NCBI GenBank assembly: GCA_028139135.1
Contig: JAOINB010000002.1
Coordinates: forward strand, 82,412 to 146,411
DNA from: Betaproteobacteria bacterium
GTDB lineage: Bacteria > Pseudomonadota > Gammaproteobacteria > Burkholderiales > Burkholderiaceae_A
Direction of reading: 5' to 3'
DNA length: 64,000 nucleotides
The first letter of the stretch is position 1; each line of letters opens with the position of its first letter. The notes below the pieces were generated by a model, which saw only the letters and a program-made list of their open reading frames with translations, had not been told where the DNA came from and did not search any database. The position numbers and the translations under genes were made by a program. Positions 1-64,000 of this stretch are shown here, in pieces.

Positions 1-1
1 A

Positions 2-376
2 GTAGGAGATGCAGCTGGAGTCGTAGCTCCGTCATCCGGAGAAGGAATTTACTACGCCATGCTCAGCGGCAAACTAGCTGCGAGAGCATTAACAAAATGT
101 GTACACGAACAAAATTCTGATTACCTCAAAGAACCACGAAAAGAGTTCTTAAAACTACATGGAAAGGTTTTTTTCATACTCGGACTATTACAAGGTTTTT
201 GGTACCGAAATGATTCACTTAGGGAAAGATTTGTGAAGATATGCGAAGACAAAGATGTACAATATTTAACGTTTGAGTCTTACATGAGAAAAGAAATAGT
301 CAAACGAAAAAGAAAAGAAAAATTGAAAATTTTCTTTAAAGACTTAGCTCATTTATTTGGATTCGCAAAAGTTTGA
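2..376 (+). CDS. bchP: Geranylgeranyl diphosphate/bacteriochlorophyll reductase BchP, C-terminal part (truncated by window start)
   Basis: Frame open from base 2 reads VGDAAGVVAPSSGEGIYYAMLSGKLAA, the conserved GGR/BchP C-terminal motif; next to tspO and the puf cluster. Confidence 0.85.
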   Translation, partial: VGDAAGVVAPSSGEGIYYAMLSGKLAARALTKCVHEQNSDYLKEPRKEFLKLHGKVFFILGLLQGFWYRNDSLRERFVKICEDKDVQYLTFESYMRKEIVKRKRKEKLKIFFKDLAHLFGFAKV

Positions 377-843
377 GGGTTAAATTTTACTTAATAACAT
401 TCACGGTAAGTTTTTTAACGGCCTCGATTGGTGGAAACTTTACAGTTTTAGATGACTGGTATTACTCCTTAATTCAGCCATCATGGAAGCCTGATGATTT
501 AATATTCCCAATCGCATGGACCATTATTTTTACTCTTTGCGCCATATCAGGCGGGATGTTACTGAGCAAAACATCAACCCAATCACTTAAAATCAGGGTG
601 AGCGCCTGTTTTTTGTTAAATGCTTTCCTTAATGTGTTGTGGAGTTATTTATATTTTTTTATCAAAAGGCCTGATATGGCACTTTTTGAAGTTGTTTTTC
701 TTTGGGGGTCAATTGTTGTGTTGATAACATTGTCGAAAGCCATCAATAAAGTAGCGTCAATTCTTCTGATACCGTATCTTGCATGGGTGACACTTGCTTC
801 AATGTTGAATTATGAAACCGCGAAACTAAATGGCTTTTTGTAA
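373..843 (+). CDS. tspO: TspO/MBR family tryptophan-rich sensory protein
   Basis: 156 aa, 5-TM Trp-rich protein (PSWKPDDLIFPIAWT, LNVLWSYLYF); TTG start overlaps the bchP TGA. Confidence 0.88.
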   Translation: MRVKFYLITFTVSFLTASIGGNFTVLDDWYYSLIQPSWKPDDLIFPIAWTIIFTLCAISGGMLLSKTSTQSLKIRVSACFLLNAFLNVLWSYLYFFIKRPDMALFEVVFLWGSIVVLITLSKAINKVASILLIPYLAWVTLASMLNYETAKLNGFL

Positions 844-1027
844 ACCATCTCGCATGAGAGGTTCCCAGGCACCAGCCATCAATGTCACATCGACATACAC
901 GTTAGTTAGTGTTAACGAAATTTAAAAGTAAGAGGAAAAACGCGTGATTAATTGAAAGGCAATCCAACGTTTCTCCTTAACCTTACGTGTATAAAAAACA
1001 AACGGTTTTTCTTGTCCCCCACTCTTA

Positions 1028-1468
1028 TTAGGAAACTTCCAAAGTACCCCTCATTACAGCATAATGACCGGGAAAGGAGCAGATAAATTGATAGCTACCG
1101 CCCTTTTCAAGCTTACTCGTATCTAAACTCAGAGTAGCCTGGCTACCACCTCCAATTATCGCGGTTTTTGCTAAAACCTCAGGTGTTTCGGGTAAAAAGC
1201 CTGCTTCAGCACCCAACTTCATGTCAATTTTCTTAACAACTGTATTAAAATCTTCCGTCTTAATTATCACAACGTTGTGGCCCCCGGCTGCTATGGGCAT
1301 CTTCCCGGTGTGTTCAAAATTTATGACAAATTTTTCACAGCTAGAATCCACCGAAATTTTTCGCTTATCAAACATCATATTATCTGCTGCTGATAAGTTT
1401 GTCTCGCAAGCTGCAAAACAAATTGATGAAAGAACATATAAAACAGGCAGTAATAAGATTCTTAACAT
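1028..1468 (-). CDS. Azurin-type blue copper protein with signal peptide
   Basis: Copper ligand pattern GGHN...CSFPGHYAVM, paired Cys near N-terminus (ACETN / SSCEKF), azurin length; signal peptide MLRILLLPVLYVLSSICFA. Confidence 0.88.
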   Translation of the reverse strand: MLRILLLPVLYVLSSICFAACETNLSAADNMMFDKRKISVDSSCEKFVINFEHTGKMPIAAGGHNVVIIKTEDFNTVVKKIDMKLGAEAGFLPETPEVLAKTAIIGGGSQATLSLDTSKLEKGGSYQFICSFPGHYAVMRGTLEVS

Positions 1469-1536
1469 TTTTAGTTTCCTTTCAGAAAAATAGTTAAACC
1501 CCCACACTCCCCGAAAAATATTTTTGTTTGTTACCC

Positions 1537-1552
1537 CCCAAAACTATTTGGG
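1537..1552 (-). other. Small hairpin CCCAAA-ACTA-TTTGGG between pufM and azurin gene
   Basis: Perfect 6-bp inverted repeat read from sequence. Confidence 0.5.
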
Positions 1553-1566
1553 TAATATTTGCGTGC

Positions 1567-1592
1567 CGACGGGATTAAAATTAATCCCGTCG
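1567..1592 (-). other. Strong intercistronic hairpin CGACGGGATTAA-AA-TTAATCCCGTCG between pufM and azurin gene
   Basis: Perfect 12-bp inverted repeat; no T-run follows on the minus strand, so it is more like an mRNA 3'-end stabiliser than a classical terminator. Confidence 0.75.
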
Positions 1593-1633
1593 ATGCATAG
1601 TTTAGCTTTTATACCAGCAATATAATTAAATTA

Positions 1634-2599
1634 TCACTGGGCATAATACGGCGTTACGGGCCAGACAGAGGGGTCTGACGGGATAACGCTATGTTTCACT
1701 GCCCAGACGTACCAACTATCAACAACAGTTCCTGTTAATAGGATTCCTATTCCTCCAGTTATGCAGACCAACGCTGCAAACCACCATAACCACCTGTGAA
1801 CAGATTCCATGGTTGCATTAAAGCCCATAGTCCATCTCCAGAATAACGCAGCGCGTTCAGATGCCGTTCCTCTATCAACTATTTGCTCAATCTCCCTATC
1901 TCCTCCAAACCTACTAACGGCAAGAATTGTTGCACCGTGCATTGCAGCGAGTAATGCTGCCCCGTAGAGAAATGCTATCGAAAGCATATGGAACGGATTC
2001 CAAAAAAGGTTTCCGTATCTTATCGAAAATGTTTGTGTCCATTCCAGGTGAGAAAAGATACCATATGGCACTGCTTCGCTCCAGTTTCCCATTAATATAG
2101 GGCGCAAAAGCCCTAAAACCAGAAAAAGCCAAATTGCCGCGGCGAAGCCCCATGCAACATGTGTTCCCATACCCATTGCTAGAGCCCTTCTGTACATTCT
2201 AAACCACCACAAAAGAACTGAAGCCGTAAGAAAGAATCCAGTCATTAAGAACCAACCGCCTTCTGCTAGAGGCGGAAAACCTAATCCATATTTAGCATCT
2301 GGGGGATTTAGTGAAAGCCAAAACATTTGTCTCACAAATTCGATAACATTGTAATCGACCTGAGCTAAGTAGTTCATTCCAATAATCGAAAACGCTATCG
2401 CAAAACAGATTGCCGATCCTACTCCCAAAAAACCAAGATAAATCGGTCCGATTTGGGCGTTACCTATCCAACCCATCAACGATGAGTGCCATGGGGTAGT
2501 AACCCTCTCTCTAGTATCTCTGTCCCTATCCAGCGGCACCCCTGGATACGCAGGAGCCTGAACTTGGACTTGTGTAAATAAATTTTGATATTCTGCCAT
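1634..2599 (-). CDS. pufM: Photosynthetic reaction centre M subunit
   Basis: 321 aa, e.g. [13 protein letters not shown]..., [40 protein letters not shown]. Confidence 0.98.
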
Positions 2600-2621
2600 T
2601 TTGATCTCCGTTTGTTCCCGT

Positions 2622-3497
2622 TCAAGAACTCTCGTATGGTTTCATTGTTGGATAAAGACTTCCATCAATTGGATAATTCCAAATTGGTAATTCTAACCAC
2701 CAACCCCACCAATCTTGCCAATTACCAACCCAGAAAGGACCGCTTATTACTATACAAACCGCACTAAAAAAGCCGGATGCAAGTGCTAGATACAGCAGTA
2801 ATCTGTGTATACCTAGCGTACCAATCGAATAGCCAATTGAATCTCTAAAAAAAGTATCCTCGTGCTCTGGAGTTTTTACCGGCTCCCCTTTCTGGGGATT
2901 AGTTGCGGATAAAATCAAACCTCCATGCAAGGCTGCAGCTAGTGAGGTTGCAAAAAAGAATGTTATCGCCAACATATGGGCTGGATTCCAATGAAACCAG
3001 ACAAATTGATAACCAACGTTAGATACCCATTGAAGGTGACTCATTATCCCGTAAGGAAAGCCATGTCCCCAAGCACCTAGCAACAGTGGTCTAAAAACTA
3101 CTAGTGTTACATAAGCAAATATAGCGAAACCAAATGCCACCGGAACATGATATCCAATCCCTAACTTTCGACATATCTCAACTTCTCTCAATGCCCATGA
3201 ACCAAAAGCACCTACAGCACACACGGTTATTACCTGCCAAAGGCCACCCTCTGCCATTGGAGCAAGACCAAGACCATATTTGACATCAGGTGGATTAATA
3301 CTTATTTGCCAAAGATTCCATGTCGGGCCCATAGCCGCACCCCACAAGATTAACGCAGTACCGAGGAACGCGAAAAATATAGTTGTTACTCCAAAAAAAC
3401 CAACGTAAAACGGACCTACCCAAAAATCAAATAGATCTCCACCTACGAGGGTTCCACCTCGAATCCTATATTTTTTTTCAAAACTTAACATTGCCAT
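2622..3497 (-). CDS. pufL: Photosynthetic reaction centre L subunit
   Basis: [36 protein letters not shown]..., [13 protein letters not shown]. Confidence 0.98.
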
Positions 3498-3531
3498 GGT
3501 TTTTCCCCCAGTCTCAAAAATCTGTAACCGG

Positions 3532-3552
3532 GCAGGGGCTTAAAGCCCCTGC
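3532..3552 (-). other. pufA-pufL intercistronic hairpin GCAGGGGC-TTAAA-GCCCCTGC
   Basis: Perfect 8-bp GC-rich stem, 5-nt loop, between pufA stop and pufL start. Confidence 0.8.
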
Positions 3553-3571
3553 ACAGCCCTTTCCACAATAA

Positions 3572-3781
3572 TTATCGTTTTTCAGAAGCTTGAGCAACAG
3601 CTGCTGGCTGATTTAGCCCAGCTTCGCCCATCATGATTTCCGACTGGCTTTTTCCATCTAACCAGTTAAAACGAACGGTACTTAACAAAATAAAGTGAAT
3701 CATTGCCGCCAAAGCGAACAAGAACACACCCTGGATCACCATTGCCCTCAACGGGTCAAATAATTTCCATACTCTCCACAT
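3572..3781 (-). CDS. pufA: Light-harvesting LH1 alpha subunit
   Basis: MWRVWKLFDPLRAMVIQGVFLFALAAMIHFILLSTVRFNWLDG: LH1 alpha signature with A-x-x-x-H and post-TM Trp. Confidence 0.96.
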   Translation of the reverse strand: MWRVWKLFDPLRAMVIQGVFLFALAAMIHFILLSTVRFNWLDGKSQSEIMMGEAGLNQPAAVAQASEKR

Positions 3782-3794
3782 ATTTAAACTCCTT

Positions 3795-4034
3795 CTATGT
3801 TAAATGAGACATTAGTGTATAAACTGCTGATCTAACGTCGCTCAATAACGATGAACTTCCTTCTGCGCCAGGCAACCAGGAACGCCACGGAAGCCGTAAA
3901 CAAGTCGACAGAACTGCTATTAACAGAAATACCAAAAATGTTATCCAGAAAATAATGGAAAATCTAAATGCATCTCCACTCGGCTGTTTATCGGCAACCG
4001 AGGTAATTGAGCTTTGACTAGATAATGCTTCCAT
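3795..4034 (-). CDS. Small single-TM protein of 79 aa between pufB and pufA (PufQ-like candidate)
   Basis: Strong SD (AAAGGAGGAATGAAATG); one TM segment FSIIFWITFLVFLLIAVLSTCLRL; lacks LH1 alpha/beta His motif; position inside puf operon. Confidence 0.7.
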   Translation of the reverse strand: MEALSSQSSITSVADKQPSGDAFRFSIIFWITFLVFLLIAVLSTCLRLPWRSWLPGAEGSSSLLSDVRSAVYTLMSHLT

Positions 4035-4078
4035 TTCATTCCTCCTTTAGCAAAATTAATTAAAGTTCTTCACTATTG

Positions 4079-4228
4079 TTAATAGAACCATGGACGCCAA
4101 GCCCATACGAGTATGTGGGCAACAACGGCAATAGCCGTAAAGCCAACTAAGCCCTGCATGTAAAACGTATGGAATTCCTGGGCTTCTTCATCGGTAAGTC
4201 CTGAGATAGAACCTGAAGTCTCACTCAT
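4079..4228 (-). CDS. pufB: Light-harvesting LH1 beta subunit (49 aa, absent from ORF track)
   Basis: Translated by hand: [60 protein letters not shown]. Confidence 0.96.
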
Positions 4229-4313
4229 GATTTACACCTCCTTGAAATGGCCAATAGGCCGTCGCCGCACTGGTGCCCGCGGCATGGGCAGTCGCGACCC
4301 CACGTCGCGGCAT
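4221..4313 (-). CDS. Putative 30-aa leader ORF overlapping pufB start (pufK-like candidate)
   Basis: Translated by hand: [30 protein letters not shown]; stop overlaps pufB start region; GC-rich codons atypical of this genome; no strong SD. Confidence 0.4.
4249..4309 (-). promoter_or_regulatory. GC-rich cluster of three hairpins in pufB leader
   Basis: Inverted repeats GGCC-AATA-GGCC (4249-4260), TGCCC-N7-GGGCA (4274-4290), CGCGAC-CCCAC-GTCGCG (4293-4309). Confidence 0.6.
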
Positions 4314-4373
4314 TCTTTTTAAATACTGACAAAAGATCTTTATGCCTTACAAACTCCTTAAGATAATGTGCCC

Positions 4374-5867
4374 TCATACTTTTTCCTCTGCATTTTGGAC
4401 CGCAGATCTTTCGCTATTTAAATTCAAATATTCCATCACCATAAATTCTGTAATTTCTGATAAACCCTTTGCTTTACAATCCATTTCTAATTTTTCTCTC
4501 AATTTTTTCGCTCTAGAGATTTGAACCAATATTGGTTCTTTTTCAAGATATTTATTCAAAACACTTTCTGCATTTCTTTCCCAGCGGACATTTGAATGAG
4601 CCTCTCTAGATTCTGGGCTTTTTGTTTTTGTAATTGGCGCCGCTAAATCAAGTTCAGTTCCTAAAGGTAAAACATGGAACAAGGAATCGAAAAGCGAATT
4701 ACAAAACTCCTGAAGGATATATGTTGCACCAGCATATCCTACGAATGGCGTTCCTGTATGTCTCCTTACGATTGACCCGGGAAAGGATGAAGGTATAAAA
4801 GCATTTTTAGAATTAATTTCTGCAAGGTACATTCTTTCGTTAATACTACCGAACGTTACTAAGGGCGTACCATTATGTATTAAAGCCCTTATCTCCTCAT
4901 TATTACTTTTACCTCCCGCTTTTCGTGATCGAGCAAATTTACACTGAAAACCAAGTTCATTTTGTAAATAATTTTTAATCCCTCTCGTATATGTCTCATT
5001 AGCAACAACTGCAAATGTTGCAGTCCCAAAAAAATCTTGAGTTACCGACCTCCAGAGGTCCCAAATCGGCTTCAATGTTGTGTGTTTCTCGGTTTCGATG
5101 AATTCGTTTGCATCTAACTTTAATATTGATGCTAATTTCTTTAAAAATAACGTTGTGCTCTCCATTCCAATAGGAGCTTGTAAGTAAGGTTTTCCGAGAA
5201 GTTCGCAAAGGCCTCGCCCATATTCACGATAAAGGCAAATATTTATATCTGCTTCTGATAATTTATAAATCTCCTTTAAATCTGTTCCTAATGGAAACAC
5301 TAAATTGGTTTTCACTCCTAAACCATCTAATAACCTTTTAATCTCTGCTAAATCGCTATTTTGATTAAACATCCCATAAGCAGGACCAATAATATTTGCA
5401 GTGGGTGCATCTTCCGGTTTCTTTTGTACCACTTTCTTTACATTTCGCGAACCAAACTCTCGCCACAACCATACTAGAGCTCTATCGGCTGCCTGCCACT
5501 GATCTTCGTCTATTGTCCTTGGTAAAAATCTTTTTAAATTAGTTCCCTCAGGAGTCACACCACCACCTATCATTTCAGCAATAGAACCTGTGACAACTAC
5601 TGATGGTTGTTTTGGGTCAAGTACTTTATGTGCTCTCTTCATAGCACCTTCAGTTCCATTTTTATTTAATTCATCTTCAGATAATCCTGTAACTACGATA
5701 GGTAGTTCATGGGGTGGCAAACCATCCGTATAGTGTAAAACAGAAGTTACAGGCAAATTCTCACATCCAACTGGTCCGTCAATTACAACCTGAAGACCTT
5801 TTACCGCAGTAAAAACATATACAGCACCCCAATATCCGCCTGCTCTATCATGATCGATAATCAACAC
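4374..5867 (-). CDS. bchZ: Chlorophyllide a reductase subunit Z
   Basis: [62 protein letters not shown]; order bchX-Y-Z-puf. Confidence 0.97.
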
Positions 5868-7387
5868 TTCACTTGCTCCCTTTTTTTACTACTTCCCTGC
5901 AGTTTCTTTTCCGAAATCATATCTTTAAATTTCCCACTCTTCTCTCCATAGGGATGCCAGACGCCAGAGGATTGACCTTCCCCAACTCCAGAAAAGAATT
6001 TCTTCATTTTTTTGAAACGCTCGCCATTGTTCATTGCCCCCTTAACAACTTCCATGACAGACCCTATTCCTAAATTTCCCATGAGAGGGCGAGCCGAGAT
6101 CAAGTTGGTAAAATATAGCGAGGGGATTGCTTTTTCCTTCGCATGCTGAACTACCGGTGTAGTACCTATCGCAAGATCAGGTTCATATTCGTCTATTGCC
6201 TGAAGGTCACTTTCAAGCGACGCTCTAAATTTTACTGACACACCATTTTGTTTAAGCCATTCCTCATCCACCATGGATTGTTTCGTTCGAGGGCAAGCTG
6301 TACCTACATACTTCACTGTTAATCCACTCTCAATAAGTAGTCTGGCAACGAGCAATTCAGAGCCCTCATAACCACTTAAAGTTATACTTCCGTTTAATTT
6401 TTGTTCTTTCAAAGACGCCTTAATTAAGGGAAGAACAAGCTCTTTTGACTTGCCGACCTTTTTTTCAGACAAGTTCAAGGAATTACCTAGCCTTTCCAAC
6501 CATGATGCCGTTCCCTCATATCCGACTGGCGCAGAACTCAAAATTGGTTTTCCAACAGACTCGAACTCTCTAAATGTTGATGTATAAAAAGGGTGTAACC
6601 CAGCCACCAAAGAGCCTTCAAAAGCAGTATATAGCTCTCTCCACTGTCGGGTTGGGACGATAGCACCTACCTCTAAATCTAATGGCTCCAACATAGATGA
6701 TATCGACATAGGGTCTAAGGGAAATACTTCACCCACTAGCGTAACTAAAGGTAAGCCCTTTCGTTTTTCCAAAGATTTTTTTACCGGGCCGCTTGTTATC
6801 TCAGTTTTAGAAAACTTTAGCATTGCGGAGGCTAAAATATCCTTTGCTTCCGCGTGGGTAGGAACACCAAACCCAGGCACATCTATTCCGATTATTCTTA
6901 CCCCATTTATTACCTTCGGTAGCAATTGCAGAGGTACTCCGCTGGCAGTAGGTACACACAAATTTATAACTACTATTGCATCTAACTTATCCGGGTCTGC
7001 AGTTTTCTCAACAGACTCTTTGATATCTTCAAAAAGTTTGCCAGTAACTAATGTTTCAGAATTAAAGGGAACATAACCAACACTTCTGCGCGCACCATAA
7101 AAGTGCGAGGTAAATGTCAATCCATACACACAACATGCAGAGCCGGATAAAATCGTGGCAACCCTATTCATTCTCAATCCAACCCTAAGTGAACCAAAAG
7201 CGGGGCACATGCTTTGTGGCTGATCGTGAGGACCAATAGGGTAGTCTTTCTTGTACTGATCAATAATTTCAGATTTATTTTGAGCCCGCGCGCGTTCTAT
7301 CAGTTCCTTACTACCACATGGAACCTTTTCCTTACCAGCGGTAGAGAGATTCTTAATATTTATGATTTGTTCACTAGGCTGCGTCAT
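5861..7387 (-). CDS. bchY: Chlorophyllide a reductase subunit Y
   Basis: [54 protein letters not shown]; start assigned to MTQPSEQ. Confidence 0.96.
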
Positions 7388-8390
7388 AAATAACTTCCAG
7401 TGATTTCTTTTCCTCAAAACTAACACCTGTCAAATCAGATAACTCTGCAGGCTCGAGCTTATAATCTCGACCCACTACATCCGAAGAAAATAGGTTTAGA
7501 AGATCATCTTGTATTAAAGGGTTAGGCAAAACCGGAGGCGCTGTTGCAACGTTGGAAGCCAATTCAGAAAATAAGGGAGCCCATTCACTACCAGGCTTTC
7601 CGATAATTTCATAGCTGGCACTTTTTCTTCTTATATCCTCATGTGCCGGAATCGATGTAAGGACCGGTATACCAACTTTTTTTGCAAAATTTTTAGCCTC
7701 TCCGGTTCCGTCATCTTTATTAATAATAATTCCTGCTACTCCGACATTCCCTCCTAACTTTCTAAAGTACTGCACAGCGGAACATACATTATTGGCAACA
7801 TATAAAGATTGAAGATCATTACTCGCAACCACCATCACTTTTTGACACATATCTCTCGCAATTGGCAAACCGAAACCACCACAGACTACATCACCCAAAA
7901 AGTCAAGCAACACATAATCAAAATCCCAGTCATGGAATCCCAGTTTCTCCAATGTTTCAAACCCATGAATTATCCCTCTTCCACCACAACCTCTCCCAAC
8001 TTCGGGCCCACCTAATTCCATTGCAAATACACCATCTCTCTTGAAACAAACATCACCGATCTTAACTTCCTCTCCAGCCAACTTTTTTCTTGATGAAGTT
8101 TCAATAATGGTTGGGCATGCCTTTCCGCCGAAAAGTAATGAAGTCGTGTCACTTTTCGGGTCACAACCGATTAACAAAATTTTCTTACCTTGCTGCGCCA
8201 TCATGTATGAAAGATTCGCTAACGTGAAACTCTTACCGATACCTCCCTTACCATAAATTGCAATTATTTGTGTCTCTTTTTTCTTTACTTTGTTTGCGGG
8301 GTTATCAGGAACTGAAGAGTTAAGAGCCTCACCACCATTTTTTTCAGTCGGTTCAAACTGCCGACCTCTGACTATTTGTTTATTCTTCAT
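7374..8390 (-). CDS. bchX: Chlorophyllide a reductase iron protein subunit X
   Basis: NifH-like: IIAIYGKGGIGKSFTLANLSYMMAQQGKKILLIGCDPKSDTTSLLFGG. Confidence 0.97.
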   Translation of the reverse strand: MKNKQIVRGRQFEPTEKNGGEALNSSVPDNPANKVKKKETQIIAIYGKGGIGKSFTLANLSYMMAQQGKKILLIGCDPKSDTTSLLFGGKACPTIIETSSRKKLAGEEVKIGDVCFKRDGVFAMELGGPEVGRGCGGRGIIHGFETLEKLGFHDWDFDYVLLDFLGDVVCGGFGLPIARDMCQKVMVVASNDLQSLYVANNVCSAVQYFRKLGGNVGVAGIIINKDDGTGEAKNFAKKVGIPVLTSIPAHEDIRRKSASYEIIGKPGSEWAPLFSELASNVATAPPVLPNPLIQDDLLNLFSSDVVGRDYKLEPAELSDLTGVSFEEKKSLEVIYDAA

Positions 8391-8392
8391 AG

Positions 8393-9352
8393 TTAGTGAT
8401 ACCCTTTCCAGTCGATTATCATCTTTAAGCAACTCGCGTCATTAAAAGCAGTTTCGTAAGCGTAAGGGGCGTTTTCAGCTGAAACTTCATGACTAATTAT
8501 TCCTTCAAGATCGAGCTGTTTGGAGATAACCAAATCTGAAACAGTCTGTAAATCACGCTGTTGCCATTGTGCAGCAACCCTTATTCTGGCTTCTTTCAAA
8601 AAAGTTGGAACAAAGTCAAAAGAAATTGAGTCCTGATAAAATCCTGCCAATACCACTTCTCCTCCTGGTTGTAGAAGGCTTATTAAAAAATTAAGTTGAC
8701 TAAGGTCTCCACTAACATCGACAATGCAACCAAATTGTTTTCCTACCACTTCCCCTGGAGTACAAACTTCGTATCCCACAGCACCACTTATTCGGTTAGC
8801 TGTTTTGTCAACAACAATTGGCGACTTTCCACGCAAAACGGTTAGTCGAGCTAACAAACGGCCGAGAGCACCGTGTCCAATAATTAAATCAGGAATAGAG
8901 TTATCCGCAAAAATATGATGAGCTGTAGCAGCTAGTGCTAGCAGAACGTTCTTACTACCTATTTCAAAAGGCATTTTGATTGCCCGACTTTTATTTACAA
9001 CTAGATGGGATGATGCTCCCCCAAACAAACCCTTCACATCGCCATAACACATCGCTCCAGGGACAAAAACGGCATCTCCGTCCGTAAACCCAGAACTTTC
9101 AGAGCAACCCGAGACCTTTCCAAAACATTCGTAACCAGGTACCAACGGATATCCCATGCCTTGAAAAGCCGGCATCCTTCCTTCGAAAAGAAGTCTTTCA
9201 GTTCCCGAGCTTATTCCGCTGTATAAGTTCTCCACCAGTAGATCGTCTTCAGTTAACGGGTCTAAATTAATTTGCTCGACATGTATTTCGCCTGGTTTCT
9301 TTAACAACACAACAGATGCTTTGTTTTCAATCATGCTTATGTAAACTTTCAT
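8393..9352 (-). CDS. bchC: Bacteriochlorophyllide a dehydrogenase BchC
   Basis: Zn-alcohol-dehydrogenase-like, SGISSGTERLLFEGRMPAFQGMGYPLVPGYE; adjacent to bchX. Confidence 0.95.
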   Translation of the reverse strand: MKVYISMIENKASVVLLKKPGEIHVEQINLDPLTEDDLLVENLYSGISSGTERLLFEGRMPAFQGMGYPLVPGYECFGKVSGCSESSGFTDGDAVFVPGAMCYGDVKGLFGGASSHLVVNKSRAIKMPFEIGSKNVLLALAATAHHIFADNSIPDLIIGHGALGRLLARLTVLRGKSPIVVDKTANRISGAVGYEVCTPGEVVGKQFGCIVDVSGDLSQLNFLISLLQPGGEVVLAGFYQDSISFDFVPTFLKEARIRVAAQWQQRDLQTVSDLVISKQLDLEGIISHEVSAENAPYAYETAFNDASCLKMIIDWKGYH

Positions 9353-9361
9353 TAACAATTG

Positions 9362-9387
9362 AATATGTAAAGCTAACTTTACATATT
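9362..9387. promoter_or_regulatory. PpsR/CrtJ-type operator upstream of bchC
   Basis: AATATGTAAAG-CTAA-CTTTACATATT, perfect palindrome with 11-bp arms containing TGT-N12-ACA (9366-9383). Confidence 0.85.
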
Positions 9388-9388
9388 A

Positions 9389-9417
9389 AGTATCAGTAAA
9401 ATAAAATTCCTTGTCAA
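9389..9417 (-). promoter_or_regulatory. bchC promoter, TTGACA-N17-GATACT
   Basis: Consensus -35 (revcomp of 9412-9417), 17-bp spacer, 4/6 -10, just upstream of the operator. Confidence 0.65.
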
Positions 9418-9468
9418 CGACTTTATGTTTTGCACCACAGCAAAGAAAAAGTTTTAAGTTTGTCTAAA

Positions 9469-10602
9469 CTAAGCCTCTGCCAACACTATTCCCGTCTGAA
9501 TGGGCAACGTAGTTTTTAAACAACGCGCTTTTGAAAATCCACAGTCTCTTAAAATAGCTATAAGCTCCCTCGATGACCGAGGCCTCCCTTTGCCCATCAA
9601 AGCCAAATAGAACCAAAAATAAGCATCGCAGCTCATTCCTGGAAGATTATCATTAGCCATAGGTTCGGCTATTAGAAGCTTCCCATTATTTGGAAGGGAC
9701 TTTCTTATCAACTGCAATAGTTTTATTACGTTTTCCTCGGAATGGTCATACAACACTCTGATTAAAGTTACCAGGTCATAACCAGAGGGAATCTCATCTT
9801 CAAAGAAATTGCCGGGTATGATCTTTACCGCATCTACCAAGTCTGCTTTGCTAACGTTTTTTTTTGCTTCTTTACAAACCTCAGGAAGATCTAGGTTGGC
9901 TACTTTAATCCCAGGAATTAATTTTGCCAAACGAATTGAAAAACTAGCCTTCCCCCCTCCAACATCGAGTACAGAAGTGTGTTTTGTGAAATCATAAGCA
10001 GAGAATATTTGATCTGTCACTAAAGGTTGAGAAATTGCCATCAATTCACTGTACCTTTTGGCGTTTTCAGTTTTTTGTTCGAGTTCTGTATCACTAGGAA
10101 CACCTCTTCGTTCAACATAACCCCAATACCTATTCAAAGAAGTTTCCTTATCTTTTTCTTTAAGAAATGATACCGGCTCCATCAAGTCCCGATAAAACAT
10201 TTCGTGATGTAAAATTAGAGCTAAGAGACCTTTGTCATTTGCGAAAATATGTCCTTGCACGGTTAGGTCGATCAAATCACCCTCATCCTTTTCAATCAAA
10301 CCAATTGCGGATGCACCCATAAACAAACAATCGAACTTGGCTTTATCCAAATTTAGAAAATTGAATACCCTATCTATATCTTTGGGTCCATCTTTCAGAA
10401 GATTTAATATATCCAGCTTCACGCAGCATAATAAAATCTGGGAATAAACAAACCCAGCCATTAAATCAAAAGACTTTAATGCCTGGCGTCTAACAAAATA
10501 TTGCCCAATAAAAGAGGTTTCAAGATACCGTTTAAACCTATCTGACTGAAAAACTTTGCGCACAATTTTTCTTTTTACTGACCTGAAAAAATTAGCGCTC
10601 AA
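9469..10602 (-). CDS. crtF: Hydroxyneurosporene (demethylspheroidene) O-methyltransferase
   Basis: SAM methyltransferase motif VLDVGGGKASFSIRLAK, RYWGYVERRGVPSD; between crtE and bchC. Confidence 0.88.
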   Translation of the reverse strand: MSANFFRSVKRKIVRKVFQSDRFKRYLETSFIGQYFVRRQALKSFDLMAGFVYSQILLCCVKLDILNLLKDGPKDIDRVFNFLNLDKAKFDCLFMGASAIGLIEKDEGDLIDLTVQGHIFANDKGLLALILHHEMFYRDLMEPVSFLKEKDKETSLNRYWGYVERRGVPSDTELEQKTENAKRYSELMAISQPLVTDQIFSAYDFTKHTSVLDVGGGKASFSIRLAKLIPGIKVANLDLPEVCKEAKKNVSKADLVDAVKIIPGNFFEDEIPSGYDLVTLIRVLYDHSEENVIKLLQLIRKSLPNNGKLLIAEPMANDNLPGMSCDAYFWFYLALMGKGRPRSSRELIAILRDCGFSKARCLKTTLPIQTGIVLAEA

Positions 10603-10628
10603 CCTAAATTTACTCTTGCAAGCTAGTT

Positions 10629-11522
10629 TTAAGAAAATGCCTTACGGTCAATTTTTTGAACCTTTATACGGCCTTTCTTAGGTACAAGACGGATAGCTTC
10701 ATTTCTAATCAGTTTTGTTAATTTCGCATCATTATTAAACTTTGGTACCGATGCAACAACCTCATCTATTAAATTATCAAAGTACGCCACAGCCCCTGAA
10801 AGCCCCAGTTCTCTAGCTGAACTCATTCTACCCAGGACTTCATCTCTTCCAGTAGGTTTTCCAACGTCAGATGGATGTGCAATTACGTCGCGTATGTCAT
10901 CCGCTACTTGATAAGCCTCACCTAACTTTTCTCCAAAAAGGCGCCAATTCTCGATCTCACTGCCAGCCGATGCCGCACCCGACATAACTGCAGCCTCGAA
11001 TAACGCCCCAGTTTTTTCTCTCTGATATTGCTCTAATGACGCCCTCTTTTCACACTCCCATGCTTGACCAGCAATTATCCCAGACACACTTCCAACCGAT
11101 CTTGTTACCAAATTCAGTACCAACCTTAGGCGTGCAAAATGGCGTGTTTGACAATTATTTAGATGGCGAAATGCCTCAACTATTAACGCATCCCCAGCCA
11201 AAATAGCTAGCCTTTCATCAAATTCCTTATGAACTGAGGGCCTACCTCTTCGCATATTCGCATCATCGAAACAAGGTAAATCATCATGGACTAAGGACGC
11301 ACAGTGAAGAAACTCAATTGCTACCGCAGCAGCAATGGCCAAATTTTTGTCATAATTATCGAAAGAATCAGCAATAGCTAGACAGAGCCGCGGCCGTATC
11401 CTAGCACCTCCTGGGAAAACTGCATGGTGCATCGCCATGTGGAGTCTTTTAGGCGAACCGGGACTACTACACTTCGACAATGCATTTTTTAAATGCAATT
11501 CGAGAATACTCTCAGGTTTCAT
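10629..11522 (-). CDS. crtE: Geranylgeranyl diphosphate synthase
   Basis: HDDLPCFDDANMRRGRPSVHKEFDE and DDIRD prenyltransferase motifs. Confidence 0.92.
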   Translation of the reverse strand: MKPESILELHLKNALSKCSSPGSPKRLHMAMHHAVFPGGARIRPRLCLAIADSFDNYDKNLAIAAAVAIEFLHCASLVHDDLPCFDDANMRRGRPSVHKEFDERLAILAGDALIVEAFRHLNNCQTRHFARLRLVLNLVTRSVGSVSGIIAGQAWECEKRASLEQYQREKTGALFEAAVMSGAASAGSEIENWRLFGEKLGEAYQVADDIRDVIAHPSDVGKPTGRDEVLGRMSSARELGLSGAVAYFDNLIDEVVASVPKFNNDAKLTKLIRNEAIRLVPKKGRIKVQKIDRKAFS

Positions 11523-11554
11523 TAACACCCAATTTGTGATTTGTCGAATTATTG

Positions 11555-11583
11555 ATTAAAAAGAAAAAACTTCATTCTGTCAA
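11555..11583 (-). promoter_or_regulatory. crtE promoter, TTGACA-N17-TTTAAT
   Basis: Consensus -35 inside the first PpsR site, 17-bp spacer, 5/6 -10. Confidence 0.65.
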
Positions 11584-11595
11584 TTCTTATTGACA
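11578..11595. promoter_or_regulatory. PpsR/CrtJ-type site TGTCAATTCTTATTGACA
   Basis: TGT-N12-ACA palindrome in crtE/bchO divergent promoter. Confidence 0.85.
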
Positions 11596-11602
11596 AATAA
11601 TA

Positions 11603-11620
11603 TGTAAAAATTATGTTACA
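11603..11620. promoter_or_regulatory. PpsR/CrtJ-type site TGTAAAAATTATGTTACA
   Basis: Second TGT-N12-ACA, 25 bp start-to-start from the first. Confidence 0.8.
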
Positions 11621-11649
11621 CATAATTTGAATTGTTAAAAACTACAAAA

Positions 11650-12534
11650 ATGACTAAAGAACAATCTAAAAACAGATGGATTCAAACAGAAAATGTTAAG
11701 TGGTTTTGTCTGACTTCAAACTCATGGCAGGAGTTTGAAGCGAAAAGTAACAATGAATTAGTTTTGTTTTTACACGGGACCGGTGGTAGTTATGAATGTT
11801 GGGATGAAATCGCAAAGGGACTTAATCATAGCTTCGTTACTCTGTGTTTAGACTTGCCGGGACACGGGAAATCTGAAAATAATAAAACATTCAAGTTAAG
11901 CTTACGAAATATTGCTCTAGAGCTAAGTCAATTGCTCAAGCTTTTAAACATAAAAAAATTAAAAACAATCGTTAGTCATTCGGCAGGCACAACATTAGCA
12001 ATAGAGTTATCAAACTGTAATAAACAAATTGAAGTAGAGAAAATTATTGGGATTAACCCCTCACTTGTTCCCCCGCCCTTCCACTTTACCATGGCGCTAA
12101 GCCCCTTAATAAGTCCTTTTATTACGTCAGAAACTTCTGTATCTTGGTTGTCCAAAATGATCAATAACTCAACAATAATAGAAAAACTCTTGGACTCAAC
12201 AGGTTCAAATTTAAAAGACCCTATCAAAAGAGATAGATACGCTAGGCTATTTAATAATAAAAAACATTTAAAAGGAGCCCTAAATTTTATGGCAGAAACA
12301 GACGTTATGAGCGTTCTTCAAAATGTCCATTCTGCGAAAACAAAATTTTTTTTTATCATTGGCGCCAAAGATACCTGGGTAAGACCAGAGAATTTAAAAA
12401 ATATTTTCAGCAAATATTTTCCACAAGCAAAAATTTTGGAGCTCGATGGGGGGCACTTGTTAAACGAAACTCACTCCAAGGAACTTTGCAAATTAATTCT
12501 CCAGGAATTAACGTATCGTGGTAACAGCATCTAA
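11650..12534 (+). CDS. bchO: Alpha/beta hydrolase, BchO-type Mg-chelatase-associated protein
   Basis: LFLHGTGGSYECWDEIAKGL, LDLPGHGKSE, SHSAGT nucleophile, GGHLLNETH; photosynthesis cluster context. Confidence 0.85.
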   Translation: MTKEQSKNRWIQTENVKWFCLTSNSWQEFEAKSNNELVLFLHGTGGSYECWDEIAKGLNHSFVTLCLDLPGHGKSENNKTFKLSLRNIALELSQLLKLLNIKKLKTIVSHSAGTTLAIELSNCNKQIEVEKIIGINPSLVPPPFHFTMALSPLISPFITSETSVSWLSKMINNSTIIEKLLDSTGSNLKDPIKRDRYARLFNNKKHLKGALNFMAETDVMSVLQNVHSAKTKFFFIIGAKDTWVRPENLKNIFSKYFPQAKILELDGGHLLNETHSKELCKLILQELTYRGNSI

Positions 12535-14322
12535 TATCTTTTTCGAACTAGCTCGTGGTAAAGGAAGATAAGTAGCCCCAAGCTTATCAGCCAAAAATCT
12601 AGTTTTTGGCGCGGGGTTATCAGCTATATCAATAAATATAGATTTTATTGAGTGACTATTGAAAAGTTCGGCGCTCTTCAGAGATTCCTCAAATGCTTTA
12701 CTTCTACCCCCAACTCCACTTTTTGTAACATTTGCTCCGCCATCACTCAGGATAACTAATACAGGAATTTTTCCATGGCTTAACTCAGAGCAACACAGAT
12801 TAAATGCATGCTCTAAGGCTGCAGGCATGGGAGTCCCTCCACCACCCTTCAATCCCCTAAGACATTTTTTTGCTCGAACGAGAGATCTCGTTGGTTCTAA
12901 TAATAAGTCACTATGCTTTCCCCTGAATGAAATAAGAGCAACTTCGTCTCTGCGAATATAACACTCAGCTAGAAGTAGCTCTACCGCTCCCTTGGCTTCT
13001 CCTAACCTTTTCGATGCCGAGGACCCTGAGGCATCGACCAAAAAAATAGTTGTATTACGGACTCGATTTCGTCTCTTGGAAACACGCAGATCTTCGGGCA
13101 AGATACGCAAAAGCATATTTTCATCAAAATTTTTATAAGTTTGTCTTTCAACCTGATAGGGAAGAGCAGCTTGAATTGAATCAACGATTTTTATTTTATG
13201 AGGTAAGCCCTGACGCCATCGCATTGAGGAATAGTTTGTCCCACTACTTGTATTTCTTATAAACGTTTGTCCTCTTCCAAACGACGAACTCCCCTTCAAC
13301 CGTTTAGAAAGTTCCCCGGACAATATACTTTGTAAAAACTCTTTTGAAAGAAATATATTTTGCGTAGAAGAATCCAGGTTTGCAGGGCTATCCTCTACTA
13401 TCTCATTTTCGATACTTTGCCTCTCATCATCTCTTGACTCGATAATCGACGAATCCGATTTATCAATCTGATTACTTTCTTCCATTAAGTTCTCTTCTGT
13501 CGGAGCCTCGGTATCCTCATTCTCGACACTAAGTTGGTTTTCTTCTTCTTGTGAAGGAATTGACTTTGCTTTCGAAAGGAAAACTAACGATGCTGCTATT
13601 TTAATGTCCTCGTCGTCTACCTGAATCCTTCCCCGCAAAGCAGCAATAACCTTAGAGACAGTGATCGCAAAGAAAACCTGACGGAAACCCTCAACCTTCA
13701 ACTCAGAGGATATTGCGACTAACATTGATAACTGGTTAGCGTCTAAATTTACATCGGGAAAAATTTTTCTTGCACTATCCACATTTCGAATTTCCTCTTC
13801 AGACATTGCCAGATTATCCAAATCATAGTCTTCGGCTAATTCTGCTCCAAGTATCGTTAGTGCTAGCCGTTCATTAATTGCGTGCGGGACGTTTTGATTC
13901 TTATCTTCTTTATTGAAAGGTAATTCCTCGAACACTATTAATGAATTAAAACCACAATTACTTCCAGTAGTTATTTCAAGTGTTTTGTCTAAATCTGCAC
14001 ATAGTAGATTAGATACTGTCCTATCGATATTTCTTGTCAAACTTAAAAGAAGCACCTGACCATTATTCTTTTTTCTGCTTAGTAAGCTCTCTCGATAAAC
14101 CTTAACTCCTTCTCTTAAAGAGCCTAAAAAATCTATTCCTCCTGTTAAATCTTCGGAACAAACATCCGATGGAATTGATGCGAGGCTCATTCTCTTAGGA
14201 AGAATACTTTTCAAAGAGCCGATTAGGGCTTGTCGATACTCGAAATGGGGCAATTCAATTCTTATCCCAGCTAATTTATGCGGACACACGGAAAAAATTT
14301 TTAAAATGTATTTAGCTATCAC
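12508..14322 (-). CDS. bchD: Magnesium chelatase subunit D
   Basis: C-terminal vWA/MIDAS TTIFLVDASGSSASKRLGEAKGAVELLL, acidic linker, adjacent to bchI. Confidence 0.93.
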   Translation of the reverse strand: MIAKYILKIFSVCPHKLAGIRIELPHFEYRQALIGSLKSILPKRMSLASIPSDVCSEDLTGGIDFLGSLREGVKVYRESLLSRKKNNGQVLLLSLTRNIDRTVSNLLCADLDKTLEITTGSNCGFNSLIVFEELPFNKEDKNQNVPHAINERLALTILGAELAEDYDLDNLAMSEEEIRNVDSARKIFPDVNLDANQLSMLVAISSELKVEGFRQVFFAITVSKVIAALRGRIQVDDEDIKIAASLVFLSKAKSIPSQEEENQLSVENEDTEAPTEENLMEESNQIDKSDSSIIESRDDERQSIENEIVEDSPANLDSSTQNIFLSKEFLQSILSGELSKRLKGSSSFGRGQTFIRNTSSGTNYSSMRWRQGLPHKIKIVDSIQAALPYQVERQTYKNFDENMLLRILPEDLRVSKRRNRVRNTTIFLVDASGSSASKRLGEAKGAVELLLAECYIRRDEVALISFRGKHSDLLLEPTRSLVRAKKCLRGLKGGGGTPMPAALEHAFNLCCSELSHGKIPVLVILSDGGANVTKSGVGGRSKAFEESLKSAELFNSHSIKSIFIDIADNPAPKTRFLADKLGATYLPLPRASSKKILDAVTTIR

Positions 14323-14334
14323 TAAACTTTTTTC

Positions 14335-15351
14335 TTAATCAAATACTTCCGAAATCATTTTTTTTACACGAGTATCCGAACTAGACTCATCCAAAGGGTC
14401 TCTTCTTAAGCGATGCCGAAGAGACATAACAGCTACATGTTTGACATGTTCCTCAGTTACCGAAAGGCTTCCATTTAGGGCTGCGCATGCTCTAGCAGCT
14501 TTACTCAGGGAAAGTTCCCCCCTTAAACCGTCCGTTTTTAGCATTAAGCAAAGCGCTGCAATTTTCTCAAGCGTTTTCTCTGGCACTTTTACTTTGCTAA
14601 GCTTAGTTCTCGCAGCCCTTATCTTTTTTGCCAAACCCAATTCTTTTGATAGCCATTTTTCCTTAAAAGCTTCCGGATTATCGTCAAACTCCTGTCTTAA
14701 CTTAACAACTTTAACCCTCTCTTCGAGATTTCCAGGAGTAGTCACATCTACTGAAAAAGCAAACCTATCTAATAATTGTGGCCTAAGCTCTCCCTCCTCT
14801 GGATTACCACTCCCTACAAGTACAAACTGTGCAGGGTGGTCAATTGACAAACCCTCTCTCTCAATAAGATTTATACCAGAAGCGGAAACATCAATAAGTA
14901 AATCAACCAAATGATCATCCAAAAGATTAACTTCATCAACATATAAAAATCCTCGGTTAGCGCTGGCAAGCAAGCCTGGCTCAAGTTGCTTATCACCCGA
15001 CCGTAACGCTTTTTGAATATCTAATGAACCAATTATTCGGTCCTCCGTAGCACCCAATGGAAGATTGACTATGGGCACACTCCTATATTCACTAACTAAT
15101 CTTTCCCCTTTTTTACAACGACTACATGCTCCAATCTCTTTAGAAGGAAAACAGTTAAACATACAATTTTTTATGGCTTTGATCTTTGGTAAAACATTAA
15201 CTAAAGCCCTAATTGCAGTTGACTTTCCGGTGCCTCGATGGCCCATTACCAAAACACCCCCCATAAGAGGATCTACTGCAGATAACTTTAAGGCTAAGCA
15301 CATTTCATCTTGTCCAATTATTGCTGTAAAGGGGTAATAGAATGCACTCAT
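14335..15351 (-). CDS. bchI: Magnesium chelatase ATPase subunit I
   Basis: YPFTAIIGQDEMCLALKLSAVDPLMGGVLVMGHRGTGKSTAIRAL, FVLVGSGNPEEGELRPQLLDRF. Confidence 0.97.
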   Translation of the reverse strand: MSAFYYPFTAIIGQDEMCLALKLSAVDPLMGGVLVMGHRGTGKSTAIRALVNVLPKIKAIKNCMFNCFPSKEIGACSRCKKGERLVSEYRSVPIVNLPLGATEDRIIGSLDIQKALRSGDKQLEPGLLASANRGFLYVDEVNLLDDHLVDLLIDVSASGINLIEREGLSIDHPAQFVLVGSGNPEEGELRPQLLDRFAFSVDVTTPGNLEERVKVVKLRQEFDDNPEAFKEKWLSKELGLAKKIRAARTKLSKVKVPEKTLEKIAALCLMLKTDGLRGELSLSKAARACAALNGSLSVTEEHVKHVAVMSLRHRLRRDPLDESSSDTRVKKMISEVFD

Positions 15352-15354
15352 GTT

Positions 15355-15636
15355 CTAATTTTTTCGTCTAATAAAAATTATCAAGGAGTAAAAGTGAAAA
15401 AGCCCCGAACACATCAGAAAAAACAAGCATAAACTTAGCCGATCTTTTGCAAACGATAACAGTGATGCCATTAACAAAATTCCTGAAATAACATTATAGA
15501 AAAAGCTTTCTTTAAAAATATTTTTACTTCCCTTTGTTTTAAAAATCATTAGAAGCTCAAACAAGGACACTGTTATTATAACCCCTACCAAAACAAGAAT
15601 TAAATCTTCATCAATCATTATCATGTCAAACCTCAT
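15355..15636 (-). CDS. Small integral membrane protein, unknown function
   Basis: Several hydrophobic segments; packed between LON-domain gene and bchI with short overlaps/gaps. Confidence 0.65.
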   Translation of the reverse strand: MRFDMIMIDEDLILVLVGVIITVSLFELLMIFKTKGSKNIFKESFFYNVISGILLMASLLSFAKDRLSLCLFFLMCSGLFHFYSLIIFIRRKN

Positions 15637-15640
15637 AAAT

Positions 15641-16234
15641 TTACCGAAGGATAAAGTCAATTTTTTTTAGTCTTGCTAGAGGATCCATCTCTTCAAGAAG
15701 ACTTTGTTTCTGTGCAGCTCCGATAGGTAACAACTCCGCCCATCTGTTAGCAACCCAACCTGCATCATTAAACCGATCGTCGAAATCGCCCATTTCCCTA
15801 TTGACTGGGAATGTCTTTTTTCTATTTGCATTAAACAGGTCTTTGAGATCACTAGACAAACGACTAATACTTTCAGGAATTCGAACTATGCTATCGCTTG
15901 TTACCTCACTGACTTCTGCGCTCCACAAGGAGTACCTTCCTCTGCTAGCTGAGTTTATCTTGAAACGTCCCTCCCCTTTAACACTTATCGAAAAAAGCGT
16001 TGGTTGCAAAGTTTCAAATCGAATAATTCTAGCCTTCGTACCAATATCATAAAATTCTTCAATTTCTCCAGGCGTGTTAGTTTCAAGACCACGTTGAAGT
16101 AAAATAATACCAAAACACTTTTTCTCATCACTGGCCGCTCTAATCATTTTCAAATACCTAATTTCAAAGATGTTTAAGGACAAGATACCATCTGGAAACA
16201 AACACATATTTAGCGGGAACAAGGGTAGGCTCAA
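15641..16234 (-). CDS. LON peptidase N-terminal (substrate-binding) domain protein
   Basis: LSLPLFPLNMCLFPDGILSLNIFEIRYLKMI; TTG start overlapping upstream TGA proposed (TTGA). Confidence 0.8.
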   Translation of the reverse strand: MSLPLFPLNMCLFPDGILSLNIFEIRYLKMIRAASDEKKCFGIILLQRGLETNTPGEIEEFYDIGTKARIIRFETLQPTLFSISVKGEGRFKINSASRGRYSLWSAEVSEVTSDSIVRIPESISRLSSDLKDLFNANRKKTFPVNREMGDFDDRFNDAGWVANRWAELLPIGAAQKQSLLEEMDPLARLKKIDFILR

Positions 16235-17106
16235 TCCCCTCTCCCAAGTAAATTTTCGCAAGGATCCTCCCTTGAGACAGCCTCGGTCAGCCAAATATAA
16301 TCAGTGTCCGCGTCTTTAAACAGTTTTTTAATGACACTGTCTGTCGTTTCGAAAAGCCTATCTATTTCTAAAAATGCAATCGAAACAACATGGCTACTAG
16401 GATTTATTTTTTTTAATATTTGCGGGACTCCATAATCTCGTCTTACGTGTCCGTTGCCAGCTATCACAATAGCAGGAGCAACTGCAGTAGCTATTTGAGC
16501 TAAGCTAGCATCTCTATACCGTTGGACCTTAAACATAAAACTCAAAAGATCCCCCTCAACGACCCCGCAGTGACCCGCAACTAAATCATTGATAAGTTTA
16601 TCTTTTGATTGACTGTTAAGGACACTTTTATCAACAAGAGGATTCAGTGTATCTGACAGTGAAAACTTCTTCCCTAAATAAATATTATTAATATCTTCGT
16701 GAGATAAATTACCTCCGAAGACGGGCAAACTTAACTCTTCAAATTTTTTATATAAAACTTCATGAACTGGCCAACTCCAAGATTTTTTATTAAAACCGAT
16801 AATCTCAAGATCTTCTAATAGACTCCCGGAGTAAGTAATCTCATTTCCAGAAGACAAATGTTCTGATACAATCACAAATTTTTCGCTCTGGAGTTTACCT
16901 ATTAAATCTGCTCTTGCTCTGTGCTGAAATAGATTATCGTGGATTTCACCTAACAAAATAATATCAGCGTTATGCATGGCAGAAATTAAATCCTGTAAGT
17001 TGACCTGATTTTTTGTTTCGTACTCAAAAATTATCTCATTCCCAAGTAGGTTGCATGGAATTAAAAAAAATAATGTAATTAAGAAATGGGAACAAAATCT
17101 TTTCAC
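16231..17106 (-). CDS. ChaN-family (haem-binding / Tiki superfamily) protein
   Basis: DIILLGEIHDNLFQHRARADLI, AGNGHVRRDYGVPQ; signal peptide. Confidence 0.82.
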   Translation of the reverse strand: MKRFCSHFLITLFFLIPCNLLGNEIIFEYETKNQVNLQDLISAMHNADIILLGEIHDNLFQHRARADLIGKLQSEKFVIVSEHLSSGNEITYSGSLLEDLEIIGFNKKSWSWPVHEVLYKKFEELSLPVFGGNLSHEDINNIYLGKKFSLSDTLNPLVDKSVLNSQSKDKLINDLVAGHCGVVEGDLLSFMFKVQRYRDASLAQIATAVAPAIVIAGNGHVRRDYGVPQILKKINPSSHVVSIAFLEIDRLFETTDSVIKKLFKDADTDYIWLTEAVSREDPCENLLGRGD

Positions 17107-17217
17107 CTTAGCAAATCCTTATTTTATTAAGGTTCTGTTTTTATGCGTACTAATTGCTTCTCCAGCCTACTAATGATTGACAAAGCATGGCTGACGACGA
17201 GATGTATAATTAAAGAA

Positions 17218-17628
17218 TTAGTGTAAAGTTCTCGGAATCTGAAGATGAAAAACCGGAATTTCTGTATCAAATGGTGTTCCATCCTCTGCAACCATTTTGT
17301 ATTTTCCCTGCATTGTTCCAACTGGTGTCGATATAACAGCACTACTTGTATACTCAAACCCTTCTCCAGGCTCAATAATTGGCTGCTGTCCAACAACCCC
17401 ATCACCTACGACCTCCTGAACATCTCCATTCGCATCTGTAATCTGCCAGTACCGACTAAGTAACTTCACGGGGTGCCCACCCGTATTTAAAATTCTAATG
17501 GTGTAAGCAAAAACATATTTGTCAGCCTCCGGGGAAGAGTGTGCCTCCAAATATATGGGCTCCGCTTCAATCTCACATAAATATTTAATTTCATTATCTT
17601 CAGACTTCAACACCATGATACTCTCCAA
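17218..17628 (-). CDS. apaG: ApaG domain protein
   Basis: YTIRILNTGGHPVKLLSRYWQITDANGDVQEVVGDGVVGQQPIIEPGEGFEYTSSAVISTPVGTMQGKYKM. Confidence 0.95.
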   Translation of the reverse strand: MESIMVLKSEDNEIKYLCEIEAEPIYLEAHSSPEADKYVFAYTIRILNTGGHPVKLLSRYWQITDANGDVQEVVGDGVVGQQPIIEPGEGFEYTSSAVISTPVGTMQGKYKMVAEDGTPFDTEIPVFHLQIPRTLH

Positions 17629-17634
17629 AAAAAG

Positions 17635-18828
17635 CTAACTCCCGATTAATAGGGGTGCTGCATAACCGGTAAGCTCAAGATACCCGAATCCTATCTCTTT
17701 TTTACCGGAAATCATAGTGACAGCTCCTTCCCAATAATAATTCCCCGTGCTCTGCAATGCATCGACTTCCTGGTCACTCATTAACGGAATTATACCGTAT
17801 TCAACCTTATTAATAAAAATTGACTGTTCAACAGGGTAAATAGCCCCGGACCTTGGTGACCTCCAGTTTTTTCTAGTACTCCAAATTATCTCGTTTTTAT
17901 TTTTTAATTCTCCAACCTTTTGATTACCAAAAATACCATTAAACTCATGAATAAATTTCTTTTGTTGAGACTTATCGATAAAAGAATAATCGCTCCAACC
18001 GATTGAACCATCTTGTTTTCTTATTTTGAAAACCATCAAACTAGAACCATCAATTAAATTAATTCCGATCCAGTCCCAGCCTACAAAATCATCCATTAAA
18101 AGTTCACTCATCCATTCATGGTCCAACCAACCGATTCCGGACACTTTCCTATACTTCTTTTGATTAAAACCTAATTCACCGTTAATTGTTAAATTGGGCC
18201 TGCTGTAATAATAGCTCGCGTAATTCTTATTTGGACCCTTTTGGGAAAAACCATTTTCGCCATTCAGTACGGGGAACATGCGATATCCTAACTTTCCAGG
18301 AGGAGTGATTATCAAATTTAAATTAAATTTTCTTTGATTTATCCTTAAAAAATATTTATCCGCTTTTTCTTCCCTGAAGAATAAAATATCCTCGAATTGA
18401 AGTCGCATGTCTTCTTTCTTTACATCCACAGGACCTATCCCTGGTCTACCAATTTTTTGAGCCGTAAATAACTTGTTCTGGTTAGGATCCGAAATTGAGC
18501 AGTGCACAAAAACTATTTGAGAAGAATCAAATGATGTATTTTCTTGAAATCTATATCTGGTACCTAAACGAAAGAAAGTTATCTGAAAACCATATGATAA
18601 AGACATATCATTTAGCCAGCCAGTAAGGTACCACCACTCTAGACGGAATGAAGGATGAGAACCATGATCATTAGGAAAACGAATTATTTTTCCAGGCTTT
18701 ACTTTTTCCCACAATATTTCACCATAATCGTCTGCCTCCGTTTTTTTTAAAAATAAAATATTTGAATAAGCAAAGAATGGAATACCGAAAAATATTGGTG
18801 AACTCAAAAATTTACGGCGACTAATCAT
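17635..18828 (-). CDS. AttH-like lipocalin/CrtC-fold secreted protein, Tat signal
   Basis: MISRRKFL twin-arginine motif; FRLEWWYLTGWLND, GIGWLDHEWMSELL; ABC exporter context. Confidence 0.85.
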   Translation of the reverse strand: MISRRKFLSSPIFFGIPFFAYSNILFLKKTEADDYGEILWEKVKPGKIIRFPNDHGSHPSFRLEWWYLTGWLNDMSLSYGFQITFFRLGTRYRFQENTSFDSSQIVFVHCSISDPNQNKLFTAQKIGRPGIGPVDVKKEDMRLQFEDILFFREEKADKYFLRINQRKFNLNLIITPPGKLGYRMFPVLNGENGFSQKGPNKNYASYYYSRPNLTINGELGFNQKKYRKVSGIGWLDHEWMSELLMDDFVGWDWIGINLIDGSSLMVFKIRKQDGSIGWSDYSFIDKSQQKKFIHEFNGIFGNQKVGELKNKNEIIWSTRKNWRSPRSGAIYPVEQSIFINKVEYGIIPLMSDQEVDALQSTGNYYWEGAVTMISGKKEIGFGYLELTGYAAPLLIGS

Positions 18829-18850
18829 ATGAATCCTTTATTTTGATAAT

Positions 18851-21439
18851 TTAATACAAGTTTCTCTTTTTAAAGTAGGCAAAGTATGCAAACGTCGAGA
18901 TAAGTATGCTAGTGAAAGCTAAAAGCACAATTAGCAAAATATCTTTTAGAGGAAATTCAAAATCAAGAGTCCAGAAAAAAGTCTGTGGGTTGACTTTAGC
19001 AATTAGGATAATACTGATCAAAATGCCTACAAACACCGAGGATATTATTGAGATAAGACCTACAAAAGCTTGCTCTGAAAGTATCTGTTTTAGAATCAAA
19101 TTATTTTGATGTCCTATCTTTTTCATTAGTTTAAGCTCCTGCTCCCTAGATTCGATCTGACTACTACACGAACATGCCACAGAAAAAATACAAACAAAAA
19201 GTGAAACTAAAAACAATACATACGTGATAGAAAATGTTTTATCAAAAATAAGTAAGGACAGCTTCTTGATATTAGTGTTATCAGATATTTTGAATGAGAT
19301 ACGGTCTCCTATTTTGGCTTCGAAACCATCCTTGAACTCCTGAATCCTTTTCCCTTCTTGTAAATCGATTGCATAGTGGGAAATCTCTCCATATTCTGAG
19401 AGTGCAGGATATTCAGCAGTGGATACTGTTAAACTACCATGTTGACGACCATAATCTCTGTATCTCCCTAAAACAAAAGCTTTGAAAGATCCTTCTTTAA
19501 AATTTAAGTCAAAAGTATCATACAAGTTTAAATTGTACCTCGCCAAAAACCCTTCAGATGCGTATAAATATAACTGGCCTTGATTGTTATTGTTTCTAAT
19601 GTACATATCTATTGATCTTGGATCTGTGCTAACCATTGGCAAAGTCGAAAAAGTGTCTTTATAAAAAAATTGTTTCAAGATTACCGGCACCGAAGAAAAG
19701 CTATTTTTGAAAGAAACGCGCGACACTCGAACAAGTTCAAAATTATCTACCGCCTCATTTGATTCTAAAGCCGTATAAATATAAGAGATGTCATCTTTCG
19801 AAAGATTTTTCCCTACACTGATATAACAATCAGATTCCAAAACCTTATCCAACCACATAATTAATGAATCGCGAAAACTGTGGACCATGATAACCATGGC
19901 TATTGTTAGCGAAAGGCTCGCAATAATGGTCCTAACAACGTTAGAGTCTAGTCTACTGTCGCTTGATAACCTATAAAAAGCCAACATTAGCCAACCCTTT
20001 GTTGAAATAAAAGAAGGACAAAAATTTACAACTTTTTTTGCAACAACGGGAATGAAAGAAGGAAGGAAAACTATCGGAGTTAATAATAAAAAAAAGATTC
20101 CCAGATAAGGGCCGACTGCTATTCCTTGGATCGGCTCCATGCTGGTAAATATGCCTACAAGGAAAAGAAGAATGATGAATCCAGATTTCCCTCCAAAAAT
20201 GGTATAAACTTTTTTACTTTTAAAAAGTTTTATTTTTGTCTGAAATAAATTTAATTTAAAAAAAATAATGATTGTTGCTAAAATCCCAGAAATTACCCCG
20301 AGTGTCCAGTAGGAGAACAAGTTTACGTATGTTAAATTTACATCAGTAAAGCCTTGGAAAATTAAGCCCTCACCCTGAATATCTCCTAACTCTTTACCGA
20401 AAATTATTGCTATTAATATTCCACTTAAAACACCTATTACGCTGGCTACAGAAGTGAACAGAATATTTTGAGACAGAACAAGTTGAAAAAGCTGGATATC
20501 TCTACCTCCGATCTGGTTCATTAATTCAAGGTTTTTTCTTTGCTGCTGTAATGACAAGTCCACAATCGCGTAAAGCAGGAAAAACGTCACAAATAATGTT
20601 GCGATTCCTAGAACAAATAAATTTCCTCGATAAGCAGAAGATAATTGAGAAATTTCTTTCTCTCTGGATTGCGAGTCTAGAATTCGAATTTGCTTATCAA
20701 GCTGATTTGCTTGTAAGAATTTTAGCAAGGCGATTTTGGTTTTTTTTAAATTTGAATCTGCCTCTAATCTTATATCTATCCGGCTCAACGTTTTTGACTT
20801 TTTGAGAATAGTCTGTAAATTCCCTATGTCCATTATCACTACGTTACTAAGATGCTTACTTTGGCTGACAGCTATAGGAATCAAACTTTTTACGCCAAAT
20901 CGCGTATTCAGATGCAGTTTTTTATCCGATAAACTTAAATCGTCAAAAATATCTGAAGAAATGATTGCGGAATTTTCTGACAATAAATTGATAAATGACT
21001 CATTATCTTCTGTGGCAACACCTTGGTCACTTAAATGCCGAATTCCCTGGAAGAAAACCGGGGTTGTGCCAGCTGCTCTGAAAATATCTACTCCCAGAAC
21101 TTGAAACTTTTTATCCAGACTACCTGACCAATTTTGATAGCTTAAAACGGGACTCGCTGCTGCGATCCCCAACTCATTTTTGACGGATGCTAATTTGTTG
21201 AATAATTCCTCTTCGAATTCACCATTTAGAGAAACTAAATTTATATCAGCAAAGCCATTCAATAAATTTGCACTTCGTGCCATTTGGTTTATTGCAGACT
21301 TGTTGATTACTTCGACAGCAGTAATAAGTGAAACGCTCGCTGCTAGAGCTAAAATAGTAAGTGTCCATTTCAGTTTGTGTTTACGAAACACACCAGCAGA
21401 AAAATGATACAAGAGAAACAGGAAACTTTGAATAGACAA
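18851..21439 (-). CDS. ABC transporter permease, FtsX/MacB-like (862 aa)
   Basis: Two FtsX-type TM modules with extracytoplasmic domains; follows ATPase gene. Confidence 0.88.
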   Translation of the reverse strand: MSIQSFLFLLYHFSAGVFRKHKLKWTLTILALAASVSLITAVEVINKSAINQMARSANLLNGFADINLVSLNGEFEEELFNKLASVKNELGIAAASPVLSYQNWSGSLDKKFQVLGVDIFRAAGTTPVFFQGIRHLSDQGVATEDNESFINLLSENSAIISSDIFDDLSLSDKKLHLNTRFGVKSLIPIAVSQSKHLSNVVIMDIGNLQTILKKSKTLSRIDIRLEADSNLKKTKIALLKFLQANQLDKQIRILDSQSREKEISQLSSAYRGNLFVLGIATLFVTFFLLYAIVDLSLQQQRKNLELMNQIGGRDIQLFQLVLSQNILFTSVASVIGVLSGILIAIIFGKELGDIQGEGLIFQGFTDVNLTYVNLFSYWTLGVISGILATIIIFFKLNLFQTKIKLFKSKKVYTIFGGKSGFIILLFLVGIFTSMEPIQGIAVGPYLGIFFLLLTPIVFLPSFIPVVAKKVVNFCPSFISTKGWLMLAFYRLSSDSRLDSNVVRTIIASLSLTIAMVIMVHSFRDSLIMWLDKVLESDCYISVGKNLSKDDISYIYTALESNEAVDNFELVRVSRVSFKNSFSSVPVILKQFFYKDTFSTLPMVSTDPRSIDMYIRNNNNQGQLYLYASEGFLARYNLNLYDTFDLNFKEGSFKAFVLGRYRDYGRQHGSLTVSTAEYPALSEYGEISHYAIDLQEGKRIQEFKDGFEAKIGDRISFKISDNTNIKKLSLLIFDKTFSITYVLFLVSLFVCIFSVACSCSSQIESREQELKLMKKIGHQNNLILKQILSEQAFVGLISIISSVFVGILISIILIAKVNPQTFFWTLDFEFPLKDILLIVLLAFTSILISTFAYFAYFKKRNLY

Positions 21440-21448
21440 TAAACTACC

Positions 21449-22147
21449 CTACGAAAGTAAATTACTTTCCTCTTCAATACCTTTGGAATGAAGAGTAAGT
21501 ACTCTCTGCATTCTTTTAGCAACATTTTTTGAGTGAGTTGCGAGAACCAGTGTAGTACCTCTAGCCTTAGCCGTGTTTATCAATAATCGAATAACAACAT
21601 CACTGTTTTTCGCGTCTAAACTTCCAGTTGGTTCATCTGCTAAAATTATATCCGGCGATTTAAAAAATGCTCTTGCAATACAAATCCTCTGCTTTTCTCC
21701 CCCAGACAAAGCATCTGGATACCTATTGAAAAGGTGAGACACATTCAACGAAGCCATTAATTCTTTTGCCCTTTCCTCGATTTTTCCCAGACCTAAACTG
21801 TCACCCATCAAACCAGGTAACATAATATTTTGGCAACCAGTTAAATGATCAATAAGATAGTAATCTTGAAAAACGAAACCTATTCTGTCTTTCCTCACAT
21901 TTTCAGCATCCAATTCAGGCTCATCAACATGATCACTAAAAAAACCAATGTTACCGCTATTTATTGGAATAAAGCCCGCAATGGCATTTAATAAGGAAGT
22001 TTTTCCGATTCCTGACTCTCCCGTGAGAGCGATGGTTTCGCCGGGTTTGATTTTTAAAAACAAGTTACTGTAAAGTGGCTCCTGGTCGCCATAACTACAT
22101 TCTAAGGACTCTATTTTTATACCTGTAGCCAAAAGATGTGCTAACAA
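21449..22147 (-). CDS. ABC transporter ATP-binding protein (LolD/AttE-like)
   Basis: Walker A GESGIGKTSLL, signature LSGGEKQRICIARAF, Walker B DIILADEPTGSLD. Confidence 0.95.
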   Translation of the reverse strand: MLAHLLATGIKIESLECSYGDQEPLYSNLFLKIKPGETIALTGESGIGKTSLLNAIAGFIPINSGNIGFFSDHVDEPELDAENVRKDRIGFVFQDYYLIDHLTGCQNIMLPGLMGDSLGLGKIEERAKELMASLNVSHLFNRYPDALSGGEKQRICIARAFFKSPDIILADEPTGSLDAKNSDVVIRLLINTAKARGTTLVLATHSKNVAKRMQRVLTLHSKGIEEESNLLS

Positions 22148-23172
22148 GCCATATTACATTTCCCCTCAGCAACTCCCTGAGGGTCAACAAATTCAAGCGC
22201 TTCTCTCACTTTTTTTAAATTTGCACCATCACCTACCAATGCTAAAACATTTGCCATCGTAAATAATGCATTCGCGTCGAGAGGATTATAACTAAGTGCC
22301 TTTTCAAGAGCTCTCTTTGCCTCCTGATTTCTTCCTAATCCGTGAAGAACTTTTCCATACGAAAGCCACGAGTCAAAATTTTTTGGCTCTTCTTTAATCC
22401 ATTTTGATGTCAGTCTGAGGGCAGCCTGAACATTGCCATCTTCCATATATTGTGAAAATTGCAAAAATACAGGTTGCTCGGCTAAATCTTTTTCCCACAA
22501 AGTCAACCCACTTATCACATCAACTTTTTCTGCACTTCGTTTTCGCAGATTATGGAGCCAGTCACTTGGAAGCGCATAGTAGCTTCCCGAATGCCCGGCT
22601 GAAAAAAAGGTAGTGATTCCTATTAATCTGCCCCTACTATCAAACAATCCACCGCCACTCCCACCAGAGGAGAAGCCCGCAGTAGTCTTTATGACTAGAC
22701 TGTCTTCGTAAGGGTGAAGCCCACTAACACGCCCTTCAGTAAAAAACGCGTCTGCCCCTCCTGGATACCCATAAAAATAGGCATAATTACCGACCCGTAA
22801 CTCAGAAGGATCTCGTAATTCAACTGCGGGCAATATAAGCCCTGGCGCCTTTAAAAGACACAAATCTTTAAAAATATCCACTTTCTGACTGTCAACAGGA
22901 TACCGTAAAGCGCCTTTCATAACAGTTATTCTCTGGCTTCGGCGGACAACATGACAATTTGTTAAAACTTCCTCCTTACCCACTACAACGCCAGAACCTG
23001 CGTAAAGCTTACCTCCTGCGGGAGCTAATATCTTCACAACACTTACCGACAGCTTCGCATAAAACTCAGAAGACAATTTCGGTTCCTCCAGAACATCTCC
23101 GAATGCTGCGAGCGGCAAACTTAAAAGAATTTGAACCAAATTTTTACAGTACTTAGAAATGCAGTTTACCAT
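22141..23172 (-). CDS. Trypsin-like serine protease with TPR repeats
   Basis: Catalytic motifs TNCHVV, FKDLCLL, GGSGGGLFD; C-terminal TPR-like repeats. Confidence 0.85.
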   Translation of the reverse strand: MVNCISKYCKNLVQILLSLPLAAFGDVLEEPKLSSEFYAKLSVSVVKILAPAGGKLYAGSGVVVGKEEVLTNCHVVRRSQRITVMKGALRYPVDSQKVDIFKDLCLLKAPGLILPAVELRDPSELRVGNYAYFYGYPGGADAFFTEGRVSGLHPYEDSLVIKTTAGFSSGGSGGGLFDSRGRLIGITTFFSAGHSGSYYALPSDWLHNLRKRSAEKVDVISGLTLWEKDLAEQPVFLQFSQYMEDGNVQAALRLTSKWIKEEPKNFDSWLSYGKVLHGLGRNQEAKRALEKALSYNPLDANALFTMANVLALVGDGANLKKVREALEFVDPQGVAEGKCNMAC

Positions 23173-23173
23173 T

Positions 23174-23527
23174 TTATTTTTCCCATTCGCTTTCCAATAC
23201 TCTCCACTCTTGCTTACCTTTTGAGACTAGCGAGCAGCCTAACGCTTCGGGTTCAGCGCCTGGCATAAGAACTGACCTTCCCCGATCCGCAGTCCGATTG
23301 TTCATGTACCACCTTTCCAACAGAACCTTAATTTTCCCAGTAGAGTGGGTGTTAGAAATATAAATCATTACTCCGCCTCTAATTACACATTTTGCGTCAA
23401 AATCTGTGGAAAACTTCAAAAAAGAAGCTGGATCTTCTTCAGCCAACAACTCCGTGCACGAAAGTGATAGCGATAAACCTACCGATAGCCACTTCAATGT
23501 ATATGAGTGTTGAGATATCATATTCAT
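23174..23527 (-). CDS. Secreted protein of unknown function
   Basis: Signal peptide MNMISQHSYTLKWLSVGLSLSLSCTELLAEE; abuts protease gene. Confidence 0.6.
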   Translation of the reverse strand: MNMISQHSYTLKWLSVGLSLSLSCTELLAEEDPASFLKFSTDFDAKCVIRGGVMIYISNTHSTGKIKVLLERWYMNNRTADRGRSVLMPGAEPEALGCSLVSKGKQEWRVLESEWEK

Positions 23528-23593
23528 TTGAGGATAGATTGGGGCGCAAGTTCCTTTGCTTATAAATAATATGGTCCACAGGTCAAACATCAA

Positions 23594-23974
23594 ATGAAAC
23601 CCATAAGATCACCTTTGGCTTTTCTTTTTTTTACGTGTCTGTTGTTGACAAACAGCAGCAATATTGCAGATGATACCGTTGAGAATAGTTTTAACGTAGC
23701 TGGCCAAATGGGGTTCATGAAATTCGTAATTATTCCTGCAGAAAAACAAAGTGATGTTGAATTCCACCGGAAAATAGTAAGAAAGATATGTATTCAAGGT
23801 GAAACGTGCTTTTTAAATTTCTTCACAAATTCAAAAAATGCCCCAGAAAATTTACCTTTAGACGATCGGATTTTGGCTGAACCGACCCTTATGTATAAGT
23901 ACTCCCCTAAACACAGAAATGAAATTGAAGACTGGAGTTGCCGGCTTAAGCTACCCATCAAATCATGCTTTTGA
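23594..23974 (+). CDS. Secreted Cys-containing protein of unknown function
   Basis: Signal peptide; ICIQGETCFLNFFTNS; 126 aa ORF in otherwise unoccupied interval. Confidence 0.6.
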   Translation: MKPIRSPLAFLFFTCLLLTNSSNIADDTVENSFNVAGQMGFMKFVIIPAEKQSDVEFHRKIVRKICIQGETCFLNFFTNSKNAPENLPLDDRILAEPTLMYKYSPKHRNEIEDWSCRLKLPIKSCF

Positions 23975-23984
23975 CCAAATTAAA

Positions 23985-24803
23985 TTAATTTTGAACGGCT
24001 AACGCTTTTTCAAATATCATATTCTCTGAATCTAACACCTCAGCTCTCAGACTATCTTTGCCTGTTGGTGTGAAGAAAAAGCGAATATTAGGATTCTCAC
24101 TAATCGCAAAATCAAGTTTTGCAGTCAACAACGTTTCTTCACTATGAAAAACTTTTATTTCTTTTACAAATCTAGGAGGAACATAAAGCCGTGTCACCTG
24201 ATCCATCTGCATTCCAGAAAAATTTGGGTGTGACACCATAACTTGAGCTCTAGCTGGTTTCCCGACCTCTATTCCAGACTCAGTTCTTATTTTCATCCTA
24301 CCAAGTCTCGCCAAAGCCGCTTCCTGGTCTTTGCCGGCAGGAGCAGAGCAACCCCCTGATGCTCTGACATATCTGTGAGCCATATGTAAGTCCCCGTTGT
24401 TTAATTCAGCAACAGCTCTCACAAAGGTATACTCCTCAAGCCGGACACGCGTTTCTATATCAGCCCTGCCTGCCTTTTGGCTTAATGTAAATATGCCTGC
24501 AATGGGAGTTGGATTTCTATCTATTAAAAGATAGATCTTTTTTATATAGTTTTCCGGACTCTGCGAAATTTTACTTTTTATTGATATTGGAACTACAGCA
24601 GCATCCTCTGCTCGGAAAGGTGCTTCTATAGCGATAATATTACTCGAAGCTACTATTTTTTTGTCGCCGAACAGGCTTGACTTCAAATTCTTCCATTCAG
24701 CAGTAGCGGGGTTCGGGGCCTCTTTCCCTACCGCTTGGAATGAAAAGCCAATAAATAAACAAAGCAATAAAACCTTAGATATCCTTGTTAGAGACATATC
24801 CAT
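23985..24803 (-). CDS. SoxYZ-like fused carrier protein (quinoprotein dehydrogenase-associated type)
   Basis: SoxY-like N-terminal domain with ASGGCSAP Cys motif plus SoxZ-like C-terminal domain; adjacent to metallohydrolase. Confidence 0.82.
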   Translation of the reverse strand: MDMSLTRISKVLLLCLFIGFSFQAVGKEAPNPATAEWKNLKSSLFGDKKIVASSNIIAIEAPFRAEDAAVVPISIKSKISQSPENYIKKIYLLIDRNPTPIAGIFTLSQKAGRADIETRVRLEEYTFVRAVAELNNGDLHMAHRYVRASGGCSAPAGKDQEAALARLGRMKIRTESGIEVGKPARAQVMVSHPNFSGMQMDQVTRLYVPPRFVKEIKVFHSEETLLTAKLDFAISENPNIRFFFTPTGKDSLRAEVLDSENMIFEKALAVQN

Positions 24804-24806
24804 AAC

Positions 24807-26744
24807 TCAGTCCTCCCACTCTAATTCTGCGTATGCTGCTGATATATTCCTTTTTGAGTAATTAGCACTAGCTTCCCAAACGCCATCTGGCTCGGAATCA
24901 ATACTTTTCATAGCCTCTTGTAAACTAATGTTATCACGAAGAGCCTCTCGCACAGATCTTTTTAAATTCACCAAATAATTTAGCTGGTTTTTCAGACCTC
25001 TTTCATCATCTTGAAGAGGCCCATGACCAGGAATTATCCTCTTCACATAACGTTCATTTGGTAATTTTTCAAAGAAGTTTATTAATTGTCGAGTAACTCT
25101 AATCCAACCATTAAGGCTGCCGTCTATAACTGGAATATGTTTTACAAACAATAGATCACCAGAAATTAGCGTTCGAGACGTATGATCAAATACAGTTAAG
25201 TCATGATTGGTATGAGCCGTTTCCCATGCGGTAAGCGTTAGCTTCCTGTTACCTAAGTCCAATTGCAAGAATTTTTCAACCTCTTTTGTTGCTGTATAGG
25301 GTTCTAACACATTTTTTTCACCGAGTAGCTCTAGCAATCTTTTATTGTAGGTATTGAACCTATTTAAATAAGCAGTTGTAAAATTCTTATGAGCAATAAA
25401 TTCTGGAGGGGGATTCAACTGTGCAAATGCTTTATTGCCACCGGTATGATCAGGGTGAACGTGGGTGTTTATTACAAAACATACAGGTTTACTACTTATT
25501 TTTTTTATTGCAGAAATAAGAGATTTTCCAGCATGTAAACTTCCTCCTGTATCAATCACTGCAATGCAGTCCGCCCCTTCGATAAATGAAAAATTTGAAA
25601 TTAGCCCTCTATTTTTGCTGGAAAACTCTGCAATATTTCCCTGGAAGGTGTAAATTCCAGGAGATACCGAATCTAACACAAGGGGGACTATGTCATTTAA
25701 TTTTCCATCAAATTTCTGTTTATTTTCCTTCTCTAAAAAATCTTTACTCAACGGAGGGCATTTCACATTTTGGTTAAATGCCTCAAGCTCTATTTCTCTC
25801 GATACTTTTTGATAATTAAGATTATGTCTCCTGTCAAATCCAGGAGTATTTATAAAATCTGCAAGTCCCTCAGGTAAACTATTGCTATCTCTAAAAATAC
25901 CTAGCAAATAGTCTTTTTTAGCAATCTCATAAATCAAATTTAGATACTTTATGTTTAATTCTAAAGCTTTGCTTTTAAAGTCTTGAGAAGAGGCAACTGT
26001 ACCACTCCCAATAATGTATGTCGGTTCTAATGCTCGGAGAAATTCAAGTCCACGAACCCATGGTCTTGTATGACCTTTGGCTAAACTAGGAATAGAATTA
26101 TTAAAAACAATCTCGCTCGCATAAAGAATTTTTAAATTTTCGTTCCAAAGTAAGGTGTCTCCTGTTTCTTTAACGCAAGAAAATGAAATTGCTTTCCAAT
26201 CCAGCATTTCTGGATGTAGAGGAGAGTTTTTCTTGACAATATAATTTGGAACTACAATTTCGCTACCGGCCAATTCCCTAGGGTTTACTTCTCGTATCAT
26301 GTCATCTCTACACTCCTTGCATTTTCTTTCCATATATGCAGCAGTTTTCCTAGAACTTATAAAAGTTGGACTGCTTTCTAAAAACGTGTAGTTGCCCATC
26401 ACTTTTTCCGGCTTAGCGGAAGAGTTAAACACCCATTTTACGGGAGGTAACTCTATATTAAATTTCGATGCAATAGTTTTGAAAATCTTATCAATGTATC
26501 CGCGGTGAGGACCTGGATCTACGACAAAAGTACCATTTTTTTTTACAACTAAAAGAGAGTTCACCCCTGCTTCGGTACCAACATTTTTAAGGTACCCAGT
26601 ATTCTCAAAAGCCAGATAAACTTTCTGAGCAGGACTATCATGGATCAGTGAGATTTCAAACTCATAGTCCTTCGTTTCAAACGAAAGAACTTTACCAGAA
26701 AGAAAAATAAAGAGTGTGAAACCACTTACCCAAAACTTTACCAT
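24807..26744 (-). CDS. Metallo-beta-lactamase-fold protein, apparently two MBL domains in tandem
   Basis: C-terminal half has VINTHVHPDHTGG and IIPGHGP; N-terminal half has degenerate MBL-like blocks (LLVVKKNGTFVVDPGPHRGY, AISFSCVKETGDTLLWNENLKILYASE); signal peptide. Confidence 0.8.
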   Translation of the reverse strand: MVKFWVSGFTLFIFLSGKVLSFETKDYEFEISLIHDSPAQKVYLAFENTGYLKNVGTEAGVNSLLVVKKNGTFVVDPGPHRGYIDKIFKTIASKFNIELPPVKWVFNSSAKPEKVMGNYTFLESSPTFISSRKTAAYMERKCKECRDDMIREVNPRELAGSEIVVPNYIVKKNSPLHPEMLDWKAISFSCVKETGDTLLWNENLKILYASEIVFNNSIPSLAKGHTRPWVRGLEFLRALEPTYIIGSGTVASSQDFKSKALELNIKYLNLIYEIAKKDYLLGIFRDSNSLPEGLADFINTPGFDRRHNLNYQKVSREIELEAFNQNVKCPPLSKDFLEKENKQKFDGKLNDIVPLVLDSVSPGIYTFQGNIAEFSSKNRGLISNFSFIEGADCIAVIDTGGSLHAGKSLISAIKKISSKPVCFVINTHVHPDHTGGNKAFAQLNPPPEFIAHKNFTTAYLNRFNTYNKRLLELLGEKNVLEPYTATKEVEKFLQLDLGNRKLTLTAWETAHTNHDLTVFDHTSRTLISGDLLFVKHIPVIDGSLNGWIRVTRQLINFFEKLPNERYVKRIIPGHGPLQDDERGLKNQLNYLVNLKRSVREALRDNISLQEAMKSIDSEPDGVWEASANYSKRNISAAYAELEWED

Positions 26745-26758
26745 CGACTCTCCCATCC

Positions 26759-26835
26759 TGGTGGGCCCAACAGGACTCGAACCTGTGACCAATCGATTAT
26801 GAGTCGACTGCTCTAACCAACTGAGCTATGGGCCC
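26759..26835 (-). tRNA. tRNA-Ile (CAT anticodon, lysidine type), CCA encoded
   Basis: GGGCCCATAGCTCAGTTGGTTAGAGCAGTCGACTCATAATCGATTGGTCACAGGTTCGAGTCCTGTTGGGCCCACCA folds as cloverleaf; closer to Ile2 than elongator Met. Confidence 0.9.
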
Positions 26836-26872
26836 TAAATATTATTCAAGCTTAATCCAGTTAATCAAAAAA

Positions 26873-29383
26873 TCAAAGGCTATCAAGGAAACTTTTCAGC
26901 TTGTCACTACGGCTTGGATGCCTCAGTTTCCGGAGAGCTTTAGCCTCAATCTGTCTAATTCTTTCCCTGGTAACATCAAATTGTTTACCAACCTCCTCAA
27001 GAGTGTGGTCAGTAGACATTTCAACCCCAAATCTCATTCGTAAAACTTTCGCCTCACGGGGGGTGAGAGAGTCGAGCACTTCCTTGACAACATCTTTCAT
27101 AGAATCTTGTAGTGCAATTTCCATCGGTAACAGTGTATTAAGATCTTCTATAAAGTCCCCTAAATGAGAGTCCTCATCATCACCAATCGGAGTTTCCATG
27201 GATATAGGCTCCTTGGCAATCTTCATTATCTTTCGGACTTTTTCTTCAACCATTTCCATTTTTTCAGCGAGCACGTGAGGATCTGGTTCCTTGCCTGTCT
27301 CCTGCAAAATTTGTCTAGAGATCCTATTCATCTTGTTAATTGTCTCAATCATATGAACTGGGATTCGAATTGTTCTAGCCTGATCAGCGATTGATCTGGT
27401 AATCGCCTGCCTAATCCACCATGTCGCATATGTGGAGAATTTATAACCACGCCGGTACTCAAATTTATCAACAGCTTTCATTAATCCAATATTACCCTCT
27501 TGGATGAGGTCTAGGAACTGCAGTCCTCTATTAGTATATTTTTTTGCAATAGAAATAACTAAGCGCAAATTTGCCTCTGTCATCTCTCTTTTTGCCTCCC
27601 TTGCAGCTCGCTCGCCCTTAGTCATCATTTTATTGACTTCTCTAAGATCTCTGAGAGGTAAAACCACTTTTGTCTGTACATCGATCAAGGTTTGCTGCAA
27701 TTCCTTCAAAGCAGCCAAATTTCTGTCATAAGCAGCTTTCTTCTCATCTGGGACCGTATCTCTTTTGCTTTCGAATAAATTCAAATTAGTTTCATTTCCA
27801 GCCCAATCTTTGACTAACCATTCGAGAGGCAAACCCACTCTATCAACAACAAGATGTCTCACTTTACGCTCGACATTCCGGACCTCATCCATTTCGTAGC
27901 GGAGAAAAGCCGCGAGACTTTCAACCGTCTTAGATGTAAATCTTATGGACATCAATTGATTTTTAATTTTTTCCTGGAAATTGAGAAATTTATCTGATTT
28001 GTACCCATCCTCCTCAAGAGATTTTCCCATTGACGAGAAATCGGCCGCTATTAATTCAATTTTCTCCATAAAAACTTTTTGCCTCTCCATTAATCTTGAA
28101 GAGATCTGTCCTTCATCGTCATCCTTCACATTTTCATCTTCCTCAATAGCCCGAATTTCTGATTCCGTATTAGCCAATAACATCTCTTCTGGAGCATCTG
28201 GGTCAATTATTCCGTCCACTATTTCCTCGATTTTCAGCTTACCTTCCTCGATTTCGGAACCAAAGGAGATGATCACATTGATAGTAACCGGACAACGCGC
28301 CAAAGCAATTAAGATTTCTCTAAAACCCGCCTCTATCTTTTTTGCAATTACAATCTCCCCTTCCCGGGTAAGGAGCTCAACAGAACCCATTTCCCGCATA
28401 TACATTCTCACCGGATCTGTTGTCCGACCAAATTCAGAATCTACGACTGTGGATAAAGCAGCTTCAGCCTCTTCTTCGGCATCGTCACCATCTGAGGCAG
28501 AAGACTCTCCCGAAAGCAAAAGTGCCTCAGTATCGGGAGTGTGTTCATAGACTGCAATATTCCACTCATTAAAAGTGATTACAATAGATTCCATCTGGTC
28601 GCTATCCAACTGTATATCGGGAAGATGATCATTTATCTCCCCGTGGGTTAGATAACCCCTTTCTTTGCCTAATAAAATTAGAGTTTTCAGTCTTGCCTTC
28701 CTTGCCTCAATTTCCTCGTCGGTAAGCGGCCCGCTAGGCATAAACTCCATAAGCCTGCGATCCCTTGACCTCCTACCCCTTCGTTTTACTTTGGTTTTTT
28801 CTCTGCGAGCTGGTGAGTTAGATTTTTCTAGTCCTTTGAGAGCAGGATCTTTAGGTTTTCTTCCCCTCCTTTTTTTAGTCGGCAATTGACTTACAGCATC
28901 ACCCTCGAGAGGAGTCTGACTGGTTGCAGTAGTCAGTTTCTTTTCATCTTTAACTAGTTTTTTCTTTTTTTTACTTTTTGAGATAGCCGAAGACCGCTTA
29001 GAACTTTCAATTTTAGCGTTCTTTACAGCGTTTTTTTTAGAAGACTTGGACACTTTAGAAGGGGATTTGGTCTTTTTTTTCTTCGTCGAAGATAAGACAG
29101 TTTTTTTTGCAGAGAGAGGCTTCCCCTTTTTTGATGCTTTTTTTGCGCCAACCACCTTTTTAGTTTTTGTCTTAACCGTTTTTTTCGCTACGGTCTTTTT
29201 AGTCTTTTTTGGTTTGCTTTTTGAACCCCCGGCATTCCGCCCAGAGGTTACCTTTCTCTTTACGGTTCGCGCGCCTGTTGTCGCCTTTTTTTTGGATTTT
29301 GTTTTAACATTTACATTAGAACTTTTGGTGGATTTCTTTGATTTCACCGTTTTTTTTGCCGTTTTTTTTGTTCTCGTCGCCAT
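26873..29383 (-). CDS. rpoD: RNA polymerase primary sigma factor with long lysine-rich N-terminal extension
   Basis: Regions 2-4 ([74 protein letters not shown]); about 215 aa K-rich N-terminus. Confidence 0.98.
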
Positions 29384-29502
29384 CGTAACTCCATAGTTTC
29401 CATATTTAAATATCTTAAGTACCTTGCAGTACGGAAAAAACTATCAACCAACTTTGTTAAATGTGTGTATTTTTAAACACAAAGCTTACAAGGATACCAG
29501 AC

Positions 29503-31302
29503 TTATCTGAGTTGAGCATTCTTTAAGCTCAATATTTCCCTCCTTATTTCATGGATTTCGCTAATTTGGACCTCTGGGTTAGCAGTAAGATTTCTTGCTT
29601 TTGTCTCAAGGTGTTCTATCTTCAGAGTTACAAACAAAAATTTGAATTCTCTCTTCAGTGTACCCTCAGTCTTTAAAATGTTGTCCAGAACGGGGTCACT
29701 TTTTAACGCCTTTTTTGCTAACTGGATTATTTCTTTAGATTTCCTGTGATCTTGCCCAAATTCATTGCTGGATTTGTCAACACCACTCGAATTATCACCA
29801 ATAAGCCTATTTTCTTGAATACATGTCAAAATTATTTCGTATTCTTTCATAAACCATTCCCGATCCTCACTAGAAACTGATTTAAGGTTCTCTGGGTCTC
29901 TAACCAGAACTTTAAGCATTTGCATTTCCGGAGAGGTAACTAACTCAGATTTCTCTTTAAAAAATACCTTGTTACTCTCTCGCTCTGGATATTCTTTCGG
30001 GAACTCTCTAGTTTCTCCAAACTCACTTATTGAACAAGATAACTGCTGTCCTGCTGCCTGCATTAATTGTCGCTTGAAAATTCCCCCAGGCATCGACTTA
30101 AATAATTTTTTTAGGTTGGATATTGCAGTTGATTTTCCCTCAACAGAGGATAAGCGCTCCGATGAACAAATAGTTTCTAAAACCATGGTTGAGAGTGGAA
30201 TGCCGCTCTCGAGTAATTTAGCCAATGCCTCATTACCTTTTTCCCTAATAAAAGTGTCTGGGTCCTTGTTCTGAGGCAAAAAAATAAAATTCACCAATAT
30301 ATCTTGCTTGTTCATGTTAACTAATACAATCTGAGCCGCTCTCCATGCGGCTCGTTTTCCTGCTGCGTCTCCATCAAACATAAATATTATTTCACGACCT
30401 ATTCTTTCCAGTTGCAAGAAATGTGAAGAGGATAAAGCAGTGCCTAAAGTGCCAACAGTATTCTTAAACCCTGCCTGGTGCATAGAAATAACATCGAAAT
30501 AGCCCTCTACAACTATTGCAAATTGACTTTTTGCGATGAATCTTTGCGCGTCAAAAAATCCATAAAGCTCCTTACTTTTTACGAACAAATATGTCTCTGG
30601 AGAATTCAGATATTTTGGCGCATTATCATCATCAACTATCGTCCTACCTCCAAAAGCTATCACCTCACCATTTTTATTAAAAATTGGAAAAATAATTCGA
30701 TTCCGGAACCTATCAAAAATTTTATTACCCGACTCCGATTTCTTTATAAGTCCAACAAGGAACAAATCAGGGTTGTCCTCATAATCACTGAAAGCTTGCT
30801 TTAGATTGTCCCAGGAATTCCCAGCATAACCAATGTGAAACTTCGCAGCAACCTCGCCCGAAATTCCTCGCGTTTTTAAATAAGAAACTGCAACTGAATT
30901 TGAAGCCAATCTACTCCTATAGAACCTTGCAGCCGCAAGTAAAAGCTTTTTATGATTCGATCGAACTTGATTTTGTCTCTTTGACTCTGGAGTAGTGTTT
31001 CCAATACTTTGCTCTTCTGGGAAATGAACTCCTGCTTTTTGACAGAGCTCTTTTAGTGCATCAACAAAACTTAGACTAAAATAATCCATCAGAAATTGTA
31101 TAGCATCGCCTTTAGCTCCGCATCCAAAGCAATAGTAAAACTGTCTCGACGAGTTGACACTGAACGACGCTGTCTTCTCTTTATGAAAAGGACACAGACC
31201 AAGAAAGTTGGAACCCCTGGGTTTTAACTCTACATGGGTGGAAATTAAGGGAACGATGTCAACACGTTCCAACAGGTTAGCCTTAAACTCGGGAGTTACC
31301 AT
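29503..31302 (-). CDS. dnaG: DNA primase
   Basis: Zinc finger CPFHKEKTASFSVNSSRQFYYCFGCGAKGD; TOPRIM VEGYFDVISMHQAG. Confidence 0.97.
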   Translation of the reverse strand: MVTPEFKANLLERVDIVPLISTHVELKPRGSNFLGLCPFHKEKTASFSVNSSRQFYYCFGCGAKGDAIQFLMDYFSLSFVDALKELCQKAGVHFPEEQSIGNTTPESKRQNQVRSNHKKLLLAAARFYRSRLASNSVAVSYLKTRGISGEVAAKFHIGYAGNSWDNLKQAFSDYEDNPDLFLVGLIKKSESGNKIFDRFRNRIIFPIFNKNGEVIAFGGRTIVDDDNAPKYLNSPETYLFVKSKELYGFFDAQRFIAKSQFAIVVEGYFDVISMHQAGFKNTVGTLGTALSSSHFLQLERIGREIIFMFDGDAAGKRAAWRAAQIVLVNMNKQDILVNFIFLPQNKDPDTFIREKGNEALAKLLESGIPLSTMVLETICSSERLSSVEGKSTAISNLKKLFKSMPGGIFKRQLMQAAGQQLSCSISEFGETREFPKEYPERESNKVFFKEKSELVTSPEMQMLKVLVRDPENLKSVSSEDREWFMKEYEIILTCIQENRLIGDNSSGVDKSSNEFGQDHRKSKEIIQLAKKALKSDPVLDNILKTEGTLKREFKFLFVTLKIEHLETKARNLTANPEVQISEIHEIRREILSLKNAQLR

Positions 31303-31336
31303 TTAACCTGCCCGACCTTTCGTTTATTTTGCCCTT

Positions 31337-31549
31337 CTAATATTTCCGAGTGGGAATCATTTGGGATCTGATCCGCTTGTGATGCCTTTTCACGGCAGCT
31401 GCTCTTTTTCTTTTCCGCTCGGCTGTCGGTTTCTCATAAAACTCTCGAGCCCTCAGTTCAGTAAGCAAACCTATTTTTTCAATTGTACGTTTAAATCGCC
31501 GCATTCCAGATTCAAACGGTTCGTTATCCTTTAATCTAACTACAGGCAT
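31337..31549 (-). CDS. rpsU: 30S ribosomal protein S21
   Basis: [55 protein letters not shown]. Confidence 0.97.
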
Positions 31550-31640
31550 AAGACCCCTTAATTGTTACTGTGTTATTTAAATAGGGGTATAGTATGCAAT
31601 ATAGTTACTTTTTTTTCAATAATTAACAAGAACTGCACGT

Positions 31641-32708
31641 ATGGCAAGAGAAGATCTCATCTTGGGGATAGAGACTAGCTGTGATGATACGGGAATATCA
31701 ATTATAAAAACATCAATTGCTAGAGATAACCCTGAAGAGGTAAATCTCGATATCCTTAGTAACAAATTAGCCTCTCAAACAAAACTGCACGACAAGTACG
31801 GGGGGGTAGTGCCTGAATTAGCCTCTAGAGAACATCTACGTTCATTGCTTCCTTTGACGAAACAAGCTCTTTTTGAAAGTAATTTGGACCCGTCTCGCCT
31901 GTCTAAAATTGCGGTAACGACTGGACCGGGTCTCAAAGGCTCATTACTAACCGGATTAAACTTTGCGGCAGGATTAGCGGCGGCTTTAAGAAAACCTCTC
32001 ATTCCGATCAATCATTTAGAAGGACATGTCTTATCAGCTTTTATAGAATCAAAGTCACACCCAAAGCGTAACTTCCCTTTTCTTACTCTCTTAATCTCAG
32101 GTGGTCACACGCAGATTATTTTAGCTAAAAAAATTGGAAAGTATGAGTTACTGGGTGAAACAGTTGATGACTCAATCGGAGAGACCTTTGACAAAGTAAG
32201 CCAGGAACTGGGATATGGTTATCCTGGCGGACCTATTATCGAGGAGTTAGCAAAAAAAGGGGACCCTACAAAATATCTTTTCCCAAAACCTCTTTTAAAA
32301 AAACAGGGTCTAAATCTAAGCTTTTCTGGTTTAAAGACTGCAGTCATTCGTGAAATCATAAAATGTAAAACTTCGAATGAACGCCACTGGAAAAATAATA
32401 TCGCTGCGAGCCTGCAAACCACAGTATCTAGCCTCTTAGCTTCAAAAATCAGAGATGCAATCACCTTAACTGGTACTGATTCATTGGTGGTGTCAGGGGG
32501 AGTAGCTGCGAATAATTTCATTAGGGAAACTTTATCGAATCTCTGTGAAGGGATGCATATCAACTTAAGACTACCCCCAAAACATCTTTGCGCAGATAAC
32601 GGCTTAATGATTGCTTGGGCTGCTTGCTTGAAAAGCCTATTACAGGAAGATTATTACATTGAGGAACTTAAAGTGAGACCTAGATGGAGTATTACAACAA
32701 AAGCTTAA
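31641..32708 (+). CDS. tsaD: tRNA N6-adenosine threonylcarbamoyltransferase TsaD
   Basis: ILGIETSCDDTGISI, GPGLKGSLLTG, LLISGGHTQI. Confidence 0.97.
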   Translation: MAREDLILGIETSCDDTGISIIKTSIARDNPEEVNLDILSNKLASQTKLHDKYGGVVPELASREHLRSLLPLTKQALFESNLDPSRLSKIAVTTGPGLKGSLLTGLNFAAGLAAALRKPLIPINHLEGHVLSAFIESKSHPKRNFPFLTLLISGGHTQIILAKKIGKYELLGETVDDSIGETFDKVSQELGYGYPGGPIIEELAKKGDPTKYLFPKPLLKKQGLNLSFSGLKTAVIREIIKCKTSNERHWKNNIAASLQTTVSSLLASKIRDAITLTGTDSLVVSGGVAANNFIRETLSNLCEGMHINLRLPPKHLCADNGLMIAWAACLKSLLQEDYYIEELKVRPRWSITTKA

Positions 32709-33340
32709 TTATCATTTTTTTTTTTGAATCTTTTTTTTAGCGCCAAAATGTTAGTCGAATGTCTGAAAAGAAGTAGTGTAGACAAAACACAGATCATTCC
32801 GTATGCTAGCCAAAATTCTTGATGGTACTCCATCTTAATTACAAAAAAAGAGATTATCGGAAGAGTAAAAGCTGTTGATATAGCGGCAAAACCAGAAACC
32901 CTCGTTAATAGAAAAGTTGCTACCCATATTAAACTTGCCAGTCCCCCAAGGGCAAATGAGGTAGCGAGAAGAACACCAAAAGTTGTTGCGACTCCCTTAC
33001 CTCCCTTAAAACCATAAAAAATCGGGTAAATGTGGCCAAGGACGACCGCTATGGAGACAAAAACAGTGATTGCCGTAAAGGAGCTCTGGTAATTCAATAA
33101 GATTTTCGATCCCGAACTCGCAAGAACTACACTGAAATAACCTTTAGCAAAATCACCCATAAAAGTAAGTAACCCTGCAAGCCGATCACCGCTTCTAAAA
33201 ACATTAGTAGCTCCTGGATTTTTAGAACCGTAATCCCTTGGGTCTGATATGCCACGAAAATTAGACACAATAATCGCAAAAGATATTGATCCGATTAAAT
33301 AAGCAACGCTGCTAAATATAATTGTTATGAGAACTTCTAT
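32705..33340 (-). CDS. plsY: Glycerol-3-phosphate acyltransferase PlsY (start codon uncertain, see findings)
   Basis: DYGSKNPGATNVFR, GHIYPIFYGFKGGKGVATTFG; upstream in-frame codons encode the missing TM1 AYLIGSISFAIIVS. Confidence 0.88.
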   Translation of the reverse strand: MEVLITIIFSSVAYLIGSISFAIIVSNFRGISDPRDYGSKNPGATNVFRSGDRLAGLLTFMGDFAKGYFSVVLASSGSKILLNYQSSFTAITVFVSIAVVLGHIYPIFYGFKGGKGVATTFGVLLATSFALGGLASLIWVATFLLTRVSGFAAISTAFTLPIISFFVIKMEYHQEFWLAYGMICVLSTLLLFRHSTNILALKKRFKKKNDN

Positions 33341-33343
33341 AAC

Positions 33344-34246
33344 TTAGGCCCTTGGATGATGTTTAGCATAAATTTGTTTCAAGTTATCCAATGCTATTTT
33401 AGTATAAATTTGCGTCGTTGATATATCAGCGTGACCTAATAAAAGTTGAATGGCCCGCAAATCTGCGCCATTATTTAGGAGATGCGTTGCAAACGTATGT
33501 CGGAATGTATGCGGTGTACAATCATTCTGTAAACCAACTTGAGATCCAAGTTCCCGAACTAACTTCCATATAAATTGTCGACTAAGCTTCCTCCCACTTT
33601 TTCCTACGAAAAAGAAATCTGACGATTTATTTTTCAAAAGCTTTGGTCTCGAGCTAGATAAATATTTCTCAATCCAAAAAACCGCATCGTCCCCGAATGG
33701 GACTACTCGTTCTTTCCTACCTTTTCCCGAAACTAGAACTGCTTTTTCTAACAACAAGCAATCAGTATATTTAAGACTAACAAGTTCAGACACTCTCAAT
33801 CCAGATGCATACATTAATTCCAAAATTGCTCTATCTCTAAGGCCATTAGTAGTCTCTGTGTTAGGTATTGAAAAAAGGGTTAACAACTGCTTTTCAGTCA
33901 AAACGAAAGCTAATTTTTGACTGAATTTCAATCCTTTTATTCTACTTGAGGGATTAGTGGTTATATGCTTCTCCCGATCCATCCATAAATAAAATTTTTT
34001 TATAGAGGATATTTTTCTATTTAATGTTGATACTTTTAAGGTTTTTCTAACGCAATTAAAATAATCACTTATTAATGATTCGCAAACCTCAGAGATTGCT
34101 ATTTCTTTTTCTTTTAACCAAAAATTGAAATCGATTATATCAGCACGATATGCCAGTATGGTATTACGAGATAGACCAGACTCTAAGGAAAGTACTCCGC
34201 AAAATTTTTCTATAAGTTCGGTTTCCAACTTATATCCTCGACTCAT
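33344..34246 (-). CDS. xerD: Tyrosine recombinase XerD/XerC type
   Basis: LYASGLRVSELVSL, HTFRHTFATHLLNNGADLRAIQLLLGHADISTTQIYTK. Confidence 0.9.
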   Translation of the reverse strand: MSRGYKLETELIEKFCGVLSLESGLSRNTILAYRADIIDFNFWLKEKEIAISEVCESLISDYFNCVRKTLKVSTLNRKISSIKKFYLWMDREKHITTNPSSRIKGLKFSQKLAFVLTEKQLLTLFSIPNTETTNGLRDRAILELMYASGLRVSELVSLKYTDCLLLEKAVLVSGKGRKERVVPFGDDAVFWIEKYLSSSRPKLLKNKSSDFFFVGKSGRKLSRQFIWKLVRELGSQVGLQNDCTPHTFRHTFATHLLNNGADLRAIQLLLGHADISTTQIYTKIALDNLKQIYAKHHPRA

Positions 34247-35387
34247 ATTTACTTAATGCCCAGGAAGCATGAATACTCACTAATGGACTCGAATGGGAAA
34301 CCCTTTTTTTCAACAATTGTATTGCCTTCCGGTTTGTTTCATCCTTATTTTTTTCTGAGCTGTACTTGTATTTTTCTTTTCGGGCGGCAGCATTACCAAG
34401 GGCAACCGCTATATTTCTTAACCATCGGTGGTAACCAATTCTAAGAATTGCACTTCCAGAATGTCGATCTCGAAATTCAGATTCAGTCCATGAGAATAAA
34501 TCAACGAGTCTCGCAGTATCAAGTCCATTGCGTGTATCAAAGTCAGAGGCTTTTGCCAACCTGGCAAATTTATTCCAGGGGCAAATAAGTTGACAGTCAT
34601 CACAACCATATATCCGGTTGCCAATCAATGGCCTTAACTTTGTTGGAATTATACCTTTGTGCTCAATTGTGAGATATGAAATACAGCGAGTTGCATTTAG
34701 CTTGTATGGGCCTACAAACGCTTTCGTTGGGCAAATTTCTATACAAGCCATGCAAGTACCACAATGATCTTTTACTCTTGATTTATCAGTTTTTAACGGA
34801 TAATCCAAAAGTAACACGCCTAAAAAGAATATTGACCCATGATCTTTATTAAGCAGAAGTGTATTTTTTCCCCTCCAACCGATTCCCCCAAGCACTGCCA
34901 ACTCTATCTCAAAAATTGGAACTGAGTCGACACAGGCTCTGTGACCAAATTCACCGGTTACCGCACCTATTTTATCTGCAAAACTCTTTAATTTTTTTTT
35001 TAATACTTTATGATAATCTCTTCCTCGCGCGTAAATAGAGACGTAGCCGTAATCTGGCTTCTCAAGTTTTGTCAATTCAACTTTTTGCCAATCTTGTTTA
35101 GTTTCTCTGCCAAGGTAGTTCATTGCAACTACTATAGCGCTCTGAACTCCTGGTAAAATCTTGTCAGGTTCGTGAAAATATTGCAGTTTTTTTTCTAGGT
35201 ATGTCATGTCTCCATACATATTGGCTGTCAAGTAGTCATTATAATCTTGAGGAAGTTTGTTTAATATTTTTAAATCATCTATTGCAAGAATGCCAACCTC
35301 CGAAAACCCGCATTCATAGCCGGATTCTTTTATTTTTTTGTTAATTTCTCTCGCAATCAAATTATTGCTTTTTATATTGCGCCTCAT
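34230..35387 (-). CDS. queG: Epoxyqueuosine reductase
   Basis: CGTCMACIEICPTKA and CDDCQLICPWNK 4Fe-4S motifs. Confidence 0.93.
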   Translation of the reverse strand: MRRNIKSNNLIAREINKKIKESGYECGFSEVGILAIDDLKILNKLPQDYNDYLTANMYGDMTYLEKKLQYFHEPDKILPGVQSAIVVAMNYLGRETKQDWQKVELTKLEKPDYGYVSIYARGRDYHKVLKKKLKSFADKIGAVTGEFGHRACVDSVPIFEIELAVLGGIGWRGKNTLLLNKDHGSIFFLGVLLLDYPLKTDKSRVKDHCGTCMACIEICPTKAFVGPYKLNATRCISYLTIEHKGIIPTKLRPLIGNRIYGCDDCQLICPWNKFARLAKASDFDTRNGLDTARLVDLFSWTESEFRDRHSGSAILRIGYHRWLRNIAVALGNAAARKEKYKYSSEKNKDETNRKAIQLLKKRVSHSSPLVSIHASWALSKYESRI

Positions 35388-35404
35388 CGGTTTAAGATAA
35401 CATC

Positions 35405-35902
35405 ATGGATAAAAAAAACAAACTTGTTTATAAAGGGATTGAAGAGTCGGGGTTTGTAATTTTAGCCTCAAAGCTACAACAAATGATTGAATCTAATGCT
35501 TTACGTTATTTCTATTTTAGTGGAGAAATTGGTTCTGGTAAAACTTCCTACATAAGAATTTTACTTAAACACATTGGTATAAATGAAAACATTAAGAGTC
35601 CAAGTTTCAATATGGTTGAGCATTATGAGATAGAGAAAAAAATTGTTTATCATGTTGATTTATTTCGTATGAAAAATCCCACCGCGTGGCAAGATGGAGA
35701 AATTGGATCATTGTTTGAGGATGAAAATGCTTTAATTTTTTTGGAATGGCCGGAAAAAGCAGAAGGGTTACCAACTCCCGATGCTAGACTGGAAATCTCG
35801 TCAGGAGAGCACCACATTGATACAAATAAGCGAGATCTGTCAATCTACTTTAAAAAGCCGGAACTGCTAGATAACCGATATTTACTGCTGCCTAAATGCT
35901 AA
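35405..35902 (+). CDS. tsaE: tRNA threonylcarbamoyladenosine biosynthesis ATPase TsaE
   Basis: FSGEIGSGKTSYIRILLKHIGI, SPSFNMVEHYE; upstream of amiC-mutL-miaA. Confidence 0.9.
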   Translation: MDKKNKLVYKGIEESGFVILASKLQQMIESNALRYFYFSGEIGSGKTSYIRILLKHIGINENIKSPSFNMVEHYEIEKKIVYHVDLFRMKNPTAWQDGEIGSLFEDENALIFLEWPEKAEGLPTPDARLEISSGEHHIDTNKRDLSIYFKKPELLDNRYLLLPKC

Positions 35903-37092
35903 ATCGAAGAAGCTTAATATTGCACGTTCCGCTATTCTACTTTTTGAACTTTCTGCCAAAAGTTACCCGAGGTTTTGAAATAGCGGCTGTGAGAATTTGG
36001 CCGAGCGAAGAATACACAAGACTAGCTATCGAGCATTTAGAAGAAAAAATACAAATACAATACTCGAACGAAAGAAATCCAGACAGAATCATCGTTAAAA
36101 TTTTTGATATGAAAATAACTAAACAAAATTTTAATAAGCTAGCGAACATCAATTTGAAGAACACTCCTATAGAGAAAATATCTACCTTTGACTCTCGAAA
36201 TAACGAAACAAAAATTATTTTTTATACCAACCCCCTGACAAGAGCGAGGATTTCCTCGATACCTGCTATCGCGCATTATAGAGATAGACTCGTTATTGAT
36301 TTTATCCCAGCAAAAAAAAAGGATGAATTACTAAGTTTTTTAGAAAATTATCAGAGGGGCAAAGAACTTGACAAGAAGTTAGAAAAACAAAAAGAGGGAA
36401 AGAAGTCAATTATTATTGCAATTGATCCCGGTCATGGTGGTGAAGATCCAGGTGCAATCGGAAAAAATGGGACAAAAGAAAAAGACGTGGTGCTAAAAAT
36501 AGCCATGAGACTCAAACGTAAAATTGAAAAGAGTCCACAGTTTAAAGTGTTCTTGACAAGAAAGGGTGATTATTTCATTTCCCTGCGAAACAGAATAAAA
36601 AAGGCTAAAAGAGCTGGTGCAAGTGTTTTTGTATCCATCCATGCAGACGCCTGGATAAGACCAGATGCTAAAGGCGCTAGTGTATATATTTTATCCGATA
36701 AAGGCGCATCTAGTGAGGCAGCTAGGTGGCTGGCTAAGAAAGAGAATTTGTCAGATCTCGTTGGAGGAGAAATAATGAACAAAAATGATGAAGTTGCCAA
36801 AACTATTTTTAATATGTCCACTTCAGCTCAAATTAAAAACTCTTCAATTCTTGGGAGAAATGTTCTTGAGGAACTATCAACGATAAGTTATCTACACAAA
36901 AAGACTGTTGAGGGAGCTGGTTTTGCTGTTTTGAAAAGTCCAGAAATACCTTCAATACTCGTTGAAACAGCTTTTATAAGTAACCCCCGAGAGGAGAAGA
37001 GATTAAAAAATGGGCTTCATCAAGAAAAGATCGCAAGCGCTCTCAATAACGGAATCTTAACTTTTATCAAAGATAGCAAAATAAGGTTTTAA
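35896..37092 (+). CDS. amiC: N-acetylmuramoyl-L-alanine amidase AmiC/AmiB type with AMIN domain
   Basis: IAIDPGHGGEDPGAIGKNGTKEKDVVLKIA, ILVETAFISNPREE. Confidence 0.92.
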   Translation: MLNRRSLILHVPLFYFLNFLPKVTRGFEIAAVRIWPSEEYTRLAIEHLEEKIQIQYSNERNPDRIIVKIFDMKITKQNFNKLANINLKNTPIEKISTFDSRNNETKIIFYTNPLTRARISSIPAIAHYRDRLVIDFIPAKKKDELLSFLENYQRGKELDKKLEKQKEGKKSIIIAIDPGHGGEDPGAIGKNGTKEKDVVLKIAMRLKRKIEKSPQFKVFLTRKGDYFISLRNRIKKAKRAGASVFVSIHADAWIRPDAKGASVYILSDKGASSEAARWLAKKENLSDLVGGEIMNKNDEVAKTIFNMSTSAQIKNSSILGRNVLEELSTISYLHKKTVEGAGFAVLKSPEIPSILVETAFISNPREEKRLKNGLHQEKIASALNNGILTFIKDSKIRF

Positions 37093-37096
37093 TAAA

Positions 37097-38827
37097 GTGA
37101 AGATAACTAAACTTTCTCAAAAACTAATTGATCAGATTGCTGCAGGTGAAATTGTAGAACGACCAGCCTCGATTGTAAAAGAATTGTTAGAGAATTCAAT
37201 AGATGCTGGATCTGATACAGTATCCGTAAAAATTTTTGAGGGTGGGTCAAGGTTAATAATTGTCTCGGACAATGGTACTGGAATTCAAAAAGATGATTTA
37301 GTTTTAGCAATCGAAAATCACGCCACAAGTAAGATATCAACACAAGAGGACTTACAAGAATGTAACAGCCACGGTTTCCGCGGTGAAGCCTTAGCGGCAA
37401 TAGCATCGGTGGCAAATGTAAAAATACGCTCCAAAGTAAAACAATCAGAGAACGCGTTTGAGTTGATCAAAACTAGTGGGGATTGGGACATCTTCTTATC
37501 GCCAGGCGATAACGGTACTGATATTATCGTTGAGGACCTGTTTCACAACGTTCCAGCCCGAAAAAGATTCCTCAAAAACAATACAACTGAATTTAAGCAT
37601 TGCCAATCGATTTTTACTCAATTAAGCCTTGTATACCCTGGTATTGAATTCAGCCTTTTTCATAACGGTAGGGAAGTTTTGCTCCTCAGAAAATCCTCAG
37701 GGCTGGGTAGATTTGCAGAGATCTTTGACCTTAAAGAAGAGCAAGTCAAAGTTACTACTAAACAGTTTGAAGACTTAAAAATAGATTTATTTATTTCGAC
37801 TAACCATGAAGCTAGCAAAACCGTTCCTTTTTTTGTTTACGTTAATAAAAGACCGATAAAAAATCCAACAGTTTCCTCCGCAATAAAGAATGCTTTTAAG
37901 AATCGAGTTCATGAACTTCATAAACCATATTTACTTATATTTATAACCATCCCCAATCAATTTATTAATTTCAATGTACATCCCAACAAAAAAGAAGTCC
38001 ACTTTAAGAATACTAGTGCTGTTTATACAGCAGTATACTCAGTTATTTGTGACTTGCTATCATCAAACGATCCTAGCGAGAGAAGGAATAAATTAATCTT
38101 CTCTAATTCAAAATTAGGATATGGAAATAATATCGAAATAAAACGTCAAGTTGATTTGAATTCGTCAACAAAAAATTACTTGTTTCCAAAACTCGAACAA
38201 GTTTTTTCCAACCCGTCGCTTTTAGAAGGAACGAGCAAAAACAATTTTGAATATGAGTTAGGTTATCCAATCGGCCAACTAAATAATACCTATATACTCG
38301 CCCAAAATACTAAAGGGCTTCTTATTATCGACACGCATGCGGCGCACGAAAGAATACTGTTAGAGGAGCTAAAAAAGAATAAAAACCTGGGATATTCCCA
38401 AAAGTTAGCTATTCCTGAATGCATTGACTTTGATGAAGGTAACCTAAAGTTATTTAAACACCGTATAGAAATCATTAATCAGTATGGATTTCAGGTAAAA
38501 ATAGTTGGTGAAACAACTCTTATCATCGAGGGAATACCAGAAATTTTAATCGGTAGAAGATATACAGTTGCTTTGCACGATATATTAGAGGGAATTGTCG
38601 GTTTGGAATCCGTATCAAGCATTGCAGAGACTGTTGATGAGATCTTGGGAAATATTGCTTGTAAATCCGCAATAAAAGCTAACCGGAAATTGACTATAAC
38701 GGAGATAGAATACATTTTAAGAAAAATTGAATCGACAACGAATGGAGGCATTTGTAATCACGGTAGACCAACCTGGATAGAGCTATCAATGAAATCTCTG
38801 GATAAGCTTTTTTTTAGAGGTAAATAG
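37097..38827 (+). CDS. mutL: DNA mismatch repair protein MutL
   Basis: LIDQIAAGEIVERPASIVKELLENSIDAGSD, HGFRGEALAAIASV. Confidence 0.97.
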   Translation: MKITKLSQKLIDQIAAGEIVERPASIVKELLENSIDAGSDTVSVKIFEGGSRLIIVSDNGTGIQKDDLVLAIENHATSKISTQEDLQECNSHGFRGEALAAIASVANVKIRSKVKQSENAFELIKTSGDWDIFLSPGDNGTDIIVEDLFHNVPARKRFLKNNTTEFKHCQSIFTQLSLVYPGIEFSLFHNGREVLLLRKSSGLGRFAEIFDLKEEQVKVTTKQFEDLKIDLFISTNHEASKTVPFFVYVNKRPIKNPTVSSAIKNAFKNRVHELHKPYLLIFITIPNQFINFNVHPNKKEVHFKNTSAVYTAVYSVICDLLSSNDPSERRNKLIFSNSKLGYGNNIEIKRQVDLNSSTKNYLFPKLEQVFSNPSLLEGTSKNNFEYELGYPIGQLNNTYILAQNTKGLLIIDTHAAHERILLEELKKNKNLGYSQKLAIPECIDFDEGNLKLFKHRIEIINQYGFQVKIVGETTLIIEGIPEILIGRRYTVALHDILEGIVGLESVSSIAETVDEILGNIACKSAIKANRKLTITEIEYILRKIESTTNGGICNHGRPTWIELSMKSLDKLFFRGK

Positions 38828-38831
38828 ATCA

Positions 38832-39788
38832 GTGGCCAGTAAAATTTTATGCATCACCGGACCCACCGCATCCGGGAAGTCAAAGCTTGCTATGCGTTTA
38901 TGCAAAATAAAAAAACAAAGCAACTTTCAAATTATTAGCATGGATTCTGCGCAGATATACAAGGGGGTAGACATATCATCTGCAAAACCTTCAAAGACAG
39001 AACTTTTAGAGGTACCCCACCACCTGGTAGACATCTGCGATCCCACAGAGACATACTCTGCTGCACGTTTTTTGAAAGATACAAAAAAACTTATAAAAAA
39101 AATTACCGATAATGGTGGGACTCCTCTAATAGTAGGGGGTACTATGATGTACTTACAGAGACTGATCCATGGAATAGCAAGAGTACCGAAAATCCCAGAT
39201 AATGAAAAAATCCTAGTTGAAAGTGAAGGCAAAAGAATTGGATGGGATCGTATGCATGAAAAACTAATAAAAATAGACCCGGACGCTGCGCAAAGGATAA
39301 ATAAAAATGATTCCCAGCGAATAATGCGTCAACTCTCAGTTTGGTATTCTACTGGAAGAACTTTATCATATTGGCAAAAATTGCCCAGCTATGAGGGTCT
39401 GAATGACAAGGTCCGTGTTATAGCACTGGTGCCGGACTCTAAACAGGAGTTAAAAGCTAATATCAATACTAGGTTAAATTCTATGATTAACGAAGGAATG
39501 CTAGAAGAGGTTATCAAGTTGAAGAATGACGCTGGTTTGACCCAAACTAGTCCATGTGGACGACTTGTTGGTATCCGTCAGGCTATGGATTATATCGAAG
39601 GTAGGATTACATTTCACCAATTTGTTAATCAAGCGGAGTTTGCAACTCGTCGACTCGCTAAACACCAACTAACGTGGCTTTCAAAGTTAGAAAATCTAAC
39701 AATAATTAAGGCTTTTTCAAAACCACTATCTCAGCTAATCTCTATTTGGGACTCTGATCCTGATTTTGACTTAACGACGCCTAAATAA
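38832..39788 (+). CDS. miaA: tRNA dimethylallyltransferase
   Basis: ITGPTASGKSKLAMRLC, PLIVGGTMMYLQRLIHG. Confidence 0.96.
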   Translation: MASKILCITGPTASGKSKLAMRLCKIKKQSNFQIISMDSAQIYKGVDISSAKPSKTELLEVPHHLVDICDPTETYSAARFLKDTKKLIKKITDNGGTPLIVGGTMMYLQRLIHGIARVPKIPDNEKILVESEGKRIGWDRMHEKLIKIDPDAAQRINKNDSQRIMRQLSVWYSTGRTLSYWQKLPSYEGLNDKVRVIALVPDSKQELKANINTRLNSMINEGMLEEVIKLKNDAGLTQTSPCGRLVGIRQAMDYIEGRITFHQFVNQAEFATRRLAKHQLTWLSKLENLTIIKAFSKPLSQLISIWDSDPDFDLTTPK

Positions 39789-40807
39789 ACAGCCTCCTCC
39801 CCCGTATCTTCTATTAATGCTGATATCCGTTCGACTGCCTCTTTTTTGACCACCAAGGTCATTCCAATTCCCCCATTAAAAACGTTAAAAAATTCCCTAT
39901 TGTTTATACCTCCTTCTTTTTTAAGCCACTCCATTAAGGGAGGGATAGGAAAATTTGAAGCGCCCAATAAACATTTATACTGTTTAGGAATCGACCTTGT
40001 GATATTACCTAATGGCCCTCCCCCCGTAATATGAGCAATCGCATGAACCTCTGAAAAAGCTTCACTCAAAACATTAGAGATGCAATTTACATAAATTTTA
40101 GTGGGTTTCATAATCAAATCTAATAGTGGTTCAGACTCTAAACTAAGCTTGTAATCCATTCCCAGGTGTAAATAGTCACGCCCAAAAACATTTTCGAGTA
40201 TTACCCTAACCAATGAATATCCATTGCTGTGCAAACCACTAGACTTTATTCCTAAAACAACATCTCCTTCACGAACATTTTTTCCATCAATTATTTTCTC
40301 CTTTTCAACAATGCCAACGGTAAACCCAGCTAAATCATATCCACCAGTTTCATACATTCCTGGCATTTCCGCCGTTTCTCCTCCCAACAACGAACAATTT
40401 GCCATAGTACATCCTTGGGATATTCCCTCAATAATCTCTGCCGCGGTTTGGATAGATAACTTTCCGCATGCGAGATAGTCTAGAAAGAAAAGTGGCTCGG
40501 CACCCATCACAGCTATATCATTTACGCACATCGCAACTAAATCAATTCCGATAGTCGAGTGCTTCCCAGTATTTAATGCAATTATTAACTTCGTTCCAAC
40601 GCCATCTGTTGAAGACACCAGGGTGGGATTTTTATATCCTCCCGAAAGAGCAAACAAACCAGCGAATCCTCCTAAATTGTCTAAAACTTCCGGCCGCCTG
40701 GTTTTATCCGCAAGAGGTTTTATCTTACTTACAAGGCTTTCCCCGGCTGCTATATCTACTCCTGCATCCCTGTATGTAATCCCTTTTTTTTTCAAGTTGA
40801 TGCTCAA
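39731..40807 (-). CDS. purM: Phosphoribosylformylglycinamidine cyclo-ligase
   Basis: YRDAGVDIAAGESLVSKIKPLADKTRRPEVLDNLGGFAGLF, LLGGETAEMPGMY. Confidence 0.97.
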   Translation of the reverse strand: MSINLKKKGITYRDAGVDIAAGESLVSKIKPLADKTRRPEVLDNLGGFAGLFALSGGYKNPTLVSSTDGVGTKLIIALNTGKHSTIGIDLVAMCVNDIAVMGAEPLFFLDYLACGKLSIQTAAEIIEGISQGCTMANCSLLGGETAEMPGMYETGGYDLAGFTVGIVEKEKIIDGKNVREGDVVLGIKSSGLHSNGYSLVRVILENVFGRDYLHLGMDYKLSLESEPLLDLIMKPTKIYVNCISNVLSEAFSEVHAIAHITGGGPLGNITRSIPKQYKCLLGASNFPIPPLMEWLKKEGGINNREFFNVFNGGIGMTLVVKKEAVERISALIEDTGEEAVYLGVVKSKSGSESQIEIS

Positions 40808-40837
40808 TTAAATTTTAATTGGTATAGTTTAACTGAT

Positions 40838-41566
40838 ATGCAGGTATTTAAGTCAAAAGATAAATTTCTTCAATTTACCCTAAAATTGGAATCTTCTGAG
40901 AAGTTTTCTTTAAAGCAAGGTATAACAACAACCAACGAAAATACATTAGAAGCTCTGAAAAGATTCAGTATGCTGGAAAGGCAATCATCCAAGACCTTCT
41001 ACCTATGGGGCGAAAAAGGATCGGGAAAAACATTTTGGCTCAGATCATGGCATGAAGAAAAAGAGGGGGATTCTGTTTATATCGATAGTCGAGTAGATGG
41101 TCAATTCGTCCCAAAAAAAAATAATTGGTTTTTGTATGTTGATAATATCGAAAACGCTGATAAAAGAATCAAAAGTAGGTTATTTGAGGAACTTATCAAT
41201 CAACACATTACCAATAATAGGTTTGTTTTTGCGAGTAGAATAAACTTAAAGAATCTTAAAAATTTAAATTTTAGAGAAGATTTTATTAGCAGATTAAAGC
41301 AAGGATTGGTTTACCGTCTCGACGAATTACCAGATGAGGAGAAGAAAAATGCCCTCAGGGTTCATATTCACAATCTGGGATGGATAAAATCCTCATCTAG
41401 CTCCGCCTATGATAGTCTTATAGATTACATGTTGACTCATCTTCCACGTGAACTTGGGACATTGAGATTAGCGTTAGATAAGCTAAATGAAGTTGCTGTA
41501 AAACAAAAAAGAATTATCAGTTTAAGATCAATAAAGCATGTTTTAGAAGAATATGATATATACTAA
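40838..41566 (+). CDS. hda: DnaA-related regulatory protein Hda
   Basis: DnaA-like AAA+: FYLWGEKGSGKTFWLRSWHEE, FLYVDNIENA; between purM and pcnB. Confidence 0.8.
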   Translation: MQVFKSKDKFLQFTLKLESSEKFSLKQGITTTNENTLEALKRFSMLERQSSKTFYLWGEKGSGKTFWLRSWHEEKEGDSVYIDSRVDGQFVPKKNNWFLYVDNIENADKRIKSRLFEELINQHITNNRFVFASRINLKNLKNLNFREDFISRLKQGLVYRLDELPDEEKKNALRVHIHNLGWIKSSSSSAYDSLIDYMLTHLPRELGTLRLALDKLNEVAVKQKRIISLRSIKHVLEEYDIY

Positions 41567-42233
41567 TCTTGCTCTTTTTGATTTAGATCATACATTGATT
41601 CCCGGGGATAGCGATCTTTTATGGACTAACTTTCTCGTTGCAAAGAAACAGATTGAAAAGGTCAATACACGGTTAAGCGATAGATTTTTTGCCCAATATA
41701 AAAATGGCACCCTCAATTTAAATGAATTTTTGGAATACCAATTAAAACCCTTAAAAGTAATTGAAAAAAATTCTTTGCTTTCCTTGAGAGAAGAATTTGT
41801 TCATGAAAAGATCAAACCAATTATCTGTCAAGAAGCAAAAGAGTTGGTATATTCACACTTAAAAGCAGGCCATCTTTGTGCGTTAGTTACAGCGACAAAT
41901 GAGTTTATTACTGAGCCGATAGCGGAAATATTCGGATTTCATAAACTAATTGCAACCTTAGTTGAAAAGGATAGTCAAGGAGAGTACACCGGTCGATCGT
42001 ATGGTGTTGCAAGTTTTCAAGAGGGGAAAATAATAAGAGTAAAGGAATGGCTTAATAGTCTTCATCTTAACTTTCATGATTTTGAAAAGACTTTTTTTTA
42101 TTCTGACTCTGTTAATGATATTCCTCTTTTAGAAACTGTTACAAACCCGATCGCTACAAACCCCGATGATGTTTTGCATAAGCATGCTGATAGACGTGGG
42201 TGGCAAATAATTAATATCTTTGACAATGCTTGA
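41553..42233 (+). CDS. HAD-IB family hydrolase
   Basis: LALFDLDHTLIPGDSDLLW, FFYSDSVNDIPLLE. Confidence 0.9.
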   Translation: MIYTNLALFDLDHTLIPGDSDLLWTNFLVAKKQIEKVNTRLSDRFFAQYKNGTLNLNEFLEYQLKPLKVIEKNSLLSLREEFVHEKIKPIICQEAKELVYSHLKAGHLCALVTATNEFITEPIAEIFGFHKLIATLVEKDSQGEYTGRSYGVASFQEGKIIRVKEWLNSLHLNFHDFEKTFFYSDSVNDIPLLETVTNPIATNPDDVLHKHADRRGWQIINIFDNA

Positions 42234-43566
42234 AAGGTTGTTTGGGCTCTTTTCGAAAAAGCAGTTTTCCTCTATTGAGAGCTCAGCTTTACACTTACAA
42301 AAGGAATCGATTTCTCATCCAGCGCTAACAATAATAAGAAAACTTAAAAGATCTGGTTGGGACGCATTTATTGTTGGCGGGGCCGTAAGAGATCTTTTGT
42401 TGAATGTCAAACCAAAAGATTTTGATATTGTCACAAATGCCAGTCCACATGAAATTAAGTCTCTCTTTAGACGATCAAGAATAATTGGACGACGATTTCG
42501 AATAGTACATGTTTACATTGGAAATGAGACTATTGAAGTTTCTACCTTCAGAAAACCCAATGTATCAAGCTCATTGGATTCTTATGGGCGTATCTTGAGA
42601 GATAATGTTTTTGGGAGTATTGAGGATGATGTTAAAAGGCGTGATTTAACCATTAATTCACTCTACTATGACCCTGTCTCTGAAAGGATTCTGGACTACC
42701 ACGATGGTATTTCTGATCTACAAAAGAGAGAGATAGTGGTAATTGGCAAGACAAAAGTGAGACTTATTGAGGATCCTTTAAGAATAGTTAGAATCATCCG
42801 AATTGCAGCAAAACTTGATTTAATCATACCGCTCAAATTGAAAAATGTAATGCGAAGCTCTGGTATTTTATTAGAGAATATACCAAAAGCTAGGCTTTCT
42901 GACGATCTACTGAAAATGTTTGTTAGTGGAAAGTCTCTGCAAGGATTTAATTACATTTTGGAGTTAGGTTTGGATAAACATATTTTTCCAAATCTTGACC
43001 TGTTTTCTTCAGAAAAAAAAAAGGGTCACACGAACCTTAAAAAGGATGGTTTTATCTATTCTGCATTAAAAAACCTTGATTTTACAGTCAATAATAATCG
43101 GACAATATCGATCAGCTTTATTTTTGCTGTTTTGTTTTGGGAAAAAATAAGTAGACTTAAAATGAGCTATGTTGAGCAGGGTTTTTCAGATTATGTTGGT
43201 ATGCAGAGGGCAATTAGCGAAACTATACAAGTTATAAATCAACATTTTTACTTTCAGAGAAAACATATTGCTGGTGTTAGAGAGCTCTGTCTCCTGCAGG
43301 GTCGATTTAATAAGTTTCTGGGAAAATCTCCATTTTCCCTCATTCGACACGCAAGATTTTACAGTGCTTTTAAACTCCTAGAGCTAAGGGTTAAATTAAA
43401 TGAGGTTAAAATAGAGACTGTGGTTTGGTGGGGTAAATTTCATAAATGCACAGATAGTGAAAAAGTACATATGATAAATGTTATGAGAGGTAAAACTGGG
43501 CAACGAAGGTCATACAAAAAACGTAGAGGAAAAAAGCTATCTACCACCAAAATAGAGAAACTATGA
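42220..43566 (+). CDS. pcnB: Poly(A) polymerase / CCA-adding-like nucleotidyltransferase
   Basis: AFIVGGAVRDLLLNVKPKDFDIVTNASPHEIKSLFRRSRIIGRRFRIVHV; basic C-terminus. Confidence 0.95.
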   Translation: MTMLERLFGLFSKKQFSSIESSALHLQKESISHPALTIIRKLKRSGWDAFIVGGAVRDLLLNVKPKDFDIVTNASPHEIKSLFRRSRIIGRRFRIVHVYIGNETIEVSTFRKPNVSSSLDSYGRILRDNVFGSIEDDVKRRDLTINSLYYDPVSERILDYHDGISDLQKREIVVIGKTKVRLIEDPLRIVRIIRIAAKLDLIIPLKLKNVMRSSGILLENIPKARLSDDLLKMFVSGKSLQGFNYILELGLDKHIFPNLDLFSSEKKKGHTNLKKDGFIYSALKNLDFTVNNNRTISISFIFAVLFWEKISRLKMSYVEQGFSDYVGMQRAISETIQVINQHFYFQRKHIAGVRELCLLQGRFNKFLGKSPFSLIRHARFYSAFKLLELRVKLNEVKIETVVWWGKFHKCTDSEKVHMINVMRGKTGQRRSYKKRRGKKLSTTKIEKL

Positions 43567-44213
43567 ATATTGAAGGCTGGATTAATAAATATAAAAATAT
43601 AGTCGTGGAAGGGCCTATCGGGGTTGGGAAAACTTCTCTAACAAAGAAGATTGCAGATAAGTATCAACTCACAACGGTTCTTGAAAAAGCCGGAGAAAAC
43701 CCTTTTCTGAAAAAGTTTTACACTGACAGCGAAAAATATGCATTGCCTACTCAACTATTCTTTTTATTTCAAAGATTAGATCAATTGATGGAATTAACTC
43801 AAGCCGACCTATTCGAGACAAATATAATCGCAGACTTTATGTTAGAAAAAGATAATATCTTCGCTGGAATAACATTGAATGAGTTGGAAATGAGCTTGTA
43901 TAGAAAAATTTATGAAAACCAAGCTAGTCAAATATGTACACCGGATCTTGTAATATACTTACAAGCAGACCCGGGAACGTTAATAGAGAGGATAAAAAAA
44001 AGAGGAATTTTAATGGAACGTGATATTTCCATCGAATATATTGTTAACCTAAGTAACGCCTACAATAAATTTTTTTACTCATATGAGAAATCACCGGTTT
44101 TAATCGTAAACACCACCCATTTAGATCCGATCCACAAACCAGAGGATTTTGATTTACTTATGAACCAATTAAAAATGTTTAAAGGGCGGAGAGCATTTTT
44201 CAATGCAATATAA
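43563..44213 (+). CDS. Deoxynucleoside kinase family protein
   Basis: IVVEGPIGVGKTSLTKKIADKY, LVIYLQADPGTLIERIKKRG. Confidence 0.9.
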   Translation: MNIEGWINKYKNIVVEGPIGVGKTSLTKKIADKYQLTTVLEKAGENPFLKKFYTDSEKYALPTQLFFLFQRLDQLMELTQADLFETNIIADFMLEKDNIFAGITLNELEMSLYRKIYENQASQICTPDLVIYLQADPGTLIERIKKRGILMERDISIEYIVNLSNAYNKFFYSYEKSPVLIVNTTHLDPIHKPEDFDLLMNQLKMFKGRRAFFNAI

Positions 44214-44215
44214 TT

Positions 44216-45091
44216 ATGAAAGTAGTCAGTAGTCTCAATGTTTTAAGAACTGAATTAGAGAAAAGCGGTAGTGTTGCTTTAGTTCCTACTATGGGAAATA
44301 TTCACGAAGGACATCTCTCCCTAATTAAGCATGCGAAAAAATATGCTAAAACTGTCGTATGCAGCGTATTTGTAAATAAACTGCAGTTTAATGAGAGAGC
44401 AGATTTTTTAACTTACCCAAGAACGATAGAAAATGATTTAAAAAAACTGGAAATGATTAAAACCGATATTGCGTTCCTACCCTCTGGAGAGCTGATGTAT
44501 CCAAATGAGCAGGAATTTTTTATTGAGGTTCCGGATTACATCTCAGAATGCCTAGAGGGTCAATTTCGAGGTCCTTTTTTTTCTAGGGTGGCTACGATTG
44601 TCATGAAATTTTTTTTCCTTATAAAGCCAGATATTGCTGTTTTCGGTAAGAAAGACTTTCAGCAAGCATTTATGATTAAAAAATTATGTTTACAGTTCTC
44701 TACACAATGCACCATCTTGTTAGGCGAAACAATTCGAGATTTTGATGGATTAGCACTATCCTCCCGGAATTCACATTTGAGCTCATCTGAGAGGGCAAAT
44801 GCTAATCAAATGTACAGAACGTTAGTCAACATGAAAGAGGAAATTTTAAAAAACAGTGAACTAGAGCACTTCAATTTAGAATTTTTAAGCCAACTTGAAG
44901 GTACTGGAAGAGACAGACTTAATAATGGGGGATGGGAGTGTGAATATATAAAGGTAATCAATAAGGATCTTTTCCGTGAACCAATCTGTCCAAAAACAGA
45001 ATGGAGACAGCTAATTGTATTAGCTGCAGCTAAACTAGGGAACACTAGGCTTATAGATAATATAGAAATTGTTAAATCGAATATTCAGTAA
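44216..45091 (+). CDS. panC: Pantothenate synthetase
   Basis: LVPTMGNIHEGHLSLIKHAKK, FGKKDFQQAFMIKK, LALSSRNSHLSSSER. Confidence 0.95.
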   Translation: MKVVSSLNVLRTELEKSGSVALVPTMGNIHEGHLSLIKHAKKYAKTVVCSVFVNKLQFNERADFLTYPRTIENDLKKLEMIKTDIAFLPSGELMYPNEQEFFIEVPDYISECLEGQFRGPFFSRVATIVMKFFFLIKPDIAVFGKKDFQQAFMIKKLCLQFSTQCTILLGETIRDFDGLALSSRNSHLSSSERANANQMYRTLVNMKEEILKNSELEHFNLEFLSQLEGTGRDRLNNGGWECEYIKVINKDLFREPICPKTEWRQLIVLAAAKLGNTRLIDNIEIVKSNIQ

Positions 45092-45153
45092 CGTAGGTAA
45101 AGACCGATTGAGAGCGCAATAACTGTAACTAAAAACATTATCCTTAAAAACAT
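45085..45153 (-). CDS. Putative 22-aa membrane micropeptide downstream of sucD
   Basis: Hand translation MFLRIMFLVTVIALSIGLYLRY; strong SD GAAAGGAGGTTTTGATG 13 nt after sucD stop. Confidence 0.5.
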   Translation of the reverse strand: MFLRIMFLVTVIALSIGLYLRY

Positions 45154-45166
45154 CAAAACCTCCTTT

Positions 45167-46048
45167 CTATAAGGATTGTTTTAAGGTGATTCCTAAGCGG
45201 GCAGGATTCTTCGTAACAATAATGCCAGCAGATTCCATTGCTTCAAGCTTTGCATCAGCTTTTTCACTGTTCTTATTTATAAGAGCACCGGCATGACCCA
45301 TTCGTTTTCCCTCTGGAGCAGACATCCCAGCAATAAATCCTATAATGGGTTTTCTCATATTTTCTTTTGCCCATTCAGCCGCAACAACCTCATCATCCCC
45401 TCCAATCTCCCCGATCATAATGACGGCGTCAGTGCACTCATCCTCATTAAACATTTTCAGAACGTCAATATGCTTAAGCCCATTTATTGGATCACCACCA
45501 ATTCCAACTGCTGTAGATTGGCCCATACCAACCTCTGTTACTTGAGCGACAGCCTCATATGTCAGCGTTCCTGACCTCGATACTATACCTATACGACCCG
45601 GTAAATGAATTGATTCTGGCATTATTCCAACCTTCAAAATACCAGGTGTAATTAATCCTGGACAGTTTGGGCCCAAAAGCAGCGAACCTGGCTCATGTTC
45701 ACGAATAAAGCTCCTAACTCGCAGCATATCATTGATAGGGATACCTTCAGTTATGCAAACTATTAATTTAATTTTTGCTTTTGCTGCCTCTATTATTGCG
45801 GCAGCTGCTTGTAACGGAGGAACATATAGAACTGAGATATTTGCATTTGTCTCCGCCTTAGCTTCAGCAACTGTGGCAAAGATCTTCATATCTTCATAAA
45901 TTTCTCCACCACGTTTTGGATTAACACCTCCTACGAAACAATCTCTACCCATGCCATAATTTAGGCAACGAAGCGTGTGATAGCTTCCGACCTTTCCGGT
46001 AATACCCTGGGTTAAAACTCTAGAACTACCGTCAAGTAAAATTGCCAT
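45167..46048 (-). CDS. sucD: Succinyl-CoA synthetase alpha subunit
   Basis: VLTQGITGKVGSYHTLRCLNYG, GPNCPGLITPG, GHAGALI. Confidence 0.97.
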   Translation of the reverse strand: MAILLDGSSRVLTQGITGKVGSYHTLRCLNYGMGRDCFVGGVNPKRGGEIYEDMKIFATVAEAKAETNANISVLYVPPLQAAAAIIEAAKAKIKLIVCITEGIPINDMLRVRSFIREHEPGSLLLGPNCPGLITPGILKVGIMPESIHLPGRIGIVSRSGTLTYEAVAQVTEVGMGQSTAVGIGGDPINGLKHIDVLKMFNEDECTDAVIMIGEIGGDDEVVAAEWAKENMRKPIIGFIAGMSAPEGKRMGHAGALINKNSEKADAKLEAMESAGIIVTKNPARLGITLKQSL

Positions 46049-47209
46049 TTAGGTTTCCTTAGCCTGTCTAACAGCAATATTAACTGCATCTTCTAAATTG
46101 TCAACAAACATCATTGCAAGCCTAGATTCCTTAATAATGCTTTTCGCTTCCTCTTCTTTAAAACCTTTAATCCTCGCGACAATTGGGACCTTATTAGAAA
46201 TGTTTTGTAATGCATTTACAACTCCTTGTGCTACGTAGTCACATCTCATTATTCCACCAAATATATTTATTAAGACGACCTTGACCAAAGGGTTACTTAC
46301 TAAAATTTCAAATGCTTTGGAGACTTTCTCAACAGAAGCCCCTCCTCCGACATCCAAAAAATTCGCTGGACTTCCTCCCATTAATTTAATAATATCCATC
46401 GTTGCCATAGCCAGCCCAGCACCATTCACCATGCATCCAATATTGCCGTCCAACTTTATATAAGATAGATTATATTTTGCCGATTCAATCTCTAGACCTT
46501 CCTCTTCTTTAGTATCTCTCATGGAGAGTATATCTGGCTGGCGCTTCAATCCATTTGGGTCAAAATTCCATTTCGAATCTAACGCGATTAAATTACTTCC
46601 ATCAATTTGCACAAGGGGATTTATTTCAATTAAGTTTGCATCAAGTTCAAAAAATGCATTGTATAAGTTACGGATTAAATTATAAAACTTCTTTCTCAGT
46701 ATTGGTTCAAATTCCATTTGGTCGAATATTTCGGTAAATTGAGACTCATTAATACCCTCATCAACATTTACGAAGACTTTCTTTATTTCACTCTCGTAAT
46801 CTTTCTCCTCAACATCTACTCCACCCCGACCAGATAGAACGACACATACTTCCTGACAGTTTCGATCCACCACGATTCCAAAGTAATAATCTTTTACGCT
46901 TTTACACATTTCCTCAATTAAAACTGCGCTAGGAGTCTTGCCAGTACCTTTACTCTGCGTCGTGAATATCTGTTTTTGAAATAGCTCTCGCAAGCCCTCC
47001 TCGTATTCAGCTCGATTTTTAACGAACTTTATTCCCCCAGCCTTTCCACGCCCACCAGAATGTATCTGAGCTTTTAGAACTAATGGAAATTCTGGAAGCT
47101 CGTCACTGAGGTCAACACCCTCTTTAGCACTAAAAACCACAAGCCCCATGGGAACGTCAACGTCATAACGCTTTAAAAGTTGCTTGCCTTGATACTCATG
47201 AATATTCAT
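46049..47209 (-). CDS. sucC: Succinyl-CoA synthetase beta subunit
   Basis: MNIHEYQGKQLLKRYDVDVPMGLV, AQIHSGGRGKAGGIKF, NIFGGIMRCDYVA. Confidence 0.97.
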   Translation of the reverse strand: MNIHEYQGKQLLKRYDVDVPMGLVVFSAKEGVDLSDELPEFPLVLKAQIHSGGRGKAGGIKFVKNRAEYEEGLRELFQKQIFTTQSKGTGKTPSAVLIEEMCKSVKDYYFGIVVDRNCQEVCVVLSGRGGVDVEEKDYESEIKKVFVNVDEGINESQFTEIFDQMEFEPILRKKFYNLIRNLYNAFFELDANLIEINPLVQIDGSNLIALDSKWNFDPNGLKRQPDILSMRDTKEEEGLEIESAKYNLSYIKLDGNIGCMVNGAGLAMATMDIIKLMGGSPANFLDVGGGASVEKVSKAFEILVSNPLVKVVLINIFGGIMRCDYVAQGVVNALQNISNKVPIVARIKGFKEEEAKSIIKESRLAMMFVDNLEDAVNIAVRQAKET

Positions 47210-47682
47210 TAGTTTTCAATATGATTATCCCGCAATACGAGTCTATTACTTATATCGCATGAAAATCCTCTTCTAATCAAATAATCGCGGCGCTTAATTT
47301 TTTCTTTCATTGATGTAGCCTGTCCTTTAAACTTTTTATTAAGAAGCATTTTGGCTTTTTCATAGTCGCAAAATTCAAAAGTTTGTAATATTTGCCCAAT
47401 AATTTGGTCGTCAATACCTATCTTTTTCAATTCAAACCAAATCCTTTTCTCTCCGTACAAATTTCCTTTTGAATTTAAATATGTAGAAACTACTCGTTCA
47501 TCTGATAGCCAGTTCTTTCCTTTAAGATCTTCAACGACATCCTCTATGATTAATTCACAAAAATTATCGGTCGAATCGGTGTAGGCAAAATCAAGAAGTT
47601 TTTTTCTTATTACTGCAACACTGTAATCTCTTTTTGATAAAAGTGAGTAAGCTTTCTTATATATTTGTTTTTTGTTTATCAA
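47209..47682 (-). CDS. recX: Regulatory protein RecX
   Basis: AYSLLSKRDYSVAVIRKKLL; between recA and sucC. Confidence 0.88.
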   Translation of the reverse strand: MINKKQIYKKAYSLLSKRDYSVAVIRKKLLDFAYTDSTDNFCELIIEDVVEDLKGKNWLSDERVVSTYLNSKGNLYGEKRIWFELKKIGIDDQIIGQILQTFEFCDYEKAKMLLNKKFKGQATSMKEKIKRRDYLIRRGFSCDISNRLVLRDNHIEN

Positions 47683-47699
47683 ACTTATTAATCAAAATC

Positions 47700-48758
47700 C
47701 TATTGCACTGACTCTTCATCAAGTTTTTCGATAACTTCGATTTCTGAAATTCCATAACTCAAACGTATTCTGTTTTCTATTTCTACTGCAAGTTCTTTAT
47801 TTTCTTTCAAGAATTCTCTAACATTTTCTTTCCCTTGTCCTACTCGAATATCATTGTAGCTATACCATGATCCAGACTTCTGTATTATTCCTTTTTCAAC
47901 TCCCAGATCGATTATTTCTCCGTGTCGAGAGATCCCTTCGCCATAAAGAATATCAAAAAACGCTTGCTTAAATGGAGGAGCAACTTTATTTTTTACTACC
48001 TTCACTTTTGTTTCCGAACCGACAACCTCATCTCCCTTCTTCAAAGAACCAATTCTCCTGATATCCATTCTTACCGAACTATAAAATTTTAAGGCATTCC
48101 CCCCTGTAGTGGTTTCCGGACTACCAAACATAACTCCTATTTTCATACGAATCTGGTTTATGAAAATAACTAAAGTATTCGTCCTACTTATTGTTCCTGT
48201 TAATTTTCTAAGAGCCTGGGACATTAAACGGGCGTGCAAACCTGGTAGCGAATCTCCCATATCACCGTCAATTTCGGCTCGGGGAGTTAAAGCAGCCACC
48301 GAATCTACTACGACAAGGTCTACCGATCCAGATTTTACTAATGCATCGACAATTTCAAGCGCTTGCTCGCCTGTATCTGGTTGCGATATGAGAAGGTCAT
48401 TTAAATCTACGCCAAGTTTTTTTGCGTACTGTGTGTCTAACGCGTGTTCAGCATCTACAAAAGCACAAATTCCACCTATTTTCTGCATCTCGCTAATGAC
48501 CTGGAGAGTTAATGTTGTTTTTCCAGATGATTCTGGACCGAAAATTTCAACTACTCTACCTCGTGGAAGACCGCCAACCCCTAACGCTACATCCAAGCTC
48601 AAAGATCCTGTGGATACTGCTGGTATATTCTCCACAACTTCTGTTTCACCTAACCTCATTACCGACCCTTTTCCAAATTGCTTATCAATTTGAGCCAGTG
48701 TTGTCGCCAATGCCTTGACTTTTTCAGATGAAGCGTTTTGTTTTTTACCCTGTTTCAT
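47700..48758 (-). CDS. recA: Recombinase A
   Basis: [58 protein letters not shown]. Confidence 0.99.
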
Positions 48759-48781
48759 ACTTAAGTCTCCATATAAAAATA

Positions 48782-48797
48782 CTGTATATATCTTCAG
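48782..48797. promoter_or_regulatory. Probable LexA (SOS) box upstream of recA
   Basis: CTGTATATATCTTCAG, one mismatch to CTGT-N8-ACAG, 24 bp upstream of recA start. Confidence 0.65.
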
Positions 48798-48819
48798 TAT
48801 ACTAACTTTTAAGAATTAT

Positions 48820-49338
48820 TCAATTATTCCCTTGTTTTTTTCTCGCACTCGCTGAAATAAGTCCCTCAAGAGCTGTTCGAACAGCTAGATTTCTAATTTG
48901 CATCCTGCTGCCAGAAAAAATAGAATTTTTACAACTTCTCTCCCCATATGACTGGAAACCAAACCAAACTAATCCTCTAGGTTTTTTTTCACTGCCCCCG
49001 GTAGGACCTGCAATACCAGTAATCGATGAAAATAAATAATACTTATTTTTTTTAGGTAGAACCCTCTCCAGTCCAGCCAACATTTGAGAAGCAACTATTT
49101 TACTGACGGAACCATGAGATTCGACACTGTTTAAATCCACCGAGAGCAACGTTTTTTTTGATAAATTAGAATAACAAACTATCCCTAAGTCAAACCATGC
49201 ACTACTTCCTGCTAACGAACTTAAATGACAGGCTAATAAACCGCTAGTACAGGATTCTGCAACCGCTATTTTTAAACCGTTCTTTCTTGCAAAAAAAGCT
49301 AGGGCTAAAACCTTTATCAACATGCCATTTTTTTTCAT
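48820..49338 (-). CDS. CinA C-terminal domain protein / nicotinamide-nucleotide amidohydrolase
   Basis: KIAVAESCTSGLLACHLSSLAGSSAWFDLGIVCYSN, GIAGPTGGSEKKPRGLVWFG. Confidence 0.93.
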   Translation of the reverse strand: MKKNGMLIKVLALAFFARKNGLKIAVAESCTSGLLACHLSSLAGSSAWFDLGIVCYSNLSKKTLLSVDLNSVESHGSVSKIVASQMLAGLERVLPKKNKYYLFSSITGIAGPTGGSEKKPRGLVWFGFQSYGERSCKNSIFSGSRMQIRNLAVRTALEGLISASARKKQGNN

Positions 49339-49868
49339 AAGAAATTTTTATATACTAGCAAGTTTTGATTTAATCCAAAACGAAAAAAAATAGAAAGAAT
49401 AAATAATGTTTGGAATGCTGCAATAATATCATCTAACATTATCCCTAATCCCCCACGAACTTTTTTATCAATAATATTTGTTGGCCAAGGTTTGCAAATA
49501 TCAAAGAATCTAAAAATTACGAATGCTTGTATTTGAATAAATAAATAGCTGTAATCGATAGCTTGTGCCGTTGACAAACTCTCATCCCAACGAGGTAAAA
49601 AAAATAATATCAACCAAAATGCAACTATTTCGTCAATGACTATTTCTGATGCATCTTTTTTTTTTAAATGACCTTCAACAAAACCAGAGGTCACAACTCC
49701 AACTACAAATGTGGTTAGAATGATTATGAAAAGTACAGTGTCAATAAATAAATAATCCAATATTAAGAACATAATCCATGACCAAATAGTCCCAATGGTT
49801 CCAGGCATATATTTGGAATAACCAGACCCGAATCCAGTTGCAATAGAATATGAAAAGATAATCTTCAT
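49335..49868 (-). CDS. pgpA: Phosphatidylglycerophosphatase A
   Basis: IATGFGSGYSKYMPGTIGTIWS, VIDEIVAFWLILFFLP, GGLGIMLDDIIA. Confidence 0.93.
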   Translation of the reverse strand: MKIIFSYSIATGFGSGYSKYMPGTIGTIWSWIMFLILDYLFIDTVLFIIILTTFVVGVVTSGFVEGHLKKKDASEIVIDEIVAFWLILFFLPRWDESLSTAQAIDYSYLFIQIQAFVIFRFFDICKPWPTNIIDKKVRGGLGIMLDDIIAAFQTLFILSIFFRFGLNQNLLVYKNFL

Positions 49869-49878
49869 TCTATGAAAA

Positions 49879-50913
49879 CTAAAAGTGTACATAACCAGAC
49901 TTTTCTACAAATATGTTATCAAAAGTATTTGTCAAACTTTTTAACCATACCAATCCGTCATTTCTATTGTTTACACGATGAAACTTTTTTTCACTTGATC
50001 TTTCTCGTACTGAACCGATAAGCGTAAGAGGCAAATTTAAATTTTTACTAATATCTCGTATTTTAGCTCTCGCATCTACTGGCGCCGAAAAACATAGTTC
50101 ATACTCATCCCCACTTTGTAATGCAAGCATTACTAAATCCAGATTATCTTTTTTCCCAGCGCACCAATTTATCATATTCCGACTTAAGCACTTGAGAATC
50201 TTCTCAAAATATAGCTCTACAAATATCTTATCTGAATTCCCTGAGAAACTAGCTAATATCATGTGGCGCAAATCACTCGACAAACCGTCAGATAAATCAA
50301 TACTGCTTGTTGCAAACTCTCTGATTCTTAAACCTAAAGCAACTTTAGGCACCGGCTGTACAAGTTTTTTAGATTCTTTTTGTAATTGCAAGGCTGTAAT
50401 AGGTTCTCCTAAATCTCCCGAGACCCAGATGTCATCACCTAACTTCATTCCATTTCTTTTTAATACTCTTTCGCCTTCCACATACCCTATTGCCGTAACG
50501 GAGAAAAAATTATTACTAGATTTATGTTTTATAGTATCTCCACCCATTAGTTCGCATTTATAATCCCTACTAACCTCAAACAAGCCCCTCGAAAAGGCAA
50601 GCAACCATGACGAATTTAATGCATTCAAACCTAATCCCAAAGTAAAACCCAAAGGGCAAGCGCCCATTGCAGCTAAATCTGAGAGATTTACAGCCAAAAC
50701 TTTCTTTCCTAAAGAAAAAGGGGTAATTTCTGATGAAAAATGGACACCTTCTACCAGCATATCCGTTGTAACTACAAGAGGAAAATTATTATCCAACTTA
50801 AAGACAGATGCATCATCCCCGATTCCAACAAAGAATCGATTAGACAATAATGGATTTACTGGGGATCCATTATTCTTAAAAAACTTTTCAATGCATTGAA
50901 ACTCATTCATCAA
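49879..50913 (-). CDS. thiL: Thiamine-monophosphate kinase
   Basis: VGIGDDASVFKLDNNFPLVVTTDMLVEGVHF, LAVNLSDLAAMGA. Confidence 0.96.
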   Translation of the reverse strand: MMNEFQCIEKFFKNNGSPVNPLLSNRFFVGIGDDASVFKLDNNFPLVVTTDMLVEGVHFSSEITPFSLGKKVLAVNLSDLAAMGACPLGFTLGLGLNALNSSWLLAFSRGLFEVSRDYKCELMGGDTIKHKSSNNFFSVTAIGYVEGERVLKRNGMKLGDDIWVSGDLGEPITALQLQKESKKLVQPVPKVALGLRIREFATSSIDLSDGLSSDLRHMILASFSGNSDKIFVELYFEKILKCLSRNMINWCAGKKDNLDLVMLALQSGDEYELCFSAPVDARAKIRDISKNLNLPLTLIGSVRERSSEKKFHRVNNRNDGLVWLKSLTNTFDNIFVEKSGYVHF

Positions 50914-51362
50914 TGGCTCTCAAACCTCAACTTTTTTGCAATTTTATCTAAAACTCCATTAACAATTCTGTGCCCATCATTACTACCTAAACACTTGTCC
51001 ACCTCTACAGCTTCATTAATGATTGTCTTTAGGGGTATATCAATTCGTTCTTTTAATTCATAAGTCGCCACCAGCATTACAGCCTCTTCAACTTTTGAAA
51101 GTCTATCTAACGAGATGTTTAAAAATGGCGCTATTAGCCCCCTAAGTTCAACAATATTTTTTAAAGTATTGTTGAAAATATCTTCGAAAAAGATAATATC
51201 TGCAGAGGTATATAGATCTTGTTCTGAAAGGTAATCAATTATTTCAGAATTTTTTTTCTCTGCATAAAGATAACTATAAACACCCTGAATGGCAAGTATT
51301 CTGGAAATTCTTCTAGCGCTGATATCTCTGCCAATATCATTATTGTTGGTCGTTTTATTCAT
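50910..51362 (-). CDS. nusB: Transcription antitermination factor NusB
   Basis: RISRILAIQGVYSYLY, INEAVEVDKCLGSNDGHRIVNGVLDKIAKKLR. Confidence 0.9.
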   Translation of the reverse strand: MNKTTNNNDIGRDISARRISRILAIQGVYSYLYAEKKNSEIIDYLSEQDLYTSADIIFFEDIFNNTLKNIVELRGLIAPFLNISLDRLSKVEEAVMLVATYELKERIDIPLKTIINEAVEVDKCLGSNDGHRIVNGVLDKIAKKLRFESH

Positions 51363-51390
51363 ATTTAAATTAATTCCACTCTTTACGTTC

Positions 51391-51861
51391 TTATTCTAGT
51401 GCTTTAGATAAGTCGACCATGTAAATGAGTGCCTTGGCGAATGATCTTCCTTTGCTAACCGACCTCTCAAAAGCTTGAGTCTCATTCTCTACCGTCAGAA
51501 TTCCATTAATACAGGGGATATTTTTGTTACATGAAGCCTCTTGTATCCCTCTAGCCGATTCATTCGCAACTATCTCGAAGTGATAAGTTTCTCCCCGCAA
51601 AATACACCCTAAAGCGAGAATTCCATCGCAGTTCGCATAAACTGACCTCCTGTTTATAACAAAAGGTATTTCTAAAGCACCCGGAACCATGGTTATTTGT
51701 ACTTGCGAACTCTCAATTCCGTAAAGCTTAAGTTCAGAACACGAATCCGCTAGCAATCTTTTGGTGTACTTTTCATTGAACAAGGAATAAATAATTCGTA
51801 GACGATAAGATGACCTATCTATTTTTGAGAGCTCAAATTCATCAATATTTTGTCCCATCAA
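51391..51861 (-). CDS. ribH: 6,7-dimethyl-8-ribityllumazine synthase
   Basis: QITMVPGALEIPFVINR, ALGCILRGETYHFEIVANESARGIQEAS. Confidence 0.95.
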   Translation of the reverse strand: MMGQNIDEFELSKIDRSSYRLRIIYSLFNEKYTKRLLADSCSELKLYGIESSQVQITMVPGALEIPFVINRRSVYANCDGILALGCILRGETYHFEIVANESARGIQEASCNKNIPCINGILTVENETQAFERSVSKGRSFAKALIYMVDLSKALE

Positions 51862-52994
51862 ATGTTTTTCCCAGGTGGCAGATAATCGATAACCTCTAGT
51901 CCGTACGCATTCATACTTGGAATTTTTAATTTTTCTGACAAAACAATCATTTTCCTAATTCCAATATCTCGAAGAATTGCTGCTCCCAACCCATAATTTC
52001 TTAAGGTTCTACTTGATTTTCCATCCTTCTTTTCCGTGTCATCTTCAAATTTTTTTAATGAAGCGAAAAATACATTAGAGGACCTAGCACAGTTCAACAT
52101 TATAAAAGCACCACAATCACTGCTAGAAATTTTTCTCATAGACGATTCAAATGTCCAACTTTTATTTTTGTTTCCACCTAGAGGCAGAGCATCCAGGACA
52201 GTAAATGGCTCATGAACCCTAATGAAAGCGACTTTTTCTTTCAGGTTGTTCCCTTTTATCAACGCCACATGTGGTTGCTTTTCAATCAAGTCCTGGTAAA
52301 GCCGTACCTCAAAGCCACCCCAATCCGTCTCAATGTTAAAACTTCTCCGTAATTCGAGTAAACTCTCTGTTTGACTCCTATACTCAATCAAATCTGCAAT
52401 CGTTCCTATCTTTAAATTATGTTCTCTAGCGAACTTAATTAAATCTGGTAGCCTTGCCATTGTTCCATCATCGTTCATAATTTCACAAATGACTGAGAAC
52501 GGAGGTAAACCAGCAAGTTTAGCCAAATCACAACCTGCCTCCGTGTGACCTGCTCTTGAAAGGACTCCCCCTTCTCTCGCCATCAGCGGAAACACGTGTC
52601 CCGGTTGTTTCAGGTCCTCCGGCGTGGCTTCCTTGCGGACAGCTCTTAAGATAGTGTAAGCCCTATCAGCAGCACTAATCCCAGTTGTCACTCCGCTGGA
52701 AGCCTCAATAGAAACCGTAAAAGCCGTTCCCTGAGAATTATCTGAAACCATCAGTGGTAGCTTGAGTTTTTCACAATGATCCTTTGTTAAAGTCAAACAA
52801 ATTAAGCCCCGACCAAACTTTGCCATAAAGTTAATCGTTTCCGCAGATACGAAGTCGGCAGCTATTAATAAATCTCCTTCATTCTCTCTATCCTGATCAT
52901 CAATTAAAATGACCATTCTCCCCTGTTTAAGGTCTTCAACTATCTCAGAAATTGGAGAAATACTGAAATCCTCTTTCAAATTAACCCCAATCAT
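51858..52994 (-). CDS. ribB: RibBA-type protein: DHBP synthase with degenerate GTP cyclohydrolase II-like domain
   Basis: DDQDRENEGDLLIAADFV, HTEAGCDLAKLAGLPP; C-terminal half lacks GSxRCDC/GRGxGL. Confidence 0.93.
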   Translation of the reverse strand: MIGVNLKEDFSISPISEIVEDLKQGRMVILIDDQDRENEGDLLIAADFVSAETINFMAKFGRGLICLTLTKDHCEKLKLPLMVSDNSQGTAFTVSIEASSGVTTGISAADRAYTILRAVRKEATPEDLKQPGHVFPLMAREGGVLSRAGHTEAGCDLAKLAGLPPFSVICEIMNDDGTMARLPDLIKFAREHNLKIGTIADLIEYRSQTESLLELRRSFNIETDWGGFEVRLYQDLIEKQPHVALIKGNNLKEKVAFIRVHEPFTVLDALPLGGNKNKSWTFESSMRKISSSDCGAFIMLNCARSSNVFFASLKKFEDDTEKKDGKSSRTLRNYGLGAAILRDIGIRKMIVLSEKLKIPSMNAYGLEVIDYLPPGKNI

Positions 52995-53625
52995 CTTTTT
53001 GGTCACTGCGCACCGACAAAAATTGCTCAACCATTTTTGCTATCGGATCGAGCTCAATGTTAACAATCGATTCGGTGGTCAGATTGGATAAGTTAGTTTG
53101 CATCAATGTGTGCGGGATCAAATTTACGAGAAAACGACAGCTTTGATTTTTCAAATCAACTTCATTGATGGTCAAGCTAACTCCGTTAACGGCTATAGAT
53201 CCTTTTTTGGTTAACATAGGGTAAAACGTTCTTTCCGTTAAAAATGAAATCACCCTAGACTCTCTAGATTGTATTACATCATTTATTTTCGCTGTTCCAT
53301 CTACGTGACCGGTAACGATATGCCCTCCCAGACTTCCACCGACACGCAGTGAGGGCTCGAGATTAACAGCACCAGCTTTATCAAGTCCTACAGTTACATT
53401 AAGAGTCTCATTGGAAACATCAGCTTCAAAATAACCAAGTCCTTTTGAAACAATCGTCAAACAAACACCATTGACAGAAACGCTATCTCCAACCGGGTAC
53501 TTAAAAAAATTTTTAACGCTCCAAGAAACCCTTACACGAACTTGCTTTTTCCCGCTCGAGGATGGGTCACTAAAAGATTTAACTGGTCTAAGAAAACCAA
53601 TTTCAGTAACTATTCCGCTAAACAT
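52981..53625 (-). CDS. ribE: Riboflavin synthase alpha subunit
   Basis: MFSGIVTEIGFL, GDSVSVNGVCLTIV, GGHIVTGHVDG, GSIAVNGVSLTIN. Confidence 0.96.
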   Translation of the reverse strand: MFSGIVTEIGFLRPVKSFSDPSSSGKKQVRVRVSWSVKNFFKYPVGDSVSVNGVCLTIVSKGLGYFEADVSNETLNVTVGLDKAGAVNLEPSLRVGGSLGGHIVTGHVDGTAKINDVIQSRESRVISFLTERTFYPMLTKKGSIAVNGVSLTINEVDLKNQSCRFLVNLIPHTLMQTNLSNLTTESIVNIELDPIAKMVEQFLSVRSDQKDDWG

Positions 53626-54755
53626 TATTTAAAACTAGGATTATCGTACTTGTTATTCCTCAAAACCATACGCATATCATCACCAATCATACTTACATCT
53701 GTAAAAGACCACTCACTTTTTCTTTTCAATAATTCTCTATCACTTGCTTTATCAATAAACGATAATCCCTTACCTAAAATCTTCGGTGATTGGTATATTA
53801 AAAATTCATCTATTAATTTTTCCTCAAATAAAGAGGTTACTAGCCCTGGACCTGCCTCAACTTGAACTTCGTTAAATTCTTGTTCTGTCAACTCTATAAG
53901 TAATGATTTTAAGCTGAATCTAGCTAAACTAGACCCGACGCATGGAAGTTGAATTACATCAATATTTTTATCCTTCATCGCTTTGATTTTATCAAATTTA
54001 ATTGAGTCCTTTGCATTTAGGGTCACCAATATAGTATTACCTTCAGCGAAAACCTTTGAATCTGCATTGCATATTAAGTTCGGGTCAACAATTACCTTGA
54101 CAGGATTCCTAAAATGTTTATCTCCTAGTCTAACTGTTAAAAGCGGATTATCCTTACGTATAGTTCGACTTCCGGTAAGTATACAACAAGATCTTGCTCT
54201 CCATCGATGTCCGTCTTCTCGTGCCTCTGTAGCTGTTATCCATTTGCTTTCCCCGGATTTTAAAGCAATATATCCATCCAAAGATTTTGCGATTTTAACG
54301 CGCACCCAGGGCAAACCACTCCTCATCCGTTTGAAAAACCCAGGGTTAAGTTCAAAGGATCGTTTAAAATCCCCTCTCATCGAAACGCATACACCGGCTT
54401 TTTTTAGTTTTTCTAGACCTTTACCAGCTGCACGAGGGTTTGGATCCGTGCTAGCCACAATTACCTCTTTAATTCCAGAACTAAGAATTTCATCAGTACA
54501 TGGGCCAGTTTTTCCTCTAAAACTGCAGGGTTCTAAGGTTATATACATAGAACTATTGCGAGCTTTTTCTCCTGCTGATTTAATTGCTATTACTTCGGCG
54601 TGGTCTTGACCGGTCCAGCGATGATAACCTTCTCCAACTATCTTCCCATCCTTTACAATTACACAACCAACTCGTGGGTTTGGCATAGTCGTATATAGAC
54701 CTTTTTTAGCAAGTTCAAAAGCTCTATCCATGAAAACACAATTTAAACGGTTCAT
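53625..54755 (-). CDS. ribD: Bifunctional riboflavin biosynthesis deaminase/reductase
   Basis: DHAEVIAIKSAGEKARNSSMYITLEPCSFRGKTGPCTDEIL. Confidence 0.96.
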   Translation of the reverse strand: MNRLNCVFMDRAFELAKKGLYTTMPNPRVGCVIVKDGKIVGEGYHRWTGQDHAEVIAIKSAGEKARNSSMYITLEPCSFRGKTGPCTDEILSSGIKEVIVASTDPNPRAAGKGLEKLKKAGVCVSMRGDFKRSFELNPGFFKRMRSGLPWVRVKIAKSLDGYIALKSGESKWITATEAREDGHRWRARSCCILTGSRTIRKDNPLLTVRLGDKHFRNPVKVIVDPNLICNADSKVFAEGNTILVTLNAKDSIKFDKIKAMKDKNIDVIQLPCVGSSLARFSLKSLLIELTEQEFNEVQVEAGPGLVTSLFEEKLIDEFLIYQSPKILGKGLSFIDKASDRELLKRKSEWSFTDVSMIGDDMRMVLRNNKYDNPSFK

Positions 54756-54777
54756 TGAATATTATTGTCAAATCCTG

Positions 54778-55239
54778 TTAATTTTTTTTTTTTGATTTAA
54801 CTTCATTAAGTAAATCTTGAAAGTCCGAAACGTCTTCAAAACTTCTATATACAGAAGCAAACCTTACGTATGCTACATTATCAATTCTCCGAAGCTGTTT
54901 CATGACCAGCTCCCCAATGAGCTGGCTATCAATCTCTTTTTCGCCCAGGGTTGCGAGCTTATCTTCAATTTGCATAACTGCTGTATCAACCGCATCAGCG
55001 GGAACGGGCCTCTTCCTCAAAGCCAAACGCATGCTTGCCTTCAATTTTGCGGAGCTATACTCTGACCTAGCACCGTTTCGCTTCACTACAACTGGAAGAG
55101 AAATTTGAATGATTTCTAAAGTTTTAAACCTTTTTCTACACGCTAAACATTTCCTTCGACGCAGTATCTCCAACCCGCTTTCAGCTAGTCTAGTATCTGT
55201 CACTTGTGTGTCCTGAGAACTACAAATGGGACATCTCAT
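54778..55239 (-). CDS. nrdR: Transcriptional repressor NrdR
   Basis: MRCPICSSQDTQVTDTRLAESGLEILRRRKCLACRKRFKTLE. Confidence 0.97.
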   Translation of the reverse strand: MRCPICSSQDTQVTDTRLAESGLEILRRRKCLACRKRFKTLEIIQISLPVVVKRNGARSEYSSAKLKASMRLALRKRPVPADAVDTAVMQIEDKLATLGEKEIDSQLIGELVMKQLRRIDNVAYVRFASVYRSFEDVSDFQDLLNEVKSKKKN

Positions 55240-55266
55240 ATAATTTCTTTTTCTAAAAAATTATTG

Positions 55267-56313
55267 CTAAGTTAGCATTGCCCTTGATTGTAATGTTTGA
55301 TTTTTTTCATAATTCACAATCTCGGACTCACAAAATAATAAAAAACAAAGCACTCCAAACATTAGATTTGCTGCTAAGAGGTGTAACGGCTGTACGAACA
55401 TGGGAAAACCCAAATGGTTAAGCGCACCTCCTATCAACATCTGGGACAGAACTAAAACTATGTATAAGCTACACCAACGCACCTTGACGTCACTTAAAAG
55501 AAACTTCCAAGTTGAAATTTCCCTAAGATTAGTCTCTGGATTGACCTTACTTTTAACAATATAACTCAGAGCTAAAACTGCAAAAACCAGAACCACCCAT
55601 GAAAATGATCGATGTACATAAAAAATCCATGGGACAATATCAATAAGATTTTCCCTATCAAAAAGTTCATCTAGCTTAAATACCCAATCAACACTCTCTC
55701 TTATCTGTATTCCCATACCAATTTGTAAAACCAAACACAATACACATATACCGATGTAGATATTTGCCCGTTTGTTGTAAGTCATGGAAATAGTAGGAAA
55801 TACGTTAGATGCGCGAGAATTGATAAACCCCAAAATTAAAAACATTTGTACCAAAAAAGCGCCAATCATATGCAGTGAAACAAGGAGCGGTCTGAGATCA
55901 GAAGCCACTACCTGAGATCCTAACCAACCGTTAAAAATTACTGACAATAAAGCTCCGATAGCAAAATATAATGTTTTATTGGTTACCTTATTGCTGAAGA
56001 AACAAAAAAATACCAGAGCTAGCGATGCAAAACCTAAAAGGGCTCCAGCCAATCTGTTAAGGTATTCCGTCCATGTATGTACAGGATTAAAACTAGGGCT
56101 TTCCGCCTGAGAACCATGTAAAAAATTTTTCCAATTTTCAGGCAATTCTGCCTCACTAGTTGGAGGTATAAACTTACCGAAACATAGAGGCCAATCAGGA
56201 CAACCCATTCCAGCTCCAGTAGCCCTAACTGTACCTCCTGCTAGAATAACAATGTAAACTAAACCCAAACAAAATAAAAATAAACCAGAAACTCTGGGGT
56301 TAAAATTTTGCAT
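55267..56313 (-). CDS. ctaA: Haem A synthase COX15/CtaA
   Basis: VILAGGTVRATGAGMGCPDWPLCFGKFIPP, multi-TM. Confidence 0.93.
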   Translation of the reverse strand: MQNFNPRVSGLFLFCLGLVYIVILAGGTVRATGAGMGCPDWPLCFGKFIPPTSEAELPENWKNFLHGSQAESPSFNPVHTWTEYLNRLAGALLGFASLALVFFCFFSNKVTNKTLYFAIGALLSVIFNGWLGSQVVASDLRPLLVSLHMIGAFLVQMFLILGFINSRASNVFPTISMTYNKRANIYIGICVLCLVLQIGMGIQIRESVDWVFKLDELFDRENLIDIVPWIFYVHRSFSWVVLVFAVLALSYIVKSKVNPETNLREISTWKFLLSDVKVRWCSLYIVLVLSQMLIGGALNHLGFPMFVQPLHLLAANLMFGVLCFLLFCESEIVNYEKNQTLQSRAMLT

Positions 56314-56316
56314 ATA

Positions 56317-57570
56317 TTATCCCACCCTTACTCTAATAAAACTTCTTTTCCCGACTTGTAAAACATAACATCCCTTTTTCAGGACCAATTCTCTTTCCAG
56401 CACCTTTTGTCCGTCAACGCGCACAGCACCTTGTTGAATGGATCTAAACGCATCTGAGGTCGATCTGACTAAACCAGTATTTTTCAACAAAAACACTATG
56501 TCGAAGCTTTCACCTTCGAAAACCTTTTCGTCAATAGATTCGGGAATTTTATTGTTTTTGAATCTTTCTTCAAAATCATTAGCGACTTTTAGTGCCGTCT
56601 CCCGATTGTAAAATCTCTCGACTATATCAGATGCCAATTCTATTTTAATATTTTTAGGATTTTGTCCTTGTGAAATACTTTGCTTAAGCTTTTTTTTCTC
56701 GCTATCACTCTTGAAAGTCAGAAGATCAATATATCTCCACATTAGCTCGTCTGATACAGACATAATTTTCCCAAACATCTGATCGGCTTCATCTTTCAGT
56801 CCTATGTAGTTATTCTTCGATTTGCTCATTTTATCCACGCCATCCAGTCCCTCAAGAATTGGCATAGTCAAAATACACTGGACATCCTGCCCAAAAAAAC
56901 GCTGAACATCTCTTCCCATGAGAAGATTAAATTTTTGATCAGTTCCACCCAGCTCAAGATCAGAGTTTAAAACGAAAGAGTCATAACCTTGCATTATAGG
57001 ATATAGGAACTCATGCAAAGAAATTGATTTTCCGGATTGATACCTCTTCGTAAAGTCGTCTCTTTCTAACATCCGAGCAACAGTCGTGACTCCAGCTAGC
57101 CTTATCATCTCCGATGAGGATAGCGTATTAGCCCACTCCGAATTTTTCCTGATTATAGCAGCATCCATATCAATAATCAGACCGACTTGTTCGAAATAGG
57201 TTCGAGAATTTTCTTCTATTTCGTCGTCTGTTAAAACGGGCCGTGTAGCATTCCGTCCACTGGGGTCACCAATCTTAGCCGTAAAATCTCCTATTAAAAG
57301 GGTAACTTTATGTCCTAACTTTTGTAGCTCTCGAAGTTTCATCAGAACTACTGTGTGCCCCAAATGCAAATCTGGGGATGTTGGATCAAGCCCTAACTTA
57401 ACATTTAATGGTTTCCCTTCTTGCATAGAAAGAGTGATCTTTTTTTTTAAATCGCTTTCAACAAGTATTTCTTCAGATCCTCTTTGGATAATTTCAAATA
57501 TTTCTTTCGCCTTTTCATTATCAATAATAGTGGAATCTAGGTTATGCTTTTCAGTAGAATCTTTTGGCAT
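56317..57570 (-). CDS. tyrS: Tyrosyl-tRNA synthetase
   Basis: VKLGLDPTSPDLHLGHTVVLMKL, KMSKSKNNYIGL. Confidence 0.97.
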   Translation of the reverse strand: MPKDSTEKHNLDSTIIDNEKAKEIFEIIQRGSEEILVESDLKKKITLSMQEGKPLNVKLGLDPTSPDLHLGHTVVLMKLRELQKLGHKVTLLIGDFTAKIGDPSGRNATRPVLTDDEIEENSRTYFEQVGLIIDMDAAIIRKNSEWANTLSSSEMIRLAGVTTVARMLERDDFTKRYQSGKSISLHEFLYPIMQGYDSFVLNSDLELGGTDQKFNLLMGRDVQRFFGQDVQCILTMPILEGLDGVDKMSKSKNNYIGLKDEADQMFGKIMSVSDELMWRYIDLLTFKSDSEKKKLKQSISQGQNPKNIKIELASDIVERFYNRETALKVANDFEERFKNNKIPESIDEKVFEGESFDIVFLLKNTGLVRSTSDAFRSIQQGAVRVDGQKVLERELVLKKGCYVLQVGKRSFIRVRVG

Positions 57571-57586
57571 ATATTAGGACCTCAAA

Positions 57587-58666
57587 ATGAACGGACTTGT
57601 AATTGGAGTGATGACTGGAACTAGCTTAGATGCAATTGACATAGCACTTCTTCAAATAAAAAAAAATTTACCCTTTAAACTTGTCGACTTTCATAGCAAA
57701 AAGATTCCCCAAAAGCTGAAGGACGAAATTAAATCTCTTGCTCCTCCTAATATAACAAACATTCTGACCTTAGCTAAAATTACTAACAAATTTTCCCGAG
57801 AGATCGCCAACAATATAAATACTTTTTTAAAAAAGAACGAGTACAAGTCTAAGATAATCGTATGCGGAGTGCATGGACAAACTATCGCACATAGCCCACA
57901 AAACGGCTTTAGTTTCCAAATTTGCAATCCTCACCTAATCGCAGAGTTAATAGGACTAAGGGTTGTTTTTGATTTTAGAAACAGAGATATAGTTAGAGGC
58001 GGGCAAGGAGCCCCACTTGCTCCATTGTTTCACTCTCAATTAGCGCCTAAAGGCTGTCAAACCGCATTCGTAAACATTGGGGGAATTGCTAATATATCAA
58101 TCATAACGGATACAACGACACGCGGTTTTGATGTGGGACCAGGAAATTGTTTAATAGACTTCTGGGCTAGAAAGATCAAGAATCGAGCATTCGATTTCAA
58201 TGGTAACTGGGCCAGAAAGGGCAATATAAACCCTCGGTTATTAAGAGTCTTTCAAAATGATATTTATTTTAAAAAAAAATTCCCAAAATCAACTAGTACA
58301 CAATACTTTAGCTCTGAATGGTTTGAAAAAAAACTGAGAATTTTTAAAACTGAAATTCCTAGTCGGGATATACAAGCGACATTAACTGAACTTACAGCGA
58401 CAGTGATTTGTAAATCGATACCAAAATCATGCAAAGAGGTATATATTTGTGGGGGCGGTTTTAAAAATTCCTATTTAATAGAAAGAATAAAAGCTAACAC
58501 AAAAAAAACTGTTCAATCCACAGAATCGATTGGGTGGGATCCGATGTGCATCGAATCTTGCTGTTTTGGCTGGTTAGCTTTACAAACATACCTCGGAAAT
58601 GATTTAGATTTGAGAAAGATAACTGGATCCAAAGATATCGGGGTATCTGGAGCAATAACTGCGTAA
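57587..58666 (+). CDS. anmK: Anhydro-N-acetylmuramic acid kinase
   Basis: GVMTGTSLDAIDIALLQI, CGVHGQTIAHSP, DFRNRDIVRGGQGAPLAPLFH. Confidence 0.96.
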   Translation: MNGLVIGVMTGTSLDAIDIALLQIKKNLPFKLVDFHSKKIPQKLKDEIKSLAPPNITNILTLAKITNKFSREIANNINTFLKKNEYKSKIIVCGVHGQTIAHSPQNGFSFQICNPHLIAELIGLRVVFDFRNRDIVRGGQGAPLAPLFHSQLAPKGCQTAFVNIGGIANISIITDTTTRGFDVGPGNCLIDFWARKIKNRAFDFNGNWARKGNINPRLLRVFQNDIYFKKKFPKSTSTQYFSSEWFEKKLRIFKTEIPSRDIQATLTELTATVICKSIPKSCKEVYICGGGFKNSYLIERIKANTKKTVQSTESIGWDPMCIESCCFGWLALQTYLGNDLDLRKITGSKDIGVSGAITA

Positions 58667-59830
58667 TCACATAAAGTGGTAAAGCCGACCTTTGTTGAAT
58701 ACGTTCTCCGGGTCAAAAACTTTTTTCAAGTTTAAGTGCACCCGTTTACTTGCATCCCCTAACGGAGAAAAACTCCCATGCTGCTCCTTAATGGATTGTG
58801 ACGCATAATAGATTGTTGCGTGGCCCCCGACTTGTGCAACCTTTTCTCTAATTGACAAAGGGGACTCTTTACTCTTTACCCATCGTAATGCGCCCATCCA
58901 TTCGAAAATCATATCCTCACCGAGAACTAAATTAATATCCGTAGCCAAAGGAACGGATATCCTCCAGAGTATATTGTTACCACTGACCTTATCTGTAAAA
59001 AATTTTAAATTTTGATCTCTAATACTGCTCCAAAAACCTGTTGCGCAGTTATCCATCACACTGTGATGTTTAAATTTTTCTGAGATTTTCTTTAAAGCAT
59101 AACTGACCATCGCTTCTTTACCAGAAAGCCTTATATAAAGTTTTTCTTTTTTTTGGAATTCCTCCGTCTCTACATTAGTCCAAAATGAACCAGATATGGG
59201 TAATTGTTCCACGTAACAAAACTTTATTGTTTCAGATAATTCTTTGCGAGAAACTCCCAGCTCAACTGTTATTTCAGATTGTGGCTGAGGATATGTCCTT
59301 AAAAAGGCCTCGGTGATTAATCCAAGACAGCCGAGCGCTCCAACATTCAGACGGGATATATCATATCCCGCAACGTTTTTTATCACAGAGCCTCCAAAAC
59401 GCATTAATTTTCCAGTACCATCCATCACAGTCAGACCCAAAACTGATTCCCTACACCCACCATGAAAAAACCGACCAGGGCCACTCAACCCGGATGCTAT
59501 CATTCCGCCTACTGTTCCAACTCTATCTTCTAGCCCAGACACTGGTTCTGTCTTAAATCTAGGTGGCTCGAAATTTAGAAACTGGTTCCTAGAAAAAAGC
59601 TCTTTTTCTAAATTTATAATACTTGTACCAGAACGCACTCTCACTACGAGTTCTGAGGGATCGTAATCAATAATGCCATCGTTCGTGGTTGTATTTAATT
59701 GCGTATGAGGGCTTATGTCAGGATTCCCATAAAACCTCTTTGAATTATGTCCTGTGATGACTATATTAGATCTTCGATTCCGTGCCTCTTCGATCAATTG
59801 TCTCGAATCTGTGATAAAACTATTTTCCAT
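58667..59830 (-). CDS. glcE: Glycolate oxidase subunit GlcE (FAD-binding)
   Basis: FAD-binding type 4 domain; VGTVGGMIASGLSGPGRFFHGGCRESVLGLTVMDGTGKLMRFGGSVIKNVAGYDISRL. Confidence 0.92.
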   Translation of the reverse strand: MENSFITDSRQLIEEARNRRSNIVITGHNSKRFYGNPDISPHTQLNTTTNDGIIDYDPSELVVRVRSGTSIINLEKELFSRNQFLNFEPPRFKTEPVSGLEDRVGTVGGMIASGLSGPGRFFHGGCRESVLGLTVMDGTGKLMRFGGSVIKNVAGYDISRLNVGALGCLGLITEAFLRTYPQPQSEITVELGVSRKELSETIKFCYVEQLPISGSFWTNVETEEFQKKEKLYIRLSGKEAMVSYALKKISEKFKHHSVMDNCATGFWSSIRDQNLKFFTDKVSGNNILWRISVPLATDINLVLGEDMIFEWMGALRWVKSKESPLSIREKVAQVGGHATIYYASQSIKEQHGSFSPLGDASKRVHLNLKKVFDPENVFNKGRLYHFM

Positions 59831-59855
59831 TTAAAGAAAAAACTCTTAATTCTAT

Positions 59856-61307
59856 TTAAAAACTTGGAATCTCTTTAAACTCCCTAGTGTCCTTATGAAC
59901 ATGTTTTCTGCCTTTTTCAACACACCTAGAAAGAACAGGGATAACTTTTCCAGGGTTAAAAAGGTTATTTTTATCGAAGGCAAACTTCACCGCAGAAAAT
60001 GTATTCCTCTCGTCTTCACTAAATTGAACACACATAGAACCTAACTTTTCTAAACCTACTCCATGCTCTCCAGTTATTGTGCCACCAAATTTTACACACA
60101 AATCTAAAATTTCTTCTCCAAACTTCTCAGTTTTTTCAAACTCCCCTGGTTGTGAGGAATCAAATAAAATTAAGGGATGTAGGTTACCGTCTCCTGCATG
60201 AAAAACATTGATACACCGGAGATTATAAAATCTCTCCATTCTCTCAATCTCCCGCAACATAACTCCAACTTTTTTCCGGGGTATTGTGCCATCTATACAA
60301 TAATAATCCGGAGAGATTCTCCCAGACGCAGGAAAAGCGTTCTTTCTACCCGACCAAAATAAATCTCGCTGATGATCATCAGCCGAAACACAGCACTTCG
60401 ATGCACCAAACTTTTTTAAAGTTCCTACCATTAGATCAATTTCCTCATCAACTTCTACCGCCATCCCGTCGGACTCGCAAAGGAGAATCGCCGCCGCCTC
60501 AGTATCATATCCCGCATTTACGAAATCTTCCACAGCCTGGACCATTCCTCCATCCATCATTTCTAATCCGGCGGGGACAATTCCTTCTGAAATAATGCCT
60601 GCAACTGCATTAGCAGCGTCCTCTACCTTGTTAAAAGACGCCATAATGACTTTTGCAGAGGATGGCCGAGGTAATAACCTAACGGTTATTTCAGTAATAA
60701 CTGCTAACATTCCCTCTGACCCTACCATAAGTGATAACAGGTCTAATCCTGGGAAATCGAAAGAATCCAACCCAAGATTAATAACATTACCTTCGCAGTC
60801 TATGGCGCGAACATTGACAATATTGTGCAGCGTTAAACCATACTTTAAACAATGTACTCCACCAGAGTTCTCAGCAACGTTTCCCCCAATAGAACATGCT
60901 ATTTGCGAGGAGGGATCCGGCGCATAAAAAAGATCAAATTCCCTCACTCTTTCTGATATAACTATATTTCTCACTCCAGGCTGAACAACAGCCGTTCTTT
61001 GTTCAGGATTAACGTTCAGTATTTTATTTAATCTAGATGTTGACAAAACTATTGAGCCGTCACTGGGAACAGCTCCACCAGATAAACCGGTCCCGGCTCC
61101 ACGTGTGACGACAGGAGTATCATGTTTACTGCAAATTTTAACGATGTTAATGATGTCAGCTTCCGACTCTGGAAGAAGCACCATACCAGGGATCCCAGAA
61201 TAACCTGACAAACCGTCCCGTTGATAAACTTGAATACTGGACTTATCTGTTATAATTTGGTCGATTTTCAAAAAAGCTTTTAATTCTTTTAACAAATTTT
61301 TATCCAT
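59856..61307 (-). CDS. glcD: Glycolate oxidase subunit GlcD
   Basis: VVTRGAGTGLSGGAVP, CSIGGNVAENSGGVHCLKYG, GTITGEHGVGLEK. Confidence 0.95.
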   Translation of the reverse strand: MDKNLLKELKAFLKIDQIITDKSSIQVYQRDGLSGYSGIPGMVLLPESEADIINIVKICSKHDTPVVTRGAGTGLSGGAVPSDGSIVLSTSRLNKILNVNPEQRTAVVQPGVRNIVISERVREFDLFYAPDPSSQIACSIGGNVAENSGGVHCLKYGLTLHNIVNVRAIDCEGNVINLGLDSFDFPGLDLLSLMVGSEGMLAVITEITVRLLPRPSSAKVIMASFNKVEDAANAVAGIISEGIVPAGLEMMDGGMVQAVEDFVNAGYDTEAAAILLCESDGMAVEVDEEIDLMVGTLKKFGASKCCVSADDHQRDLFWSGRKNAFPASGRISPDYYCIDGTIPRKKVGVMLREIERMERFYNLRCINVFHAGDGNLHPLILFDSSQPGEFEKTEKFGEEILDLCVKFGGTITGEHGVGLEKLGSMCVQFSEDERNTFSAVKFAFDKNNLFNPGKVIPVLSRCVEKGRKHVHKDTREFKEIPSF

Positions 61308-61325
61308 ACAAACTTACCCTGACTT

Positions 61326-61925
61326 ATGAAAAATAGATTGGACCGGATAGTGACAAAAAGCGGCGATTCCGGATTAACTAGTATAAATCCAAACAAGAGA
61401 ATTTCAAAAAACTCCTATATTGTTGTGTTTCTCGGTGATTTAGATGAACTAAATGCTTATATAGGCACTTTAAAAGCAGATTTGTTCATTTTTAATTCAA
61501 GGGAAAATTCACTGGAAGATATATACAGTTGGATTATCCGTATACAACACACTTTATTCGATATTGGGGGTGAAATTTGTTCAGAAGATATGGGAATTTT
61601 TGACGAGAAGGAAGTTGTGGTTTTAGAAGAAATTATTCACGAAATAAATCAAGATTTACCGCCTCTGAAAGAATTTGTCTTACCGGGTGGGAGTCAATTG
61701 GGAGCAAAAGCCCATGTTTCAAGGACTGTGTGCAGGAGGGCGGAAAGATCGCTACTGAATTTAATTGAAAATGACCCCGAGTACGCAAAATATAACAAAT
61801 CCGCTATGGTCGCTTACATTAACAGACTTTCCGACTTTTTTTTCGTTTTGAGTAGAAGATTGGACAGACTTTCCAAGTTTGATGAACAAACCTGGGAGAC
61901 TAGCAAAAAAAAAGACAATAAATAA
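61326..61925 (+). CDS. Cob(I)yrinic acid a,c-diamide adenosyltransferase (PduO type)
   Basis: LDRIVTKSGDSGLTS, GDLDELNAYIG, SRTVCRRAERSLL, NRLSDFFFVLSR. Confidence 0.94.
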   Translation: MKNRLDRIVTKSGDSGLTSINPNKRISKNSYIVVFLGDLDELNAYIGTLKADLFIFNSRENSLEDIYSWIIRIQHTLFDIGGEICSEDMGIFDEKEVVVLEEIIHEINQDLPPLKEFVLPGGSQLGAKAHVSRTVCRRAERSLLNLIENDPEYAKYNKSAMVAYINRLSDFFFVLSRRLDRLSKFDEQTWETSKKKDNK

Positions 61926-61937
61926 ATTTCTATTGCG

Positions 61938-63008
61938 TCAAAGCCTTGATCTCCTCTCTTTAACCGCACTAGATAAATTCTCTAAAATTCCCACTGTCTC
62001 AGACCATGATATGCATGCATCAGTAATGCTCTTACCATATTCCAATTTCGATTTGTCGGCAACACTTCCGAGATCTTGCCTACCAGCAATAATATTACTT
62101 TCAATCATTACACCAAAAACACTCTTATCCCCACAAGAAATCCTTTCACACAAGCTGTCACAAACAATATGTTGGTTTTCTGGTTGTTTGTTGGAGTTCC
62201 CGTGACTAGCATCAACCATAACTTTTGGGGACACTTCGTTCCGCTTGAGTTCCTTGACGAGTCCGGAAATAGTATCAACGTCATAATTGGGACTCTTACC
62301 GCCTCGTAAAATGACATGGCAATCGGTATTTCCCGCCGTTTTTACAATTGCCGACTGCCCCGACTTGGTTACTGACAGGAAATGGTGTGAGTGACTGGAA
62401 GCTCTAACAGCATCGACTGCAATACCAACGTTTCCTGTTGTACCGTTCTTAAACCCGACCGGGCATGATAATCCAGATGCTAACTCTCTATGTATTTGAG
62501 ATTCTGTTGTACGCGCCCCAATAGCTCCCCACGAAACAAGGTCCGCAATATATTGCGGAGAAATTACATCCAGAAATTCTACTCCCGCCGGCATTGCTAA
62601 ATTGTTTATCTCAAAAAGCAGTCGCCTTCCAACTCTAAGGCCTTTGTTGATATCAAAAGAATTATTTAAATCAGGATCATTAATCAATCCTTTCCATCCT
62701 ACCGTGGTGCGAGGTTTTTCAAAATAAACCCTCATTATAATTTCCAAGCTATCTTTGTATTTATTCCGTTCTTTCAATAACTTCTTTGCATAATCCATGG
62801 CTGCCTCGGGATCATGAATAGAACACGGGCCAACTATTAACAATAAACGATCGTCCAAACCATGAATAATTTTTCTGATATTTTCTCGAGTATTAATAAC
62901 TAACTCAGAGACTTCTGCAGTAATTGGAATCTCATCGATTATCCTTTTTGGTGCGATAACTTCCTCTATCTCCCTAATTCTTACATCATCTGTTGAATTA
63001 TCACCCAT
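61938..63008 (-). CDS. aroG: 3-deoxy-7-phosphoheptulonate synthase
   Basis: LLLIVGPCSIHDPEAAMDYAKKL, MRVYFEKPRTTVGWKGLINDP; start assigned to MGDNSTDDVRIREIEEV. Confidence 0.96.
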   Translation of the reverse strand: MGDNSTDDVRIREIEEVIAPKRIIDEIPITAEVSELVINTRENIRKIIHGLDDRLLLIVGPCSIHDPEAAMDYAKKLLKERNKYKDSLEIIMRVYFEKPRTTVGWKGLINDPDLNNSFDINKGLRVGRRLLFEINNLAMPAGVEFLDVISPQYIADLVSWGAIGARTTESQIHRELASGLSCPVGFKNGTTGNVGIAVDAVRASSHSHHFLSVTKSGQSAIVKTAGNTDCHVILRGGKSPNYDVDTISGLVKELKRNEVSPKVMVDASHGNSNKQPENQHIVCDSLCERISCGDKSVFGVMIESNIIAGRQDLGSVADKSKLEYGKSITDACISWSETVGILENLSSAVKERRSRL

Positions 63009-63013
63009 AAAAG

Positions 63014-64000
63014 CTACTCCGCAGTTCCACCAATCGTTAAGCCTTCTATCAAGATAGTGGGTTGGCCCACCCCGACAGGCACCCTCTGACCCTCCTTGCC
63101 ACAAGTCCCGACACCTGAGTCGAGTTTAAGATCTGAACCCACCATCTTTATTTTTGTCAATGCATCTGGGCCGTTTCCAATCAAAGTAGCGCCTTTTACA
63201 GGATATTTAATTTGTCCTTTCTCAACCCAATAAGCTTCTGAAGCAGAAAAAACGAATTTCCCATTAGTAATGTCTACCTGTCCTCCGCCAAAGTTTACTG
63301 CATAAATCCCTTTTTCAAGGCTCCCTAACACCTCTTCAGGATCATGTTTACCAGGAAGCATATATGTATTTGTCATTCTTGGCATTGGTAAATGAGCAAA
63401 TGACTCTCGTCGCCCATTACCGGTGACATGTGTTTTCATCAATCTTGAATTCAGCCTATCTTGCATATATCCCCTCAAAATCCCATCTTCAATTAAAATG
63501 TTATTTTGCGTAGCGTTTCCCTCATCATCGACATTCAGCGAACCTCTCCGGTTCGACATTGTTCCGTTATCAACAACAGTTACACCGGGAGCTCCAACTC
63601 TCTCTCCAATTCTGCCAGAAAAGACAGATGATTTTTTTCTATTGAAATCTCCTTCCAAACCGTGCCCCACTGCCTCATGCAACAAGATTCCAGGCCATCC
63701 GGGACCTAAAACCACAGACATTAAGCCCGCTGGAGCCGGCCTAGACTCTAAATTGACCAACGCCTGTCTAGTAGCTTCATCGACATAAGTTTCTAATGTT
63801 GAAAGAGAGAAATTATTCATCGTAAATCGACCGCCGCCGCCACTTACCCCAAATTCTTTTCTAGTTTTTTGCTCTGCTACTGCTGTGACAGAAAGCCGCA
63901 CGAGAGGCCTCAAATCTGTAATCAGACCTTTATCAGTTACAATCACAACAATACTAAAACTGCCCGAAATTGAGGCAATAACTTGAGAGATCCTAGGATC
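63014..64000 (-). CDS. tldD: Metalloprotease TldD, truncated at the N-terminus by the window edge
   Basis: [32 protein letters not shown]; frame remains open to window end. Confidence 0.96.

Follow-up and report, generated by a model that had tools for sequence, protein, structure and literature searches.

The 64,000-nucleotide stretch of DNA from a marine betaproteobacterium analysed here (the window) carries, between pufB and pufA, a small gene, ORF X, whose product belongs, by profile comparison, with the LH1 beta chains, above all with those that are C-terminally tailed, but lacks the His that ligates bacteriochlorophyll (BChl). X may well be a BChl-free, LH1-beta-type structural subunit of the RC-LH1 complex that carries a periplasmic tail. 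This reading rests on three features taken together: X is a beta relative without the ligand His, it lies in a pufB-X-pufA unit, and it has a tail where PufB has none. Accessory proteins of RC-LH1 govern quinone passage through the antenna ring as well as ring building, and some of them were overlooked until structures were solved. One such candidate is X, which occurs in a large group of phototrophs of fresh and marine waters.

ORF X is a conserved gene of the puf locus

The gene order on the minus strand is bchZ, pufB, ORF X, pufA, pufL, pufM. The features used below are:

1634..2599, minus strand: pufM (TIGR01115)
2622..3497, minus strand: pufL (TIGR01157)
3532..3552, minus strand: hairpin between pufA and pufL, GCAGGGGCU-UUA-AGCCCCUGC (RNA fold)
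3572..3781, minus strand: pufA, LH1 alpha (NCBIfam NF040861, 8.5e-18)
3795..4034, minus strand: ORF X, 79 codons, 79 aa, open reading frame with Shine-Dalgarno, LH1-beta-like without ligand His
ORF X, residues about 19-53: predicted transmembrane (TM) helix (AF2 secondary structure, low confidence, pLDDT 63.6)
ORF X, residues 63-78: predicted tail helix (AF2 secondary structure, low confidence, pLDDT 63.6)
4079..4228, minus strand: pufB, LH1 beta, 49 aa (NCBIfam NF040862, 3.8e-24)
4248..4309, minus strand: GC-rich leader upstream of pufB with three hairpins (4293-4309, 4264-4283 and 4248-4261)
4374..5867, minus strand: bchZ, a long ORF directly upstream of the pufB leader, named from its position and its similarity to annotated bchZ genes in named records that share this order

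The ORF list and the sequence bear out the original prediction of a 79-aa ORF with a single TM segment between pufB and pufA, in its coordinates, length and strand as well as in its strong Shine-Dalgarno (AAAGGAGGAATGAAATG) and single hydrophobic helix. X is a real gene, since its relatives are conserved in 21 loci of a genome contig collection, all from betaproteobacterial or unnamed records, and are under purifying selection (dN/dS about 0.09-0.19 within the clade). The pufB of the window stops right after W-R-P-W-F-Y and is thus without a tail. The 145-nt gap between bchZ and pufB holds no pufQ, as had been claimed, and the PufQ model PF05398 found no match in the whole genome (an incomplete assembly, 86%) even at E<=10; the relatives agree.

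Downstream of pufM, on the minus strand, lies an azurin gene (1028-1507; TIGR02695, 6.7e-40), also present in two other loci (L032 and L033); its product may supply electrons to the reaction centre. No pufC was seen after pufM, where the azurin gene sits.

Hairpins delimit a pufB-X-pufA unit

In other purple bacteria the pufB-pufA segment forms a stable LH1 message. Of the 52 distinct X loci examined, every one has a comparable hairpin after pufA (-17 to -36 kcal/mol), whereas folds between pufB and X were of -8.5 kcal/mol or weaker, none being comparable. At the other end, the pufB leader hairpins are conserved in 15 Burkholderiales loci, and 11 of their 18 pairs show compensatory changes; an Rfam scan of the window gave only a tRNA and no match at this leader. 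Taken together, the hairpin after pufA, the weak folds between pufB and X and the leader hairpins place X within the segment that corresponds to the stable LH1 message. Because X sits in this hairpin-bounded unit, it is probably expressed at an LH1-like level, as operon structure and the mRNA of another species suggest. That species is Roseateles depolymerans, whose major puf mRNA, of 1 kb, is a co-transcript of pufB, ORF74 and pufA, the three loci most reduced in its SP70 mutant (PMC10037100).

X is related to LH1 beta chains

A phmmer search of PDB sequences with X retrieved LH1 beta chains (8z81_B, 7.5e-9; 7xxf_B, 2.3e-7; 9m8m_B, 1.7e-6), and a profile of 19 X members reached the beta chain 8z81_B at 9.9e-14. 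As this profile search matched ordinary beta chains only, no solved chain in the PDB is an X, and it revealed no structure of a core complex that contains one. All direct matches of X were LH1 beta chains, with no unrelated family among them; against Pfam and NCBIfam no model came above cut-off, the pufB model being weakly touched by some relatives. In profile-profile comparison (hhalign), X aligned with tailed beta chains at 99.5% over 69 columns and with tailless ones at 96%, against 1% for LH1 alpha, used as control, which rules out LH1 alpha as the ancestor of X. Reversed profiles gave at most 2% for X, and in 100 TM-preserving column shuffles for each of five pairs the real score was never reached.

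In a tree built from only 75 columns and with long branches, X forms one clade (99/93) and groups with beta in another (100/99), apart from PufQ and the small ORFs that occupy the PufQ position between bchZ and pufB. X is sister to all beta in this 75-column tree, and a recent pufB duplication inside Burkholderiales is therefore unsupported. The AF2 model of X alone supports no more than two helices; it is too weak for use in structure comparison, and Foldseek gave no match to it in the PDB.

The pigment ligand is lost and the tail is kept

Residues were counted in an alignment of 57 X and 68 beta sequences. The BChl-ligating His, invariant in beta (68/68), occurs in none of the 57 X sequences, where the position holds Gln (44), Thr (6), Ser (4) or, in the rest, Phe, Gly or Leu; the clade of the window has Thr. 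The N-terminal His (His -18) is likewise found in all 68 beta but in only 4 of the 57 X, and the EAxEFH segment, a feature of LH1 beta, is lacking in X. In contrast, the W-R-x-W that follows the helix is retained, W+4 being mostly lost. The original prediction that X lacks the BChl-ligating His motif of LH1 subunits holds for the His ligand, whereas this beta motif is still there. X ends in an amphipathic tail of about 25 residues, whose hydrophobic moment (0.35) was taken as equal to that of long beta chains (0.36), as against 0.23 for the PufQ-position ORFs.

X and PufB exchange the tail

The distribution of X was surveyed in 399 genomes of the order Burkholderiales, of which 48 had an LHC match; we read 46 of them as carrying an LH1 locus and the other two as having LH2-type genes alone. 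Of the 46, 38 contain X. Outside the LHC-bearing genomes X gave a single hit, short and marginal, in G095 (E 9.6e-4). All 98 scorable X loci have the order pufB-X-pufA, and in 99 of 99 X loci PufB is tailless, ending within three residues of W-R-P-W, while X carries the tail; these loci are non-independent, several coming from the same genome. X had been described as an unexpected insertion, but pufB-X-pufA proves to be the usual order in Burkholderiales. Contiguous pufBA in close relatives, named beforehand as the observation that would speak against X, did not occur in the gene-order survey.

The eight genomes with an LH1 locus but without X are of two kinds. Five have a tailed PufB (G053, G272, G301, G187 and G201), and three have a tailless PufB together with a small ORF between bchZ and pufB (G092, G209 and G239). 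Both states coexist in one genus (g31), where G053, G272 and G301 have a tailed PufB without X and G140, G178, G357 and G382 a tailless PufB with X. The sampled Burkholderiales with an LH1 locus can thus be said to have one such tail-bearing protein, be it PufB, X or the upstream ORF. Chromatiales-type loci break the rule, some having a tailed beta plus an upstream ORF. The five Burkholderiales with a tailed PufB and no X also mean that X is dispensable as a separate gene.

In one locus (L049), X (1541-1762) is followed by pufA, pufL and pufM but not preceded by pufB, and its neighbour is a divergent transporter-like gene. The pufA of this locus is unusually divergent, and its genome, a partial assembly, gave one pufA-type match only.

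A possible remote link to PufQ

The original prediction had offered two readings of X, a displaced PufQ-like protein or a new LH1-associated accessory polypeptide. For the former, PF05398 matched none of the X members at E<=10, and X lies not between bchZ and pufB but between pufB and pufA in 98 of 98 loci; what stood was a possible remote kinship. In profile comparison, X scored about 83% with PufQ (hhalign, 83.5% over 39 columns) and 98% with the PufQ-position ORFs, or 96% when only ORFs chosen by position were used. These ORFs in turn scored 93-95% with PufQ and 96-98% with tailed beta. With a profile of them (A2), 39 whole Burkholderiales genomes were searched; the profile includes three ORFs first noticed by their likeness to X and is biased to that extent. 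Its best match was the PufQ-position ORF itself in G092, G209 and G239, tailed beta in the five genomes without X that have one, and X in nearly all others, tailless beta being slightly above X in G178 and G357. In the tree (75 columns, long branches), PufQ groups with part of the PufQ-position ORFs and X with beta.

Two PufQ-position ORFs were noted on plasmids: an unannotated one in Methylobacterium aquaticum (L124, about 2.05-2.27 kb) and one called hypothetical in Candidatus Thiodictyon syntrophicum (L125, 2998-3222).

These relationships leave some room for a wider view, to which we lean slightly less than to the subunit reading itself: LH1 beta, X, the unannotated PufQ-position ORFs and PufQ could form one superfamily, in which an antenna beta chain was repeatedly turned into a photosystem accessory after loss of the pigment ligand, X being the form kept in the LH1 expression unit. 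If true, the link would give the regulator PufQ an origin.

Possible roles of X

The reading as an LH1-associated accessory polypeptide is the better supported of the two, as X, encoded in the LH1 unit, is related to LH1 beta but has no ligand His. In the mechanism that we propose, X would be synthesised in LH1-like amounts, inserted with beta topology, its N-terminus cytoplasmic, and packed, a helix without pigment, into the LH1 ring or against it. Its amphipathic tail helix would lie on the periplasmic side and serve as the PufB tail does in other purple bacteria, and the unpigmented helix could stabilise the ring and/or shape quinone pores, like gamma polypeptides. Two observations weigh against a pigment-free subunit: X is also akin to the PufQ-position ORFs, which may be assembly factors, and in five of the sampled Burkholderiales X is missing and PufB is tailed.

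Since profile comparison points to remote kinship with the PufQ-position ORFs and with PufQ, an assembly role of the PufQ kind stays a rival. X would then be a small membrane protein for porphyrin flux or for BChl delivery as LH1 assembles, its gene having shifted from a site ahead of pufB to its present one; we consider this unlikely. Such a role would fit the loss of BChl, down to 6% of wild type, upon PufQ deletion in R. sphaeroides (PMC5725709), the likeness of the PufQ-position ORFs to both X and PufQ, the A2 best matches, which are mostly X, tailed beta or a PufQ-position ORF, and the finding that within Burkholderiales a PufQ-position ORF was seen only in the three X-less genomes mentioned. 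However, no X member matches PF05398, the tree puts X with beta and apart from PufQ and the PufQ-position ORFs, X is part of the LH1 expression unit whereas pufQ stands ahead of pufB, and the function would be missing in the tailed-beta Burkholderiales, which have neither X nor a PufQ-position ORF.

Loss of the ligand His from a protein of beta ancestry would break the pigment ring, and in Rhodobacter PufX and protein-Y hold the ring open for quinone traffic (PMC10214105); X might likewise be a single-copy ring interrupter in the manner of PufX or protein-W, a pigmentless helix leaving a quinone gap. This seems improbable, as a protein encoded within the LH1 unit would be expected in many copies, not one, and PufX is encoded after pufM and considered a relative of the cytochrome subunit, not of beta (PMC9640540). 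It is more improbable still that X binds BChl through Gln at the ligand position: Gln is frequent there and W-R-x-W is kept, but the other 13 of the 57 sequences, including the clade of the window with its Thr, have Thr, Ser, Phe, Gly or Leu, and W+4 is mostly lost.

Comparison with known systems

Counterparts of X in cultured species make its role directly testable, and genus g31, with the tail now on PufB and now on X, offers a natural experiment on tail function. Open-access papers gave nothing relevant on PDB entries 8Z81-8Z83 and none containing the phrase 'between pufB and pufA'. An uncharacterised ORF at this site is nevertheless on record: ORF74 of Roseateles depolymerans (RD2015_RS05155), like X, lies between pufB and pufA and is co-transcribed with them (PMC10037100). 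Its length, 74, is that of many X members, and locus order and length suggest that ORF74 is X.

Tailed PufB, as found in several Burkholderiales, in Chromatiales-type loci and in Rhodopila globiformis (7XXF), resembles X in the 69-column alignment, the W-R-x-W, the amphipathic C-terminal tail and the shared operon. X differs from it in having neither the BChl-ligating His nor the GLTxxEAxEFH segment, in the nearly constant loss of the N-terminal His, and in forming a separate clade beside ordinary pufB. PufQ and the PufQ-position ORFs are, like X, small single-TM proteins of the puf operon without a ligand His and with possible remote profile kinship, but they are encoded upstream of pufB, whereas X lies between pufB and pufA and on the beta side of the tree. 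PufX, protein-W and protein-Y are accessory TM proteins of RC-LH1, as proposed for X, yet of other ancestry and at other gene positions (PufX after pufM). A precedent for the role proposed for X, an unpigmented beta-associated ring helix, is given by the LH1 gamma and gamma-like polypeptides of Blastochloris and Rhodopila globiformis. In the latter, eleven gamma-like polypeptides lie between the beta chains, with a proposed role in stabilising the ring and restricting its quinone pores (PMC9640540); unlike X they are very short, with 22 residues, and have the opposite orientation and a gene outside the puf cluster (PMC9640540), and the likeness is one of role, no homology being claimed.
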